A DNA stretch of 64,000 bases. Source: Candidatus Peregrinibacteria bacterium (GTDB taxonomy: Bacteria; Patescibacteriota; Gracilibacteria; UBA1369; UM-FILTER-53-11). The translations under genes and the position numbers were made by a program. The notes below the pieces were generated by a model. It ran no database searches, had not been told where the DNA came from, and saw only the letters and a program-made list of their open reading frames with translations. Positions 1 to 64,000 of the stretch are shown piece by piece. Numbering within the stretch: position 1 is the first letter of the stretch; the number at the start of each line of letters is the position of its first letter. The stretch lies in NCBI GenBank assembly GCA_016186205.1, contig JACPMA010000017.1, forward strand, positions 1 to 64,000. The letters are read 5' to 3'.

Positions 1-299
1 CCAGGAATGCTCAAGCATCCTTCTTCATTATTTTCCATTCCATCGGATTTTTCCAAAAATTCCGCATTTAGCATCGGCACAATCATTTCGTTCGGCGTAT
101 TAAAATTCAGCCGCGCAATATAAATCCGCAGATTCACGCCGACCTGTGGAGCCGCAATGCCAAGCCCATCAACGGCCTGCATGGTTTCGGCCATGTCCGC
201 AATCAGCTTTTTAAGCTTCCGATCGATTTTCTTCACAGGCGCAGACTTTGCGCGAAGGATTTTATTCTCAACGCCGGTTACAATCGGTAACATAGCCAT
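1..299 (-). CDS. def: Peptide deformylase, C-terminus cut by window edge
   Basis: Minus-strand translation MAMLPIVTGVENKILRAKSAPVKKID...GLGIAAPQVGVNLRIYIA...NNEEGCLSIPG carries the GxGxAAPQ and EGCLS motifs of Def. Confidence 0.9.
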   Translation of the reverse strand, partial: MAMLPIVTGVENKILRAKSAPVKKIDRKLKKLIADMAETMQAVDGLGIAAPQVGVNLRIYIARLNFNTPNEMIVPMLNAEFLEKSDGMENNEEGCLSIP

Positions 300-410
300 A
301 TCAGGCCTATTTATACCGCGTCATAAAGTTTTGCTCAAGCCAAGCGGTCTCGATTGCAGTTTTGTCACAACTTTATATAATAATCTCTTATATTTAACCT
401 ACTTTAGCAT

Positions 411-1757
411 ATGTCTCTTACTACTTTGGATCCAGCGGAAGCAGACCGAATTTACGAAGCGGCTCGTGTGACAGACGGCCCATATAATCAAGGCAAACCA
501 TTTCGACTCAAGGGACGTGAACCGTATCATCTTGTACGAGATGACGGTTTTAAAGTTCTCGATCTTCATGGACATATTCTTGCGGACTGCATGGGGGATC
601 CGGCCATCCGGAAACATGTACGGGAAGTCATGGATGAAGTTAATGACGTGGCGGTTTTTGCTCCTGATTTTACCCATCCGGAACTCGACCGCGCGCAGGC
701 AAGAATTGCCCAAATTCTGGATGAGGTGCTAGGCGGTGGCCCGTGGGTGGTTTCGTTTAAATCCAGCGGGACACGGGCAAATGAAGAAAATGTCGGCCAC
801 GCCAGAGCGGTGCTAGGTGGAGATATGCATGCTGTGCTGAATGCAGAAGCCTATCATGGAGCTGGATTCATGAAAAGTCTTATAGGCCTTTCGTCCTGGA
901 AAGCTCGTGCGACAGTACCTCTTGGTATACCGGTGACACATTTAGATTATGCCGATACTCCGGAAGGACGCAATCATCTTCCCGATTTTCGGCGATTTAA
1001 GGAACGACGCCTTGGGGCTGACGGCCGTCCTCTTTATATAAGTGAAGCCGGCGTTGGCGGAGTTATGGGATTTCGTTTAATTGAACCTGGCAGCACGAGG
1101 AATATTATTGTCGAGGTCCATGAACGAAAAGGGAAAGTTATCCTTGATGCCGTTCAAACTATGGACTTCAGAACTGGCGATAATCCTGTAGGCGTTGATG
1201 GTATTGTTGATAGAAACGATCCGAGAACTATTCCGGATTATGTTACTGGCGGAAAAGGTATCGGCGTAGGCTATCCGTTGGCGTTTTCGGCGGCACGCAA
1301 AGCAGTCATTGACGAAGGCATGGAAGTTGTTGGACAGGATGCCGGCGGAAAAGATATTGTCCAAAGCCACTTCGCTGCAGACTATGATACAAATGCACGA
1401 TCTTTGCAGGGCTCGGCAGCATTTAATGCACTTGATCAAAAAATGATTTCTCCTGGTTTTGTCGACGGCATGCGCACTAATATGGCCCAATGGAGAGGAG
1501 GACTAGAAACTATTGCTGCAGCACATAGTGAACGGGCTATGGGTGTCACAGGAAAAGGTTATATGAGCGGTCTAGAATTAGATAGCGGAGATCGCGTAGC
1601 GGCATTTCGAAAAATTGGCGTTGAAAGAACGGGTATTGTATGTTGCGTCGGTGGCGTACGGAAGAATGTTCTGCGCCTCGGTATGAAGCTTGATGCTCCG
1701 CCAGAAATTGTCGCCGAAGCGCTGCAAAAAATTGAAGATACCTTAAGAGCCGCCTAG
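411..1757 (+). CDS. PLP-dependent aminotransferase, class III-like
   Basis: 448-aa ORF; SFKSSGTRANEENVGHAR, LDAVQTMDFRTGDN and TGGKGIGVGYPLAFSA (putative PLP lysine) resemble class III aminotransferases. Confidence 0.75.
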   Translation: MSLTTLDPAEADRIYEAARVTDGPYNQGKPFRLKGREPYHLVRDDGFKVLDLHGHILADCMGDPAIRKHVREVMDEVNDVAVFAPDFTHPELDRAQARIAQILDEVLGGGPWVVSFKSSGTRANEENVGHARAVLGGDMHAVLNAEAYHGAGFMKSLIGLSSWKARATVPLGIPVTHLDYADTPEGRNHLPDFRRFKERRLGADGRPLYISEAGVGGVMGFRLIEPGSTRNIIVEVHERKGKVILDAVQTMDFRTGDNPVGVDGIVDRNDPRTIPDYVTGGKGIGVGYPLAFSAARKAVIDEGMEVVGQDAGGKDIVQSHFAADYDTNARSLQGSAAFNALDQKMISPGFVDGMRTNMAQWRGGLETIAAAHSERAMGVTGKGYMSGLELDSGDRVAAFRKIGVERTGIVCCVGGVRKNVLRLGMKLDAPPEIVAEALQKIEDTLRAA

Positions 1758-2858
1758 TTTTTCTTCTTCGCCGCCCATTCAATCTCCGCTTCAATAAATC
1801 CATCAAGTTCACCGTCCAGCACTTTGTCGGTTTGCGATGTTTCGTAGTCCGTGCGGTGATCTTTTACCATCGTATAAGGATGCAGCACGTACGAACGAAT
1901 TTGATTTCCCCACGACATTTCAACGCGTTTTCCTTTAAGTTCTTTCAGCTCCTCAAGCTGTTTTTCTTCGTGGAGCTGCGCGAGTTTTGATTGCAAAATC
2001 GTCATGGCGCGCTGCCGATTTTGGAGCTGACTCCGTTCGCTTTGGCACCCGACCACAATACCGGTTGGAAGATGCGTAATGCGCACCGCGGAACTGACTT
2101 TATTCACATTTTGGCCGCCTTTGCCTCCGGAACGGAACGCGTCGAGCTGCAAATCCTCCGGTTTTATTTCAATTTCCGGAATTTCCGGAACTTCCGGCAT
2201 TATTTCTACAAGCGCAAAAGAAGTCTCGCGCGAATTTTTCGCATTGAATGGCGAAAGCCGCACCAAACGGTGTACTCCTTTTTCGCCTTTCAAATAACCG
2301 TACGCATACATTCCGGAAATTAAAATCGTCGCGCTTTTGAGTCCTACTTCCTCCCCGCGTGATTCATCAAAAATTTCCACTTTCCATCCGCGGCGCTCTG
2401 CGTGGCGCATAAACATACGCATGAGCATCTGCGCCCAATCCTGCGCATCTTTTCCGCCGGTGCCGGCGTGAATAGAAAGAATGGCATTATTTTTGTCGTA
2501 CTTTCCTGAAAAAAACGACTCTCGGTTTAGACGGTCAAAACGTTTTTCCAGTTCCGAAACCATGCCGCGGAATTCCTCTGCCGATTTTGGATCCTCTTCC
2601 GCGTGGATCGTGGGAAAAAGCGCTATCAGTTCGTCAATATCGCGTTTTGTATTCTCCCAGTCTTTCACAATCGTTTGGAGCTGTTTGAGTTCCTGCCCGA
2701 TTTCCCGCGCCTGATTTTTGTTGCTCCAAAATTCCGGCGCGCCAGAAATATCCTCAAGTTCTTTTATGCGTCTTTTTAATTTTGGCAGGTCAAAGACAGT
2801 CCAGACCACGCGCGATCTGGTTGTTAAGATATTCTAGTTTTGGCTTTAATTCATGCAT
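1754..2858 (-). CDS. prfB: Peptide chain release factor 2, expressed through a programmed +1 frameshift
   Basis: ORF has RF2 GGQ region (RSGGKGGQNVNKVSSAVRITHLPTG). Upstream zero frame from ATG 2858 reads MHELKPKLEYLNNQIARGLDCL then CTT TGA C (2795-2789); +1 shift joins to DLPKLKRRIKELEDISGAPEFW. Confidence 0.93.
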
Positions 2859-2894
2859 AGGAAGTTTACGCTTTTAGTATATCATGGTGTCCGT

Positions 2895-4421
2895 ATGTCT
2901 TTGGCCCGCAAAATTCTTTCAAATACCGCGTGGCAAATTCTCGGCAAAGTCGTCACGGCGATTTTAGGAATTATCAGCATTAAGTTCATCACAAATTATC
3001 TTTCGCGTTCGGCCTACGGCGAGTATACGACCATTTACGACTACACGGCGCTTTTTACCATTATTGCGGACTTCGGCCTTTTTACGATTGCTGTGCGCGA
3101 AATGGCTCACCATAACACAAAGGAAAACGTTGAAAAAATTGTCGGCAACGTGCTTTCCATTCGCACAGCGCTTGCTGTCATTTCATTAAGCGTTGGCGTT
3201 ATCGCTGCTGCGCTCATCCCGGCTTACCGCGGCAGCCATATTCCTTATGGAGTTTTTATAGTTTCTTTTGCAACCATCATCGCTCTGGTCGCCAGCACCA
3301 TGTCTTCCGTCCTCCAGTTCCATCTGCGCATGCACTGGGCGTCTATAAGTTTAAGCATCGGCAAATTTGTTACGGTTGCATATATCGTTGCTGTGATCTT
3401 TTTCTTTTTTCCGAAAAATCCGGAGGCCGGATTTCCGCACCTGCTTTTTGCTTGGATTATAGGAAGCCTTGTAACAATTCTTATCACTTACGGCGCATCT
3501 TCAAGGCTTGTGCCGATAAAATACAAATTTGATTTTTTATTTTGGAGAGAAGTTTTATTAAAAGCTCTGCCTTATGGAATCGCTCTTGTGCTCGGTACGA
3601 TTTATTTTCGAATGGGAACCATTGCGCTTTCTCTTTTTAAATTAAAGGAACAGACCGGACTTTACGGCGTCCCTCTGCGATTTTTGGAAATCCTACAAAT
3701 CATTCCGCATTATTTTATGAATTCTGTGCTGCCGATTTTAACCATCAGCCTCAAGGAAAATCACGGCCGCGCTGTTAATGTAGTGCGGTATTCCATCAAT
3801 GCTCTGGCCATGATGGCTTTTCCGATTTTGATCGGCGGTTACCTTCTTGCGTGGCCGATTACGGCTGCAGTAAGCAGTCCGGATTTTCTTACGCATCGCG
3901 CAATGGACGGCGGGATTGTGTGGGGATCCGATCTCGCGCTAAAAATTCTGCTCGTTGCCATGACTTTTACATATCTTCATGTGGTATTAAGTTATACGCT
4001 TGTTGCAATGGGTCGGCAGGTCGAGCTTCTTTGGATCAACGCCATTGTTGTTGTTATAAATGTAACTCTAAATTTTATTCTCGCGCCGCAGTTTGGATTC
4101 GTCGGCGCGGCAATAAGCGCGGTTACCGCGGAAGTAGTTATGTTTATCGGTTTATTTCTGCGCGTCAGGAAACGAATTAGCGCTGTTTGGGATCTGAAAT
4201 TTTTGGCTAAGACGGCTTTTTCTTCAGCAGCAATGGGCGTTGTATTATTTTTTGCAGCTGATCCGCTTGTAAAATTGTGGTATTCGCAAAGCCTCGTTGT
4301 CCTCATTCCGCTCGGCGGTTTGGTTTTTGCAGGAGCTATGTTTCTAACGCGCGCAATTTCAAAAGATATGCTGCTGCTCCTCAAAAAAACCGATCAAAAC
4401 GCCGAATTATCCCATATCTAA
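2895..4421 (+). CDS. Flippase / polysaccharide biosynthesis (Wzx/MATE-like) membrane protein
   Basis: ~509 aa multi-TM protein; N-terminus MSLARKILSNTAWQILGKVVTAILGIISIKFITNYLSRSAYGEYTTIYDY typical of Wzx flippases. ATG 2895 preferred over ORF start 2853, which would overlap the prfB start. Confidence 0.8.
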   Translation: MSLARKILSNTAWQILGKVVTAILGIISIKFITNYLSRSAYGEYTTIYDYTALFTIIADFGLFTIAVREMAHHNTKENVEKIVGNVLSIRTALAVISLSVGVIAAALIPAYRGSHIPYGVFIVSFATIIALVASTMSSVLQFHLRMHWASISLSIGKFVTVAYIVAVIFFFFPKNPEAGFPHLLFAWIIGSLVTILITYGASSRLVPIKYKFDFLFWREVLLKALPYGIALVLGTIYFRMGTIALSLFKLKEQTGLYGVPLRFLEILQIIPHYFMNSVLPILTISLKENHGRAVNVVRYSINALAMMAFPILIGGYLLAWPITAAVSSPDFLTHRAMDGGIVWGSDLALKILLVAMTFTYLHVVLSYTLVAMGRQVELLWINAIVVVINVTLNFILAPQFGFVGAAISAVTAEVVMFIGLFLRVRKRISAVWDLKFLAKTAFSSAAMGVVLFFAADPLVKLWYSQSLVVLIPLGGLVFAGAMFLTRAISKDMLLLLKKTDQNAELSHI

Positions 4422-5753
4422 AACAAAATTTCTGAATATATCGCCGCGTTCTTTGTAATTTGCAAACATATCAAAGCTTGCGCAGGCGGGGGAAAGCAAA
4501 ACTATGTCGCCCGGTGAGGAAATTGTCCGCGCAACCATAAATGCTTCTTGATAGCTGTCAGCCGAAATAAGTTCCAGCGGCGCGGAGCGGCGCGCTGGAG
4601 ATTTTGCAGCCGCAGTTTCAATAGCATGTTCGATTTTTGGCTTTGTCTGGCCCATAAGTACTACGGCTTTTATGTTCGGCCGCTCAACAATTTCTTGAGC
4701 CATGGAACTGAAGTCGGCATTTTTATCCGAACCGCCGGCGATAAGAATAGTCGGCGCGGCAAAAGCACGCAGCGCAGCGATGGCTGTGTCCGGATTGGTT
4801 GATGCGGAATCGTTATAGTATTTTACGCCGCCGGCTTCTTTCACAAATTCAAGGCGATGGGGGAGTCCGCGAAATTCACGCACTGTTTTTGTTATAACTT
4901 CTATGGGTGCGCCGAGAATATGTGCGGCGGCCGCGGCAGCAAGAATATTTTTTATATTATGATTGCCGAGAAGTTTTACATTATTTTTTTCTCCGAAGAT
5001 CATGCCGGTTTTCCCGTGCTTTAAAATGAGACTTCCAACCTTCAAAAATCCTCCTTCGCCTACTGGTTTTTCAATGGAAACGCCGGAGATTTTTGCTTTT
5101 GTATTCTTCTCAAATGAGGCGGATTGTTTATTGTCCATATCCAACACGGCGAAGTCTTTCGGACCTTGAAAACGCACGATATTCCGCTTTGCATCAACAT
5201 ATTCATCCATATCTTTATGATGATCTAGATGGTCCGGCGTAATGCCGAGGACCACGGCAACATGCGGACTTTTCTGTAAATCCTGCAGCTGAAAACTGGA
5301 TAGTTCGAGAATGACTAGATCCCGCGGTGCAAGTTCATCAAGAAATTCCATTGGCGATTTGCCGATATTCCCGCCGAGAAAAACTTTTCTTCCTGCAGCT
5401 TTTAGGATTTCAAAAAGAAGCGTTGATACAGTGCCTTTCCCCTTCGTACCGGTCACGCCGACTATTGCACACGGACATTTTTCAAAAAAATACTTTGTAG
5501 CGCTTGTGAGTTGTTTGCGTATGGGGTCAAATTCTTTCTTCAAATACGGTATGCCGGGACTGCGAAAGATTAAATCGAAACCGCCGAGATTTTGAAGATA
5601 ATGCGGGCCGAGCTTCGTGTGGATTTTGTTTTTCTCAAGCTCTTTTTTCGACCCTTCGCTGACATCACATACAGTCACGTCATGCCCGTGCTTTCTAAAA
5701 TATTGCGCAAGCGCCTTACCTTCCACCCCATAGCCGACAATCGCAATTTTCAT
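4407..5753 (-). CDS. murD: UDP-N-acetylmuramoylalanine--D-glutamate ligase
   Basis: MKIAIVGYGVEGKALAQYFRKHGHDVTVCD...IVGVTGTKGKGTVSTLL...YYNDSASTNPDTAIAALRAF; start at cat 5751-5753. Confidence 0.93.
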   Translation of the reverse strand: MKIAIVGYGVEGKALAQYFRKHGHDVTVCDVSEGSKKELEKNKIHTKLGPHYLQNLGGFDLIFRSPGIPYLKKEFDPIRKQLTSATKYFFEKCPCAIVGVTGTKGKGTVSTLLFEILKAAGRKVFLGGNIGKSPMEFLDELAPRDLVILELSSFQLQDLQKSPHVAVVLGITPDHLDHHKDMDEYVDAKRNIVRFQGPKDFAVLDMDNKQSASFEKNTKAKISGVSIEKPVGEGGFLKVGSLILKHGKTGMIFGEKNNVKLLGNHNIKNILAAAAAAHILGAPIEVITKTVREFRGLPHRLEFVKEAGGVKYYNDSASTNPDTAIAALRAFAAPTILIAGGSDKNADFSSMAQEIVERPNIKAVVLMGQTKPKIEHAIETAAAKSPARRSAPLELISADSYQEAFMVARTISSPGDIVLLSPACASFDMFANYKERGDIFRNFVLDMG

Positions 5754-5798
5754 AGTTCTGGGATACATGGTACGATAATAAAGAGGCCTCTGCAAAAT

Positions 5799-7628
5799 AT
5801 GGGAGATGAAAAAGAAAAACTTGAGGGTTGGATTACAAAAAATATAGGCGGCGCAGCCGGTGAAAAAATTGTTTTTGCGGCGGCGGCGCAGCCCAGCCGC
5901 AAACCTCCGCAGCACGGTCCGCATCCGGCGGCGCGCGGACAAAACCAGAATAAAAAACCTGCGCATGGCGTTCTTCGCGTTATTCCGCTCGGCGGCCTGG
6001 ATGAAGTCGGTAAGAACATGATGATTTTTGAATATGAACGCGACATTGTCATTGTGGATATGGGATTTCAGTTTCCGGAAGAAGACATGTTGGGCATCGA
6101 TTATGTGATTCCGGACGTCAGCTACCTCATGAACAAACTGGATCGGATCCGCGGCGTGCTCATCACCCACGGCCATCTTGATCATATCGGCGCTATCCCT
6201 TATCTGCTTCCAAAGCTCAACTTCCCGCCAATTTTCAGCGCGAAACTCACTATCGGCCTCGTAAAAAAACGTCTGGAAGAATTTCATCTGGAACGCAAGG
6301 CGCGGCTCCATGAAATCGACCCGAGTAAACAGCTTCGCCTTGGTAATTTTCTTGTCGATTGGTTTCGCGTTAATCACAGTATTCCCGACGGCCTCGGCAT
6401 TATTCTCCGCACGCCTGCGGGAAATATAGTCCACACCGGTGATTTTAAATTTGATTACACGCCGGTTTTTCAGCAGCCTGCGGATTATGCAAAGATCGCT
6501 TCGCTCGGCTCGCAAAATGTCGCAGCGCTTTTTTCAGACTCTACAAACGCCCTCAAGCCCGGCTATACCATGTCGGAAAAAAAGATCGGCGAAACGCTCG
6601 ATGAAATTATCAAAACCGCCCGCGGAAGAATCATTATTGCCGCTTTTTCCTCGCTAATCGGACGCATTCAGCAAATTATCAATTCGGCTGCGTTTTATGG
6701 ACGGAAGGTTTTTATTTCCGGCCGAAGCATGACGGATAATATTTCCATTGCCCAGCGTTTGCAGTTTATAAAGGCGCCGCCGGGCCTTGTTCATCCGATT
6801 AACAAAGTCGGAAAAACGAAAGATGAAGATACGCTTATCTTGACGACCGGTGCGCAGGGCGAAGCCATGTCCGCGCTTACGCGCATGTCCATCGGCGACC
6901 ATTCGCAAATCGAAATTAAACGCGGGGATACTATTGTCCTTTCTTCATCACCGATCCCCGGTAATGAACGCTCTATTTATACAGTAATAAACAATCTTGT
7001 TCGCCGCGGCGCACGCGTAATTTTTAATCAAGTTATGGACGTGCATACTTCCGGCCACGCGCAGCGGGAAGATTTAAAACTAATGATAAATCTCGTGAAG
7101 CCGAAATATCTTGTGCCGATTCACGGCGAGCTTTTTATGCGCCAGGCTCATGCGGAAATCGGCCGAGAGCTAGGCATGCCTGAGCACAACACAATTATTC
7201 TAGAAAATGGCGATGTTATGGAAATCCAGCGCGGCGAAGCCAAAAAAACCAATGAAAAGGTAAGCGCAAATTATATTATGATTGACGGAAAAGGCATTGG
7301 GGATGTCGGCGCGCAAATTATTATGGACAGGCAAATCATGGCGGAAAACGGTGTATTGATTGTCTTGTTCACGGCTGACAATAAAACGAAGAAGCTTATC
7401 CGTGATCCGGAAGTGATTTCGCGCGGATTTATTTATATGAAAGAATCACAAGAGATCGTGAATGAAACCGTTGGTGTTTCAAAAAAAGCGTATGAGGATG
7501 CGATTGGCAGAATGCCACAAGGGAAACGCGGTGAAATCAAGGCTTTTATCCGTGGTTGCCTGGACCGATTTTCCCATAGAAAAATAGAACGCCACCCACT
7601 TATTCTACCGGTTATTGTTGAGATATAG
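5799..7628 (+). CDS. rnj: Ribonuclease J
   Basis: VIPLGGLDEVGKNMMIFEYERDIVIVDMGFQFPEEDMLGIDYVIPD, THGHLDHIGAIPYLL, SSSPIPGNE, HTSGHA: MBL/beta-CASP RNase J signatures. Confidence 0.93.
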   Translation: MGDEKEKLEGWITKNIGGAAGEKIVFAAAAQPSRKPPQHGPHPAARGQNQNKKPAHGVLRVIPLGGLDEVGKNMMIFEYERDIVIVDMGFQFPEEDMLGIDYVIPDVSYLMNKLDRIRGVLITHGHLDHIGAIPYLLPKLNFPPIFSAKLTIGLVKKRLEEFHLERKARLHEIDPSKQLRLGNFLVDWFRVNHSIPDGLGIILRTPAGNIVHTGDFKFDYTPVFQQPADYAKIASLGSQNVAALFSDSTNALKPGYTMSEKKIGETLDEIIKTARGRIIIAAFSSLIGRIQQIINSAAFYGRKVFISGRSMTDNISIAQRLQFIKAPPGLVHPINKVGKTKDEDTLILTTGAQGEAMSALTRMSIGDHSQIEIKRGDTIVLSSSPIPGNERSIYTVINNLVRRGARVIFNQVMDVHTSGHAQREDLKLMINLVKPKYLVPIHGELFMRQAHAEIGRELGMPEHNTIILENGDVMEIQRGEAKKTNEKVSANYIMIDGKGIGDVGAQIIMDRQIMAENGVLIVLFTADNKTKKLIRDPEVISRGFIYMKESQEIVNETVGVSKKAYEDAIGRMPQGKRGEIKAFIRGCLDRFSHRKIERHPLILPVIVEI

Positions 7629-8021
7629 ATCCGGATGTTTAAAACTTAATAAATACACCGTTTTAGTTTTTGCGGGTTTTTCTCATATATATGTTTCCTG
7701 TTGGTGGTTTTTTCAGGAAAGATCGGTTTGGTTTGTATCTGTATACCCATCTTATTAAGGATCTTTAAACTTCTTTTAAACTAGTTTTGAACATATTGTT
7801 AATTACTAATTGAGAAATTTTTTGTTCGCTGGTTTTGCTTTTAAATAAAGGGTTTATGTGTCGTTGACTTTTATTTTTGTGATTTTTGTTGTTGGTGTGA
7901 TTGGTGGTTTTGGGTTGTTGGTTGTGTTTTTAGTTAACCGGTTTAAAGGATGAATAAATTTTTTAGTTAATTTCTTTGTTTTGCTCTATTTTAATGGATT
8001 TGTTTTGTGTTTGATGTGTGG

Positions 8022-8027
8022 TATAAT
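8022..8027 (+). promoter_or_regulatory. Extended -10 promoter element upstream of dnaN
   Basis: TGG-TATAAT (TGn extended -10) at 8019-8027; TTGTTT at 8000-8005, 16-nt spacer. Confidence 0.5.
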
Positions 8028-8138
8028 AAAACACCAGCAATATATTTATTAAGCAAGTCACTTTAATAAACAGCGGTTTATGAAATTTAATTTTTAGTTG
8101 TTTTAAGGGGTGTTTTGCGTATAATAACCCTCGAATTC

Positions 8139-9245
8139 ATGCGTTTAAATTGTTCCCAAAAAGATCTACGTTTCGCTCTCGAGATAGTGAGTCTTGCGGT
8201 AAATACCTCAACCACACTTCCGGTTCTTAATAATATTCTTCTTAAGGCTGCCGGAAAGAAGTTGTATTTTTCCGCAACAAACCTAGAAATAGCCATTAAC
8301 TATTCGATCGCGGCCGACATAAAAAACGAAGGCGCAATCACTATCCCAGCGAAATTAATTACCAATTATGTAAACCTTTTAGAGGACGAAAACGTTGAAA
8401 TGAAGGTTGATGATGGAAACACGCTCCACATAAAAACCAAAACATCACAGACGAAAATAAAGGGTATTTCACCAAACGAATTTCCGCTTATTCCGAAGGT
8501 TGAAAAAGAAACCACAATCCAAATAAGCGCGAAAGACTTATCTCAAACAATAGACAGTACTATTTTTTCCGCAGCCACAACATCAACACGTCCAATTTTG
8601 GCAGGCGCCTATGTGGTTGTAGAAAAAGATGTTTTGAAAATGGTGGCCACGGACAGTTTTAGGTTGGCCGAGAAAAAAACAAAACTTTTGAAGAAATCAG
8701 AAAAAAGCATCGGCTGTATTGTACCGGTGCGCACCCTTCTTGAGCTCGGAAGAATTCTTAATACAAAATACGAGAAAGAACCGGTGGAAATTCAGGTGTC
8801 AAAAACACAAATTCTTTTTTCTGTCGACGGCGTTGAGCTTGTTTCTAGGCTTATTGAAGGGAAGTATCCTGACTATGAAAAAATAATCCCAAAAGCCACA
8901 CGTACAAAACTTGAAATCCCGGTTGACCACCTTTCCTTGGCCACAAAACGTGTGAGCCTTTTCGCACGGGAAAACAATAACAACGTGAAACTTACGGCGA
9001 CGAACGACGGAAAGCTTCAGATAGCCACAGATGAAACCAGTGTTGGCGAGGAGAAAGCAGAGGTGGATATAAAAATCGACGGCGAAAACAACAAAATCGC
9101 GCTTAACTCACAATATCTTCTGGATGTACTCGGGCACCTTAAGGAGAATGTATGTATCGAGATGGACGAAAAACTCACGCCGGTAGTTGTGAAGCCTGCA
9201 AAAAAAGACGATTATTTATATATCATTATGCCGCTTAAGGTTTAG
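8139..9245 (+). CDS. dnaN: DNA polymerase III subunit beta (sliding clamp)
   Basis: MRLNCSQKDLRFALEIVSLAVNTSTTLPVLNNILLKA...RPILAGAYVVVEKDVLKMVATDSFRLAEKK...YLYIIMPLKV. Confidence 0.93.
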   Translation: MRLNCSQKDLRFALEIVSLAVNTSTTLPVLNNILLKAAGKKLYFSATNLEIAINYSIAADIKNEGAITIPAKLITNYVNLLEDENVEMKVDDGNTLHIKTKTSQTKIKGISPNEFPLIPKVEKETTIQISAKDLSQTIDSTIFSAATTSTRPILAGAYVVVEKDVLKMVATDSFRLAEKKTKLLKKSEKSIGCIVPVRTLLELGRILNTKYEKEPVEIQVSKTQILFSVDGVELVSRLIEGKYPDYEKIIPKATRTKLEIPVDHLSLATKRVSLFARENNNNVKLTATNDGKLQIATDETSVGEEKAEVDIKIDGENNKIALNSQYLLDVLGHLKENVCIEMDEKLTPVVVKPAKKDDYLYIIMPLKV

Positions 9246-9288
9246 GCATCAAGCGCTTAGCGGCAACTAATAACCTAAAATTCCAGTT

Positions 9289-12200
9289 GTGTCTTTTGTG
9301 AAGGAGCTTGTTCAGATTTTTCCAGAGCTCCAGAATATTTCTGTTTTTGAGGCCTTTCAAAAATTTCCGGCAGTAACCCTTTCCGGTTCCGGCAATTTTT
9401 CCTCAAAGGCCTTTTTACTAGCTGACATCCTTCGTTTTTCGGCTACTGAAAGCGCAAAAAAGGCCCAGCCGTTGGTGTGGATCGTTAACGATAAGGTGGA
9501 ACAAGAGGGTGTGAACCAGGCCTGCCAGGAATGGTTTTTAAACGGATTTTCAGTATTGAGGCTAAATTCGCCGAACGGTTCGGATGCCACACAGACATCC
9601 AAAGAAGAACAGCGCAAAGAAAAACTAAAACTTCTTTCTATTATTTCGCGCATTCAAAAAGAGGAAAAATGCATATTGGTAGCTCCGTATCAGGCATTTA
9701 TGGCCGGTGTTCCAAATCAGGACGATCTCAAAAAAAGGATTATTACCGTCCGCACCGGAGAAAAAATAAGTCCGGTTGAGTTTTTTGAAAAACTCATTGC
9801 GCAAGGGTATGAGGTTTCGCACGATGATTATTTGGAGCACGGCGCTTATTTGGGGAAAGGAGATGTGCTTTCGGTGTTTCCAGTAAACGGTTCTACGCCG
9901 GTGCGAATCGAGTTTGAATTTGACACCGTAACGAATATTTTTACTTACTCGCAGGATTCGGGCGAGGTTGTAAAGCGCGTAAAGAAGCTGGAATTATATC
10001 CGGCGGAAATTGAGTGCAAAGATCCGGATTTTTTTCGATATCTTCCGCAGAGCGCACTTACCGTCGAAGACGAGCTCGAGGTAACAGACGAGCATTATGA
10101 GGTATGGGACGAGGTTTTTGCAAAACGGCCAAAAGAAAGCCAGCTTATTACATTTACTTCTTTTCCGGAAGATGCGCCGAACAACCGTAACCTCCGCTAT
10201 CTTTCGGTTTTGAAGTATCAGGACCTTATTGATTTGGCGCACGATATTAAAGAACGTTCCATGCAGGGGTGGAGAATTGTGTTTTTCACAAAACACGGGG
10301 ATGCAATGCGCGAACTTCTTAAAGAAAGGAAGGTGAATTTTGAAACTTCGCTTGCGCCTTTTAACGGTTCCGCAATACCGGTTCGCATCGTTGATGTCGA
10401 AAAAGAAGAACTTTTCCCGCGCGCATTCCAATCCGGCGATTTAAAAATTCTCGTCGTGTCGGATAAAGAAATCGCAAATCTCCACGAGGAAAAACAAAAG
10501 AGAATTTCCGAACGAGTATTTTGGGAATTCCTCACTACCCTAAAGCAGAACGACCTCGTTGTTCATATTAACCACGGCATCGCGCGTTTTGAGGGTCTGG
10601 AGCGCCGCATGATCGATGGTATTACGCGTGAATATCTCAAACTTGCCTATGCCGAGAACGACAAATTATATGTTCCGATTGATCAGGCGGACAAAATTAA
10701 TAAATTCATCGGCGCTGAAGAAGAAGCGCCCAAACTCACGCGGCTTGGCTCTGCGGAGTGGGCCACCATGACCAAGCGCGTTCGCAAAGAGACCGAAAAA
10801 ATCGCACGCGAACTTTTGGAACTTTACGCTAAACGAAAACAGGCACAAGCCGAAAGTCTTAATACGGAATCGCAAGACCAAATCGCTTTCGAAAAAACAT
10901 TTCCTTATCAGGAAACTCCGGGACAAATTAAAGCTATCCATGATGTGAAAGAAGATATGGCAAAACCGGCGCCTATGGATCGGCTTATTTGCGGAGATGT
11001 GGGATTTGGGAAAACAGAAGTGGCCATGCGCGCGGCGTTTAAGGCTGTGACGAATAAAAAACAGGTCGCTCTCATATCGCCGATCACAATTTTGGCGGAT
11101 CAGCACTACCGGTCTTTCAAAAAACGCATGGATGATTTTCACATCCGCGTGGAAATGCTATCCCGCTTCAGGTCGCCAAAAGAGCAAAAAGACATTTTGG
11201 AACGACTCGCAAAAGGTGAAATCGATATTATCATCGGAACGCACCGGCTTCTCCAGAAAGATATTCGTTTTAAAGATCTTGGTCTCGTGATCGTTGATGA
11301 AGAGCAGCGGTTTGGCGTGAAACAGAAAGAGCAGTTCAAAAAAATGCGCACCGAGGTGCACATTTTAACCCTTACCGCAACGCCGATTCCGCGGACGCTG
11401 AATATTTGTCTTAATAAACTGCGCGATATTTCAACAATCACCACCCCTCCGCCAGGCCGTCTGCCGGTTATCACCGAAGTAAGAAAATATTCGCACGAAC
11501 TCATCCGCGAGGCGATTCTGCGCGAGGTTAAGCGCGGCGGGCAGATATACTTTCTCCACAACCGCGTGCAGACTATCGATGCCATTGCGGAGCGGTTGCG
11601 TGCGCTTGTTCCGGAAGCGCGTTTCAGCGTGGCGCACGGCAAACTTTTAAGCAAAGAGCTTGAGGAGCGCATTATAGATTTTAAAGATCATAAATTTGAT
11701 GTGCTTGTAAGTTCAACCATTATTGAAAACGGGATCGATCTTGCAAATGCCAATACGCTTATTGTGAATAACGCGGAAAAATTCGGGCTCGCTCAACTTT
11801 ATCAGCTTCGCGGCCGGGTGGGGCGCAGCAAGACGCAAGCATTCGCATATTTTCTATATCACTCGCAGAGATTAAGGCTTGATGCAAAAAAACGGTTGCG
11901 TGCGATTGTGGAGGCGTCCGAACTCGGCTCCGGATTTCAAATCGCCATGAAAGATTTAGAAATCCGCGGCGCAGGCGACATTCTCGGCGTGAATCAGCAC
12001 GGCGTCATTAATGTCGTGGGCGTGAGCCATTTTATACGTATGCTCAATAAAGCCGTGGAAGATTTGCAAGCGGGCAAGACGACGGAAGAAGTGACCGAAG
12101 AGCCCGAGGTATCTATTGAGCTTCCGCTCACAGCTTTTATTCCCGATGATTATATCGTTAACTCAAAAGAAAAAATAAATATATACCAGCGCATGGCTGC

Positions 12201-12618
12201 AGCGGATTCGCCGGATTATCTTGATGAGCTTAAAGAAGACGTGCTGGAGGATTTTGGAAAAATGCCGCGCGAAGTCGTGAATCTCTTCCGCGTCATCGAG
12301 CTGAAAATTTTGGCAAAAAAAGCCGGACTAGTAGTTGTAAAGGCGGAAAATATCCACATGAAAGTAGGGAAGGAGATTGTTTTATTTATGGGGAAATCGG
12401 TTAAGCCGGAGAGTATTGTCTATATGTTGAGCCATAATCCGAAATGGCAAATTAGCAGCAATAAATTACGCGCCAAAATAGAAGACCTCGGCTTAAACTG
12501 GTTTGATGAACTGCGGGAATGTATAAAAATGCTCGGCGAACAGGTTGATAAGGCAAAGATAGAGTCAAATGGAAGCGTTTCCGTAAAACCGGACTTCCTT
12601 GACAAAAAGTTGCAATAA
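9289..12618 (+). CDS. mfd: Transcription-repair coupling factor
   Basis: 1109 aa; GDVGFGKTEVAMRAAFKAV, DEEQRFGVKQKEQFKKMRTEVHILTLTATPIPRTL, QLRGRVGRSKTQAFAYFLY. Confidence 0.95.
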   Translation: MSFVKELVQIFPELQNISVFEAFQKFPAVTLSGSGNFSSKAFLLADILRFSATESAKKAQPLVWIVNDKVEQEGVNQACQEWFLNGFSVLRLNSPNGSDATQTSKEEQRKEKLKLLSIISRIQKEEKCILVAPYQAFMAGVPNQDDLKKRIITVRTGEKISPVEFFEKLIAQGYEVSHDDYLEHGAYLGKGDVLSVFPVNGSTPVRIEFEFDTVTNIFTYSQDSGEVVKRVKKLELYPAEIECKDPDFFRYLPQSALTVEDELEVTDEHYEVWDEVFAKRPKESQLITFTSFPEDAPNNRNLRYLSVLKYQDLIDLAHDIKERSMQGWRIVFFTKHGDAMRELLKERKVNFETSLAPFNGSAIPVRIVDVEKEELFPRAFQSGDLKILVVSDKEIANLHEEKQKRISERVFWEFLTTLKQNDLVVHINHGIARFEGLERRMIDGITREYLKLAYAENDKLYVPIDQADKINKFIGAEEEAPKLTRLGSAEWATMTKRVRKETEKIARELLELYAKRKQAQAESLNTESQDQIAFEKTFPYQETPGQIKAIHDVKEDMAKPAPMDRLICGDVGFGKTEVAMRAAFKAVTNKKQVALISPITILADQHYRSFKKRMDDFHIRVEMLSRFRSPKEQKDILERLAKGEIDIIIGTHRLLQKDIRFKDLGLVIVDEEQRFGVKQKEQFKKMRTEVHILTLTATPIPRTLNICLNKLRDISTITTPPPGRLPVITEVRKYSHELIREAILREVKRGGQIYFLHNRVQTIDAIAERLRALVPEARFSVAHGKLLSKELEERIIDFKDHKFDVLVSSTIIENGIDLANANTLIVNNAEKFGLAQLYQLRGRVGRSKTQAFAYFLYHSQRLRLDAKKRLRAIVEASELGSGFQIAMKDLEIRGAGDILGVNQHGVINVVGVSHFIRMLNKAVEDLQAGKTTEEVTEEPEVSIELPLTAFIPDDYIVNSKEKINIYQRMAAADSPDYLDELKEDVLEDFGKMPREVVNLFRVIELKILAKKAGLVVVKAENIHMKVGKEIVLFMGKSVKPESIVYMLSHNPKWQISSNKLRAKIEDLGLNWFDELRECIKMLGEQVDKAKIESNGSVSVKPDFLDKKLQ

Positions 12619-12642
12619 AATAGCTTTTTGGTCAAACTCTTG

Positions 12643-12674
12643 GTTATAATTCACTCCCGGGAGTAAACTATAAC
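12643..12674. promoter_or_regulatory. 32-bp symmetric dyad overlapping a TATAAT box
   Basis: GTTATA-attc-ACTCCC|GGGAGT-aaac-TATAAC; arms symmetric about 12658/12659; TATAAT at 12645-12650. Confidence 0.5.
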
Positions 12675-12812
12675 ATAAAACATAACCCATTTAGGCTATT
12701 TTTGGTATTCACGCACAAGAATATTACGAAGTCCGGCGGCTCCGACATTCGATTCCCGGTTTGTTGAATGGTTTGCGCTAGAGGGTTTTACGGCTTATAG
12801 TTACCCCTAATT

Positions 12813-13772
12813 ATGGAACTACCTAAAGGCCAGAAGGAGAAATTACTTGTTATTCCATTGATAGCTGCACTTGCAGGGTGCGGTTGTCCTGGGAAATCAC
12901 CCGCAATTACCGAAACGCAGCATGGCACAGCGCAGGCGGTAAGAAAAGCCGCTGACCCCGAGAATATTTTTGTAACCATGTGGCGTCTTTTGGATGAACC
13001 TGTGTATTTGGAGAAAGAGGAGGAAGATAAGTATCATACTATAGGGGGGCGGCTATCACCTCATTATGCTTTCGCATACCCCGAAAGATTTACTGCCTAC
13101 GGGATTACATGTCTTGTACTTGCAGGCATTTCGCCCGAAGAAGCTGAAGAGTGGCCTGAAGCGCTCCGCGGCGAAGATATTGCAGTTCTTAAAAATAGGT
13201 ATCGTGTATCGCTAGAAGCAGCAAAACAATATCGCGGTTCCCGATTTTCTGGTTCTGAAATAATAGAGCTTTTAATAAGCAAAGTTCCTATTGAAACTGC
13301 CAATGCTTATTCCAAGCGGTTTACTGGATCAGATATAGATCTTTTGGCTAAAGGATATTTTATGCATTCTCCCCGAATTCCCCCGGTTCCTCCAGAGCAG
13401 GCGAATAAATTTTCCAAAAGATTTAACGCGTACGAAATAGGACTTCTTGCGACACAAAGTATCGGCCCAGAATTTGCAGAACAATACCCAGAAAGATTTA
13501 ACGCGGGGGATATCTTAATCCTCATTACCTGTGGGGTGGATCCGCAAAAAGCCGCAAGTTACCCGGAAAATCTGCATATTATAGATATTTGTGAACAACT
13601 TGGATTTAAGAGAGAATGTGTAGGGGCACTTGATACGTGCGGCTGCATGGCCACGGAGGCTTTAAAGGACGGAAAGAAGAGTTATGAATATCGGGACGGG
13701 AGGATTGTTCCATACCAGCCAGATGAGATCGATTTACTAATACTCCGGGAAGAAACGGAAAATAAAAAATGA
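12813..13772 (+). CDS. Repeat-containing lipoprotein, uncharacterised
   Basis: Signal with lipobox-like LAGC near residues 20-24; then about 6-7 degenerate ~26-aa units (YPERFTAYGITCLVLAGISPEEAEEW ... SKRFNAYEIGLLATQSIGPEFAEQY PERFNAGDILILITCGVDPQKAASY). Confidence 0.7.
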   Translation: MELPKGQKEKLLVIPLIAALAGCGCPGKSPAITETQHGTAQAVRKAADPENIFVTMWRLLDEPVYLEKEEEDKYHTIGGRLSPHYAFAYPERFTAYGITCLVLAGISPEEAEEWPEALRGEDIAVLKNRYRVSLEAAKQYRGSRFSGSEIIELLISKVPIETANAYSKRFTGSDIDLLAKGYFMHSPRIPPVPPEQANKFSKRFNAYEIGLLATQSIGPEFAEQYPERFNAGDILILITCGVDPQKAASYPENLHIIDICEQLGFKRECVGALDTCGCMATEALKDGKKSYEYRDGRIVPYQPDEIDLLILREETENKK

Positions 13773-13945
13773 GCTTCACTTTGTAAAGACAACGGCACTC
13801 GTCGCTAAAACAAAACCACCCGCTTGCTGAGAGCTTATTTATAATGACAACTTCGTTCATCTCTGCGCGACATGCTGCTCGCTCGGGCTGCGCCTAGGCA
13901 GCGCAAAAGACCGTTTATACGCCTCGCTAAACTCGCTCGGCGGCG

Positions 13946-13977
13946 CAACAGAAGCGCTTCGCTTTCTGTTGCGTGTT
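13946..13977 (-). other. Hairpin just 3' of ssrA (possible processing/termination structure)
   Basis: CGCAACAGAAAGCG-AAG-CGCTTCTGTTGCG on the minus strand with one bulge; no strong U-tract follows. Confidence 0.4.
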
Positions 13978-14401
13978 GGTGGAGATGGGGGGAATCGAAC
14001 CCCCGTCCAAGGATAAAGAGAGGCCACGTCTACAATCATAGTCCGTTTTGAATTTTTGTCCGTGCGGATAAAAAAGGAACAAAAAGCCCGCGCGGCTTAA
14101 GCATAAAATTTCGGCTCATCCGCATGCCGGCGGATTTGCTTGAGCCTCATGAGTTGCGCCTTTCGCGGTTATGAGGCCTTGCCGCAAGAGACGTCAGCCG
14201 ATAAAAATCAGCCGAGCACGATTAGGCAAAAGCCGGGACGCGCGCAGGAGCTCCGCGAAGAGCCTTGAGCGCACGGACAGTTGCCATTTCGCCTGCATTA
14301 GCAGTTAATTTGCGCTGGACGGATATAACGGGGGACAGCGCGACCCCGTGAATGCAGAAACCTGTCTTTCAAAGATCCCTGTCGAATACCGGTGCATCCC
14401 C
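13978..14401 (-). ncRNA. ssrA: tmRNA
   Basis: Minus 5' end GGGGATGCACCGGTATTCGACAGGG..., 3' end GGACGGGGGTTCGATTCCCCCCATCTCCACCA; tag ORF 14302-14222 = ANAGEMATVRALKALRGAPARVPAFA*. Confidence 0.92.
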
Positions 14402-14508
14402 TACGCGAGCGCAGCGAGCGCTTCTAGTCTGTACGGGTACAAACTATTTTTAACAACGCTTGTTCCCGGAAACATAAGTTTATCACGGGAGCAAAACAAT
14501 ACAACCCG

Positions 14509-15198
14509 TCACGTCAAAAGCACCCCTATCCCATATGATCCTCCTGCAGCAAGTGCGCCAACAATAAGCGTTTCCAAAGCGCTTATAATGACATTACGTT
14601 TTGTGAAACGGGTTTTTAATCCCCCAACGGCAAGAAGGCCTATGGCGGAAAGAATCATGGCAATTCTAAAAATAGATTCAAAATATGATTCCTGAAAAAA
14701 ATACGGAAGAGTCGGAATAAATGAACCGACGATAAATGATACACTCATAATAATCCCGTTTAAACCCGGCTTCGGCGGCGCCTCGGCAAAACCAAGTTCG
14801 TCTGTCATCATGGTTTTAAGCCACACGTCGCGGTCGCTTGTAATTTTTGCAACAACGTCGTCCAATAATTTTCCTTTAAATCCTTTTGCTGAATAAATGT
14901 CGCGAATTTCCTGAATTTCCGCCTCGGGCATGTTGTCAATTTCCCAATTTTCGCGCGCAAGCTCGCTTTCATAATGATCCTTTTCGGATTTAGAGCCGAG
15001 ATATGTGCCAAGGCCCATGGAAAAAGCGCCTGCAACCAAAGTTGCAAGAGCAGCAAGCAGGACGGTTTTGTTTTCAATAGCGCCGCCCGTAAGGCCGGCG
15101 ATTACGGCGAATGTGGAAACTACGCCGTCATTAAAACCAAAAACCGCCTCCTTTAGCAGGCCGCCGACTTTCCGATGAAATTCAACATGAATTGCCAT
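14509..15198 (-). CDS. VIT1/CCC1-family transporter
   Basis: EAVFGFNDGVVSTFAVIAGLTGGAIENKTVLLAALATLVAGAFSMGLGTYLGSKSEKDHYESEL. Confidence 0.88.
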   Translation of the reverse strand: MAIHVEFHRKVGGLLKEAVFGFNDGVVSTFAVIAGLTGGAIENKTVLLAALATLVAGAFSMGLGTYLGSKSEKDHYESELARENWEIDNMPEAEIQEIRDIYSAKGFKGKLLDDVVAKITSDRDVWLKTMMTDELGFAEAPPKPGLNGIIMSVSFIVGSFIPTLPYFFQESYFESIFRIAMILSAIGLLAVGGLKTRFTKRNVIISALETLIVGALAAGGSYGIGVLLT

Positions 15199-16167
15199 TT
15201 ATACTCCGATTGTAATCCGCGGAGAGGTTTCCAGCAAACGGCCGGGAAAGGAAAATCCAGCAGCTTTTTTATGTCCGCCGCCGCCAAAGATCCCGGCAAG
15301 TTTTGAAAGATCAATGTCATCAACGCGCGAGCGAAACGAGCCCTTGATAGTTTGACCGCGATCTTCATAAAGCAAGCAGCAAAAATCACCGTCCGGTACA
15401 GCGTTGAGATAGTCAATGGCGCCGGTCGTGTCATCCGGTGTTGCATGAACCGACCGGAAATCCGCTGCAGCCATTGCAGATACGGTTACTTTTTTATCAT
15501 TTACGCGCATGCGTTCAAAAATTTTTCCATAAATTTTAAGTTGCTGTGTCGGCATAGTATGAAATTGCAGACGAGTAATTGTTTTGAAGTCCGCGCCTTT
15601 CCACATAAGATCAGCTGCAACCTCCAGCACTTCCGGCGTAACGTTGGAATGCATGAATGAACCCGTGTCGTAATAAAGGCCATTAAGAAGACACGTGGCA
15701 ATAGCGCGATCGATTTTCAGACCGCAGTAGGTTAGCACGCCATAAACAATTTGCGTTGCCGAAGCTGCGACCGGATCAACAATATTTATTTGTCCGAAGA
15801 AATCATTGCTTGCATGATGGTCAATGTTGATGACCGGCGGTTTGCCGATAAAAAGATCCGGTTTGGTTTCATGAAATTTAGTCATGTAATGAGCTCCGCA
15901 GTCTACCGTGATGATGAGATCCGCCCACGATTGGTCAAAATCGCGCACATAAGAATCGAATTCCGGAAGAAAATTGCAGTTCGCCGGCGGAGAATCAATG
16001 CATGCCGAAATAATTTCTTTGTCCCATTGATATTTTAGGGCGCGCCGGAGTCCAAGGTTTGCGCCTACCGTATCTCCATCCGGCCCGCGATGCGAGAGAA
16101 TGATAATTTTACGCGCCTGCGCGATGAGATTTTTCGCCTTAAAAAGTTCAGTTTCAGAAATACGCAT
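15199..16167 (-). CDS. DHH/DHHA1 phosphoesterase (NrnA/pAp phosphatase-like)
   Basis: ILSHRGPDGDTVGANLGLRRAL, INIDHHASNDFFG, GGGGHKKAAGFSFPG. Confidence 0.88.
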   Translation of the reverse strand: MRISETELFKAKNLIAQARKIIILSHRGPDGDTVGANLGLRRALKYQWDKEIISACIDSPPANCNFLPEFDSYVRDFDQSWADLIITVDCGAHYMTKFHETKPDLFIGKPPVINIDHHASNDFFGQINIVDPVAASATQIVYGVLTYCGLKIDRAIATCLLNGLYYDTGSFMHSNVTPEVLEVAADLMWKGADFKTITRLQFHTMPTQQLKIYGKIFERMRVNDKKVTVSAMAAADFRSVHATPDDTTGAIDYLNAVPDGDFCCLLYEDRGQTIKGSFRSRVDDIDLSKLAGIFGGGGHKKAAGFSFPGRLLETSPRITIGV

Positions 16168-16302
16168 AGGTCGATTATAGTAACAAAAAATCTCCCGCCA
16201 TGTCGCGCGTTTACTGTTGCAGGAAATGAATTCGTTGGTGAGATTTATGCCGTGACGGTCGGCGGAGGCTCCTCGGCGTCGCTGACTTGGCGCGCAGCGG
16301 GT

Positions 16303-18255
16303 TTAGCTGGCGCTGGGGGGGGGCGCTATGGCTGGCACAGCAGGTTGGGCCGGTGGTGTTGTTGCTACTGCAGCTGGCGGATTTGCTTTTGCTTCTACAG
16401 CAGCCAAAACAGCCGCCATATCCTGGTTGGCCGCACGCGCAACGCGCGTCTCTTCGCGAATACCCCCACGAGAAATATATCCTTCCACTCCGTCCTTTGT
16501 CCGGATCATATATCCACCATCATCGGTTTTCCCCAATATCATGACTACTTCATTTTCACCAACTTTGACCGGTACGCTCACACCGGTTTTTTCACCTCGC
16601 TGAAAAACATATACACTTCCATTCACTTTTGCATACTGTTGCCCCGTTGCCGCTTCATCAAATTTTACGTCTTTCACTGGTAGTTGGCCCGGCGCAACAT
16701 TAAACTGATGGGCTGTTCCACTGATAGTTACAATATAACCATCCTTTAAATTCCATGTTGACTTGCCTCTTGCGCCAGCCTTAACAGCTACTCCATTGAC
16801 ATCCGTCGCATCGTTTGCAAAAACAACATCGCGGTCATAAAGATGATCTGTGTCTTCAAGTCTTTGTTTATCCCATGCAGCTTTTTCTCGAGCAAATTTT
16901 CTGTCAACAAATGCGCGTATTTGCGCCTCGTTAGGTTTTTCAAGATCGTCCTCGGCCGATAGTTCGCCAAGATCTTTACCGTCCACTGTAGCCACGCGCA
17001 TAGATATATTTTCATTATCTTCCTTGCGCGGCTCAGCAGAAACAATAACCGGTGTGCCAGCTTCATATTCAGTATTGCCGCTTCCATCTTTTTTATCTTT
17101 ATATAATACAAGGATGGCGCCTTTTTTCGCAGAGTATTCGTCATAGTCTATCTTTGGATAAGACGACGGGGCCAGAGGGCCGGCGTTGAATGTCGGTCTG
17201 CTTGCAACAGGTAAATCCGGCAACAGCGCAGCAGCTATTTCTGGTCCAGCCGGCGCAGTCGGCGGTGCAGCCGGAGCGCCTTCAGCGACAGCGGCAGCCT
17301 GTGCAGCAGGCGGATTAAGTTTTGCTAATTTAGCCGCAAAGCCTCTATCTTTGCCGTCCGTATATTTTGCCACTGCTTCAAATAAAGCCTGCGTATCTTG
17401 CCCCCAAATTCCATCGCCAAACCTTTTTGCATTTCTATAACGCGCCTCAAATTTCTTTTTGTCTGCCGGCGTAGCAGCTTCCCACAATTCCTGCTGAAAT
17501 TTTCTTACGGCCGTCACCAGTTTTGCATCATTTGATTTATCTGCCTCCGGCACGTCGAGCGCCTTAGCGATTTTATCTTTATTAACAACATTTATTTTTA
17601 ATGTACGGGCGATTCTTTCTGTATCAGTTAGGCGCCTTATTTCCGGAGATGCCGGTCTCGATTCGCCTCCAGTTGGTGTTGTTGGAGGTAATATTTCTCC
17701 TTCTGCTTCTCCTTCGCCCTCCTCCCCATCCGCAGCCGGCAGAGGAGATTCATCTGCAGTATTTACAGCTGTCTGTGTATAGTAAGATAAATCGTAACGA
17801 TCAATATGGGTCTGGAGATCTTCAATAATGGCCATACGCTCTTCCACGGTTCTGGCCAAATTCAAATCCTTGTCAGCGTCTAAATATGCTTTTTGCGCTT
17901 CATCATCAGTCTTAAGCGCTGGAGGCAAAGATTCAAACATGCCACGTAAATACTGCTTCGCAGAATCATGTGTGAGCGCGGCATTTCTGATAAGACTTTC
18001 TTGGCCGGTTTCCACATATCTTTGTGCAACTGTATGGGTTGCTACATCGGCATCCGCTGGCGTTTCATCGTCAGTATCAGCAGAGTCTGTATCCACCGAT
18101 TCATCCGCGCCTTCTTCGGCGGCAGGCACGCCTCCATCAGGGATGTCCGCACCGCCAGGCGGGTCAAAAAATGCAAATCGCTGCTCGCCAAGCGGAATAT
18201 GCCAAGGCGCGATTCCAATGCAGCGCAGAAATTTCCAAGGATTTTTATTTTTCAT
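16303..18255 (-). CDS. Secreted/surface protein with PG-binding-like and SH3-like segments, Ala/Pro-rich
   Basis: MKNKNPWKFLRC... ; KLVTAVRKFQQELWE...FGDGIWGQDTQALFEAVAKY resembles peptidoglycan-binding domain; VGENEVVMILGKTDDGGYMIRTKDGVEGYISRGGI SH3-like. C-terminus abuts a C9 tract. Confidence 0.55.
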   Translation of the reverse strand: MKNKNPWKFLRCIGIAPWHIPLGEQRFAFFDPPGGADIPDGGVPAAEEGADESVDTDSADTDDETPADADVATHTVAQRYVETGQESLIRNAALTHDSAKQYLRGMFESLPPALKTDDEAQKAYLDADKDLNLARTVEERMAIIEDLQTHIDRYDLSYYTQTAVNTADESPLPAADGEEGEGEAEGEILPPTTPTGGESRPASPEIRRLTDTERIARTLKINVVNKDKIAKALDVPEADKSNDAKLVTAVRKFQQELWEAATPADKKKFEARYRNAKRFGDGIWGQDTQALFEAVAKYTDGKDRGFAAKLAKLNPPAAQAAAVAEGAPAAPPTAPAGPEIAAALLPDLPVASRPTFNAGPLAPSSYPKIDYDEYSAKKGAILVLYKDKKDGSGNTEYEAGTPVIVSAEPRKEDNENISMRVATVDGKDLGELSAEDDLEKPNEAQIRAFVDRKFAREKAAWDKQRLEDTDHLYDRDVVFANDATDVNGVAVKAGARGKSTWNLKDGYIVTISGTAHQFNVAPGQLPVKDVKFDEAATGQQYAKVNGSVYVFQRGEKTGVSVPVKVGENEVVMILGKTDDGGYMIRTKDGVEGYISRGGIREETRVARAANQDMAAVLAAVEAKANPPAAVATTPPAQPAVPAIAPPPSAS

Positions 18256-18277
18256 ATTTTTTGTGTTAAGAATTTGT

Positions 18278-18303
18278 GGATTGTTTTGCTTCGCTCGCAA
18301 TGA
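18278..18303 (-). repeat. Partial copy of the TCATTGCGAG...GAAGC repeat family
   Basis: Minus strand TCATTGCGAGCGAAGCAAAACAATCC, same family as the copy inside pheT (36021-36054). Confidence 0.55.
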
Positions 18304-18305
18304 TA

Positions 18306-19379
18306 TCAATAAACTTCCGGTTTGCTTATTTGCCAACCGCCGCCTTTCCAGAAAAGTTTGAACTTCAGTCGATTGTTTGAAGCATCGGCGTCTTTCCGAA
18401 GTTCCAGCGGCGCATCAGCCGGCACAATTCCATCCAGCGCCACATAGCACGAAAATGACTTTTTCTTTTTTAAAGCATCCCATTTTTCGTCTAATGCGCT
18501 GAATTCATAAAAAATTTGCTGCGAACCGGAATTTGCCACTTTAAAATTAAAACCTTGCCATCCTTCATCATTCGGATATTCCTTGCGCAGCGTGCAGTCC
18601 ATACTGCCTTGTATAACCACGGTATCAGAAGCACTGCTTGCCGCAGCTATTCTAAAGCGCAAACCGAGTGCTTTTGTGCTCTTTTTTCTTTGCAGTTTTT
18701 TGCTTCCAAGCACTACGTCAATGAGTTTTATATCAATATCGCCAATGTCGTTTTCTGCATCTTCCACGTCTTCAAAATCATCCTCTGTTGGTTTTGTAAA
18801 AGTTATTCCGGGCGGCGCCACAGTAGTTTTCGGCGCCTCCGGACTTTTTGCCGTTTCATTTTTATTCACCCAATCATATCCGCCTTTCGCGTTCGGCACG
18901 CATTTCATTGTCAAAAAACTCTCCGCAAAAATTGTATAGTAGCTAGCGGAATCTTTTTTCACGCCGTCCCAATATTGGTAAATTTTCCCAGCCGCTGGAT
19001 TATATCGAAATGTCACGCGCAGACAGCCATAATTGGGTTCGATCTCGTGTCCGTATAGCTCCACTGCCTTTCCGGTTTCTTTATTGAGCTCCGCGCCGAT
19101 AAAATGAACATCACCATCTTTTTCCGAAATTACGAAAGTGCATTGGCCGGTGGCGTTTGATACGCAATATTCTTTTACATCTCCGGTGCCGGTTAAAATT
19201 TGCTGAACTTGAACATTTGGTGCAGCCGTTAGCATGTCTTTATATGCCCATATTGTAATTTTTGCTTCGGTCGCAGTTTGCGCATAAGCAAGAACTCCGC
19301 CGGCCAATACCCCAAGCACTACCAAAAGCGAAGCGCCTCTGCTGATATACGATAAACCGTGGGAATTTTCCTCTGTCAT
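18306..19379 (-). CDS. Hypothetical secreted protein
   Basis: 357 aa with N-terminal hydrophobic segment (LLVVLGVLAGGVLAYAQTA); no family recognised. Confidence 0.6.
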   Translation of the reverse strand: MTEENSHGLSYISRGASLLVVLGVLAGGVLAYAQTATEAKITIWAYKDMLTAAPNVQVQQILTGTGDVKEYCVSNATGQCTFVISEKDGDVHFIGAELNKETGKAVELYGHEIEPNYGCLRVTFRYNPAAGKIYQYWDGVKKDSASYYTIFAESFLTMKCVPNAKGGYDWVNKNETAKSPEAPKTTVAPPGITFTKPTEDDFEDVEDAENDIGDIDIKLIDVVLGSKKLQRKKSTKALGLRFRIAAASSASDTVVIQGSMDCTLRKEYPNDEGWQGFNFKVANSGSQQIFYEFSALDEKWDALKKKKSFSCYVALDGIVPADAPLELRKDADASNNRLKFKLFWKGGGWQISKPEVY

Positions 19380-19476
19380 AGATTTTTGTTTTTATATAAT
19401 ATGCCCCGTTTATTACTATAATACCATAAACTAGTTTATTACGCAAATATACTGTTAATAACGGAATTTAAGGTTA

Positions 19477-20576
19477 AAAAGTGTGCCCGGGCGGGATAAA
19501 GCAATTAATTTGGTTGAATTTTTGGTCTACAAGTTATGGTTTTCTGATACTTGCAAAACCCGGTTGCCCAGATCATGAATGATTTTGGTGTACGGAATCC
19601 TCTGGCTCGATATTGAAGATCACGAATAAGCCCAATAAGATGCTCGGCGCTGTTGCTAGTTGTTGGCAAACAATAAAGTGGAAATTCCAAATACCTTCGA
19701 TAATCCAGATAGTGTTTTAAAAGTCCGGAAATCACCGTCCTGAACGCAGGTGAAGTGATTGTTGGTTTGATCACGGCAAGCTGGTTAAGTGCATCAATAG
19801 CTTCACGATCATCACGATACAAAACGCACTGAGCTAATTTTCTTAGTCGGATAGCCAGCTTGATGTTTTTCCCGCGTGATCCGCATGACATACAGTGCTG
19901 AATACGTGACAGCAGATGAAAATGACATCGCTGAACTATCCAACCAAAGCCTTTTGCAACTACAATAAGACCGGTGTGTCCATCGCATACCAATGCGATA
20001 ATCCGGTCATACACTTCTTGCGGCAGTCGTAGCAATGCTTCATTCCATCCATGGCCGGATTCGGTACCAACTTTCAAATATGGTGGCAAAATCACTGCTT
20101 TATTACCAGAAATACTTCTCAGAAGAATGAGATAGAGCGTATATTTCTTTCCATTGAAATATTCAACGAGACCATCAACGATGGCAATTAATGGTCCATC
20201 CGGAACCGGATGCCAAGAAGTTTTTTCGTTAAATATGCTCAAGGTTTTACGCAGACGAGCTGCACGAGTATGTCTATCCAGCGATGTTTTAGATAAATTT
20301 CCTCGAAAGTACCGAAGCAGAATCTCAAACTGAATCCTACGTTCAGTTCGTCCTCGTTTCCGCTTCTAAACACGCCATGTTTTTCGACAGCTTGAACATT
20401 GCCGACGACGTTGTCCAAAACGATAAACTGCCTCACCGCAGCAGATGGATTTCTCATGTATTTTGCTCATACACGAGAAAATGCCACAAAAATCCTTTTG
20501 AAGCCTTTTAGCAACGCCATTACCTTATCTCTCTATCAACCAAATTTATTTAACTATCCCGTCCGGGCACACTTTT
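19477..20576 (-). mobile_element. IS element (DDE transposase, IS256/IS1249-like group uncertain)
   Basis: Terminal inverted repeats: left AAAAGTGTGCCCGGGCGGGATA...AATTTGGTTGA; right, reverse complemented, AAAAGTGTGCCCGGACGGGATA...AATTTGGTTGA; encloses a transposase. Confidence 0.85.
19505..20470 (-). pseudogene. Transposase with N-terminal Cys-pair region, interrupted by one in-frame TAG
   Basis: Minus frame from ATG 20470: MSKIHEKSICCGEAVYRFGQRRRQCSSCRKTWRV*KRKRGRTERRIQFEILLRYFRGNLSKTSLDRHTRAARLRKTLSIFNEKTSWHPVPDG... continuous through 19505; TAG at 20368-20366. Confidence 0.8.
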
Positions 20577-20605
20577 AAGGCGCACTCCGCTTCGCTTCGT
20601 GCGTG

Positions 20606-20992
20606 CTAAGCAAATGACTTTCCGCACCCGCAGGTACTGGTCATATTTGGATTGTTTATTTTTAGGCCGGTGGCTTCTAGGGAAGCTGTATATTCGATAT
20701 TGCTTCCTTTAATGAAACCGAGCGACATGAGGTTTAAAAAGAGTTTTGCGCCGTGAAATTCAAAAGTTTTTTCATCCGGCCCGGCTTTTTCCTGAAATGC
20801 CATAAAGTATTTAAAGCCCGCACAGCCGCCTGGAACCACGTCTATTTTAAGACCCCAACCTTGTTTTTCTTCGCGCTTGAGGAGGTCTTTGATATAGCCG
20901 GCAGCTTCCTCGGTCATAGCGAGGGTTTCTTTTGATTTGGGCGCGTCTGATTTTATTTTGGTGACGCTGCCGTCACCGTCGCAGCAAGACAT
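20606..20992 (-). CDS. HesB/IscA-family Fe-S cluster assembly protein
   Basis: DVVPGGCAGFKYFM...NNPNMTSTCGCGKSFA. Confidence 0.88.
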   Translation of the reverse strand: MSCCDGDGSVTKIKSDAPKSKETLAMTEEAAGYIKDLLKREEKQGWGLKIDVVPGGCAGFKYFMAFQEKAGPDEKTFEFHGAKLFLNLMSLGFIKGSNIEYTASLEATGLKINNPNMTSTCGCGKSFA

Positions 20993-21003
20993 AGTATGTA
21001 TGA

Positions 21004-21315
21004 TTAAGCTTGAGGCTGCATATAAGAAGCTCCGCCAGGGCCGCCTAGACGTTCTTCTAGCGCAGCGCGGATGGCCGCATTTATATCGCCTTGATGAGGA
21101 GTAAGATCAGCTTCATATATATGCGGTTGTCCCGGCAAGGTAGGGCCTGTAAAGCTTACGTATCCATTACGCACTTCAACTCTCGTGACAGTATGTGGCA
21201 CATTTTTCGGTCCGGCTTCCACTGTACGAATTTCACCCATCGACCCCGGAATACTATCGGCAATAACATCTCTATCCCTACGACCGTCTGAATTTACATC
21301 CGGATCTCTTCGCAT
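21004..21315 (-). CDS. Hypothetical protein with a dockerin/EF-hand-like DPDVNSDGRRDRD start
   Basis: 103-aa ORF between two Fe-S genes on the same strand. Confidence 0.45.
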   Translation of the reverse strand: MRRDPDVNSDGRRDRDVIADSIPGSMGEIRTVEAGPKNVPHTVTRVEVRNGYVSFTGPTLPGQPHIYEADLTPHQGDINAAIRAALEERLGGPGGASYMQPQA

Positions 21316-21348
21316 AAAATAAATTTTAAAAAATAAATGTTGCGTTAA

Positions 21349-21627
21349 TTACTCAACAAGCTGAAGTTGTATATCTTCTTCCGGGAATTCTTCATTGATG
21401 GCGTTTTGAACGCCGTATTGGAGCGTGATGGAAGAAGCCATGCAGCCCACGCATGCGCCATGAAGTTTGACTTTGAGAATTTTTTCCTGCGTGAGTTCGA
21501 CGAGTTCGATTTCGCCGCCGTCCATTTGGATGAACGGCCGGATTTTTTCGTCAATGCATTGTTGGATGCGGCCGAAAAGATTCGTTTCTACTGCACCGAC
21601 TGCCTGTTTTGCTTTATTGTCAGCCAT
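21349..21627 (-). CDS. NifU C-terminal domain protein
   Basis: IRPFIQMDGGEIELVELTQEKILKVKLHGACVGCMASSITLQYGVQNAINEEFPE (CxxC). Confidence 0.88.
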   Translation of the reverse strand: MADNKAKQAVGAVETNLFGRIQQCIDEKIRPFIQMDGGEIELVELTQEKILKVKLHGACVGCMASSITLQYGVQNAINEEFPEEDIQLQLVE

Positions 21628-21681
21628 GCGCCGATTATAGCAAAAAACGCTCATCCGGCAAGCCCAAAATGTTAAACTGGT

Positions 21682-23607
21682 GTGGTGATACGTATTATTT
21701 TCGGAATCGTTCTTCTTGTAGAAGTTTTTGCGCTGGCAAACCGTGGCGGCGGACCTCTTTTATCCCATCTGTTTTTAACCGGCGCTGCGGCTGCTATTTT
21801 GGTGATTTGTTATCTTAAAAAGATACAGTTGCGGCGCATGAACAGTTGGCCGATTTTGAGTTTTGCGGCATTTTTTATCTTTTTTGCGCTATCGCTTTTA
21901 GCTTCTCTTACGCCGGGCTACGACTTGGCTTGGTTGCTTTTGTTCGCCAACGCAGGCCTTTTGTTTTTTATAATCAGCAGCCTGGAAATTTCCGAAAAAG
22001 ATTTGCGGATTTTTTCCATCGGTTTGATTGGCGTTGCAGTTGCGGATACGCTCATCGGTTATTTTATTTATACCCAGACCGCATTCCCGCGTTTCGCAGG
22101 AACATTTATAGATCTCGCTGCGCCATACACTTCTTTTGGCAATGATTACGCCGATTTTATTTTGTTGATTTTGCCGCTTGCACTTGCGCGGTTTTTTGAA
22201 AAACACAGGCGTTTAACCACCACGGTTGTGTTCGGATTCGCCGCCGCAATTTTGTTTTCAGGATTTTTGTTGAGTTTTTCGCGAGCTGCATGGGTGAGTC
22301 TTTTCATAGTCATTATTTTAGCCGGAGTATGGTTTTTTTATTACAAAAGTTTTCCGCAAAACTTTACATCTCCGCGCCGTATTTTTATGCGACTGGCCGC
22401 TGGAATTCTTTTAACCGTTTTGCTTGTTACGGCGCTGCAGACTGTTCGAAGTAGAAAGTTTCAAACCACGCCTTTGTTTTATAAGGCTTTGTTTCAAGCG
22501 GACGAAGGAAGCGCATCCGTAAACGAAAGGATCGATTTTTGGAAAGGCGCTGTCAAGCTTATTGCCGAGCGTCCGCTTTTTGGAAGCGGTGTTTTGAGTT
22601 TCAAATATCTATACCCGCGCTATCAGGAAAAATTCGGCGCCAACTGGGATCATCCGCATAATCTATTTTTAAATATCGGAGTTGAAAACGGTATTTTTGC
22701 CGCGCTGTTTTTTATGGTTTTTCTCGGGAGCATAGCCGTCATTTGCGCGCGTTTTTTGTGGAAAAACCCCGGGCATGGAATTTTATTTTTTTTGCTGGGG
22801 TCGCTCGGGGCTTTTGGCCACAACCTTTTGGATTTAAATTTTATCGTTTCGAATTTTACCCTCTTTATCGTTTTTCTTGCGATTGGAGCCGCGCACGCGC
22901 GGGCGGCAAAATCGGTACAGCGGCTTCACAGCAGCATATTTATTCTGCGTTTTGCGATGATAGCGAGTTTATTGTTGGTTATGCTCGGTTTACACGAGGG
23001 GTTTTATAATTATCATTTTAAAAAAGGGCGCGCCGCACTGACATCTGGAAATCTTGGCGAAGCTACCCTGCGACTGGAAAAATCAAAAAATCTTTTTTTT
23101 CAGCGGGATTTGGCAAATTATCTTTCTGCTGCGTATAAAAAACAGTACGAATCGACGCGCGATATTGCGTGGCGGCAGAAAGAAATTCGGCTTCTTCGAG
23201 AAACCGATCAAGCAACGCTTGATGCAAAGCTTTTAAGCAGGCTTGGGGAAATTTACATGGATGAAAAGAAATACGCGGAAGCGGAAAATTTATTCACACG
23301 GGCGATAAATTTGGATTCGTCGAACAATTTGAAATATTATTTTCTTTTTCTTGATGCGCAGAAAAAACAGGGGAAGCGCACGCCGCCGGGGATGCGCGAA
23401 AAAATCAAAAACTTGCTCGCGGAATATATTACGATTCTGCGCTTCAACCATCATATGACTATTTTGACGGATAATCCTACTTACGCCGGCAAATTATATG
23501 ATTTTTTCAGCATGAGAAAGGAACGCGAGCAGCTTGATGCGATTTGGTTTGAGGAATTGATTAAATTTACGAGTAAATACGGGAAAGTTCCCAAGTCGGT
23601 TTTGTAA
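21682..23607 (+). CDS. O-antigen ligase/polymerase family membrane protein with C-terminal TPR
   Basis: 641 aa multi-TM; RPLFGSGVLSFKYLYPRYQEKFGANWDHPHNLFLNIGVENGIFAALFF; TPR-like GEIYMDEKKYAEAENLFTRAINLD. Confidence 0.8.
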   Translation: MVIRIIFGIVLLVEVFALANRGGGPLLSHLFLTGAAAAILVICYLKKIQLRRMNSWPILSFAAFFIFFALSLLASLTPGYDLAWLLLFANAGLLFFIISSLEISEKDLRIFSIGLIGVAVADTLIGYFIYTQTAFPRFAGTFIDLAAPYTSFGNDYADFILLILPLALARFFEKHRRLTTTVVFGFAAAILFSGFLLSFSRAAWVSLFIVIILAGVWFFYYKSFPQNFTSPRRIFMRLAAGILLTVLLVTALQTVRSRKFQTTPLFYKALFQADEGSASVNERIDFWKGAVKLIAERPLFGSGVLSFKYLYPRYQEKFGANWDHPHNLFLNIGVENGIFAALFFMVFLGSIAVICARFLWKNPGHGILFFLLGSLGAFGHNLLDLNFIVSNFTLFIVFLAIGAAHARAAKSVQRLHSSIFILRFAMIASLLLVMLGLHEGFYNYHFKKGRAALTSGNLGEATLRLEKSKNLFFQRDLANYLSAAYKKQYESTRDIAWRQKEIRLLRETDQATLDAKLLSRLGEIYMDEKKYAEAENLFTRAINLDSSNNLKYYFLFLDAQKKQGKRTPPGMREKIKNLLAEYITILRFNHHMTILTDNPTYAGKLYDFFSMRKEREQLDAIWFEELIKFTSKYGKVPKSVL

Positions 23608-23618
23608 GAGGCTTTTTT

Positions 23619-24230
23619 ATGCAACTTTTGATCGCCACAAAGAACCCCGGGAAATTTTCTGAAATATCAGAGGTTTTGCGTTCACTGCCGCTTGAACTAT
23701 TAAGTCTGCGCAACCTCGGAATCAAAGATGAAGTCGAGGAGCATGGTGACACGCACGAAGCGAACGCAATTTTAAAAGCGCGCTATTTTTATGAAAAAAC
23801 CGGCTTGCCGACGCTTGGCGAAGATTCCGGAATTTACGTAGATGCGTTTCCAGGCGAGCTTGGCGTGCAGACACGGCGGTGGGAAGGGCTTCATCATGCT
23901 TCTGATGAAGAATGGGTTGAATATTTTTTGAAGAAGCTGGAAGTTTTTCCGAAAGAAAAGCGCACCGCAAAATTTGTGTGTGCGGCAGCGCTCATTTTTG
24001 ACAGCGCGTCTTTTAAAAAACCACATATATTCTTTGGAGAAACGCACGGAATTATTACACCGCAGCTCGAAGCTCCGCTTAAAGCCGGGATTCCGATTTC
24101 ATCATGCTTTCGTCCTGAAGGTTGCTCAAAAGTCTACGCGGCGCTTACAGCGGAAGAAAAAAACCGCGTAAGCCATCGCGGGAAAGCGATGCATGCAGTG
24201 AAGAATTTTTTAGAGCAATTACTGGTATAA
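23619..24230 (+). CDS. rdgB: RdgB/HAM1 XTP/dITP diphosphatase
   Basis: MQLLIATKNPGKFSEISEVL...LPTLGEDSGIYVDAFPG...; variant but clear. Confidence 0.85.
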   Translation: MQLLIATKNPGKFSEISEVLRSLPLELLSLRNLGIKDEVEEHGDTHEANAILKARYFYEKTGLPTLGEDSGIYVDAFPGELGVQTRRWEGLHHASDEEWVEYFLKKLEVFPKEKRTAKFVCAAALIFDSASFKKPHIFFGETHGIITPQLEAPLKAGIPISSCFRPEGCSKVYAALTAEEKNRVSHRGKAMHAVKNFLEQLLV

Positions 24231-24263
24231 TATGGCGGCGAAATAAATAGGCAAAGTCAGTAT

Positions 24264-24340
24264 CGGGGTGTAGCGCAGATGGCTAGCGCGCTTCGTTCGG
24301 GACGAAGAGGTCCCGGGTTCAAATCCCGGCACCCCGACCA
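24264..24340 (+). tRNA. tRNA-Pro(CGG)
   Basis: CGGGGTG acceptor, loop TTCGGGA, T-arm CCGGGTTCAAATCCCGG, encoded CCA. Confidence 0.93.
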
Positions 24341-24482
24341 GTATTAGATTTAATTTCGGTACCATTGGTTTTGTACAAAATGGGATTTGAATGCCGGACC
24401 GCGCGGGCACCCGAGCGGAGCGAAGGGTCGCGCGGGAGGCAAGCCGGCGCGCCGAGCGCGAAGAGCGCGAGGACGGCGCCGG

Positions 24483-24503
24483 CAAATCCCGGCACCCCGA
24501 CCA
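24483..24503 (+). repeat. Duplicate of tRNA-Pro 3' end
   Basis: CAAATCCCGGCACCCCGACCA identical to 24320-24340. Confidence 0.85.
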
Positions 24504-24706
24504 CACACACGAGCTTTAGCGAGTATGCTTCGTTCTCTCGGCCCAGCAGGGCAGTATTTGCATACGCTAATATATTCTTTAGCAGGTTAAAATTCACTCA
24601 CATGAGTGAATTTTAAAAGACAATTGATCTTTGGCAATACAGTGTAAATTGGCAAGATGGGCGATTTCTGTTATACTAATGAGAATATTTTTAACAAATA
24701 CTTAAT

Positions 24707-25450
24707 ATGCAAACAAAAGTGAATCCATGGATGGTATCTACCTTATTGCTCGCCGGACTTGTAATTGGTTTTGGCGTAGCGCAACTTCCGGCATTTGGCG
24801 CTGCGGCGAAAGAAGGAGCACAAGGCGAAAGACCGGCAGCTGTCCAACCCAAGCCTGCGCCGTCGCAAGCCGAACTTCCATCCGCAGCCAACGAAATCAA
24901 TCTTGCGCCAATATCAACATCTGACCATGTTCGCGGTCCGGCTAATGCGAAAATCACGCTTGTTGAATTTTCCGATACCGAATGTCCGTTCTGTAAACGT
25001 TTTCATTCCACTATGCAACAGGTTCTTCAGAAATATCCCAATGATGTGCGGTGGGTTTATCGGCATTTCCCGCTTGATCAACTTCATTCCAAAGCGCGTA
25101 AAGAAGCGGAAGCAACCGAATGCGCCAATGAACTTGGCGGGCCAGAAACATTCTGGGCGTATATTGACCGTCTTTTTGAAGTTACGCCGTCGAATGACGG
25201 CCTCGATCCGCAGCAGCTTCCGATCATCGCGGCTTATGTAGGCTTGGATAAATCAAAATTTGCATCATGTCTTGCAAGCGGAAAGTACGCACAGCACGTT
25301 GCGGACGATCTTGCAGGCGCTGAAGCGGCCGGCGGTAGAGGCACGCCGTATACTATCCTTCTTGCTCCTGACGGCTCAAAATACCCGCTTTCCGGTGCAT
25401 TGCCTTTTGAAAAAGTCGCAGCGACTATTGAACAGGCGCTTGGAAAGTAA
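24707..25450 (+). CDS. DsbA-family thioredoxin-fold protein, membrane anchored
   Basis: N-terminal TM; ITLVEFSDTECPFCKRFHSTM (CPFC); GGRGTPYTILLAPDG. Confidence 0.9.
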   Translation: MQTKVNPWMVSTLLLAGLVIGFGVAQLPAFGAAAKEGAQGERPAAVQPKPAPSQAELPSAANEINLAPISTSDHVRGPANAKITLVEFSDTECPFCKRFHSTMQQVLQKYPNDVRWVYRHFPLDQLHSKARKEAEATECANELGGPETFWAYIDRLFEVTPSNDGLDPQQLPIIAAYVGLDKSKFASCLASGKYAQHVADDLAGAEAAGGRGTPYTILLAPDGSKYPLSGALPFEKVAATIEQALGK

Positions 25451-26450
25451 AAGAATTTTGGAACGGTAATATTTCAATCCACACGGGCGTGAGATCTAAA
25501 AAAATCTCGCGCCCTTTTTCGTCAAAAAATTTTGTCGGAGATTCAAGCGATTCCTTTTTCCATTTTCCTTGGATGACGCGGCCATGCTGAAAAACCGTTG
25601 CTTCGCCATCGGCGATTGTTTTTATGGAAATTGTAAGCTGGGGGTCGCCGTTATCCCAAGCTTTGACGCGTTGGACTATTACCGTGCGAGGCGAAATTTG
25701 ATTGTTGTTTGCTTGATCTATATGCGGTTTTTTCGCCTGAAAGCGGTTGTATGAATTTGCCGCTGGATCATATTCATAATCAACACGATATGTTGGAAAG
25801 CCAAAATCGATCGAGACTTTAGATACAGCAGGATAATTTTCAAAATCCGCAGAGCGCTGCGTGCGCTGTGAATTTTTTTGCAGATTTTCCAAATGAGCCG
25901 GTTTCTGCCAAACCCAATTTTTATCCGCAGCCAATTTTTCCATCGCTTCGCGGCCGGAAAACATTGTGTGTTCAAGACTTGTTTTCCCCACATTTTCGCG
26001 CCGGAAATAATCTTCCAAAACAAACTGATCCGCATTTAAAATATCTTCTTTTGCGAGGCGCCGTAAGACGTCGCTGTGCCCGCCCACGTGTACATACACG
26101 CCTTTCCATTCGTGCATCCAGTCGAGAAAGTAACTGCGGGCGCTTCTAACCGGACCGAATTTTTCCGGAATATTTCCAGGCATAAAAATCGCCAAAAACC
26201 GCGTAATGCCGCCTTCGGTCGGCGCTTCATATACTTTGTCCGCTAAAGAAAGTCCTTTTTGAAACGGTCGCGCAAGCAGTTCATTTTCAATCATTACGCC
26301 GATAGGTGGAGTAAGCGGTTTGTAAAGATTGATACCCGGTGCGCCATCTATTCCGCGAAATATCAAAAACGCAAAATATCCAGCTGATGCAGCTGCAGTT
26401 ACGGCTAGAAATAAAAAAATGCCTTTTCGCAAAAACCGATATGCTGACAT
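25425..26450 (-). CDS. DUF3048 (YerB-like) protein
   Basis: PIGVMIENELLARPFQKGLSLADKVYEAPTEGGITRFLAIFM...GPVRSARSYFLDWMHEWKGVYVHVGGH. Confidence 0.8.
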   Translation of the reverse strand: MSAYRFLRKGIFLFLAVTAAASAGYFAFLIFRGIDGAPGINLYKPLTPPIGVMIENELLARPFQKGLSLADKVYEAPTEGGITRFLAIFMPGNIPEKFGPVRSARSYFLDWMHEWKGVYVHVGGHSDVLRRLAKEDILNADQFVLEDYFRRENVGKTSLEHTMFSGREAMEKLAADKNWVWQKPAHLENLQKNSQRTQRSADFENYPAVSKVSIDFGFPTYRVDYEYDPAANSYNRFQAKKPHIDQANNNQISPRTVIVQRVKAWDNGDPQLTISIKTIADGEATVFQHGRVIQGKWKKESLESPTKFFDEKGREIFLDLTPVWIEILPFQNSFTFQAPVQ

Positions 26451-26469
26451 AACTCATTGGATTATATCA

Positions 26470-27636
26470 CTAGGCGCCACCGTGAGCCGTCCCTCCATGA
26501 ACTTCCTCGGCTGCATGCGGAGTATGTTTAGCCACTTCTTTCGCCGCTTCTTTCGGCGTTTCTTTTGCAACTTCTTTTCCAGCATGACCTGCGGCGCGAG
26601 CCGCTTTTCGCGATCCTTGCGCTGCCAATTCTCCAGCGCGCGCTACGACCTGCCTTGCTGTTCCGGCACCAGCTTCTTCCGCAATTAGAGTCCGTATTCC
26701 GACTGCGCCAGCCGCGGTCAATACCTCTCCTACGGCCGGTTTTTCCGCTACACGGGCGGCGGTCGCAGCAGCATCGGTAGCCGCTTCAATCGCTTTTTGA
26801 GCAGCTGAACGAGCGCTAGCGGCCGCAGCTTCTCCGGTCCTTTTCACCGCATCTTTTGCAACGCCGCCGCCTATAAGCATAAGAGCAACATCAAAATAAT
26901 GTTTTCCTAAAACATAACCCGTGGTCGCGCCGCCTTCTTGATGTATGGATTCGGCGTATTCTCCACTGCGTAGAAATCCGGCCGCCAATTCATCCAAATG
27001 TTTAAGAGATTCTCCAACGGCCCCCATAACTTGTTGTGCTTGCCGCTGTTCTTCTTCTGAAGCAAAAACTCCAAGTGATTTTCGTCCTTCGTTGGCAAGG
27101 GTAGCGACGCCGCTGCCAAGTTCGGCAGCGCCGCCGAAAATACCAGCGACAAAGTTCACCCCCGGAATCCTTTTTACTTTTTCCCAAAATTTTCGCGGTC
27201 GCGCATAATCCTCCTTTTCTTTTTTAAAAACACGAAGAAGCCATACGGGATCTTCATGTTCCATTGCGCTGCTAATTTGGTGTTTATATGAAGTCCACGC
27301 TTCGCTAAAAGGAGGCAACCCTCCATATGCCTCGCGGAATTTATCAGTACAGGTAATGTACGCACGCCAAAGTTCGGCTCGTTTTTCCGAAGGAGCTGCA
27401 TCATACGCAGCTTTTCCTAAACGCATAATTACAGCAAGTTGTTTTTCTAAAGTCGGCGGTTGTTCAGGTTCGGTTTCAGGCAGCTTTGGCGCTGAATTTA
27501 ATCTTGCCATAGCACCGCCTACAACATGTTCTCCGGCAGCAGTATCAATTCCAGCTTTAGGTTTTTGCCCGGAAGATTCACGCTGTTGTTCGGGTTCTGC
27601 GTTAATCCGATTATCTCCATGCATTTCTGCGCCCAT
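26470..27636 (-). CDS. Hypothetical protein, Ala-rich C-terminus
   Basis: 388 aa, VNFVAGIFGGAAELGSG glycine-rich stretch, Ala/Lys/Glu repeats at C-terminus. Confidence 0.55.
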   Translation of the reverse strand: MGAEMHGDNRINAEPEQQRESSGQKPKAGIDTAAGEHVVGGAMARLNSAPKLPETEPEQPPTLEKQLAVIMRLGKAAYDAAPSEKRAELWRAYITCTDKFREAYGGLPPFSEAWTSYKHQISSAMEHEDPVWLLRVFKKEKEDYARPRKFWEKVKRIPGVNFVAGIFGGAAELGSGVATLANEGRKSLGVFASEEEQRQAQQVMGAVGESLKHLDELAAGFLRSGEYAESIHQEGGATTGYVLGKHYFDVALMLIGGGVAKDAVKRTGEAAAASARSAAQKAIEAATDAAATAARVAEKPAVGEVLTAAGAVGIRTLIAEEAGAGTARQVVARAGELAAQGSRKAARAAGHAGKEVAKETPKEAAKEVAKHTPHAAEEVHGGTAHGGA

Positions 27637-27773
27637 ATTTTATGATTAGATTATATGATAATATCATATTTTTAGCTGTTCGCCAACTGGCGTATGGTCC
27701 AAGTTTGATTTCATAAACGTTGTCCTTATATTATAATGCACGAGGCAATTTTAAGATTGTCTTTATTTTTATA

Positions 27774-27799
27774 AAAGGCTCGCCCTGCGAGCTCGCCTA
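27774..27799 (+). repeat. GGCTCGCC palindromic 5' element, copy 1 (upstream of efp)
   Basis: AAAAGGCTCGCCCTGCGAGCTCGCCTA directly before ATG 27800. Confidence 0.6.
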
Positions 27800-28360
27800 A
27801 TGGCAGAGTCAATCACCGATTTAAAGGTAGGCCGCCTAGTAAATTACAACAACGAGCCGTGCATAATTGTTTCGAACGGTTTTATGCGTACGGCCCAGCG
27901 CAAGCCGGTTATGCGGACAAAGTTGCGCGGAGTTATTACCGGCAAAGTTTTTGAAAAAACATTCATTGCCGGCGAAAATTTTGAACTGGTCAATATTGAA
28001 AAAGTGCGAGCACAATATATGTATAAAGATGCAGATACGGCGTATTTTATGGACTCTGCGACATTCGATCAATTTTCCATGCCGCTTGAGGTCGTGGGCG
28101 AAATGGTGAAATTTTTAAAGGAAGGAGAGGACGCGGCGGTTACTCGTTATGAAGGAAGGCCAATCGGCATTGATTTGCCTGTGAAGGTTGCCTTGAAAGT
28201 TTCCGAAACAACCCCGGGTGTTCGTGGAGATACTGCGCAGGGAGGAACAAAAGCAGCGACCCTTGAAACGGGAATAGTTGTGCAGGTGCCGCTGTTTATT
28301 GAAGAGGGAGACAGTATCCGCGTCAATACGGAGACAGGGGAGTATGTGGAGCGCGCATAG
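27800..28360 (+). CDS. efp: Elongation factor P
   Basis: MAESITDLKVGRLVNYNNEPCIIVSNGFMRTAQRKPVMRTKLRGVITGKVFEKTF...GDSIRVNTETGEYVERA. Confidence 0.92.
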   Translation: MAESITDLKVGRLVNYNNEPCIIVSNGFMRTAQRKPVMRTKLRGVITGKVFEKTFIAGENFELVNIEKVRAQYMYKDADTAYFMDSATFDQFSMPLEVVGEMVKFLKEGEDAAVTRYEGRPIGIDLPVKVALKVSETTPGVRGDTAQGGTKAATLETGIVVQVPLFIEEGDSIRVNTETGEYVERA

Positions 28361-29180
28361 CAGCCCATTTTTCCAATCCGATATTTCCCCAAACACGTAC
28401 GACCGGAAGGCGGAAGAAATTTTCACGTGTGATTATATTTTCTTCCGGATTGCGCGGCTGGGTAAAACTTCTGGCTAAATCATAGCCGGCTTCTTGCGCA
28501 AGTTTTTCAATTTCATTGTTAAAATCGCCGAAAGGATAAGCAAAAACTTGAATTGGCGTGCCGAATTTTTCCTCAAGTATTTTTTTCGATTCAAAAATTT
28601 CTTCGCGCGCTTTTTTGCTGCGCGTGAGATACGGATGCCAAAGCGTATGTGATCCTATTTCCATCCCGGCGTCTTTTAATTGCTGGAGTTGTTCCCACGT
28701 AAGATACGCGCGATGCCCGATGAGATTCGCCGGCACAAAAATAGTCGCAGTCATATTGTATTTTTTTAGAAGCGGATACGCAGTGGTAAAAACGCTTTTG
28801 TAAGCATCATCAAAATTAATAATCACAGGGCGTTTTCCGGCCGCGATCGGCAGCGGCTTGCTGTCTTTAAAATAAGCGATGACATCGGAAAAATGGACAG
28901 TTTGAAAATTATTTTCCTGGAGATATTGAAGATGTTTTTCGAACCATTCCGGCTCGATAAAAAAACTTTTTGTGGCGGAATTTGCGTTTTTCGGCGGCGA
29001 GCCGATATGGTGGTAGACGAGAATTGGGATTGAGAGAGCGGCGGGAGTAGTGATAGTGGTAGGAGATGGTGGTAGATAGTAGGAGATAGTGGCGGATTGT
29101 TTAGGCGGATTTTTTAAGGCAAAAGCAAAGATACTTACGGTGAATAAAATGCCGGCTGCGGCCAAAAAGATTTTTTTCAT
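28323..29180 (-). CDS. Polysaccharide deacetylase (NodB-like)
   Basis: IPILVYHHIG...RPVIINFDDAYKSVF...GMEIGSHTLWHPYLT. Confidence 0.9.
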   Translation of the reverse strand: MKKIFLAAAGILFTVSIFAFALKNPPKQSATISYYLPPSPTTITTPAALSIPILVYHHIGSPPKNANSATKSFFIEPEWFEKHLQYLQENNFQTVHFSDVIAYFKDSKPLPIAAGKRPVIINFDDAYKSVFTTAYPLLKKYNMTATIFVPANLIGHRAYLTWEQLQQLKDAGMEIGSHTLWHPYLTRSKKAREEIFESKKILEEKFGTPIQVFAYPFGDFNNEIEKLAQEAGYDLARSFTQPRNPEENIITRENFFRLPVVRVWGNIGLEKWAAMRAPHTPLSPY

Positions 29181-29854
29181 TTACCCAATCTTAATTTTTT
29201 AAGAACGCTTTGTAAATCCGGAGGCAATGGCGCCTCGATAAAGATTTGTTTTTTGAGCATAGGGTGGGAAAAAGCAATACTCTTTGCATGAAGAAACTGT
29301 CTGCCGAGTCGGAACGCAATGCGAAAACGACGGTTGAAACGTTCATCGCCATATCGACTATCAAGAATTATCGGACATCCGATTCCTGCAAAATGCTGTC
29401 TGATTTGGTGTTTCCGGCCGGTTTTTATTTCCGCCTCGACAAGAGCGCAAGGCGGCACCGGAAATATTTCAAGAATCCGAAAATCCGTCTGCGCCGGAAT
29501 TTTTTCTTTTGATGCGCGCGCCGGAAGAGGCACGGTGATCATGCGGCCGTGCGGTACGCCTTTTACAAGCGCTGTGTATTTTTTATGCGTTTCCGGACTG
29601 CGAAAAATGCCCTCCAGCGCCTCGCGGTCTTTTGCATGTTTTCCAAACAATAAAACGCCGGAGGTTTGAGCATCAAGCCGATGTAGTAGGTAAGGCTGGA
29701 TTCCTTTTTTTGCAAACATCCACTGAATTTTTCCGAGAACCGTTTCTTGAATCGGAATATGCGAAGCCGGCACGCACGCCATACGCGGCGGTTTCTGCAT
29801 GGCAAAAAGATGCGGGTCTTCGTATAAAATTTGAAGCAGCGATTTGGTTTTCAC
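29177..29854 (-). CDS. RluA-family pseudouridine synthase
   Basis: YLLHRLDAQTSGVLLFGKHAKDREALEGIFRS...GRKHQIRQHFAGIGCPIILDSRYG. Confidence 0.92.
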   Translation of the reverse strand: MKTKSLLQILYEDPHLFAMQKPPRMACVPASHIPIQETVLGKIQWMFAKKGIQPYLLHRLDAQTSGVLLFGKHAKDREALEGIFRSPETHKKYTALVKGVPHGRMITVPLPARASKEKIPAQTDFRILEIFPVPPCALVEAEIKTGRKHQIRQHFAGIGCPIILDSRYGDERFNRRFRIAFRLGRQFLHAKSIAFSHPMLKKQIFIEAPLPPDLQSVLKKLRLGK

Positions 29855-29887
29855 CTCAATAAGATATCACAGGTATAATGAAAATAT

Positions 29888-29961
29888 CGGGGTGTAGTAT
29901 ACCGGTAGTACGAGCCCATGGGGTGGGTTTAGACCGGGTTCGATTCCCGGCACCCCGACCA
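29888..29961 (+). tRNA. tRNA-Pro(GGG)
   Basis: CGGGGTG acceptor, anticodon arm AGCCC-ATGGGGT-GGGTT, T-arm CCGGGTTCGATTCCCGG, encoded CCA. Confidence 0.9.
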
Positions 29962-30076
29962 CTACAAACGAGCGAAGCGAGTTTGCTTCGTTCCCTCGGC
30001 CCCGCAGGGTGGAGCGTGTACATATGGGCTTCAGCGTGTGTTATTATTCCAATAATATTTCTTAACCCGCTTCATT

Positions 30077-30484
30077 ATGTTCAATACTGGCCAGAAACTC
30101 GGATGGATTGGAGGCATCGGTTTTGTCCTTTTAATCTTTGGGTTTTATGTAGGTATAAAAACAGTGATTAATTTCGCCGCGTTCGAAAAATATCCTTCGA
30201 CCAGCTCCGGTCCTCTAAATTTTAACCTTAATTACGGCCAGGGCGGCTATGGCCCTCGCGAACAAGATTGCATGTACCCGCAACTTTACTACAATGCAGA
30301 TTCAACGCCTCGCAAAGCAACAGAAGAAGAAAAAAAGATGGCCGATGAGCAAAAGAGCGCGTGTCTTTCCGGCGTTACAGAGGCCAGAGATTCCGCAAAA
30401 GTTGGCGATATCACACAAGCCATTTTTGGCCTTGTAGTAGGCGGTGGATTGTTCTTACTGGCGCGCCGAAAAACAGCGGCTTAA
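30077..30484 (+). CDS. Small membrane protein, hypothetical
   Basis: 135 aa with two hydrophobic segments; carries YPSTSSG stretch resembling repeat-derived peptide. Confidence 0.55.
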   Translation: MFNTGQKLGWIGGIGFVLLIFGFYVGIKTVINFAAFEKYPSTSSGPLNFNLNYGQGGYGPREQDCMYPQLYYNADSTPRKATEEEKKMADEQKSACLSGVTEARDSAKVGDITQAIFGLVVGGGLFLLARRKTAA

Positions 30485-33204
30485 TCTTTCTCATACTGAA
30501 ATTCCACTTTCGCGTCCGCTACATATCCGACTTTATCGAATAATTTTGCCGTAATCATATGCGTTCCGGTTTTTGTTGATTTTGGGAAATGCACTTTGCC
30601 GGTATATGGCGGTTTTCGCTGGACTGAACTTGGTAAATTGCGGTCATCAAAAGAGAAAATAACGCGGTCAATGCCGTTTTTCGCTTCAACATCGACTTCC
30701 ACTTGTATGTCCCGTCCATCGATAGTCGAAAAAGCCGCAGGCGAAATAATTGTAATTTGAGGTGGATTTTTTGCCGTTTCAGCAGTGAAAATTTTTGTGG
30801 TTTCGGTTGGCGGAAAATCCGGATACGTCGGTTCTTCTGTGCGTTTTTTAGCCAACCATTCCTTAATTCCCGAAAGCCACCGGCCGTAATCCGTGATCGG
30901 ATCGCGATGGTTCATAAATAATTTTTTCTCGATTTGTTCTTTCGGCGTGAATTCATTCGGTAATAAATTATCGAGTTTATTCACCTCGATCATTTTATAA
31001 ATATCGTCGAGTTCCGTCGGCACAGAAAAACTCGCAAAAACATCGGTTGCCGTCGCATATTCCGGCGTGTCCGGCGTCGGCAATTTTCCAGAAGCTCGAC
31101 TCACCTTTACATGTTTTATGCCATCCGGCACCGGAAACGATTCATCCGGTTGATTTTTGAGCGCTTCAGTCATAAATTTACTCCAAACCGGAGCCGCCAC
31201 GTTGTACCCGTCTGCATTTCCTTTTGCCGCGGCACCGTCGCTGTTGCCGGCCCACACGCCTGCAACAAGGCTCGGCGTATAACCGACAGTCCAAAGATTC
31301 GACGGAAGAATTTTCACAGGCGTGATTTCTTTATTGCTTGTGCCTGTTTTCGCCGCCGTCGTGTGCCCGGCCACATCAAGATATCCGCCCAAATAAACGC
31401 TTTTGTCAGACAAAATGCTGTTTACAAGATATGCGGCCTGCGGATCGAGCACAGGTTGGTCAGGATGATCTTCCGGTTTTCTTTCATAGATTACATCTCC
31501 CTCGCGGTCAACCACTTTTAAAATGGAATAGAAATCGCGTTTCACTCCGCTGTTTGCAAAAACAGAAAACGCCTGAACCATTTCAGATAATTTTACTTCA
31601 CCGGCCCCTATGGCAAGCGGCGGGCCGTAGTTTCCGTTCGGACTCAATGTTGAAATTCCCATTTTATTGGCAAGCCCCACAATTTCTCCTTCTTCTCCTG
31701 CAAGAAAATATGTTTTGAGTGCAGGAATATTCCGCGATTGCCCAAGAGCCTGACGAATTGGCATCGGACCTTTAAATCCGCCTTCAAAATTCTGCGGTTT
31801 GTAATTACTGCCAAAGTTCGTCGGCGTGTCATAGATCACCGTGGCCGGCGCGTAGCCTTTTGTGAAAGCTTGCGCATAAACAATTGGCTTAAACGAAGAA
31901 CCCGGCTGGCGTTTCGCAAAAACGTGATTTACATTTCCGCGCGCTTCCTCATCAAAATAATCCGCTGCGCCGACCATGGCCAGCACCTCGCCGGTTTTCG
32001 CGGACATGGCAAAAAGCGCGGCATTCGTTACGCCATGTTGTTCTTTGCTTTTTTCAATTTGCTGCGCCACGATGTCTTCCGCTGCAGCCTGAAGATTCGG
32101 GTCAAGCGTGGTATAAACCTGCAAACCCCCCTGTTCAATAAGATCTTTTCCGAATTGTTCTTCTAAAAGGGAACGGACGTAAAAGACAAAATGCGCAGCG
32201 CGGATCCGTTCTTTATATTTCTGGAAATCAATATGCTGAATTTCGTTTGTAGCAGCGGCTTTTTCTTCTTCAGAAATCAAATCAAGCTCCTCCATGCGCT
32301 TTAAAACCAAATCCGCGCGGCCAGGAATATAAAGGCGGTCGGTTTCAGAAAACGTAATGTCCCGGCCGACCAAACCGATGGTGTAATCGCGGTCGGAAAT
32401 ATCCGTGACGGTTTTTGGAAAATTTCCAGCAGCGAGTTTGGCTGGATTAAGTTCGCGCTCCAATTTTGAATAAGCATTCGGTCCGTATGGCGAATAATAT
32501 GTGGGAGCCTTTGGTAAAGATGCGAGAATCGCCGCTTCACCGAGCGTGATGGAACTCGCCGATTTCCCAAAATACATTTTTGAAGCAAGCTCCGCGCCGT
32601 ACGCATTGTTCCCGTATGGAATGCGGTTTAAATAGAGTTCGAGAATTTTGTTTTTGTCATAAGCTCGTTCAAGACGAATGGCGAGAATGAGCTCTTTTAA
32701 TTTTCGAAGATAGCTCCGTTTTGCCGAAAGAAAAGCGTTTTTCGCAAGCTGCTGGGTGATAGTAGACCCGCCGCGGCGCGTGCCAATACCGAAAACTTCA
32801 TACAAAATTCCTTTTGCAATGCCCGGAATATCAAATCCGCTGTGTTCATAAAATTCATCATCCTCAATTGCAATTGTGGCTTTCTGTAAAAACGGAGAAA
32901 TTTCGGAAAGAGGAACATATTTTCGGTTTTCTTCGCCATGGATGGTATATAAAATGCCGCCTTCGCGGTCTAAAATAATGGTTGATTCAACGCCTGCCAG
33001 TTTGTCGAAATTTCGAACATCCGGAAGCCCGATAGACAGAAAGGCGACCGTGACGGTAAAAAGAAAGAGTCCGGCAAGAATAAAAGTTACAGATCCCAAA
33101 ATCAGCCACGCAAAAGCTCGTTTCCAAAACGGTTCATGCAGAGCAGGCATGGCAGCGGCAATATGATGATGGAGTTTTTCCTTCAGTTCGCGTCCAAATT
33201 TCAT
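30481..33204 (-). CDS. Penicillin-binding protein 1A-type (transglycosylase/transpeptidase)
   Basis: IEDDEFYEHSGFDIPGIAKG, GGSTITQQLAKNAFLS, RQPGSSFKPIVYAQAF, KTGTSN. Confidence 0.93.
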   Translation of the reverse strand: MKFGRELKEKLHHHIAAAMPALHEPFWKRAFAWLILGSVTFILAGLFLFTVTVAFLSIGLPDVRNFDKLAGVESTIILDREGGILYTIHGEENRKYVPLSEISPFLQKATIAIEDDEFYEHSGFDIPGIAKGILYEVFGIGTRRGGSTITQQLAKNAFLSAKRSYLRKLKELILAIRLERAYDKNKILELYLNRIPYGNNAYGAELASKMYFGKSASSITLGEAAILASLPKAPTYYSPYGPNAYSKLERELNPAKLAAGNFPKTVTDISDRDYTIGLVGRDITFSETDRLYIPGRADLVLKRMEELDLISEEEKAAATNEIQHIDFQKYKERIRAAHFVFYVRSLLEEQFGKDLIEQGGLQVYTTLDPNLQAAAEDIVAQQIEKSKEQHGVTNAALFAMSAKTGEVLAMVGAADYFDEEARGNVNHVFAKRQPGSSFKPIVYAQAFTKGYAPATVIYDTPTNFGSNYKPQNFEGGFKGPMPIRQALGQSRNIPALKTYFLAGEEGEIVGLANKMGISTLSPNGNYGPPLAIGAGEVKLSEMVQAFSVFANSGVKRDFYSILKVVDREGDVIYERKPEDHPDQPVLDPQAAYLVNSILSDKSVYLGGYLDVAGHTTAAKTGTSNKEITPVKILPSNLWTVGYTPSLVAGVWAGNSDGAAAKGNADGYNVAAPVWSKFMTEALKNQPDESFPVPDGIKHVKVSRASGKLPTPDTPEYATATDVFASFSVPTELDDIYKMIEVNKLDNLLPNEFTPKEQIEKKLFMNHRDPITDYGRWLSGIKEWLAKKRTEEPTYPDFPPTETTKIFTAETAKNPPQITIISPAAFSTIDGRDIQVEVDVEAKNGIDRVIFSFDDRNLPSSVQRKPPYTGKVHFPKSTKTGTHMITAKLFDKVGYVADAKVEFQYEKD

Positions 33205-33225
33205 GCGAAACCAGTATATCAGAAT

Positions 33226-34590
33226 TTACCACCCGAACAGCTTGCCTACATCATCCGGCGTCTCCCGTTTGCGGATAAGCGTCACGTCGCCATTCTGGCA
33301 TATCACTTTCGCCGGCGTTGCATTCAGGCAGTGATGATTAGCAAATCCATCTTGATAATTTCCGGTGTCCAAAAATGAGATGTATTGTTTCGCGCCGGAT
33401 TCAAGATCTTCAAGGCGCGGCAGTAGGATGTAATTGCCGCCCGCGGTATATTTATCATCCGAGTCGCATGAAAGCCCGGCAAGCCACGTCCTCGTCAATT
33501 TTTTGCTGTAAGCGTTATTGACCGGCACCACATGCCATTGTTTGTGGATGGCCCATGTATCCAAAAGCTGCGTCTGGAAACTGCCGTCAACGATATACCA
33601 TTGTTTAGCCACTGCTTTAGGAATGCGTTTTTGGGAAATGACGGAAAAAACCGTAATTTGAGAAGGCGCGGCGACATATGATCCCCATTCACAAATAATA
33701 TTTGGATGAGGAATTTCATTTTCTCGGCAGAATTTATCCAAGAAACGTATGAGGCTGCGTACTACGCTCGCAACGCTGTACTTTTTCTTTCCATTATAAT
33801 TTCCGGGAGCTCCGCCGCCGATATCGATCGTATCAAGAAAAGGATTGTCTTTTTTAAGGCGCTTATAAACATCCATGGCTTTTCGGAGAGGCCGAAGAAT
33901 ATCCGTTTCTTTTTGAATTTCGGAACCGGAATGATAATGAAGCATGGTGAGATTTTTTATTCGTCCAAGTTCCCACAGCTCATCAAGCTGCAATCCGAAA
34001 CGTTCGACTTTTTTATCCCAATAGGAGTCCACTTTCACGCCCATATCCACCCGTATGCCGACTTGGCCGCGGAATTTTTGCAGCGATTCGCGTTCCGATA
34101 AATCTTCGATGATTGGAACAATGTCGAGGCCGTTGCTTTTGAGTTCCGCTATAAGCGCAAGATATTGATCGGTTTTCGGTCCGTTGCAAATGACTTTTAT
34201 GCGGGAATTAAATCGATTTGATTCCCACAACCGTTTCACAACCCAGAGTTCATTTGCAGAAGTTGTTTCGAGGTTTGAGCCTTCGCTGATAATCGGCAGC
34301 ACAAATTCGCGGTTTTGGTTCACCTTCATCGGATAATGGTAGTAGAACTGGCCTTTATATTTGTATTCGCGAATAACGTCGTCGAATAAATCCATCAAAT
34401 CCTCCACGCGCTGCTCGATGATGTACGGAAGCATGATTTTTAGCGGCGTGCCGTATTTTTCCGCCATCTCGCGAACGTTATAGCGGTAGTTGCCTTCATA
34501 TATAACCAAATCGCCGTCTTTTGAGAGGTCAAAATATTGAGTGTTAAATTCCCGCCGCCCGAGCTTCCAGAATTTCTTGAAGTTTTTCAA
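33226..34590 (-). CDS. speA: Biosynthetic arginine decarboxylase-like protein
   Basis: YHYPMKVNQNREFVLPI, LETTSANELWV, LHYHSGSEI, DIGGGAPGNYNGKKKYS. Confidence 0.85.
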   Translation of the reverse strand: MKNFKKFWKLGRREFNTQYFDLSKDGDLVIYEGNYRYNVREMAEKYGTPLKIMLPYIIEQRVEDLMDLFDDVIREYKYKGQFYYHYPMKVNQNREFVLPIISEGSNLETTSANELWVVKRLWESNRFNSRIKVICNGPKTDQYLALIAELKSNGLDIVPIIEDLSERESLQKFRGQVGIRVDMGVKVDSYWDKKVERFGLQLDELWELGRIKNLTMLHYHSGSEIQKETDILRPLRKAMDVYKRLKKDNPFLDTIDIGGGAPGNYNGKKKYSVASVVRSLIRFLDKFCRENEIPHPNIICEWGSYVAAPSQITVFSVISQKRIPKAVAKQWYIVDGSFQTQLLDTWAIHKQWHVVPVNNAYSKKLTRTWLAGLSCDSDDKYTAGGNYILLPRLEDLESGAKQYISFLDTGNYQDGFANHHCLNATPAKVICQNGDVTLIRKRETPDDVGKLFGW

Positions 34591-34702
34591 TTCAGCATGA
34601 AGCGCGCTTTAAAGTTTCGCGCAAAAACTAAATTTCTATAGCTTTTTGTATAGCAGGTTCACTTTGCGTATGCAAGAAGATTTTTATTCTTTCTTCGCCA
34701 AT

Positions 34703-35326
34703 TTATTCCCAGGAAAAAGTTTTTTTAACTTCGCTGACCCATTCACGTGGTTCTTGTAGTTCTTCCGATGAATCTTGTGAGGCGCTGTAGGTCGCTACAT
34801 AATTTCCTTTTTCGCCCAATTTTTCCAATGTAAAATATCCTCCGCCTTCATTCTTTGCTTTATTCCATTCTGATTTTATCCATACTCCTACCGTCATAAG
34901 ATTTTCAAACTTTCCATCATTATTTAAAAGACCGAAGTTATAATTCGTAAGCGGCGTCGCTTCCCCCGAAGGTTTCACGACCGTAGAAGGATGCTGTGTT
35001 TCATATAAATAACCGCGCCAATTTTCAGGAAACGATAACGAAAATCCATACCATGGATCCCTAAAAAGCTGCGGTCCCGGTTGAAAATGAACATTATAAG
35101 CGAATTTTTCGAGCATGACGGCAATTTGATCGCGTGTCACCGATTTTCCAGGGGCAAAATTACCATTGGTGCCTTTTATGAATCCGTGGTCACGCGCAAA
35201 ATTTGCCGCACCATAATACCATTCACTACCCTGTAAATCATTAAAACCGGCGCCGCCGAATGCAAATACCGCTAGAGAGGTAAACAGTGTTGCAGTGCCA
35301 ACGATAGAGAAAACTATTTTTTTCAT
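34703..35326 (-). CDS. S-layer homology domain protein
   Basis: FNDLQGSEWYYGAANFARDHGFIKGTNGNFAPGKSVTRDQIAVMLEKFAY. Confidence 0.85.
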   Translation of the reverse strand: MKKIVFSIVGTATLFTSLAVFAFGGAGFNDLQGSEWYYGAANFARDHGFIKGTNGNFAPGKSVTRDQIAVMLEKFAYNVHFQPGPQLFRDPWYGFSLSFPENWRGYLYETQHPSTVVKPSGEATPLTNYNFGLLNNDGKFENLMTVGVWIKSEWNKAKNEGGGYFTLEKLGEKGNYVATYSASQDSSEELQEPREWVSEVKKTFSWE

Positions 35327-35407
35327 AGAGATAGATAAGTTAAGAGATTATTTATGTTTAAAATACCCCCCCTCGAATTTGTCAAAACGATGTTGCCGTT
35401 TAACAAA

Positions 35408-35438
35408 TTAAAGCCTAGTCCCCGGGGACAAACTTTAA
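35408..35438. promoter_or_regulatory. CCCGGG-centred dyad upstream of the SLH gene
   Basis: TTAAAG..GTCCCC|GGGGAC..CTTTAA, core 35418-35429. Confidence 0.45.
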
Positions 35439-35457
35439 CCTGTTAAATTGTATAATT

Positions 35458-37860
35458 TTAGCCCCCGCGGATCACAAAGCCGCTGCCCTGCAGCGCGGAG
35501 AAAATGCGTTGTTGTATTTGTTTCATTTCTTCGTCAGTGAGGGTGCGGTCCGGCGACTGGAGTAGCACACGGAATGTGAATGATTTTTTATCAGCGCCCA
35601 AACTTTTATCTTCGAAAATATCAATGAGCGAAACATTGGCGATGAGTTGCTGGTCGGTTTTTCGAATAAGTTCAAGCGCCTCGCGCACGGGCGTAAGTTT
35701 TGGAACAAGTACGGAAATATCGATTTCAATTCCGGGAAAACGTGGCAGAGAATGGTATGCATGCTGTGTTTGGCCGACCGCGACGAGTCGCGAAAAATTG
35801 ATTTCAAAAGCTGCAACGCTGGATTCAATGCCGAAATTCTTGAGTACTTGCGGATGTACTTCGTATATTGTTGCAATTTCTTGGCCTGCGCTTTTAGCCG
35901 CAGCACATTTTGATGGATGAGCATATGGCGGAAGAGTTTGCGCTACATCTATGCGTACTTTCGCGCCGAATTGATCCAAAAAAGCCTGAAGTGCGCCAAG
36001 CGCGTTATAGAAAATTTCTTGAGATTGCTTCGTCGTTTCGCTCCTCGCAATGACACCTGTGATAAATTTTTCTTCGCGCGGAAAATATTCTTTTTCTTTT
36101 ATATACGTCCTGCCGATTTCATACAGCTTAAGATTATCGCGTGAATAAAGCGTTACGGCAGCGGATTTAAGCATATTTGGCAGCAGGCTGATGCGGAGAT
36201 GCGTCTGGTCTTCTGTAAGCGGATTTTCGAGCCGCATATGAAGTTCTTCCGGCAACAGCGCCTTTCTCACTTCCGGCGCGCCATAGAACGAATATAGAGA
36301 AACTTCGGTAAATCCGAGTCCCATTGAAAAAATCTGCCGAGTCCGATGTTTTAAAACGCGTTCCCGATTTTCTATTGGAAGTTTGATCGGAAGCATTGGC
36401 AAAATCGGAGGAATTTTCTCATATCCGTGCATGCGCGCGATTTCCTCAACCAAATCGTCTTCGATGTTAATGTCTTTTGTAGCGCGGAAGCTCGGCACAG
36501 TAATTTTTAAGAATCCCTTTTTTGCTTTACCAACCGCGAATTCAAGCGCTTTAAGATGCGCCGCCATTTCTTTTTCTGAAATATCCACGCCAATTTTTTT
36601 ATTTACTTGAGCTATATTAAGAAGCACGGAAACCGGTTTATATTTTCGTGGATAAACGTCAGTTACCGGCCCGGCGAGTTTTGCAGTCGGGCAAATTTTG
36701 AGAATAAGTTCCACTGCGCGATGAAATGCAATTCCCGTAATTTCCGGATCCAGACTTTTTTCAAATCGCTGCGCCGCGTCTGTGCGCAGCCCGTGCCGCT
36801 GCGCGGTTTTCCGAATCATAATCGGATTCCATGTCGCAACTTCTAAAATAATATCGGTTGTTTTTGGCGTGATTTCGGAGTTGAGCCCGCCCATCACTCC
36901 GGCAATGCCAAGAACTGTATCGCCGTTGGTTACGAGCGCATCTTCTGTGGAAAGTTGGCGTTTTTTGTGGTCGAGGGTCGTGGTAACTTCGCCGGATTTG
37001 GCATATCGAATCACAAAATGGTCGTTTTCAACCACGCGGCGGTCAAATGCATGGAGCGGTTGGCCGAGTTCGAGCATCACATAGTTGGTGATATCTACAA
37101 TATTATTCACCGGCCGCATGCCAACCGCGAGTAAGCGATTTTTGAGCCACTGCGGTGACTCTTCAACTTTTATTCCGAAAACAATCGTCGCCAAAAACCG
37201 CGCTGCAATTTCTTTTTTTGCGATATCCACTTTTGCCTTCGGCCCGCTGCCGGTTAATCTTCCCGGCGTTCGCGCCACGAATGATTTCAATTTTTTACCA
37301 AGGAATGCGGCAAATTCTCGAGCCATACCATAATGCCCCCATAAATCCGGCCGATGAGTGATGGATTTGTTGTCGATTTCAAAAATAACGTCGTTTAACC
37401 CAAGCGCCTCTGCCAAAGGCGTGCCCGGTTTTGTTTTTGGAAAGTAGAGAAGTGAAACGCCCGTTTCTTTCATACCCAATTCTTGTTCAAGGCACAGCAT
37501 TCCTTCAGACCGAACGCCGCGCAAATCTTTTGCTTCAATTTTCAACCCCGTCGGCAGCACTGTTGGCGCAACGGCAATAGGAATGCGGTCCCCGATATGC
37601 ATCGTTACCATTTGGCCAAAAATAAGATTAAGCGGTTCCTTGCGTCCGATGTCCACCTTTGCCACATTGAGCTTGTCAGCATTCGGATGTTTTGAAAATT
37701 TGAGCATTTCGCCAATAACCACGCCTTCGAGCCCGCGCCCTTGATCTTCATATCCTTCCACCTCGCATGTCCGCAGCGTCAATAAATCCGCCAGCATTTT
37801 AGCCGAATACTTTGCCGGAATATCCACAAATTCCTTAATCCAATTGAGAGAGACTTTCAT
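35458..37860 (-). CDS. pheT: Phenylalanyl-tRNA synthetase beta subunit
   Basis: MKVSLNWIKEFVDIPAKYSAKMLADLLTLRTCEVEG...HPNADKLNVAKVDIG...C-terminal FDX-ACB. Confidence 0.95.
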   Translation of the reverse strand: MKVSLNWIKEFVDIPAKYSAKMLADLLTLRTCEVEGYEDQGRGLEGVVIGEMLKFSKHPNADKLNVAKVDIGRKEPLNLIFGQMVTMHIGDRIPIAVAPTVLPTGLKIEAKDLRGVRSEGMLCLEQELGMKETGVSLLYFPKTKPGTPLAEALGLNDVIFEIDNKSITHRPDLWGHYGMAREFAAFLGKKLKSFVARTPGRLTGSGPKAKVDIAKKEIAARFLATIVFGIKVEESPQWLKNRLLAVGMRPVNNIVDITNYVMLELGQPLHAFDRRVVENDHFVIRYAKSGEVTTTLDHKKRQLSTEDALVTNGDTVLGIAGVMGGLNSEITPKTTDIILEVATWNPIMIRKTAQRHGLRTDAAQRFEKSLDPEITGIAFHRAVELILKICPTAKLAGPVTDVYPRKYKPVSVLLNIAQVNKKIGVDISEKEMAAHLKALEFAVGKAKKGFLKITVPSFRATKDINIEDDLVEEIARMHGYEKIPPILPMLPIKLPIENRERVLKHRTRQIFSMGLGFTEVSLYSFYGAPEVRKALLPEELHMRLENPLTEDQTHLRISLLPNMLKSAAVTLYSRDNLKLYEIGRTYIKEKEYFPREEKFITGVIARSETTKQSQEIFYNALGALQAFLDQFGAKVRIDVAQTLPPYAHPSKCAAAKSAGQEIATIYEVHPQVLKNFGIESSVAAFEINFSRLVAVGQTQHAYHSLPRFPGIEIDISVLVPKLTPVREALELIRKTDQQLIANVSLIDIFEDKSLGADKKSFTFRVLLQSPDRTLTDEEMKQIQQRIFSALQGSGFVIRGG
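36021..36054 (-). repeat. In-frame copy of dispersed repeat inside pheT
   Basis: Minus GTCATTGCGAGGAGCGAAACGACGAAGCAATCTC, encoding VIARSETTKQS. Confidence 0.8.
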
Positions 37861-37862
37861 CC

Positions 37863-37891
37863 AGGCGAGCCCGCCCGTGGGCGAGCCTTTT
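37863..37891 (-). repeat. GGCTCGCC palindromic 5' element, copy 2 (upstream of pheT)
   Basis: Minus AAAAAGGCTCGCCCACGGGCGGGCTCGCCTGG-ATG. Confidence 0.6.
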
Positions 37892-37921
37892 TATTAATTA
37901 AATGCGGCCAACGGCCGCTCC

Positions 37922-38305
37922 TTATTTCAAGCTTACCAGTTTTAAGCCTTTAATAAAGGAAAAATGTTTTGTATTGAGAGTAAAAAGAGAAAGTTTTTTT
38001 ACGAATGCCGTAGCGGCGATAATAACATCATTTTTATCCCGTATTCGTTTTTTTACATAAAGCGGAGCCAACACGCGCATACCTTCTAAAATCTGGGTAT
38101 CGATGAATATTCGCTTGCCGCTCGCGAGTAATTTTTCTATTTCTATAACTTCGCCTTTCTTAAGGCCGCGTTTTCTAGACAATTCTTTTTCTGTTATCAC
38201 TGAATAATAAAATAGGCCGTTTTTCAAAAAACGGAGCATTTTTTTGCTGCCGCGGAGAGCTTCAATAATAATACATGTATCTACGAGAGGAATTGCTTCT
38301 GCCAT
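37922..38305 (-). CDS. PIN-domain (VapC-like) toxin
   Basis: LVDTCIIIEALRGSKK...KNDVIIAATAFVKKLSLFTLNTKHFSFIKGL. Confidence 0.8.
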   Translation of the reverse strand: MAEAIPLVDTCIIIEALRGSKKMLRFLKNGLFYYSVITEKELSRKRGLKKGEVIEIEKLLASGKRIFIDTQILEGMRVLAPLYVKKRIRDKNDVIIAATAFVKKLSLFTLNTKHFSFIKGLKLVSLK

Positions 38306-38595
38306 TCTATAACTTCTTTGAGATATTGGTCGAAAGGTTTTTTATTATCTTCCTTGCGGAGCTCTCGAAGAATCTGTCGCCATGTTTTGCCTTTCCACTC
38401 ACGAAAGAGATTTTTTTCTTCATTACGCCGTTTTTTCTCCCCGAATGTATTTTTAAAGTAGACCATGGATACCATAACCACCTCTGGATTTCCACGATTC
38501 ATTATAAAACGGTAGCCATCTTCCTTTACTGCCTCGACTACCTGTTTCGTTTTCTTCTGGAGATCACTCATTTTGACGATAGGAAGATGTTCCAT
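38281..38595 (-). CDS. Putative antitoxin (Phd/YefM-like N-terminus)
   Basis: MEHLPIVKMSDLQKKTKQVVEAVKEDGYRFIMNRGNPEVVMVSMVYF; overlaps toxin start by 25 bp. Confidence 0.7.
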   Translation of the reverse strand: MEHLPIVKMSDLQKKTKQVVEAVKEDGYRFIMNRGNPEVVMVSMVYFKNTFGEKKRRNEEKNLFREWKGKTWRQILRELRKEDNKKPFDQYLKEVIEWQKQFLS

Positions 38596-38667
38596 AATTA
38601 ATTATGGTTTTAAATATATATCTATTTATAGCATACATCTATGGCTGTATGCAAGTCACACGAAATT

Positions 38668-39606
38668 TTACAGTGCTTTAGCCAATTCTACCGCATCCAT
38701 AACAAGATATTTTCCATGGAGTCCCTTTTCGACAAGTCTGTCTTTAAGTTCCCCAACTTTTTTAAAGTATTCATCTTTCGCATACGGTTTGTTAAGAATA
38801 TGGAATTCTTTATGCCGCATATAGACGCACCCGAAGCAGTTTGTGGCGCTCTGAACGCAGAAACAATATTCGCAATCACGCGATCCGGTTATCCACCAAG
38901 AACTGTTTACGTTATAGCATTCTGACGCGCTCATAAGATTATAACAGAGCTCGCAATTTTGTATGTGCGTGCAATCAACGCAATCGCGCACATCAACCAT
39001 TTCATCATAACAATAAAAACAGTCCTCCGCATTTTCAACATGAAAACACATAAAACAATTCCTCGAGTTTTTTATGTAATCGCCGTTAACATTTTCACAG
39101 CTCATGCTATGTATGGCAGGATGTGGAAACTCCCGCCGCAATCCCCCCATTTTTTTACGAATTTCTCCTTCAGGCATTTCCCCCAATTCACCCAAGCGTT
39201 CTCGATATTCTTCTCGGGAGTATTTTTTATTAAAAATATAAAATTCCTTTTTTCGAAGGCCGACGCAGCCAAAGCAATTGGTGCATCCTTGGCATTCAAA
39301 GCAAAAATTACAATCCGTGCAATTTTTGCAGTCCTGACAAAAATTAGAATTATAACAAGAATCGCAGTGCAAACATTCGTAGCACAGTTCGCAGTGATTT
39401 ATAAACGCTCCGTCCACGCAGTCTTTATTATGGGATGCCGTATCAAGATAGAGGCAAGACTCCAAATAGCTCGAAGAAAAACAGAGGTGGCAGTCCTTGG
39501 AGCGATACAAAAAACTGTTATATGGAGAATTTACACACTCTTGTTGAGGTAAACATAATTTAGGCGTGTATTTAATAAGTTTTGCTAATTCAAGAACAAA
39601 ATCCAT
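38668..39606 (-). CDS. Cysteine-rich duplicated repeat protein, uncharacterised
   Basis: 312 aa with about 35 Cys in CxxC/xCxxC ladders; two halves each end in (N)CFGCVxxRxKEFxIxNKxYxxxEYxxxxGEL. Confidence 0.75.
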   Translation of the reverse strand: MDFVLELAKLIKYTPKLCLPQQECVNSPYNSFLYRSKDCHLCFSSSYLESCLYLDTASHNKDCVDGAFINHCELCYECLHCDSCYNSNFCQDCKNCTDCNFCFECQGCTNCFGCVGLRKKEFYIFNKKYSREEYRERLGELGEMPEGEIRKKMGGLRREFPHPAIHSMSCENVNGDYIKNSRNCFMCFHVENAEDCFYCYDEMVDVRDCVDCTHIQNCELCYNLMSASECYNVNSSWWITGSRDCEYCFCVQSATNCFGCVYMRHKEFHILNKPYAKDEYFKKVGELKDRLVEKGLHGKYLVMDAVELAKAL

Positions 39607-39611
39607 AGAAC

Positions 39612-40727
39612 CTAAAACTGCTCTAAAAACCTTAAGTCGCCGCTGGAAAGCAGCCGAATATCATCAATTCCATATCGCATCATCACGAGCCGCGTGAGGC
39701 CGAAACCAAAAGCCCAACCTTGGTATTTTTTTGAATCAATGCCGCCGGCCTTGAGTACATTTGGATGCACCATTCCGGCACCCATGAATTCAAGCCAGCC
39801 TGTATGTTTGCACACGCGGCAGCCGGTTTCATTGCAAAGCAGGCAAGACATGTCGAGCTCCACGCCGGGCTCCACAAAAGGAAAATAGCCCGGTCGAAAT
39901 CTCACGCGTATCCCTTTATTTATAGGCTCGGCCTCACTCGCGCTGGCTGAGCCAGACGTTCGTTCGGCCATCGCGCTCGCGCCGTGCGCTCGCCCAAACA
40001 GCCGAGTTAAAAATTCCCGCATCACGCCTTTTAAATGCGCGAGTGAAATATCCCTATCAACAAGAAGCCCCTCCACTTGGCTGAAAGTGTGTTCGTGACT
40101 CGCGTCCGTGGCTTCGTTGCGAAACACGCGGCCCGGAACAATGATCCGGAGCGGCGCACCGTATTTTTCCATGGTCCGGACTTGTACCGGCGAAGTTTGC
40201 GTGCGCAGCACAAGGCGCCCATGTTTTTTGTCAGGCGTTTGTTTTAAGAAAAAAGTATCCTGCATGTCTCGCGCCGGGTGCCACGACGGTATATTAAGTC
40301 CTTCAAAGTTATAATATTCACTCTCCGCTTCCGGTCCGTCCATAATTGCGAAACCCATGTCGCTGAAAATTTGCTCAACTTCATATTGGACCTGCGACAG
40401 TGGATGAATATGGCCGATGTTATACTTTGCGCCCGGAGCCGTGACATCAACCCACGCATCAGAAAGTTTTTTTTGAATGTCTGCGCTATCAATTTGTTCC
40501 TGTTGCCGCGCAAAAGCTTCTTCAAGCGCTTGTTTGATTTCATTGCACATGCGTCCCATGGCCGGCTTTTCTTCTTTTGGCAGATCCGCAATGCCTTGCA
40601 TCAAAAGCGTCAGCTCGCCTTTGCGGCCAAGATATTTTACTTGAACTTGGTAGAGCGCTTCTGCGGACGCTGCCTTTTCAATTTCCGCCAAAGCCTGCGT
40701 TTTTATCTTTCCTAAGAGCTCTTGCAT
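39612..40727 (-). CDS. pheS: Phenylalanyl-tRNA synthetase alpha subunit
   Basis: HPLSQVQYEVEQIFSDMGF, GPEAESEYYNFEGLNIPSWHPARDMQDTFFL, EATDASHEHTFSQVEGLLVD. Confidence 0.95.
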   Translation of the reverse strand: MQELLGKIKTQALAEIEKAASAEALYQVQVKYLGRKGELTLLMQGIADLPKEEKPAMGRMCNEIKQALEEAFARQQEQIDSADIQKKLSDAWVDVTAPGAKYNIGHIHPLSQVQYEVEQIFSDMGFAIMDGPEAESEYYNFEGLNIPSWHPARDMQDTFFLKQTPDKKHGRLVLRTQTSPVQVRTMEKYGAPLRIIVPGRVFRNEATDASHEHTFSQVEGLLVDRDISLAHLKGVMREFLTRLFGRAHGASAMAERTSGSASASEAEPINKGIRVRFRPGYFPFVEPGVELDMSCLLCNETGCRVCKHTGWLEFMGAGMVHPNVLKAGGIDSKKYQGWAFGFGLTRLVMMRYGIDDIRLLSSGDLRFLEQF

Positions 40728-40805
40728 ACGCAAGATACTTTACTATAAAGAGATGCCGTGATACAATTCAGACGTGGTCCTTGCTGCCATGAAAGATTAG
40801 CAAGG

Positions 40806-40846
40806 TGGTTGACCGGTGGGGATTAATATAATCCCTTGACCCGCCA
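40806..40846 (-). ncRNA. tRNA-like minihelix (acceptor-like stem + one hairpin + ACCA)
   Basis: TGGCGGGT-CAA-GGGATTA-TAT-TAATCCC-C-ACCGGTCA-ACCA; ends match the 71-nt tRNA-like RNA upstream. Confidence 0.35.
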
Positions 40847-40850
40847 AAAG

Positions 40851-40876
40851 AGAAGGAACATTAGGTTCCTTTTTCT
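40851..40876. terminator. Hairpin with flanking T-rich tracts on both strands
   Basis: AAGGAAC-ATTAG-GTTCCTTTTTC; minus side ends CTCTTTT. Confidence 0.5.
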
Positions 40877-40897
40877 TTAATTTAAAAATCGCCAATG

Positions 40898-40968
40898 TGG
40901 TTGACGGGAGGAGAATCGAACTCCCCTGCCGAGGTGCTAACCCTCGGTTGTCACCATTGACCCCGCCA
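40898..40968 (-). ncRNA. Atypical tRNA or tRNA-like RNA, 71 nt
   Basis: TGGCGGG...CCCGTCA acceptor pairing, T-arm GGGAG-TTCGATT-CTCCT, CCGAGG-GTTAGCA-CCTCGG arm, encoded ACCA, but truncated D region. Confidence 0.6.
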
Positions 40969-41129
40969 GCGTCATTGGCGTGGTGGCTATACCATACACT
41001 CATGAAATTTCTATAAACTTTTTGTGACACCCAAAATCCACCGTGGCGGATTTAAGCTTTATACAAAACAAAAAAACCTTATTGTAATTTCAGAAAAATT
41101 TTCTATTTCCTCATACGGTTTCTTAACAA

Positions 41130-41186
41130 AAAATCCCCTCTGGCTTCGACAGGCTAGAGCCTGACATAAACCCAAGAGGGGATTTT
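41130..41186 (-). terminator. Rho-independent terminator of the HU gene
   Basis: 12-bp arms AAAATCCCCTCT/AGAGGGGATTTT, minus-strand T6 tract; loop holds a CTTCGACAGGCT...AGCCTGACA repeat-like sequence. Confidence 0.8.
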
Positions 41187-41200
41187 CTTCTTGTTCAATA

Positions 41201-41476
41201 CTATCTAACAGCGTCCTTGAGAGATTTGCCGGCCTTGAAAGCTGGAAGCTTCATGGCTGGGATTTTGATTCTCTCGCCCGGCTTGCGTGGATTTACACCC
41301 ATGCGTGCCGCTCTTTTGGAAACGCGGAACGTGCCGAAACCTGTGACGGTTACGTTCTCTCCTTTCTTGAGAGATTTGGTAATATTACCGAGTACTGCTT
41401 CGAGAATTTCCGAAGCTTGCCGTTTGGTGACGCCGGTAGCCGTGGCTGCCGCGTTCACGAGATCTTGCTTTGTCAT
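41201..41476 (-). CDS. HU-family DNA-binding protein
   Basis: MTKQDLVNAAATATGVTKRQASEILEAVLGNITKSLKKGENVTVTGFGTFRVSKRAARMGVNPRKPGERIKIPA. Confidence 0.95.
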   Translation of the reverse strand: MTKQDLVNAAATATGVTKRQASEILEAVLGNITKSLKKGENVTVTGFGTFRVSKRAARMGVNPRKPGERIKIPAMKLPAFKAGKSLKDAVR

Positions 41477-41570
41477 AAAGCAAAAGGAGTTAAAAAATAA
41501 AATTGTAAAGAAACTAGCACCATTATAGGAAGGTATGTTCGGCTTGCAAGAGGAAAAGAAAAAAGAAAGC

Positions 41571-41598
41571 AACGGGTAACCGGTAACGAGTAACGGGT
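41571..41598. repeat. Heptamer tandem repeat x4
   Basis: AACGGGT AACCGGT AACGAGT AACGGGT. Confidence 0.75.
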
Positions 41599-41811
41599 AA
41601 TAAAGATGCAATTTGGCGGCTCGGCGAGCATACTTATTTTTTGGCTTACATAAGGCAAAAAACGTCTATTTCCAACAAGCTTTATTTTAGCGACGGTCGC
41701 TTTTTGGCTCTATGAAAGGGAAAATGATTATGATATAATCGAACAATGCATGCAATTCAAAATTTCTTTTTGACTTTTAATTTTCGATCTCGTATATAGT
41801 TGCCTTTGTAT

Positions 41812-44064
41812 ATGGCCGTTGCAAAAAATCTCATAATTGTTGAGTCTCCGGCAAAAGCGAAGACGATTTCGAAGTTCGTCGGCAAAGAATATGTCGTGAA
41901 GGCTTCCATGGGGCATGTGCGCGATTTGCCGAAGTCAAAAACCGGCGTTGACACGGAGCATAATTTTGAGCCGACCTATTTAATTCCGGTTGATAAGAAA
42001 AAAGTAATTAAGGATTTGGATTCGCATATCGGAGAAAAAACCATCGTTTGGATCGCGACTGATGAGGACCGCGAAGGGGAGGCGATCGGCTGGCATTTGC
42101 TTCAAGCTTTGAAGCATCCGGAAGACGACCACGTGAGGCGGATTGTATTTCATGAAATTACGAAACCGGCGATCCTCCACGCGCTTGAAACTCCGCGCAA
42201 ACTCGATCATCACCTTATTGATGCGCAGCAGGCGCGCCGCGTGCTCGACCGCCTCGTCGGCTACGAACTTTCGCCGCTTCTTTGGAAAAAGGTGCGATAC
42301 GGACTTTCTGCCGGGCGCGTTCAGAGCGTGGCCGTGCGTTTGATCGTTGAACGCGAGCGGGAAATCAAGGCTTTTAAAGCCGAAGAATATTGGAGCATTA
42401 CGGCACAGTATAAGCATGATGATAAAGAATTTGATGCGGAACTTAATAAAATCGCCAATAAAAAAGCGAAAATAGACGATAAAGCCGCTGCGGACAAAAT
42501 TTTAAAAGAGCTCGAAGGAGGTGTTCATAAAGTCGCCTCGCTCGAAAAGAAAGAAGTTAAGCGTTATCCGTCGCCTCCATTTACAACTTCCACGCTGCAG
42601 CAAGAGGCCGCGCGCAAACTCGGATTTTCCGTGAAAAAAACCATGGTGCTCGCACAAATCATGTATGAAGGCGTGGATGTGTTCGGCGAAACTGTGGGTA
42701 TTATCACTTATATGAGAACGGATTCCGTGAATTTGGCAGAGACGGCATTGCGTCAAGCGCAGGAAGTTATTTCAAAAGAGTTCGGAAAAGAATTTGGATT
42801 GGCATCGCCGCGATTTTATAAAAGCAAGAAAGGCGCGCAAGAAGCGCACGAGGCGATCCGTCCGACAGATCTCTCGCTTCATCCGCAAGCCTTGAAGCCA
42901 TTTTTGGATAAAGATCAGCATCGGCTCTATGAACTTATTTGGATGAGGACGGTTGCGTGCCAAATGAAAGAGGCGATTTTGGAACAAGTTGGCGCTGATG
43001 TTGCCACGGAAAAATCCGGCCACGCTTTGCCATATATATTTCGCGCCACCGGCCAAACGATTGTATTTCCGGGTTTTATGAAAGCTTATACGGAGGGTAA
43101 AGATAATCCGGAAGAGGAGCTGGAGGAAATGGAAAAAGTTTTGCCAGAGCTTCAAAAAGATGAAGCGCTTAATGTCCAAAAAATCACGCCGGAGCAGCAT
43201 TTCACAAAACCGCCGCCGCGGTATACTGAAGCGAGTCTTGTGAAAAAATTGGAGTCGGAAGGGATTGGCCGGCCAAGCACGTATGCGCCGACCATTTCTA
43301 CTATTGTAGATCGCGGGTATATTAAAAAAGAAAAGAAACAACTTATACCGACCGATACTGCAGAAGTGGTGAACGACGTTTTGGTGGAACATTTTCCGGA
43401 TGTGGTGGATTATAAATTTACCGCGAAAATGGAAGAAGATTTAGATGCGATTGCGGAGGGAAAGCGCGCATGGGTGCCTGTAATTAAAGATTTTTATGAT
43501 CCATTTCATCACGCAATTGAAGTGAAACAAGATACTCTAAAAAAAGAGGATATTGTAAATGAAGAGACGAGCGAGAAGTGCGAAAAGTGCGGACTGCCGA
43601 TGGTGATTAAGCTCGGGCGGTTCGGAAAATTTTTGTCATGCTCCAATTATCCGAAATGCAAAAATGCGAAGCCGCTCCATGCGCCGGAAAAATCACCGGC
43701 GGATATTGAACTCGAGAAAAAATTGGCCGGAAAAAAGTGCGATAAATGCGGAAAGCCGATGGTGATAAAAACCGGCCGTTACGGAAGTTTCTTGGGATGC
43801 AGCGGATATCCGGACTGCAAGGGCATCCAGCCAATCATTCATTTCACTGGCGTGAAATGTTCCGGTTGCGGCGAGGGGCAGCTTATCGAACGGCGCACGC
43901 GAAAAGGCGGCCGTACTTTTTACGGCTGCAATAAATTTCCGAAATGCAAATTCGCCACATGGGACAAGCCGCTCAAAAATTGCGAAACGTGCGGAAAAGG
44001 AGTAGTGGTGACGACGAAAGACGGCGCTGAAAAATGCTTGACGTGCTCCGGAGAAAAAGAGTAG
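41812..44064 (+). CDS. topA: DNA topoisomerase I
   Basis: LIIVESPAKAKTISKFVGKEYVVKASMGHVRDLP; EDREGEAIGWHL; ITYMRTDS; C-terminal Zn-ribbons. Confidence 0.96.
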   Translation: MAVAKNLIIVESPAKAKTISKFVGKEYVVKASMGHVRDLPKSKTGVDTEHNFEPTYLIPVDKKKVIKDLDSHIGEKTIVWIATDEDREGEAIGWHLLQALKHPEDDHVRRIVFHEITKPAILHALETPRKLDHHLIDAQQARRVLDRLVGYELSPLLWKKVRYGLSAGRVQSVAVRLIVEREREIKAFKAEEYWSITAQYKHDDKEFDAELNKIANKKAKIDDKAAADKILKELEGGVHKVASLEKKEVKRYPSPPFTTSTLQQEAARKLGFSVKKTMVLAQIMYEGVDVFGETVGIITYMRTDSVNLAETALRQAQEVISKEFGKEFGLASPRFYKSKKGAQEAHEAIRPTDLSLHPQALKPFLDKDQHRLYELIWMRTVACQMKEAILEQVGADVATEKSGHALPYIFRATGQTIVFPGFMKAYTEGKDNPEEELEEMEKVLPELQKDEALNVQKITPEQHFTKPPPRYTEASLVKKLESEGIGRPSTYAPTISTIVDRGYIKKEKKQLIPTDTAEVVNDVLVEHFPDVVDYKFTAKMEEDLDAIAEGKRAWVPVIKDFYDPFHHAIEVKQDTLKKEDIVNEETSEKCEKCGLPMVIKLGRFGKFLSCSNYPKCKNAKPLHAPEKSPADIELEKKLAGKKCDKCGKPMVIKTGRYGSFLGCSGYPDCKGIQPIIHFTGVKCSGCGEGQLIERRTRKGGRTFYGCNKFPKCKFATWDKPLKNCETCGKGVVVTTKDGAEKCLTCSGEKE

Positions 44065-44105
44065 TTCGCCGCCCAAAATGCCGCAAAATATGGTATAATA
44101 ATAGT

Positions 44106-44384
44106 ATGGCGGCCATCTCAAAAAAGGCAGCGAGAAAGCGTAAAAAACCCAAGGTTATGCGATTTCGCCAGTCGCTTTTTTGGGATGTTGACCCGAAAAC
44201 CATCAAGCCAAAACGGCATGCGGTATACATTATCGAGCGGATTCTGGATTTTGGAAACGACAATGAAGTGCGGTGGATGTGGTATTACTACCCTCACTCG
44301 CTTATTGCGAAAGTGGTGAAAGAATCAAGGGTGCTGCATGCTCAAACCCGACCATTATGGACTCTTTTGCTCGCAAAACCTTAA
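44106..44384 (+). CDS. Small protein paired with AbiEii-like gene (putative antitoxin)
   Basis: 93 aa, DPKTIKPKRHAVYIIERILDFGNDNEVRWMWYYYP; overlaps the next gene. Confidence 0.55.
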   Translation: MAAISKKAARKRKKPKVMRFRQSLFWDVDPKTIKPKRHAVYIIERILDFGNDNEVRWMWYYYPHSLIAKVVKESRVLHAQTRPLWTLLLAKP

Positions 44385-45034
44385 CGTGGCATACGGTATC
44401 TCTGCCGCAAGCCACTCAAAAGGCACTCAATTTTCTTTCCAAAGAAAAATGGCTACGCATGAGTTCGTGGTATTTAGCCGGAGGTACAGCATTGGCTCTT
44501 CAGGTTGGCCACCGTGTTTCTGTAGATCTTGATTTCTTTCTACCCAACAATGATTTTTCCACAGGCAGATTAGTAAAACATTTTCATAAATCAGCATGGC
44601 ATACAAACATTGCACGAGATGGAACAATTTATGGACGTTTGTTAAATGCAAAAGTAAGTTTTATAGCTTATCCATTTTTTGTTCCAGCACAGCCTTTTCT
44701 TCATTATGGCGGAATTAAGGTTTTATCTGCTCACGATATAGCCGTTATGAAAGTTATCGCGATCAGCCAGCGCGGCCGGAAACGCGATTTTATAGATCTT
44801 TTTTGGTACTGCAAAAATATAGGATCCATGGATACGGTATTATATTCAATTACGAAACAATATCCGACCGTGAATCACAATTATGCCCATGTTTATAAAA
44901 GTCTCATATATTTCGATGATGCTGAAGATGATCCCATGCCAAAGATATTTTTTAAAACAAGCTGGAGCGAAATAAAGAATTTTTTCAAAAAAGAAGTGCC
45001 AAAAGCGACAAAGAAAGTATTAAGATTGGCTTAG
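44357..45034 (+). CDS. Nucleotidyltransferase AbiEii/AbiGii-type toxin family
   Basis: WYLAGGTALALQVGHRVSVDLDFFLPN...IKVLSAHDIAVMKVIAISQRGRKRDFIDLF. Confidence 0.8.
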   Translation: MDSFARKTLTWHTVSLPQATQKALNFLSKEKWLRMSSWYLAGGTALALQVGHRVSVDLDFFLPNNDFSTGRLVKHFHKSAWHTNIARDGTIYGRLLNAKVSFIAYPFFVPAQPFLHYGGIKVLSAHDIAVMKVIAISQRGRKRDFIDLFWYCKNIGSMDTVLYSITKQYPTVNHNYAHVYKSLIYFDDAEDDPMPKIFFKTSWSEIKNFFKKEVPKATKKVLRLA

Positions 45035-45336
45035 GCAACTCCTTTTATAATTTGGTGGACGGCTTTTACTGTCGCATGCATTGCTGCAATGGCGCAATTT
45101 TGAATAAATTGATTTCCGTCTTTTGCCAACAATTTTTTCTCTAAATCTGTAATTCTTTCACGAAGAATTCGCACAACATCTGGGAATCGGGCCTCGATTT
45201 CATCAACAAGACCGTATAATTCTTCTAAATATGGAGAACGGGTTTCTGTTGCAGCAGCGGGCGTAGGTCCTGGCGGTTCTCCAGCTGTTTCATGCGCAAC
45301 TGCAATGGCTGATTTCATAACGTTCCTACTATACAT
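45031..45336 (-). CDS. Hypothetical protein
   Basis: 101-aa ORF; no family recognised. Confidence 0.4.
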   Translation of the reverse strand: MYSRNVMKSAIAVAHETAGEPPGPTPAAATETRSPYLEELYGLVDEIEARFPDVVRILRERITDLEKKLLAKDGNQFIQNCAIAAMHATVKAVHQIIKGVA

Positions 45337-45369
45337 ATAGAGGTTTTGATGTCAATTTTTCCTTGCGCC

Positions 45370-45406
45370 GAGCGCGAAGGAGTCATACAATGACTCCTTC
45401 GCGCTC
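45370..45406. repeat. Perfect 17-bp inverted repeat, 3-nt loop
   Basis: GAGCGCGAAGGAGTCAT-ACA-ATGACTCCTTCGCGCTC. Confidence 0.85.
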
Positions 45407-45425
45407 TTTGACATGTCAGAAAATC

Positions 45426-45517
45426 TCAACAGAGAGAATCCTGGTGATTCGTGCGATAATCCTGAACAAAAAATCAGAGAGATGCGCCAAGTTAGTCGCT
45501 GGGCCACTCTCTGTTGA
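45426..45517. other. Candidate structured RNA closed by an 11-bp helix
   Basis: TCAACAGAGAG (45426-45436) pairs with CTCTCTGTTGA (45507-45517); several internal short hairpins. Confidence 0.35.
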
Positions 45518-45667
45518 ATAAAAAATACTTAAACAGTTTACTCATTTCAGGCTGCGCCGGCACGCAGTCCTGTTGATCGATAACAAACGAAGAAGAAGCG
45601 GTATAGGTAGTTTTGGCACTTACGCGACGCCAGCGATTAATTTCAAAAGCGTCGAAGGAAAACAGCG

Positions 45668-47503
45668 ATGATGGAGATTACCTGGCAGTCGATCGTTGGC
45701 GCCTTGCTGGTGTCCTCGATCGTCAGCGCGGCGTACCCCTACGTCGTGCTGAAACTCGGACTGGGGCCGAACGTGAGCGTGGTGAGCGCATTTCTGGGCG
45801 CGCTCTTCCTCAGCTTCACGGCTCGGAGGACGATCGGAACCAACCGGTACCAGAACAACGTCATCCAGACGGCCGGAACGTCGGCGGCCATGACGGCCTT
45901 CATGTGCGTCGTGGCAGCGGCGTTCGGGTACATCGAGATGAACGAAAGCGTGCAGGTCAAGGCGAGCATCAGCCCCTGGCAGATGTTCTTCTGGCTCACG
46001 CTGACGGGCATGCTCGGTGTCATCTTTACGGTCCTCTTCCGCCGGCACTTCATTGAGGACCCCAAGATGATCTTCGTCGACGGAGTCGTTGCGGCGGAAA
46101 CGGTCAACGTGCTCGACTCGCGCGGCGGCGAGGCGAGCAAGAAAATGAGGGCCATGGGCGTGACCGCGCTCGTTTCGGCGGTCATGGCCTTTTTCCGGGA
46201 CGGTATCCAGAAGCTCGCCCCGTTCTGGTTCTCGAAGAGCTACAAGGCTGCCATGCCGTGGGACCTTCTCACGATCGGCAGCGGCATGCTCCTGGGCCTC
46301 AACATGGGCCTCTCGCTCCTCGCGGGAACGGTGTTGGGTGTGTACGTGATCGGGCCGTGGCTCCTCGAAAGCGGAGTCGGTCTCGAGATCGTGCGCTCCA
46401 ACATCGCAGCAGTCAACCTCGCGCGGTGCGATGCCCTCTTCGCGATTAAGGAGATCGCGGAGAAGAGCCCGGACGCCATGTTCTTCGCGCAGCACTGCGG
46501 AGGCATGGCTGGTTTCAAAGGAGGTAGCTACTTCGCCACCATGATGCTCTGGGCCATGTGGCCGGCCACGGGCATGATGATCGCGGCGTCCCTTGCCGCA
46601 CTCCTTCTGAAGTGGCGTACGCTTGTGGATACGTTCCACATGCTGCGCAGGCGTCAGGCGGATGCGGTTCGGGAAGATGTCTCGATGAAGACTATCGTAG
46701 TGCTGGGCCTCGGCCTCACCGTGATCCTGGCGGTGGTGCAGAAGGCGAACTTCGGGATGGGATACGTGCAGACGGTGGTATCGGTCGCGGCTTCGCTTCC
46801 CTTGATGCTCATCGGCATCCGGGTGTTGGGGGAGACGAACCAGGGTCCGGTCAGTCTGATGGCGAACGCGCTCCAAGCGCTCTTCGCCGTCTTCTGGCCG
46901 AACCAGATCGTGCTGAACTTGATCGGCGCGGGCATGGCAGGCAATACTAGCGCGCAGTCCGAAGGGCTCATGCAGGACTTCAAGACGGGGAAGATCGTCG
47001 GATCGACCCCGAGGATCCTCACGTGGGTCCAGTTCTGCGCGGTACCCATCGGTGCGGCTGCGGTCGCGATCATGTACCCCTTGCTCATCGCGAAGTACGG
47101 GCTTGGGGGAGACGGGCTTGCGGCTCCCACGGGCCTCAAGATCGCGAACCTCGCGGTCGTGCTGTCGAAGGGCATCGAGGCGCTCCCGCGCCACGCGCTC
47201 TCGATCACGGTGTGGGCCATGCTGGTCGGTGCGGCGATCGAGTGCGCCAAGCACTACCGTCCGAAGTGGGGAGAGTATCTCCCCTCGCCGTCGGGACTCG
47301 GGTTCGGAGTGATCCTGCCCGGGATCCTCAACATTCCGATGGCGCTCGGTTGCGTGCTCGGGTGGGTCTGGGAGAAGAACGGCAAGGAGTCGTACGACAA
47401 GTACGCCGCGACGGTGGCGGCGGGATTCGTTGGCGGTGACGCCCTCATCGCCGGAATCCTCATCCCGATTCTGGCCGCGATCGGGATCCTGACTCTGCAG
47501 TAG
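45668..47503 (+). CDS. OPT-family oligopeptide transporter-like membrane protein
   Basis: 611 aa multi-TM; RRTIGTNRYQNNVIQTAGTSAA, RVLGETNQGPVSLMANALQALFA; strongly GC-rich relative to neighbours. Confidence 0.75.
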   Translation: MMEITWQSIVGALLVSSIVSAAYPYVVLKLGLGPNVSVVSAFLGALFLSFTARRTIGTNRYQNNVIQTAGTSAAMTAFMCVVAAAFGYIEMNESVQVKASISPWQMFFWLTLTGMLGVIFTVLFRRHFIEDPKMIFVDGVVAAETVNVLDSRGGEASKKMRAMGVTALVSAVMAFFRDGIQKLAPFWFSKSYKAAMPWDLLTIGSGMLLGLNMGLSLLAGTVLGVYVIGPWLLESGVGLEIVRSNIAAVNLARCDALFAIKEIAEKSPDAMFFAQHCGGMAGFKGGSYFATMMLWAMWPATGMMIAASLAALLLKWRTLVDTFHMLRRRQADAVREDVSMKTIVVLGLGLTVILAVVQKANFGMGYVQTVVSVAASLPLMLIGIRVLGETNQGPVSLMANALQALFAVFWPNQIVLNLIGAGMAGNTSAQSEGLMQDFKTGKIVGSTPRILTWVQFCAVPIGAAAVAIMYPLLIAKYGLGGDGLAAPTGLKIANLAVVLSKGIEALPRHALSITVWAMLVGAAIECAKHYRPKWGEYLPSPSGLGFGVILPGILNIPMALGCVLGWVWEKNGKESYDKYAATVAAGFVGGDALIAGILIPILAAIGILTLQ

Positions 47504-47538
47504 AGCCTTCATCGGTGCCGGCTGATGGAGGTTGGGAA

Positions 47539-47578
47539 GAAGGGGGCGGGTCGGTGTGAAAGCCGGCTCGTCCCCTTC
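47539..47578 (+). terminator. Hairpin terminator of the OPT gene
   Basis: GAAGGGGGCGGGTCGG-tgtgaaag-CCGGCTCGTCCCCTTC then GACCCGTTTT. Confidence 0.6.
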
Positions 47579-47616
47579 GACCCGTTTTCAATAGAGAGTG
47601 GATTTTCCTAAAATTT

Positions 47617-49122
47617 TCAGTTTATTTTCCGTATCTTCTCCGTCACGCTGAAGCCGAGCGGTTTCCCTAGCATGAGCCGTGTTTGCGCATCTAGCGCAGG
47701 AACTGCTCCATAAAAAATCGTTACGAACGGCAAGAATATCCACGGCAAAACCACTGCCAGAATTTTTCCGAGCCGCGCTTTTCCTTTTGGCAACGGGAGA
47801 GTTAGAAGCGAAATCCACAAATAAGTCAGAATACCGATGAGCATGAAGGTAAATACGATATTAAGTACGGCACTGAAGTTATAAGCAAACAGCGAAGCAT
47901 TAAATCTAGGATTCAAAACGGTCGGTATCAATTTGTTGAAGAAGACGATGATCGCAGCCGTGGTCCATGTAATTTGCAAAAAACAAAGATAGAAAAAACG
48001 CTCGAACGTTTTTAAAAAGGGAATTTTATGGCGTTCTTTCCACATTTTTACGAGCACATACGGAATTTCCGAAGCGCCCCAAGCCCAGCGCCGCAGCTGT
48101 TTATACTGGCCGATGAGGCTCGTGAAGTATGTTTTGTTTTGAAGTGCGTCCTGGTACACCGGTACAAACAGCGGCACAACTTCATAGTCGCCGCGAAAAT
48201 GAAAATAGGCGCGCCAGTATTGGTGGAGATCTTCCACGATAGTATGGCGTGACCAATAATCCATCGCCACAAGCGAGTCCAAACTTTGCGCATAGACAGA
48301 GGCATTAAAAAGACGGTTTGCTTCGCCGGATTCCGAGAGATACCAAAAGGTATTTGCAAGAGCAATAACGCGGTTTACAAACGGTACATCCCAAATGTTG
48401 TTGTAAAAAAACGCAAGCGGCTGGAAACTTCGCCGCGCACGATTCGGTTCGATTAAATAATGATAAGTCAGTGTGGCGAAATAAGCCGGATGCGGGCGGT
48501 TATCCGCATCGAGCGTGGTAACAAGCACATTTGAAAAATCAATGCATTGCTCTTTGAGGATTTTGCTGATTTGCCGAGCTGCATGAGTGATATTCGCTCC
48601 TTTTGCCGGAATTTCATTCGGAAGATTTTTTGGATGCATGAAGTGATAAAAATTCCGAAAGGAATTTCCAAAACGCCGCTCCAGATATGCTGCATTTGTT
48701 TCCGCGCGCATGCGGTCGCGTTCTTCGGTTGCGAGCACGAAGATGATTTGGTCGCGCGGAAAATCAACCTGCGTAAGCGCTTCAATGCTTGATTCCAAAA
48801 CTTCTTTTTCTTCCTTATATGTCGGCATGATGACGATATGCAAAACTTTGCGCCATTTTTGCGAAATGCGGTCGTCTTTTTCCATTTTTTGAATCCAGTC
48901 GAGCCGCTGGAATTTTTTGCTTTTCAAAAAAGAGTAGATGAGAAAAGCGCTAGATTTAAGCACGCGAAAAAACCAAAGAAGCACGTATACCATAATAAAA
49001 ATCGCCACCGCTCTCGGAAACCAAAATGCCAGCACAAACGGTCCGATTAAAATAAACCAACTCACTGCGCCAGGCAGAATTTCAAGGAATCTATATAGAC
49101 GGGTTCGCGGAATATCATCCAT
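47617..49122 (-). CDS. Family 2-like glycosyltransferase, membrane
   Basis: IVIMPTYKEEKEVLESSIEAL, TLDADNRPHP, QYKQLRRWAWG (QxxRW-like). Confidence 0.82.
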   Translation of the reverse strand: MDDIPRTRLYRFLEILPGAVSWFILIGPFVLAFWFPRAVAIFIMVYVLLWFFRVLKSSAFLIYSFLKSKKFQRLDWIQKMEKDDRISQKWRKVLHIVIMPTYKEEKEVLESSIEALTQVDFPRDQIIFVLATEERDRMRAETNAAYLERRFGNSFRNFYHFMHPKNLPNEIPAKGANITHAARQISKILKEQCIDFSNVLVTTLDADNRPHPAYFATLTYHYLIEPNRARRSFQPLAFFYNNIWDVPFVNRVIALANTFWYLSESGEANRLFNASVYAQSLDSLVAMDYWSRHTIVEDLHQYWRAYFHFRGDYEVVPLFVPVYQDALQNKTYFTSLIGQYKQLRRWAWGASEIPYVLVKMWKERHKIPFLKTFERFFYLCFLQITWTTAAIIVFFNKLIPTVLNPRFNASLFAYNFSAVLNIVFTFMLIGILTYLWISLLTLPLPKGKARLGKILAVVLPWIFLPFVTIFYGAVPALDAQTRLMLGKPLGFSVTEKIRKIN

Positions 49123-49152
49123 AGAGGTCTTTGGTATTATATCATCAATGAT

Positions 49153-49181
49153 TTGACAAGGTGATACACTTTTGATACACT
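49153..49181 (+). promoter_or_regulatory. Promoter with overlapping direct repeats, TA operon
   Basis: TTGACA-17-TACACT; GATACACTTT occurs twice across the spacer and -10. Confidence 0.65.
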
Positions 49182-49200
49182 TTAATCGACCCTTCAATGT

Positions 49201-49422
49201 ATGCCAACTACTAAAAAACGCATCAATATCAGTCTACCGGCCGACGTGGAAGCATCGCTTTCCAAATTGGCCGAGAGAGACGATATGCCTCAAGCCACAA
49301 AAGCCGTTTATCTCTTAAAGCTCGCCATTGAGATAGACGAGGATGATGTTTTTAATTCTGTTGCTGCCGAGAGGGATACAAAGGGCGCAAAATTTGTGTC
49401 TCATAAAAAAGCCTGGGCATGA
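49201..49422 (+). CDS. Ribbon-helix-helix type antitoxin
   Basis: MPTTKKRINISLPADVEASLSKLAERDDMPQATKAVYLLKLAIE. Confidence 0.75.
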   Translation: MPTTKKRINISLPADVEASLSKLAERDDMPQATKAVYLLKLAIEIDEDDVFNSVAAERDTKGAKFVSHKKAWA

Positions 49423-49700
49423 ATTTCGAGGTGCAATATCACGAAGACGTAGTGAGAAAAGATATCCCCCGGCTTTCAGCGACGGCCAAAAAACAGATCA
49501 AAAAAGCCATTGAACAAAAAATAGTTATTGCCCCCGAGCATTTTGGAAAACCCCTTCGGAGATCGTTAAAAGGGTATCGAAAACTTCGCGTCGCCGATTA
49601 CCGCGTGATTTTTCGTATCGAAGGAAATATCGTAAAAATTTTCCTTATTCAGCATCGGTCTGTGGTTTATCAAAATGCTGCTCAAAGGCTTTTTAATTAA
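49419..49700 (+). CDS. RelE/ParE-family toxin
   Basis: IAPEHFGKPLRRSLKGYRKLRVADYRVIFRIEGNIVKIFLIQHRSVVY; 4-bp overlap with antitoxin. Confidence 0.88.
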   Translation: MNFEVQYHEDVVRKDIPRLSATAKKQIKKAIEQKIVIAPEHFGKPLRRSLKGYRKLRVADYRVIFRIEGNIVKIFLIQHRSVVYQNAAQRLFN

Positions 49701-51099
49701 TTCTGCTTAAATCCACTTCAGGGTACTCCTTCAGCTTATCAATAAATATTTTTTGTATTAACTTGAGCGTTTTTTCATCGTGTGCTTCGAAACGAAGGGT
49801 GAGGCATGGACTCGTATTTGATGCGCGCACCGCTCCCCACGCGCCTTTTCCAAAATCCACCCAAACGCCGTCGATTGTGAGACATGGATAGCGTTTCGTG
49901 AAAAATTGTTTTACGTCTTCCACTACGCGAAATTTTGTCGTGTCCGAGCACGGAACTTTCAATTCAGGTGTTGTGAAGATTTTCGGTATGTCGGAAAAAA
50001 GCTGGGAGAATGGTTTTTGGCTTTTACTTAACAATTCCACGATCCGCGCCGCCGCATACATTCCGTCGTCGAATCCAAACCAGCGTTCCGCGAAGAATAT
50101 ATGCCCGCTAGTTTCACCGCCCAATAGCGCGCCGGTCTCCTTCATTTTGGTTTCTATAAAAGAGTGCCCTGTTTTGTATCTGATCGGTTTTCCTCCGCGA
50201 ATGCGAATATCATCTTCTAAAACTTTTGAAGATTTAATATCAAAAATAATCGATGCGCCCGGATGCCGAGCCAGCATGTCGCGCGCCAAAGGAATAAGAA
50301 GATAGTCTGATTGATAAAAATGCCCTTTTTCGTCCACCACTCCCACGCGGTCGCCGTCGCCGTCAAAGCCGATTCCAAGATCGGCTTTTTCCCCAAGCAC
50401 GCGCGCTTTTACGTCCTCCATATTTTTTTCGGATTCCGGATTTGCCTCATGATTCGGGAAATTTCCGTCAAGTTCGCAATGCTGTTCTATCACTTCACAG
50501 CCAAGTTCGCGCAAAAGTTGCGGCGCAAAAATTCCCGTAATGCCGTTGCCTGCATCAACTATAATTTTCAGCGGCCTGTCGCCCTTACTAAGGGTGGCCT
50601 GTTTTTTCACCTCCGCTACATAATCCGGAAAAATCTCCTTAGAAAAAAGTTCGCCTTTTCCTTCGATAAAATCTTCATCCTGAATTATTTTTAAAATTTC
50701 CTGAATTTCATCTCCGCATACGCTGTGCGCATTTTTCGCCACAAGTTTTACGCCGTTGTATTGTTTTGGATTATGGCTCGCCGTGATATTTATACCGCCG
50801 TCAAAATCATACGCGCACGAAGCAAAATAAATCATCGGACTGCTCGCGTGGCCGACGCTCGTCACAATGGCGCCGGTCGTGAGCATGCCGGAAATAAAGG
50901 CTTCATGTAGAGCATCGCTCGAGAGACGATTGTCTTTTCCGCATACTATTTTTTTGCCGTATTTTTTCTGAAAATATGTGCCGACGCCTTGCCCCAAAGC
51001 GTACATCGCCTCAACTGTAAGATCCGCCGGTTCGCCGAGATCAGACTCCGCAATGCCGCGGATATCATAGGCCCGAAAAATGAGAGGATTTATTTGCAT
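49693..51099 (-). CDS. Phosphomannomutase/phosphoglucomutase
   Basis: IFRAYDIRGI, ITASHNPKQYNGVKL, GIGFDGDGDRVGVVDEKG, GGETSGHIFF. Confidence 0.93.
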   Translation of the reverse strand: MQINPLIFRAYDIRGIAESDLGEPADLTVEAMYALGQGVGTYFQKKYGKKIVCGKDNRLSSDALHEAFISGMLTTGAIVTSVGHASSPMIYFASCAYDFDGGINITASHNPKQYNGVKLVAKNAHSVCGDEIQEILKIIQDEDFIEGKGELFSKEIFPDYVAEVKKQATLSKGDRPLKIIVDAGNGITGIFAPQLLRELGCEVIEQHCELDGNFPNHEANPESEKNMEDVKARVLGEKADLGIGFDGDGDRVGVVDEKGHFYQSDYLLIPLARDMLARHPGASIIFDIKSSKVLEDDIRIRGGKPIRYKTGHSFIETKMKETGALLGGETSGHIFFAERWFGFDDGMYAAARIVELLSKSQKPFSQLFSDIPKIFTTPELKVPCSDTTKFRVVEDVKQFFTKRYPCLTIDGVWVDFGKGAWGAVRASNTSPCLTLRFEAHDEKTLKLIQKIFIDKLKEYPEVDLSRIN

Positions 51100-51563
51100 A
51101 AATTTTCAACAGCGCTCGGTACTAAATGCTGCCATTTTTTCTTTGTCTTCATGAGCGCCCGGATTTTTGTTCCGGAAATATTCAAGTTGAATTTTGGCCT
51201 TACGGTTTTATGTTTTCCGTCTTTGCGGAATAATTTTTGGACTTTTTTCGTCCCGCTCCATACGTCTCCAAATTGCGGAGCGAGTTTTTCCACATGCTTC
51301 ACCCAGCGGTTATCATTATGGATATCAGAAATTTTCACAAGAGCGAATTTTCGCGTTGAAATATTCGCCGCACGCAGACTGCCACGAATCATCCGAATGC
51401 GCTGCGCGGCGGAAAATGGATTTTTAGGCATGCCGGAATATTGCGCGCTTCCAATCCCGATAATAATTTTTGGATATAGGCGCAGTACTTGCCGCACCAC
51501 GTCCAAATGGCCTTTATGAAAAGGCTGGAAACGTCCGATGAAAAGGGCGGAAAGTTGACGCAT
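51090..51563 (-). CDS. Nicotinamide-nucleotide adenylyltransferase, NadM-like
   Basis: LFIGRFQPFHKGHLDVVRQVL...FNLNISGTKIRALM (GRFQPxHxGH, SGTxIR). Confidence 0.88.
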   Translation of the reverse strand: MRQLSALFIGRFQPFHKGHLDVVRQVLRLYPKIIIGIGSAQYSGMPKNPFSAAQRIRMIRGSLRAANISTRKFALVKISDIHNDNRWVKHVEKLAPQFGDVWSGTKKVQKLFRKDGKHKTVRPKFNLNISGTKIRALMKTKKKWQHLVPSAVENLCK

Positions 51564-51576
51564 AGGCGAACAGCTC

Positions 51577-52491
51577 CTAATGAGCCTGAATCACGAGCGG
51601 AAGTTCACTTTTGTGTTTGTTTTGTTTGATGCGGTCATCAACGAGTTGTACAAGCGATTGCAGAAGTCCGTGCGCAACGCATTCCTCCGGCGTCGCGCCG
51701 AGCTGGAGTTTCATTAAAACTTTATCCATGTCTTTATATGTAGCTCCGATTTCTTCTTCATCAGTTTGGCCCGGAGCAAGTTCCGCAGACGGCGTTTTGT
51801 TCACGATTTCCGGCGGCAAACCGACATGGTCCGCGAGCGCAACGACCTCTGTTTTATACAAATCGCCAATCACTTCAACGTCGGCAGCAAGGTCTCCGTA
51901 CTTTGTTCCGTATCCGAGCAACAGTTCGCTTTTGTTTGATGTTCCAAGCACGAGCGCGTTTTCCGTATTTGCATAGTTATAAAGCAGTACCGCCCGGACG
52001 CGCGCTTTCGTATTCATATGAGCGAGCGCGCTTGGCCGCCATGGCACAATGGAAAAATCCGTCAGAAAATTATTGATGGGCTGATAGAAACAATTCACGC
52101 CGAAAAATTGGCAGAGCAGTTTTGAATGATCGATGTTTTCCTGTTTTGTGAGTCCTAATTCCGGCATCAAAAGCGCTGTAACATTTTCAGCGCCCAAAGC
52201 ATCCGCGGCGATTTTTAGCGTGAGCGAAGAATCTACGCCTCCGGAAAGTCCGAGCGCGCCGCGTTTAAAATTTCTGTCAGCGAAATATTTCTTAAGACCG
52301 TTTACGAGCGCTTCGTAAATTTGATCAAGCGAGCTGATTCGGGGCTGGATTTTTTGCGCTACCTGAGTTTGCCCAGCCGCAGGTTTTTGCACCGCCGGAA
52401 TTTTCGGCGCCTGCGCGGTTTGTTGTACAGGCTCTATGGGTATCTCCATAAAAAGTGAAGCTTGGTGTTGGTCAGATTTTTGATGCGTCAT
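51577..52491 (-). CDS. nadE: NAD(+) synthetase
   Basis: GALGLSGGVDSSLTLKIAADAL, GTSNKSELLLGYGTKYGDLAADVEVIGDLYKTEV. Confidence 0.93.
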   Translation of the reverse strand: MTHQKSDQHQASLFMEIPIEPVQQTAQAPKIPAVQKPAAGQTQVAQKIQPRISSLDQIYEALVNGLKKYFADRNFKRGALGLSGGVDSSLTLKIAADALGAENVTALLMPELGLTKQENIDHSKLLCQFFGVNCFYQPINNFLTDFSIVPWRPSALAHMNTKARVRAVLLYNYANTENALVLGTSNKSELLLGYGTKYGDLAADVEVIGDLYKTEVVALADHVGLPPEIVNKTPSAELAPGQTDEEEIGATYKDMDKVLMKLQLGATPEECVAHGLLQSLVQLVDDRIKQNKHKSELPLVIQAH

Positions 52492-52943
52492 CGCGAGAAT
52501 TTTTTAAGGCCCTGATCTATTTCGCGAGTCATCGCGCGCCGCTTGAGGACATCGCGCTTATCGTGCTGTTTTTTCCCTCGGCAGACCCCGAGAACAACTT
52601 TGACGAGATTTTTTTTGAGAATTATTTCGAGCGGTATAAGCGTGAATCCTTTTTGATTCGAGAGGCCTGCGAGATGATCGATTTCTTTCCGCTTGAGAAG
52701 GAGTTCGCGCCGCCGAAGTGGATCATAGCCTTCATGCGGGGCGTACCGGTACGGCGATACATGCATATTTTCCGTCACAACGCGCCCGTTGACCACCGAG
52801 ACAAAACTTCCTTTCAGCTGCACGTGGCTTTCCTTGATGGATTTTACTTCCGGCCCGGTCAACACAATGCCTGTTTCATACTTTTCAACGACTTCATAAT
52901 CAAAGTACGCCTTCTTATTTTTCGCTAAAATCTTACCATCCAT
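52488..52943 (-). CDS. smpB: SsrA-binding protein
   Basis: KILAKNKKAYFDYEVVEKYETGIVLTGPEVKSIKESHVQLKGSFVSV...VCRGKKQHDKRD. Confidence 0.94.
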   Translation of the reverse strand: MDGKILAKNKKAYFDYEVVEKYETGIVLTGPEVKSIKESHVQLKGSFVSVVNGRVVTENMHVSPYRYAPHEGYDPLRRRELLLKRKEIDHLAGLSNQKGFTLIPLEIILKKNLVKVVLGVCRGKKQHDKRDVLKRRAMTREIDQGLKKFSR

Positions 52944-52984
52944 CGGAAGCAAATACTAGCAGAAAGCACTTCGCAAAGCCAATT

Positions 52985-53413
52985 TTACCACTTCATCTTA
53001 TTATCAACTGCCCACGCGCCGCCGCCAGTCAGCACCAATGCAAGCGCCATGCCCAAGAACGCAAAGTCTTTATTCGGAATTACTTTTGCTCCGGGATCCA
53101 TAAAAAGAGTTAGATCCGGACTCGCCACGCTGACGCCGATAATAAAGCTGACAAACATAAGCGCCACGACAGTTCCGGTAAGCCGCGTGAAAAGGCCGAG
53201 AACAAGAAAAATTCCCGTGATAAGTTCCACATAAGGCAGAGCATAGCCGTAGGCGTTTACGAAAAATGCCGGAAGATAATTTCCTGCCATGTTTTTAACA
53301 ATTTCCACGAATACCGCCGGTTCAAATATTTTACTGTATCCCGCAAAAATCAGTATTACGCCGAGTACGATCCGCAGCACGAGCGGCGCCCATTTGGCAG
53401 TCGGTCGAAGCAT
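52985..53413 (-). CDS. DoxX family membrane protein
   Basis: LRIVLGVILIFAGYSKIFEP...YVELITGIFLVLGLFTRLTG. Confidence 0.85.
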   Translation of the reverse strand: MLRPTAKWAPLVLRIVLGVILIFAGYSKIFEPAVFVEIVKNMAGNYLPAFFVNAYGYALPYVELITGIFLVLGLFTRLTGTVVALMFVSFIIGVSVASPDLTLFMDPGAKVIPNKDFAFLGMALALVLTGGGAWAVDNKMKW

Positions 53414-53486
53414 ATAAAAAAGGTTAAAGAATTAATGAACTTAACATTTAAACCTATTCTATAATAGGTTACAATAAGACTCCAGC

Positions 53487-54656
53487 GTGTTTTCGCATTT
53501 CTTCCCGACTACGGCCCAGTTTCGCCAGAAACTTCTTCGCCAGTGGTTTCGATTCCTTGTGACGGTTAATAACGAACCTTCAAATCGGGAGTTGGCCCTG
53601 CAGTATTTTTTCGAACGCTGCGCCCAAGCGCCGGAAATGTTTCATGCTTTTTTGGAGTTTTTTAAAAAGAAGTTGCAGCGATCACGCAATGCCGAGGCAA
53701 AGCATCTTGCTGAAAAATACCTTCATATTCTTTCAACGCTCTGCGAACGGTTCAGTTTTTTTGAAGAAAAACAGATTCTCGATGATCGTTGTTTTGCCAT
53801 TACGCATCCTAAAAAATATCGCGAAATTGATCAACTCCTCGGTCGCTACAAAAAACAATCCAAAAAACTCATCAATCATATTCTTCAAACGCTCACGCTT
53901 ATTTTGCGCGAAAAAAACCATCTCTGCGACATCAAAGGCCGATACAAAAACATTTACAGCATTGCGCGAAAACTCCAAAAAAAACCCCGCAAAACAGCGC
54001 TTACGCTCAATGACATTTTTGCATTTCGCATCATACCGCGAAGGAATTCCATTAAGCCGTGTTTCGAAATTCTAAACCTCCTCCATGATACTTTCTACCC
54101 CGATGCCGATTATTTTAAAGATTACATAACGATCCCCAAAATAAACGGGTATCAAAGCCTTCATACCGGTTTGTATAACGTGGTTCCGGAGCTCGATCTT
54201 CCAATTGAAGTGCAGATCCGTACAAAGCCAATGGACGATTTTTCAGAGCATGGACTTGCATCGCACTGGCTCTATGCGCAGGGCAAAAAATCAAAACTTA
54301 TTACGGAAAAGGAAAAAAAATTGCTGAATTATTTTTCGTCGATCGGGCAAACTCCGGAGGCTTCCAATTTTATCTATGGTTTCTCGTATAAAGGCGATAT
54401 AGTAAAGCTCGAAAAGGGCTCAACGATTCTTGATTTTGCTTATTTAATCCATACGGATTTGGGAAATAAAACGCGCGGCGCGTTGGTGAATGATACGAAG
54501 AAAACGTTCAACTATGAAATTCAAGAAGGTGATGTTGTGCAGATTTTGAAGGATGCAAAACCGCAGGTAAGTCCTGCATGGATGGCCGCTATTCATACGA
54601 AACACGCGCGCAAAAAAATATCCGAATATCTTAAAAAACATGCCAGCAAAACTTAA
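53487..54656 (+). CDS. RelA/SpoT-type synthetase domain + TGS, no obvious HD hydrolase
   Basis: DIKGRYKNIYSIARKLQKK, YFKDYITIPKINGYQSLHTGLYN, IEVQIRTKPMDDFSEHGLASHW, TGS-like GSTILDFAYLIHTDLGNK. Confidence 0.88.
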   Translation: MFSHFFPTTAQFRQKLLRQWFRFLVTVNNEPSNRELALQYFFERCAQAPEMFHAFLEFFKKKLQRSRNAEAKHLAEKYLHILSTLCERFSFFEEKQILDDRCFAITHPKKYREIDQLLGRYKKQSKKLINHILQTLTLILREKNHLCDIKGRYKNIYSIARKLQKKPRKTALTLNDIFAFRIIPRRNSIKPCFEILNLLHDTFYPDADYFKDYITIPKINGYQSLHTGLYNVVPELDLPIEVQIRTKPMDDFSEHGLASHWLYAQGKKSKLITEKEKKLLNYFSSIGQTPEASNFIYGFSYKGDIVKLEKGSTILDFAYLIHTDLGNKTRGALVNDTKKTFNYEIQEGDVVQILKDAKPQVSPAWMAAIHTKHARKKISEYLKKHASKT

Positions 54657-55929
54657 ACTTAAACTTAAACTTAAACTTTCTCTCCCGCCAGACGTCATTT
54701 ATAAACGGCTCGTCGAACATATGAACGAAGCTGTGTGGATGGGAGATGAGCATGAGCGAACCGTATACGCGAATCCGAAATTCTGCGAGATCATGGGATA
54801 TACGCTGAAAGAAATGCTCGGCCGCGAATCGTATGAATTTTGGGATGAAGAAAGCGCCAAGCGAGTAAAAAACGTAAATCTTACGAAACGGAAAAAAGGT
54901 ATAAGTTCAAGCTATGAAGGAAATTTGTTGACAAAAGACGGAAGAAAAATTCCTGTGCTCTTGAGCGGTACACCGTTACCGGACGGCGGGACGATCGGCA
55001 TTATGACGAATCTTACCGAGTTGAAGAAAAAAGAAGAGGCGGAAAAAATTCTCGGCAGTGCGGTGCAGTATGCCACGGATGCCATCGTTATTTTTGACAA
55101 TAAAGGCCGGATCAATACATGGAACAAAGGCGCCAAAATCATATTTGGCTATAAAAAAGAAGAAATGATGAACGCGAAGCTGGAAAAAGTATTCCCAAAG
55201 GATTCCATTAAAAATCTCCTCCAGCATTCTTCGGTGCTCTATAATCTTGAGCTCAAGGGACTTCACAAAAACAAGCGTCCAATCGATATATCCGCTACGT
55301 TAACGCCTATTTTTAGCGAAGACAAAAAAACTACGGCCTATTGCTTGCTCATTGCGCGCGACATTACGAATCAAACGAAATTTGAAGAAGAACTCACCAT
55401 GAAGTATCAAAAACTGAAAGAGATCAATAATAAATTCGGGATTATTCGGCGGCAGATGGATTATATTTTTGAGATCCTTGACCTTTTAAAGAGCCACAGC
55501 GATCCGAAAACCATCGCCGATTTTATCGTAAGCTCGATCATTATGCTTACACGCGTGGATGCTTGCGTGCTGCGCCGATACAACTCGCAAAAAGACACCC
55601 TCGAATTCATTGCCGGTTTCGGCGTGGATGAGTCATGGAAAGGAAAAGCGAGCCTCCGATACAATAAAAGCCTCATCGAAAAAGCCGTTTTGCAAAAAAC
55701 TCCTCTCAAAATTATCGATGTGACGAAAGAACCGCGCTATCACTCCGCTTATCTCGCCAAAAAACACAATCTTTGCTCTCTCCTTCTCATTCCGCTGCAA
55801 TTTAAAGGAAAACTTGTCGGAAGTTTGTCGCTCTATTCGAGCCCGCAAAAAAAGCTCGAGATTTTCGAAAACGAATTCATTGAAAAATACGCAAAACTTG
55901 TGGAAGTTGCAGTAGGGACGATGTTCTAA
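54640..55929 (+). CDS. PAS-PAS-GAF sensor protein without visible output domain
   Basis: VYANPKFCEIMGYTLKEMLG; INTWNKGAKIIFGYKKEEMM; GAF-like LLIPLQFKGKLVGSLSLYS; ends at GAF. Confidence 0.8.
   Translation: MPAKLKLKLKLKLSLPPDVIYKRLVEHMNEAVWMGDEHERTVYANPKFCEIMGYTLKEMLGRESYEFWDEESAKRVKNVNLTKRKKGISSSYEGNLLTKDGRKIPVLLSGTPLPDGGTIGIMTNLTELKKKEEAEKILGSAVQYATDAIVIFDNKGRINTWNKGAKIIFGYKKEEMMNAKLEKVFPKDSIKNLLQHSSVLYNLELKGLHKNKRPIDISATLTPIFSEDKKTTAYCLLIARDITNQTKFEEELTMKYQKLKEINNKFGIIRRQMDYIFEILDLLKSHSDPKTIADFIVSSIIMLTRVDACVLRRYNSQKDTLEFIAGFGVDESWKGKASLRYNKSLIEKAVLQKTPLKIIDVTKEPRYHSAYLAKKHNLCSLLLIPLQFKGKLVGSLSLYSSPQKKLEIFENEFIEKYAKLVEVAVGTMF
54649..54678 (+). repeat. AAACTT x5 hexamer microsatellite
   Basis: Encodes KLKLKLKLKL near the PAS-GAF N-terminus. 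Confidence 0.8.
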
Positions 55930-58900
55930 GCTGTTTTGAGTTGGCGGCTAATGGAGTCGGCATGATGTTGAAGTGTGGCGAGAAACCACGCGGGACCAAT
56001 ATCTCTTTCAATCCAAGGTACTCGTTTGCCATTTTTATCAACCGCGCCGAAGTTAAGCGTATGATTATTTATGTAATACGTTGAATTAAGTTCGGCCGGC
56101 CGTACGCGCAGGCGAGGATGGTGAGGTTTTTGTGCTTCATTGGGTTCTACTATTTCTCGTGGCCGTCTTTTTAATGAAAGCCCTAGAGGATCTGGATTTT
56201 TTCCTGCCATAAGCCGCGCAGCTTGCAGTGAAGTTCCTGTAACAATTTCAGCAAATTCTCTACGAATACCATCAGTATGTCTTGCAAGATGTCGTTTTAA
56301 AACTAGACGGTGGTGTCTGTCCGCCAATTGAACTTCCGGATGGAATTGTGAAGTGATAATTTTTCCATTTGCAAAAGAAAACGCGACCGGCGGCAGCGAA
56401 GAATCAATTGCACCCTTTCCTGGCTTCGAGAAACCACTGCACGGAAAAGCCAATGGTTTTACATCATCAACGGTTTCATATCCCGGAACGAGTACATATC
56501 CCGAATGCGTCATGGCTAACGTACAAGTCTGTCCTTGGAGATGCTTGAGGCTTGCATGGCTGTCGGCAAAGCGCACTGGGAAAGCGCCGAATTCCAAAGC
56601 TCCACGCACAGTTTTAAAAGGTAAACCATTTACTTTGCCATATGCTTCAAGCAGGGCTTGGTGTCCGAAGCACACCCCGACCGCCCTTAAAGTATTTCCG
56701 TTTTGAATGCGTTTTACTAAGGGAACTGCACATTCTTCTGTAAAGGCCATGCCGCGCGGGTCGTAAGTATCATCCAGACTGCCGCCTAAAATAACTACTC
56801 CGGTATCTGGAAATGACGGATATTCTCCGCTTCTTAGTCTGACATTTTTAACCGTCATCAATCTCTTTGCCGCTTCTCCGCCGAGCAATTGTTCCAAGGC
56901 GCCTCTCATGAGAGGATTTGTGAAACAGTCGCCGAATTCAACAAGGGTGAGCGGCGGCTGGCCTCCTGTCCGCTCACAAATTTCTTCAAGGGTTGCAACA
57001 AGATTTCTTTGTTCATCCTGCAAATCGACTAGACGCGGAATGCGCGAATTTCTAGGCAGTTCATTTACGGGAATACGGCGTTTTTTATGAATTCCTTCGC
57101 CATCCTTTCCTCTTAGAGGGAAAGTTTCGGTGCTGAACTCCGGATCATTATTTAATAGAATGGCGCCTCCTTCCATTGCTCGCACTCGGTTTCGAACTTT
57201 CTTTATTTCCGAATTTACCAAACCGACTGCGTTCAAACGGCAAGCTTCCCATAGCGGAGCACCAACCTCTCCCGCGCTGGCATTGCGCCATTGATCAGTG
57301 CCAAAAATACTTCTTTCCAAAAGATCGTCAACTTCTCGATGAACGCCTTGAAATTCAAATCTGCCGCGTCTTATTTTTAGCGCCCTGTCTGCTTCAGAGT
57401 CGCCGGTAATTAAAGTCGAATCGATAAGAATTCTCCGAAGTTCTCCCATGATTTGGCTTCGAAGAACCCGTTCAGGCCAAGATGTAGCATACTCATCGAT
57501 AGGTACGCCGGAACACCCTGAACGCAATAATTCCGCTTTCTCGGCTGCATTGAAAAAAGCGAATGAACCATCTTCTCCTGCTATGCATCGTTGCACGAGA
57601 ATTGACCTTGGTCCCGCGGCAGAGCAAATCACTTCAACTCGATATTGCGGTCCGAGTTTTTGTTGAAGCCTTTGCCAAATCTCTATGCGTTCGTAGCGGG
57701 TATATGACTCACGCATGCCGTCATCTAAAATAATGCCTCCCGGTTTAAGTCGGCGGCAAAAAGATTCCATGAGAGTTTCATATGCTGCATCTTCAAGATG
57801 AGAAGAAGCTCGAAAACAATTCACCATGTCCAAGAGCGGTTTTTCTTCCACTAATTGACCAAACTCTTCAAATTTTCCAAGAATGACATGGTGGGGCCAG
57901 ATTGTTATGTGCTGGGCTAAATCGGTCGGTTGCTCCTTCGGTTTTTTTATTGGATCCCAGAATTCAGGCGTGAAATATTTTTTTACAAACTCTGCGCCGG
58001 ACTTTGAAGATTCTGCCCCCTTTTTTTCGCCAGCAAAAAGCGATTGAATAAGCGCTCGGCATTCTGGCGAAATATCCATATCCGTGTCGCGAATAAATTC
58101 TCCGTCAGCCTTGATCTTTTTAAGACCGATGAGATTCGGGAGGTAGCCGGGAAGCCCGAGAAGAATACTCCTGATGTAGTTTGGATCCATTTGAAGCAGG
58201 CATAGTCTTTGCAGCAATTTCGATGGATCGTTATTGAACTCTTTTGAATAATGGAGGCGCCGCAGTAAGAGGGTGCAGATAATATGAATTAATTCATGAA
58301 CAGCTCCGTCCTTTTTATATTCATCCTTCAGAAAGGTTGTCATGAGATCTTCCAACGTATAATAAATTCGATCGGCATAGCCGATTTCCGTAAAGTAATC
58401 AATAAGTCTTCTTCCGTTTCCAAAAGGGTCAGTGCGGTCTCTGCGCAAACGTTCCAGCATTACGCCGGTGCCACAACCGGCGTGGAGATGAACGAGCTTT
58501 CCTTCGCGGATAGGAGCTGTCGTAGCAAGCTGGCCGTTTCGACGATGAAATCTTAATAAAATAGCCTCTGCCTGTGCGAGAGAAGCGACCCCAAAACCTT
58601 CTGAAATTTCATCCTCTCGATTTACGCTCCAGTCTCCCTGGGTTAGCATTTCTGCTATTCCGAGTTTTAAATAAAGCGCCTTTATTCCCATTTGATTTGA
58701 TGAATTCCGGAGGTACGCTTCACGTTCTTCATAATGCGCGCCGTCATATCTCATTTGTCCTAAAGCTCTGCGTTCGTCATCAAGAAGACGCATAAGAGCT
58801 TTTGCGGTCGGTTTTCCTCTGTGTTTTATTTTTCCGGTCCTTTCATCGGTATAACTTTCACCCGGATCAGCTGCGGTAGCTATTGCTTTTATACGATGAT

Positions 58901-59024
58901 ATTCGATATCAGTTAAATCGCGCGGATTTGCGAACAGTCGAACATCAGGAGTTCTTTCGTGTCCCCCTAAATCTTTTAATTCAACCGTGCGTATATGGTC
59001 TGGTTGGTCTGGCCGATCTGGCAT
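55926..59024 (-). CDS. Methyltransferase-like + class I glutamine amidotransferase fusion, 1032 aa
   Basis: N-half LVHLHAGCGTGVMLERLRRD and LKPGGIILDDGMRESYTRYERIEIW; C-half VVILGGSLDDTYDPRG, AVGVCFGHQALLEAYG, ITSQFHPEVQ. Confidence 0.7.
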   Translation of the reverse strand: MPDRPDQPDHIRTVELKDLGGHERTPDVRLFANPRDLTDIEYHRIKAIATAADPGESYTDERTGKIKHRGKPTAKALMRLLDDERRALGQMRYDGAHYEEREAYLRNSSNQMGIKALYLKLGIAEMLTQGDWSVNREDEISEGFGVASLAQAEAILLRFHRRNGQLATTAPIREGKLVHLHAGCGTGVMLERLRRDRTDPFGNGRRLIDYFTEIGYADRIYYTLEDLMTTFLKDEYKKDGAVHELIHIICTLLLRRLHYSKEFNNDPSKLLQRLCLLQMDPNYIRSILLGLPGYLPNLIGLKKIKADGEFIRDTDMDISPECRALIQSLFAGEKKGAESSKSGAEFVKKYFTPEFWDPIKKPKEQPTDLAQHITIWPHHVILGKFEEFGQLVEEKPLLDMVNCFRASSHLEDAAYETLMESFCRRLKPGGIILDDGMRESYTRYERIEIWQRLQQKLGPQYRVEVICSAAGPRSILVQRCIAGEDGSFAFFNAAEKAELLRSGCSGVPIDEYATSWPERVLRSQIMGELRRILIDSTLITGDSEADRALKIRRGRFEFQGVHREVDDLLERSIFGTDQWRNASAGEVGAPLWEACRLNAVGLVNSEIKKVRNRVRAMEGGAILLNNDPEFSTETFPLRGKDGEGIHKKRRIPVNELPRNSRIPRLVDLQDEQRNLVATLEEICERTGGQPPLTLVEFGDCFTNPLMRGALEQLLGGEAAKRLMTVKNVRLRSGEYPSFPDTGVVILGGSLDDTYDPRGMAFTEECAVPLVKRIQNGNTLRAVGVCFGHQALLEAYGKVNGLPFKTVRGALEFGAFPVRFADSHASLKHLQGQTCTLAMTHSGYVLVPGYETVDDVKPLAFPCSGFSKPGKGAIDSSLPPVAFSFANGKIITSQFHPEVQLADRHHRLVLKRHLARHTDGIRREFAEIVTGTSLQAARLMAGKNPDPLGLSLKRRPREIVEPNEAQKPHHPRLRVRPAELNSTYYINNHTLNFGAVDKNGKRVPWIERDIGPAWFLATLQHHADSISRQLKTA

Positions 59025-59121
59025 GGAGGCGTAAAATACACCACAAACATGAATATGTCAAAGAGGGCCTTTATCCTAATCTGTAAGCCCTCTTTTTAAT
59101 CTTGCCGATAGAAGAGTTAGT

Positions 59122-59802
59122 TTACCCCGCGTGCCTCTTCAAAAACCCAAAATGGTACACAAATCCTGCTACTAGCGCGCCGATCACCGGGCCGACCCAG
59201 TAAATGTAGTGCGTTCCCCAGTGAGAGCTCACGAGCGCCGGTCCGAAAGATCTTGCCGGATTTAAAGCTGCCATCGTGAAACTGCCGCCGATCATAACTC
59301 CAACCGCAAATACAAGTCCGACGCAAAGTCCGCCGAATCCTCCGGTAGCTCTTTTATCAACGAGCGTTGCAAATACTGTCCAGACTAGGAAGAATGTGAG
59401 AATCGCTTCCACTAAAATTCCCATGCCCGGCGTAGTTCCTGGAAGGAGCATTGTGTCGCCAAGAAAATATTGCGGCGAGACGCCGACAAAAACCACTTTC
59501 AAAAAAAGCGCCGCTACGACCGATCCGACGAGCTGCGCCAGAATGTATCCGACTGCCATGAGCGTTTTTACATGGCCGGTAGCCCATAAAGCTACAGTCA
59601 CCGCCGGATTTACATGAGCGCCGGAAATATGCCATGCGCTATAAATTATTGCCGTGAGCGCAAGGCCGTGCGCGAGCGCAATGCCGACAGTGCCTAGCCC
59701 GCCAGCAGTTTTCCAGTTAGCCAGAACGGATCCGGCTGCTATGAAGACGAACGCAAAAGTCGCGAACGCTTCCGTGAGATATTTTTGCCAATTATCCTGC
59801 AT
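59122..59802 (-). CDS. Aquaporin / MIP family channel
   Basis: SGAHVNPAVTVALWATG and MAALNPARSFGPALVSSHWGTHYIYWVGPVIGALVAG (two NPA boxes). Confidence 0.94.
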   Translation of the reverse strand: MQDNWQKYLTEAFATFAFVFIAAGSVLANWKTAGGLGTVGIALAHGLALTAIIYSAWHISGAHVNPAVTVALWATGHVKTLMAVGYILAQLVGSVVAALFLKVVFVGVSPQYFLGDTMLLPGTTPGMGILVEAILTFFLVWTVFATLVDKRATGGFGGLCVGLVFAVGVMIGGSFTMAALNPARSFGPALVSSHWGTHYIYWVGPVIGALVAGFVYHFGFLKRHAG

Positions 59803-59893
59803 AGGAATATTTGGTTAGGAAATAAAAATAAGCATTTCAAAAATTACTCACAGAATATAACTTTTATGTTTTTTTGTCAAAAGACGTGAGACA

Positions 59894-61207
59894 TCAAAAG
59901 ACGCGTCGGCCGGCGATGTATGTTTTTCGGACAATTGCTTCTAAATCCGCCTGGCTGCCTGCAAAAATTTCCGCCAAGAGATGATTGGGGTTTGCATATG
60001 CGCGCGTTCCAGGACTTCCTAGAACAGCAAAAGTTGCTTCTTTATCGCGATTGAGATTTCCGGCAACACGATCAACGCCGAGAATTTCTGCGCCTGCGAG
60101 CGTTCCGCGGTAAAGGGCTTCGGTTTCAGAAACATCAGCGTGGCCAGCATGCACGCGGTTATATGCTTGCATAACATGAAGCATACTTAAACTCGGACCG
60201 GCGCCGACATCGGAACCAAGCGCATACAAAATGCCGCGTTCGCGAATTCGTTCAACCGGCATGCGTCCGCTGCCAAGCGCTTCATTTGAAGTCGGGCAGT
60301 GCGCAACGCATGTGCCGGTTTGCGCAAGTACATCAAGTTCTTCGTCCGAAGCATGAATAACATGCGCCATTATTGTGTGGCGTCCAAGCAATCCAGCGCG
60401 CGCATAGACATCGGTATAACTTTTTGCATCCGGAAAGAGCCGCCGTACCAATTCCACTTCATCGTGTTCAGTTCCGTCATGATTTTCGCTTAAGTGGGTT
60501 TGAACCCATACATTTCTCTGTTTTGCAATTCTACCAGCTGCCTTTAGCACTTCTGCGCTGCACGAAGGCGCAAAACGCGGAGTAACGGCGTAACTTCCGC
60601 CGAATTCTTCCGCAAATCTATCCGTCATAGCCAAAGCTTCTTCCGGATCCTGTTTTAGGTATGGAGGAAAATCGCTCGTCATGATCACGTTTCCAATAAC
60701 CATGCGTCCCGCAGCGTGTTGAAATGCCGCGCGTAAAGCGCTTTCATGAACAGAAGAATAAACAGCAGCTACTGTTGTGCCATGCCTTGCAAGTTCATCA
60801 AAAAAAGTTTGTGCCCGCGCATCGGCTAACTGGGCATCTGCATAACGGTGTTCTTCCGGCCAAATATGTTCTTCAAGCCATGGCATGAGAGAATTGCGAA
60901 ATCTTCCACGCACTTCATTTTGCACCCAGTGAACATGAAGATCGTTCATGCCTGGAATAATAGTAGGCCGTTCGCCATGTTTAGTTTCATCTATTACCTC
61001 ATAGCGATCGGCAAAAGCTACTGCAAGAAGTGTGAAATCGCCGACTGCCGCTACAGTGCCATCCGCGCGTACTGCCAGTCCGCCGTCTTCATGGTAATCG
61101 CAATCATTCGGACCTTGCGGGTTAACTATTCTGGCGCGATGAACAGCTTTTATCGGCGGAGGAAATGCTTCCATTCCCCGCAGCTGCGGTGCATTCGGAA
61201 AATTCAT
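59894..61207 (-). CDS. Amidohydrolase, guanine-deaminase-like
   Basis: IIPGMNDLHVHW, TPRFAPSCSAEVLKAAG, VQTHLSENHDGTEHD, GTCVAHCPTSNEALGSGRMPV, GSDVGAGPSLSML. Confidence 0.8.
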   Translation of the reverse strand: MNFPNAPQLRGMEAFPPPIKAVHRARIVNPQGPNDCDYHEDGGLAVRADGTVAAVGDFTLLAVAFADRYEVIDETKHGERPTIIPGMNDLHVHWVQNEVRGRFRNSLMPWLEEHIWPEEHRYADAQLADARAQTFFDELARHGTTVAAVYSSVHESALRAAFQHAAGRMVIGNVIMTSDFPPYLKQDPEEALAMTDRFAEEFGGSYAVTPRFAPSCSAEVLKAAGRIAKQRNVWVQTHLSENHDGTEHDEVELVRRLFPDAKSYTDVYARAGLLGRHTIMAHVIHASDEELDVLAQTGTCVAHCPTSNEALGSGRMPVERIRERGILYALGSDVGAGPSLSMLHVMQAYNRVHAGHADVSETEALYRGTLAGAEILGVDRVAGNLNRDKEATFAVLGSPGTRAYANPNHLLAEIFAGSQADLEAIVRKTYIAGRRVF

Positions 61208-61229
61208 TGGCCAGCAATGTACCAAAAAC

Positions 61230-62342
61230 CTACAACCCGAGCAATACCGCCGCAATCCACGGAAATGCCACGGTTACGTCGCTCTGGATAATTTGGTAGT
61301 AACTTTTTGTCGAGAGTTTGTCCCAGGTGATTTTTTCTTTTCCGCCGGCGCCGGAATAGGAGCCGTATGACATTGGGGAGGAGCCGATTTCAATGAAGCC
61401 GGCCCAGTCGCGCACCTTAGGGAATTGGAGGTCGTGTTTGAGCGACGGTACGATACAAATTGGAAAATCGGCCGCAATGCCGCCGCCAAGCTGCAGAAAA
61501 GCGATCGAATGATTTTTTGCTGTTTCCATATACCAATCGTACATGTATGTGAAGTATTCGAGGCCGCTTTTCATAATATTTTGGTCGAGCACCGGCCCCC
61601 CGCCTGTGCGATATTTGCCGCTGTATGTGTAGCTCGCAAAAATATTTCCCATAGTTGAGTCTTCAAACCCCGGAATCACCACTGGAATATTTTTTTTGTA
61701 TGCCGCGTATGCCCAGCAGTCATTTTCGTTCGCAGCCGGATCCGGCTTTATGAGTTTTTCTTTAAAAAGCCGCCTGAAATATTCATGCGGAAAATAGCGT
61801 TCGCCTTTTTTCTGCGCTTGCTGCCACATTTTGAGCAAGTGCGGCTCCATAATTCGGACGCTTTCATCTTCCGGCAAAAATGTGTCTGTGATGCGGCGCA
61901 GCCCTGCATCGCGAAGCTCGGCTTCTTGCTCCGGAGTTAGTTCGGTATAGCGCGGGATGTATGCGTAGTGGGAGTGGGCGACGTATCGGTAATAGGATTC
62001 TTCGTGGTTCGCGGCAGTTGCGGAAATCAAATGCACTTTATTTTTTCGGATGAGTTCGGCGAGCATCACGCCGACTTGAAATGAGCTTAAGGCGCCCGCG
62101 ATCGTGACTGCCAATTTTCCTCCGCGGTCTAAATGATTTTTTAGCCAGAGCGCGGCCTGATAGGTTGCTCCGCCGTTGCAATGATTGAGGGTGCGCTCGG
62201 CAAACGCTGATACAGGCGTTTTACTTTTTGCCACATACGCGCCGAGCGTGCCGCTCGCTCCTTTTCCAGCGCCGGCACCGTTATGAATTACAATATGTTT
62301 TTTGAGGCCCGGCGAGAGTCGGCTGAATTTCGTCTTTTGCAT
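61230..62342 (-). CDS. Deoxyhypusine-synthase-like protein (probable bacterial polyamine enzyme)
   Basis: GGKLAVTIAGALSSFQVGVMLAELIRKNKVHLISATAANHEES; FLQLGGGIAADFPICIVPSL; KEKITWDKLS at the DHS lysine position. Confidence 0.82.
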   Translation of the reverse strand: MQKTKFSRLSPGLKKHIVIHNGAGAGKGASGTLGAYVAKSKTPVSAFAERTLNHCNGGATYQAALWLKNHLDRGGKLAVTIAGALSSFQVGVMLAELIRKNKVHLISATAANHEESYYRYVAHSHYAYIPRYTELTPEQEAELRDAGLRRITDTFLPEDESVRIMEPHLLKMWQQAQKKGERYFPHEYFRRLFKEKLIKPDPAANENDCWAYAAYKKNIPVVIPGFEDSTMGNIFASYTYSGKYRTGGGPVLDQNIMKSGLEYFTYMYDWYMETAKNHSIAFLQLGGGIAADFPICIVPSLKHDLQFPKVRDWAGFIEIGSSPMSYGSYSGAGGKEKITWDKLSTKSYYQIIQSDVTVAFPWIAAVLLGL

Positions 62343-62386
62343 GTGTATATAGTAATATCTGTATGCAGAATGAACAACCTTTAATA

Positions 62387-62416
62387 AAAAGGCTCGCCCG
62401 CAGCGGGCTCGCCTAT
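62387..62416 (+). repeat. GGCTCGCC palindromic 5' element, copy 3 (upstream of aguB)
   Basis: AAAAAGGCTCGCCCGCAGCGGGCTCGCCTAT-ATG. Confidence 0.6.
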
Positions 62417-63265
62417 ATGAAAAAAATTGTAAAAATCGGCCTAGTTCAAATGGCTTGCAGTAAAGATGCGGATGCAAATCTTAAAAAAGCTGTTGCCGGA
62501 ATTGAAGATTGCGCTTCGCGCGGCGCGCAAATCATCTGCCTGCCGGAACTTTTTTTGAATCCTTATTTTTGCCAAGGACCGAAAGACGATCATTATTTTG
62601 ATTTGGCGGAAAAGATTCCCGGCCCAACTACGGATGCGCTCGCTAAACTCGCTCAAAAAACAAAAACCGTAATTCTATGCCCTTTATTTGAAAAAACAGC
62701 TGCAGGAAAATTTTTCAATTCCATTGCAGTGTTGAATACAGACGGAAAATTTCTCGGCACATACCGCAAAATGCATATTCCGTCGTTGCCGCCGGATTTT
62801 TATGCAGAAGATTATTATTTTGAAAAAGGGGAGGAGGGTTTTAAAGTTTTCGATACGGCCTACGCAAAAATTGGGCCTATGATTTGTTATGATCAATGGT
62901 TTCCGGAAGGGGCAAGAATCGCTGCAGCAAAAGGCGCGCAGATTTTATTTTATCCGACAGCCATCGGATGGCCGGTAAATCAATCGCAGGAAAAAAGCTC
63001 TGCTGAACATGAAGCATGGCAAATCACGCAGCGCAGTCACGGCATCGATAATAATGTATTTGTTTGCGCCGCGAATCGAGTTGGCCGCGAAGGAGATTTA
63101 AAATTCTGGGGTACTTCTTTTGTGAGTGATCCCTATGGTCGGGTTTTAGCAAAAGCTTCGATTGACCACGAAGAAAATCTCGTAGTTGCGTGCGATCTTT
63201 CGCTTATTGATGAGATGCGCAAGGAGTGGCCGTTTTTGGAAGAGAGACGCATTAAGTTAGCCTGA
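62417..63265 (+). CDS. aguB: N-carbamoylputrescine amidase
   Basis: VKIGLVQMACSKDADANLKKA, IICLPELFLNPYFCQ, YRKMHIP, GPMICYDQWFPEGARIAAAKGAQILFYPTAIGWP. Confidence 0.9.
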   Translation: MKKIVKIGLVQMACSKDADANLKKAVAGIEDCASRGAQIICLPELFLNPYFCQGPKDDHYFDLAEKIPGPTTDALAKLAQKTKTVILCPLFEKTAAGKFFNSIAVLNTDGKFLGTYRKMHIPSLPPDFYAEDYYFEKGEEGFKVFDTAYAKIGPMICYDQWFPEGARIAAAKGAQILFYPTAIGWPVNQSQEKSSAEHEAWQITQRSHGIDNNVFVCAANRVGREGDLKFWGTSFVSDPYGRVLAKASIDHEENLVVACDLSLIDEMRKEWPFLEERRIKLA

Positions 63266-63788
63266 ATCCGATTGACTGTTTCGGTTTTTCTTCGACCGCC
63301 AATAATTTTTTAATGACGTCAAAGATTATACGAAACTGTTTATCGTATCTTTTTTCTAGCTTCTCAATTTTTTCCTTGAGTTCTCGGTGGGTTGCGAGCA
63401 TTTCCCTAAGTTTTGTAAAAGTGCGCATAATTTGGATATTAACTTGGATCGCGCGTTCGCTATTGAGTACGCTAGATAACATAGCTACACCCTGTTCAGT
63501 AAATGCGTAGGCATGATATCTTCTGCCTCCGTAACTTGAGGTCACAATTTGTGACCTCAAGTTTGAGGTCGCCATATATAATGACCAAATTTTCATTTCT
63601 CTATTATTTAGCCGAAACATAAAATCGGCCGGGAATCGTTTTATATTCCTCCGAACAGCCTGGTTTAACGCCTTTGTCTTGACGTCATATAAAGCGGCTA
63701 GATGATTGTCGAGTATTACTTTCTTTCCCCGAATCAAAAATATCTTCCTCTCTATTCTTGCATGCGGTAGTGTTATGGCGCGCGTCAT
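63252..63788 (-). CDS. ORF6N-domain DNA-binding protein
   Basis: IRGKKVILDNHLAALYDVKTKALNQAVRRNIKRFPADFMFRLN...AYAFTEQGVAMLSSVLNSERAIQVNIQIMRTF. Confidence 0.88.
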   Translation of the reverse strand: MTRAITLPHARIERKIFLIRGKKVILDNHLAALYDVKTKALNQAVRRNIKRFPADFMFRLNNREMKIWSLYMATSNLRSQIVTSSYGGRRYHAYAFTEQGVAMLSSVLNSERAIQVNIQIMRTFTKLREMLATHRELKEKIEKLEKRYDKQFRIIFDVIKKLLAVEEKPKQSIGFRLT

Positions 63789-63849
63789 AGAATACCAGGC
63801 AGTATATCAAAACAAGATGAAATTTCTCTAAACTTTTCATGAACTTTTT

Positions 63850-64000
63850 ATGACATATCAGATGCCCGCCGAGCGGGAGCCGCATATCGGTACGTGGCTC
63901 GCATGGCCGCATAATAAGGAACATTGGCCTGGAAAATTTGAACCAATTCCGCGCGTTTATTGTGAAATTGTTCGTGCGCTTCTGCAGGGCGGCGAGCGCG
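63850..64000 (+). CDS. aguA: Agmatine deiminase, 3' truncated by window edge
   Basis: MTYQMPAEREPHIGTWLAWPHNKEHWPGKFEPIPRVYCEIVRAL. Confidence 0.9.
   Translation, partial: MTYQMPAEREPHIGTWLAWPHNKEHWPGKFEPIPRVYCEIVRALLQGGER

What the first reader, a model, noticed from the sequence alone, without database searches (positions are those of the whole stretch)
40890..40980. 71-nt tRNA-like RNA with truncated D region, clamped by an outer 8-bp helix
Minus strand CGCCAATG-acgc-[TGGCGGG GTCA ATGG TGAC AA CCGAGG GTTAGCA CCTCGG CAG GGGAG TTCGATT CTCCT CCCGTCA A CCA]-CATTGGCG-ATTTTT. T-arm and ACCA end look genuine. The D-loop is about 4 nt and the anticodon loop has C37 (apparent UAG anticodon in a short-variable-arm tRNA, unlike class II tRNA-Leu). 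Outer helix CGCCAATG/CATTGGCG plus a T5 run looks like its own terminator. Lies upstream of pheS on the same strand, so a tRNA-mimic regulator is possible.
Basis: partly seen in the sequence, partly recalled or inferred. Interest (0 to 1): 0.75.

Follow-up and report, generated by a model that had tools for sequence, protein, structure and literature searches.

The report
Antisense-paired alanine-tRNA mimics of competence
The odd tRNA-like sequence is one of at least seven paralogous small-RNA genes in this Peregrinibacteria genome that look like pared-down alanine tRNAs, each apparently paired with its own antisense RNA and switched on by the same promoter element as the DNA-uptake (natural transformation) genes, an arrangement I could find no description of.

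Summary
The structure is real. It is not an ordinary tRNA (ARAGORN and Rfam miss it) and not a pheS leader. It belongs to a multicopy RNA family of Ca. Peregrinibacteria/Peribacteria and other Patescibacteria; this genome has seven reduced copies plus three fuller ones. In 85 aligned members 26 of 29 base pairs covary, and the alanine identity pair G3:U70 and A73 are invariant (85/85). Most members have a convergent, tandem or divergent neighbouring gene for an RNA complementary to that same member, usually starting at the anticodon loop, with its own TATAAT promoter and terminator; in the window it lies at 40739-40880 (+). The tRNA-like genes share a distinctive promoter element with natural-transformation genes: dprA, ssb, comM, comFC and a ComEC-type nuclease here; recA, comEC, dprA, ssb, comM, comFC in a second family; and, under an unrelated LexA-like operator, lexA, ssb, comM and a ComEC-type nuclease in a third. 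Best explanation: competence-induced, alanine-chargeable tRNA mimics acting on translation or growth, held in check by dedicated antisense RNAs, a toxin-antitoxin-like RNA:RNA pair. Structure, antisense pairing and regulon rest on sequence; expression, charging and toxicity are inferred.

The parts
40898..40968 (-). tRNA-like core (71 nt): 7-bp acceptor with G3:U70, 4-bp/4-nt D-like arm with GG, 6-bp anticodon-like arm, T-arm, A73 and CCA
   Evidence: Read; fold; covariation; position counts
40973..40980 (-). 5' strand of outer helix (CGCCAATG); predicted transcript starts about here
   Evidence: outer helix 90.6% paired and covarying in 85 members
40890..40897 (-). 3' strand of outer helix (CATTGGCG)
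40986..40991 (-). extended -10 (TGG-TATAGC) of the tRNA-like gene
   Evidence: conserved in copies
41002..41029 (-). competence-type box TGTCAC-N5-GTTTAT-N5-TTTCAT (11-bp spaced repeats) in place of a -35
   Evidence: 20 hits in the genome vs 1 for the reversed pattern; 11-bp periodicity z = 18 over 97 elements
41034..41053 (.). conserved near-palindromic hairpin upstream of the box (AAATCCGCCACGGTGGATTT)
   Evidence: Present upstream of most tRNA-like and com-gene boxes of this genome
40846..40878 (.). bidirectional terminator hairpin shared by the tRNA-like gene (-) and the antisense gene (+)
   Evidence: One search finds terminator-like sites on both strands here
40739..40767 (+). promoter of the antisense gene: TTTACT, 17 nt, TG-TACAAT
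   Evidence: Only promoter-like site found in 40600-41250
40772..40880 (+). predicted antisense RNA (about 109 nt, ends approximate)
   Evidence: Between the promoter and terminator; complementary to the tRNA-like RNA at two places; stable fold, z = -3.5
40804..40815 (+). antisense segment complementary to the acceptor 3' strand and ACCAC end
   Evidence: the equivalent segment of copy L020 matches that copy instead
40836..40847 (+). antisense segment complementary to the acceptor 5' strand and D-arm start
63817..63844 (-). second box of the same type in the window, upstream of an ORF6N-domain gene (about 63252-63788 -)
   Evidence: Pfam ORF6N E 2e-31

Best explanation
The locus is a two-gene RNA module. 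The minus strand makes a small RNA that mimics alanine tRNA: full acceptor with the AlaRS identity pair G3:U70, A73, CCA and T-arm, a minimal D-arm, and an anticodon-like arm that differs from copy to copy. It is transcribed when the competence (natural transformation) regulon is on. The plus strand makes a short antisense RNA from a sigma70-type promoter, complementary to this particular mimic and ending at the same terminator hairpin. In most members the antisense 5' end pairs with the U-turn anticodon loop; in the window copy it targets the acceptor and CCA end. Out of competence the antisense RNA neutralises leaky mimic; on induction the mimic exceeds it, is probably charged with alanine, and slows or miscodes translation, a regulated growth brake wired like SOS-induced toxin/antisense pairs. 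Shown by sequence: structure, covariation, copy-specific antisense genes, shared promoter elements. Inferred: transcription, charging, EF-Tu or ribosome binding, the growth effect.
For: Covariation: 26 of 29 pairs, 867 double-change cells vs 252 in shuffles; G3:U70 85/85; A73 85/85; T-loop TTC and A58 85/85. Antisense: 76 of 97 elements have a flank match >= 24 to their own core (99th percentile of mismatched pairs 23); it lies downstream on the opposite strand (62), upstream on the opposite strand (15) or downstream on the same strand (7). Perfect TATAAT beside the complementary start in 41 of 85 vs 1.8% background, usually 3-7 nt before it; cognate duplex mean -40.4 vs -22.6 kcal/mol for non-cognate. 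Regulon: the box occurs 20 times in this genome (reversed pattern 1), at 10 tRNA-like genes and at dprA, ssb, comFC, comM, ComEC-type nuclease, NYN and ORF6N genes. A matrix trained only on tRNA-like promoters finds recA, comEC, dprA, ssb, comM, comFC, yraN and HicA/Phd-type genes in a second family, 36 hits vs 4 for the reversed matrix. In a third family a LexA-like palindrome serves tRNA-like genes, lexA, ssb, comM and a ComEC-type nuclease. Wiring parallel: LexA-controlled tisB, symE and dinQ with antisense antitoxins (PMC4147584). YUNR/U-turn loops speed antisense pairing (PMC6562991); such a motif lies in the loop region of 78 of 84.
Against: No expression, charging or toxicity data. The CCA lies inside an outer helix and must be freed by processing; some members lack an encoded CCA. 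The D-arm is minimal and positions 8-9 are absent, so ribosomal use is uncertain. About a fifth of members show no clear antisense by my threshold (the window's own match scores just under it and rests and the promoter/terminator scan), and two of the three fuller copies here show none (the third was not tested). Seven of 28 genuine tRNAs also reached the flank-match threshold. No toxin of this kind is known to me.
Confidence: 0.5

Rival explanations
1. The mimics are decoding tRNAs of the competent state: charged with alanine they read chosen NNY codons, or four-base codons such as GACA/GACG, to re-programme translation rather than to poison it, with antisense RNAs only limiting leak.
For: The loop obeys U33-(Y)-RNN-A in most members, with common GUC, GAC, GAG and AAG; ARAGORN independently proposes four-base anticodons for several; AlaRS does not read the anticodon (established knowledge), so any anticodon can be paired with alanine.
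Against: Loops vary freely among paralogues; the com-regulon reading frames seen here are intact and need no special tRNA; minimal D-arm; the window antisense targets the acceptor end, not the loop.
Confidence: 0.2
2. The mimics are alanine donors outside the ribosome (for example for peptidoglycan or lipid aminoacylation during transformation), so the anticodon arm is free to drift.
For: Universal Ala identity; variable anticodon arm; tRNA-dependent Fem/MurM and MprF enzymes are known elsewhere (established knowledge).
Against: The antisense start tracks each loop sequence, so the loop is functionally watched; no such enzyme was seen at the boxes examined.
Confidence: 0.1
3. Y-RNA-like scaffold: the outer helix binds a protein ring and the tRNA-like domain tethers an RNase, altering RNA decay.
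For: Bacterial YrlA also has a 5'/3' end-paired stem plus a tRNA-like domain (PMC8394870).
Against: No Rfam Y-RNA match; invariant G3:U70, A73 and a CCA end point to aminoacylation; Y RNAs lack dedicated antisense genes to my knowledge.
Confidence: 0.07
4. A tRNA-mimic leader regulating pheS.
For: It lies upstream of pheS on the same strand.
Against: Position not conserved; own promoter and terminator; Ala, not Phe, identity; convergent antisense gene in between.
Confidence: 0.02
5. A decayed tRNA or a mobile tRNA-derived repeat without function.
For: Multicopy and similar to tRNA.
Against: Massive compensatory change and conserved regulatory wiring in three families.
Confidence: 0.01

Closest known systems
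LexA-controlled type I toxin/antisense pairs (tisB/IstR-1, dinQ/AgrB, symE/SymR)
   Same: A damage-response promoter drives the toxin RNA; a complementary antisense RNA, for tisB and dinQ from a separate neighbouring gene, keeps it in check (PMC4147584).
   Different: Here the regulated RNA is a structured tRNA mimic with no evident reading frame, and the regulon is DNA uptake as well as SOS.
RNA-RNA toxin-antitoxins such as CreTA
   Same: Both partners are RNAs and the toxin RNA acts on tRNA supply (PMC8501985).
   Different: CreT sequesters a rare tRNA through a mini-ORF and CreA needs the CRISPR effector; here a cloverleaf-like RNA and a plain antisense RNA.
tmRNA
   Same: Ala-type tRNA-like domain with CCA, alanylated and delivered by EF-Tu (PMC8394870); G3:U70 from own knowledge.
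   Different: No mRNA-like domain or tag; the genome has a separate tmRNA at 13977-14401 (-).
Bacterial Y RNA (YrlA)
   Same: End-paired outer stem plus tRNA-like domain (PMC8394870).
   Different: No Rfam match; full chargeable-looking acceptor; antisense partner.
tRNA-Ala
   Same: Acceptor, T-arm and Ala identity nucleotides.
   Different: No positions 8-9, 4-nt D-loop, 3-nt variable loop, deviant anticodon loop, outer helix, competence promoter, antisense.

Membership tests
tRNA (RF00005) | Score above the family cut-off / ARAGORN call | tested here: not met
tRNA (RF00005) | Standard D-arm with positions 8-9 and 5-nt variable loop | tested here: not met
Alanine-accepting tRNA or tRNA-like | G3:U70 and A73 in the acceptor | tested here: met
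   85/85 each; the model used to find members also carried G:U, a mild bias
Alanine-accepting tRNA or tRNA-like | Actual charging by AlaRS | not testable with these tools
   Needs a biochemical assay
T-box riboswitch | Leader of an aminoacyl-tRNA gene with specifier loop and antiterminator; Rfam match | tested here: not met
   No T-box match; not conserved upstream of pheS
tmRNA | mRNA-like domain with tag reading frame | tested here: not met
   A 91-nt RNA unit; a separate tmRNA is present
Y RNA (YrlA) | Rfam Y-RNA match | tested here: not met
Y RNA (YrlA) | Ro60/Rsr partner protein in the genome | not tested
RNA-RNA toxin-antitoxin | Adjacent, separately promoted RNA complementary to the effector RNA | tested here: met
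   By sequence for most members; for the window copy
RNA-RNA toxin-antitoxin | Effector RNA toxic, rescued by partner | not testable with these tools
   Needs expression in a laboratory strain
Competence (natural transformation) regulon | Shares regulatory element with core com genes | tested here: met

The most novel reading that the evidence does not exclude
A previously undescribed class of toxin-antitoxin-like module in which the effector is itself a chargeable alanine-tRNA mimic, neutralised by an antisense RNA that reads its anticodon loop or acceptor, and which is built into the natural-transformation programme across several lineages of a bacterial phylum.
Probability: 0.45. Interest if true: 0.95.

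Novelty: categorically new. Interest (0 to 1): 0.88.

Why it matters
It would add a tRNA-mimic RNA family with dedicated antisense partners to the known kinds of small RNA, and give a first RNA layer to competence in Patescibacteria, a phylum where natural transformation is used as a genetic tool (PMC10633639). Because AlaRS reads only the acceptor, alanine identity plus a free anticodon is the simplest way to build a tRNA that disturbs translation; the prediction is directly testable with a short RNA, purified AlaRS and an E. coli K-12 growth assay. It also offers a sequence handle (the shared promoter boxes) for mapping the competence regulon of these largely uncultured bacteria.

Tried and rejected
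BLAST of the element in 58 relatives found only T-arm pieces: the family diverges too fast, and covariance models were needed. Exact pattern in viral contigs: 10 hits, none a convincing member. pheS leader/T-box: rejected. PhoB box: I first read the 11-bp repeats as a phosphate box; the genes sharing it are competence genes, so that label was dropped (the regulator is unknown). Reading the downstream copies as direct repeats or att sites: rejected, because in the tandem arrangement the same information appears in reverse complement behind its own promoter. A strict promoter pattern in family f4 found only tRNA-like genes, uninformative. Other phyla: 7 named non-Patescibacteria genomes (Clostridia, Gammaproteobacteria, Verrucomicrobiota) gave none at 1e-10, and 146 genomes of the phylum of G638 (Verrucomicrobiota) none at 1e-13, a limited negative. 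Literature: no paper in the held library matched the combinations tried, and one broader query gave nothing relevant; the library lacks most subscription journals and preprints.

Full report
What is there. It folds as drawn, better than all of 200 shuffles. ARAGORN and Rfam do not see a tRNA; with permissive settings the best tRNA-type match is tRNA-Sec at 17 bits. A genome-wide Rfam tRNA search returns 47 matches over the cut-off and not this locus. The anticodons read from 30 of those loci include three Ala, Val-GAC and Thr-GGT, so this is not a missing essential tRNA.

A family, not a singleton. BLAST against the window's own genome gives a second copy on another contig, 76% identical, in which acceptor, anticodon-like and T stems have all changed on both sides; the homology extends about 110 bp upstream. 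A covariance model from the two copies finds more in the genome and its family. A second model finds them across the order, and a third in other orders and other classes of the phylum. Genuine tRNAs also score and were set aside by eye and ARAGORN. The organism is a Ca. Peregrinibacteria/Peribacteria member by its PheS relatives.

Anatomy. In 85 members 26 of 29 pairs have changes on both sides; slid controls collapse. That alignment was fitted to the model, but the two-sequence test on a plain MAFFT alignment agrees, as does the 13-sequence one. Invariant in 85/85: G3:U70, A73, G53-TTC, A58, C61; the D-loop G is 84/85. G3:U70 and A73 are the established AlaRS identity elements (own knowledge). 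The outer helix is 90.6% paired and covaries. In the fuller copies L119 and L120 the CCA itself lies within the outer helix (CGCCTGGT..ACCAGGCG). The loop is U33-(Y)-RNN-A in most members.

The antisense partner. Most elements are followed or preceded by a terminator hairpin and a piece of their own sequence. That piece is the complement strand of a small gene: 62 elements have it downstream on the opposite strand, 15 upstream on the opposite strand, and 7 downstream on the same strand as a reverse complement, six of these behind TATAAT. Against mismatched element/flank pairs (99th percentile 23) 61 of 97 exceed the control downstream and 14 upstream. Of the real tRNAs of this genome 7 of 28 reach 24, four of them through an unrelated 21-nt 3'-end duplication, against 76 of 97 elements. 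A perfect TATAAT stands beside the first complementary base in 41 of 85 cases (background 1.8%), mostly 3-7 nt away, and cognate duplexes are far stronger than non-cognate ones. In the ranking the cognate was first in only 19 of 84 but in the top three in 70; I think a few antisense sequences that contain T-arm complements bind everything. In the window the only promoter-like site in 40600-41250 is this antisense promoter, TTTACT-17-TACAAT at 40739-40767 (+), and terminator-like sites face both ways at 40850-40874; one such promoter is within what shuffles give (mean 0.6), so its position, not its existence, is the argument. Here the complementary pieces cover the acceptor strands and the ACCAC end rather than the loop. 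The window's own best flank match scores 18-21, just under the threshold, so for this copy the antisense rests on its equivalence with copy L020 and.

The regulon. Upstream of the elements are repeats spaced 11 bp (z = 18 for period 11 over 97 elements; the next best of periods 5-16 is z = 4.3). The box of this genome occurs 20 times with up to 2 mismatches (reversed control 1): ten tRNA-like genes (seven reduced, three fuller), dprA, ssb, comFC, comM/YifB, a ComEC-type nuclease, an NYN gene, an ORF6N gene (in the window, about 63252-63788), two lipoprotein-like genes and one probable chance hit. The genome G019 (its contig C4 has the length of the named contig in L134, Ca. Peregrinibacteria LacPavin_0818_WC45_MAG_38_18) was read in 68 stretches and scanned with a matrix trained only on tRNA-like promoters of its group: 36 hits against 4 for the reversed matrix, among them recA, comEC, dprA, ssb, comM, comFC, yraN, KilA-N/ORF6N, and HicA and Phd/YefM-like genes. 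In a third family the promoter carries GTGTACGNNYGTAC instead; in four genomes the reversed control gives none, and the sites precede tRNA-like genes, lexA itself, ssb, comM, a ComEC-type nuclease and REP-transposase-like genes. Two unrelated operators thus place the same RNAs with the same DNA-uptake genes. Com genes do drive transformation in a cultured Patescibacterium (PMC10633639).

Mechanism. Shown by sequence: structure under selection, Ala identity, copy-specific antisense genes, co-regulation with competence. Inferred: that both RNAs are made, that the mimic is processed and charged, that it acts on translation or growth, and that the antisense neutralises it. The wiring is that of SOS-induced toxins with antisense antitoxins (PMC4147584), and the anticodon loop is a natural U-turn entry point for antisense RNA (PMC6562991). 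Because AlaRS ignores the anticodon, an Ala acceptor with arbitrary anticodon is the most economical miscoding or ribosome-engaging tRNA. I give the full model 0.5; that the RNA:antisense pairs are real and competence-regulated I would put near 0.9.

Limits. No expression data; E-values of home-made models are rough; the genomes are mostly MAGs; absence elsewhere was tested only in about 150 genomes; the Ro60 and transferase rivals were not tested.

Noticed in passing
window 24264-24503 (+); also L278, L280, L302: Four genuine tRNA genes (Pro-CGG in the window, Val-TAC, Arg-TCT, Gln-TTG) are followed by a spacer and a ~95-nt GC-rich stretch that ends in an exact 21-nt copy of that tRNA's own 3' end (the window one folds strongly): a small insertion with att-like duplication, or a structured RNA carrying a tRNA 3' piece.
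   Followed up: partly
window 41034-41053; L258-L273: Most com-type promoters of this genome share, upstream of the 11-bp repeats, a conserved near-perfect palindrome (e.g. CACAAAAATCCACCGCGGTGGATTTTTGTG) preceded by a promoter-like TTTTTGTTTGATAGAAG; compensatory differences between copies suggest a hairpin or operator.
   Followed up: no
L350 (from 2194, +) and L334 (from 6800, -), genome G019: Two competence-type promoters are followed by the near-identical sequence GCGTCATAGGAAATACGC and no reading frame: perhaps another small RNA of the regulon.
   Followed up: no
L126: One tRNA-like element of G018 has an insertion of about 28 nt in its T-arm.
   Followed up: no
L243, L252 (family f19): REP-associated tyrosine transposase-like genes carry the same LexA-like operator as competence genes and tRNA-like RNAs.
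   Followed up: no
window 13977-14401 (-): tmRNA with an unusually long, arginine/alanine-rich predicted tag ANAGEMATVRALKALRGAPARVPAFA.
   Followed up: no
L119, L120, L267 (genome G000): Three fuller tRNAs with normal D-arms carry the competence box and a CCA paired inside the outer helix; ARAGORN calls them Ser-TGA, Ala-TGC and Ser-TGA. No clear antisense gene was found for L119 and L120; L267 was not tested.
   Followed up: partly
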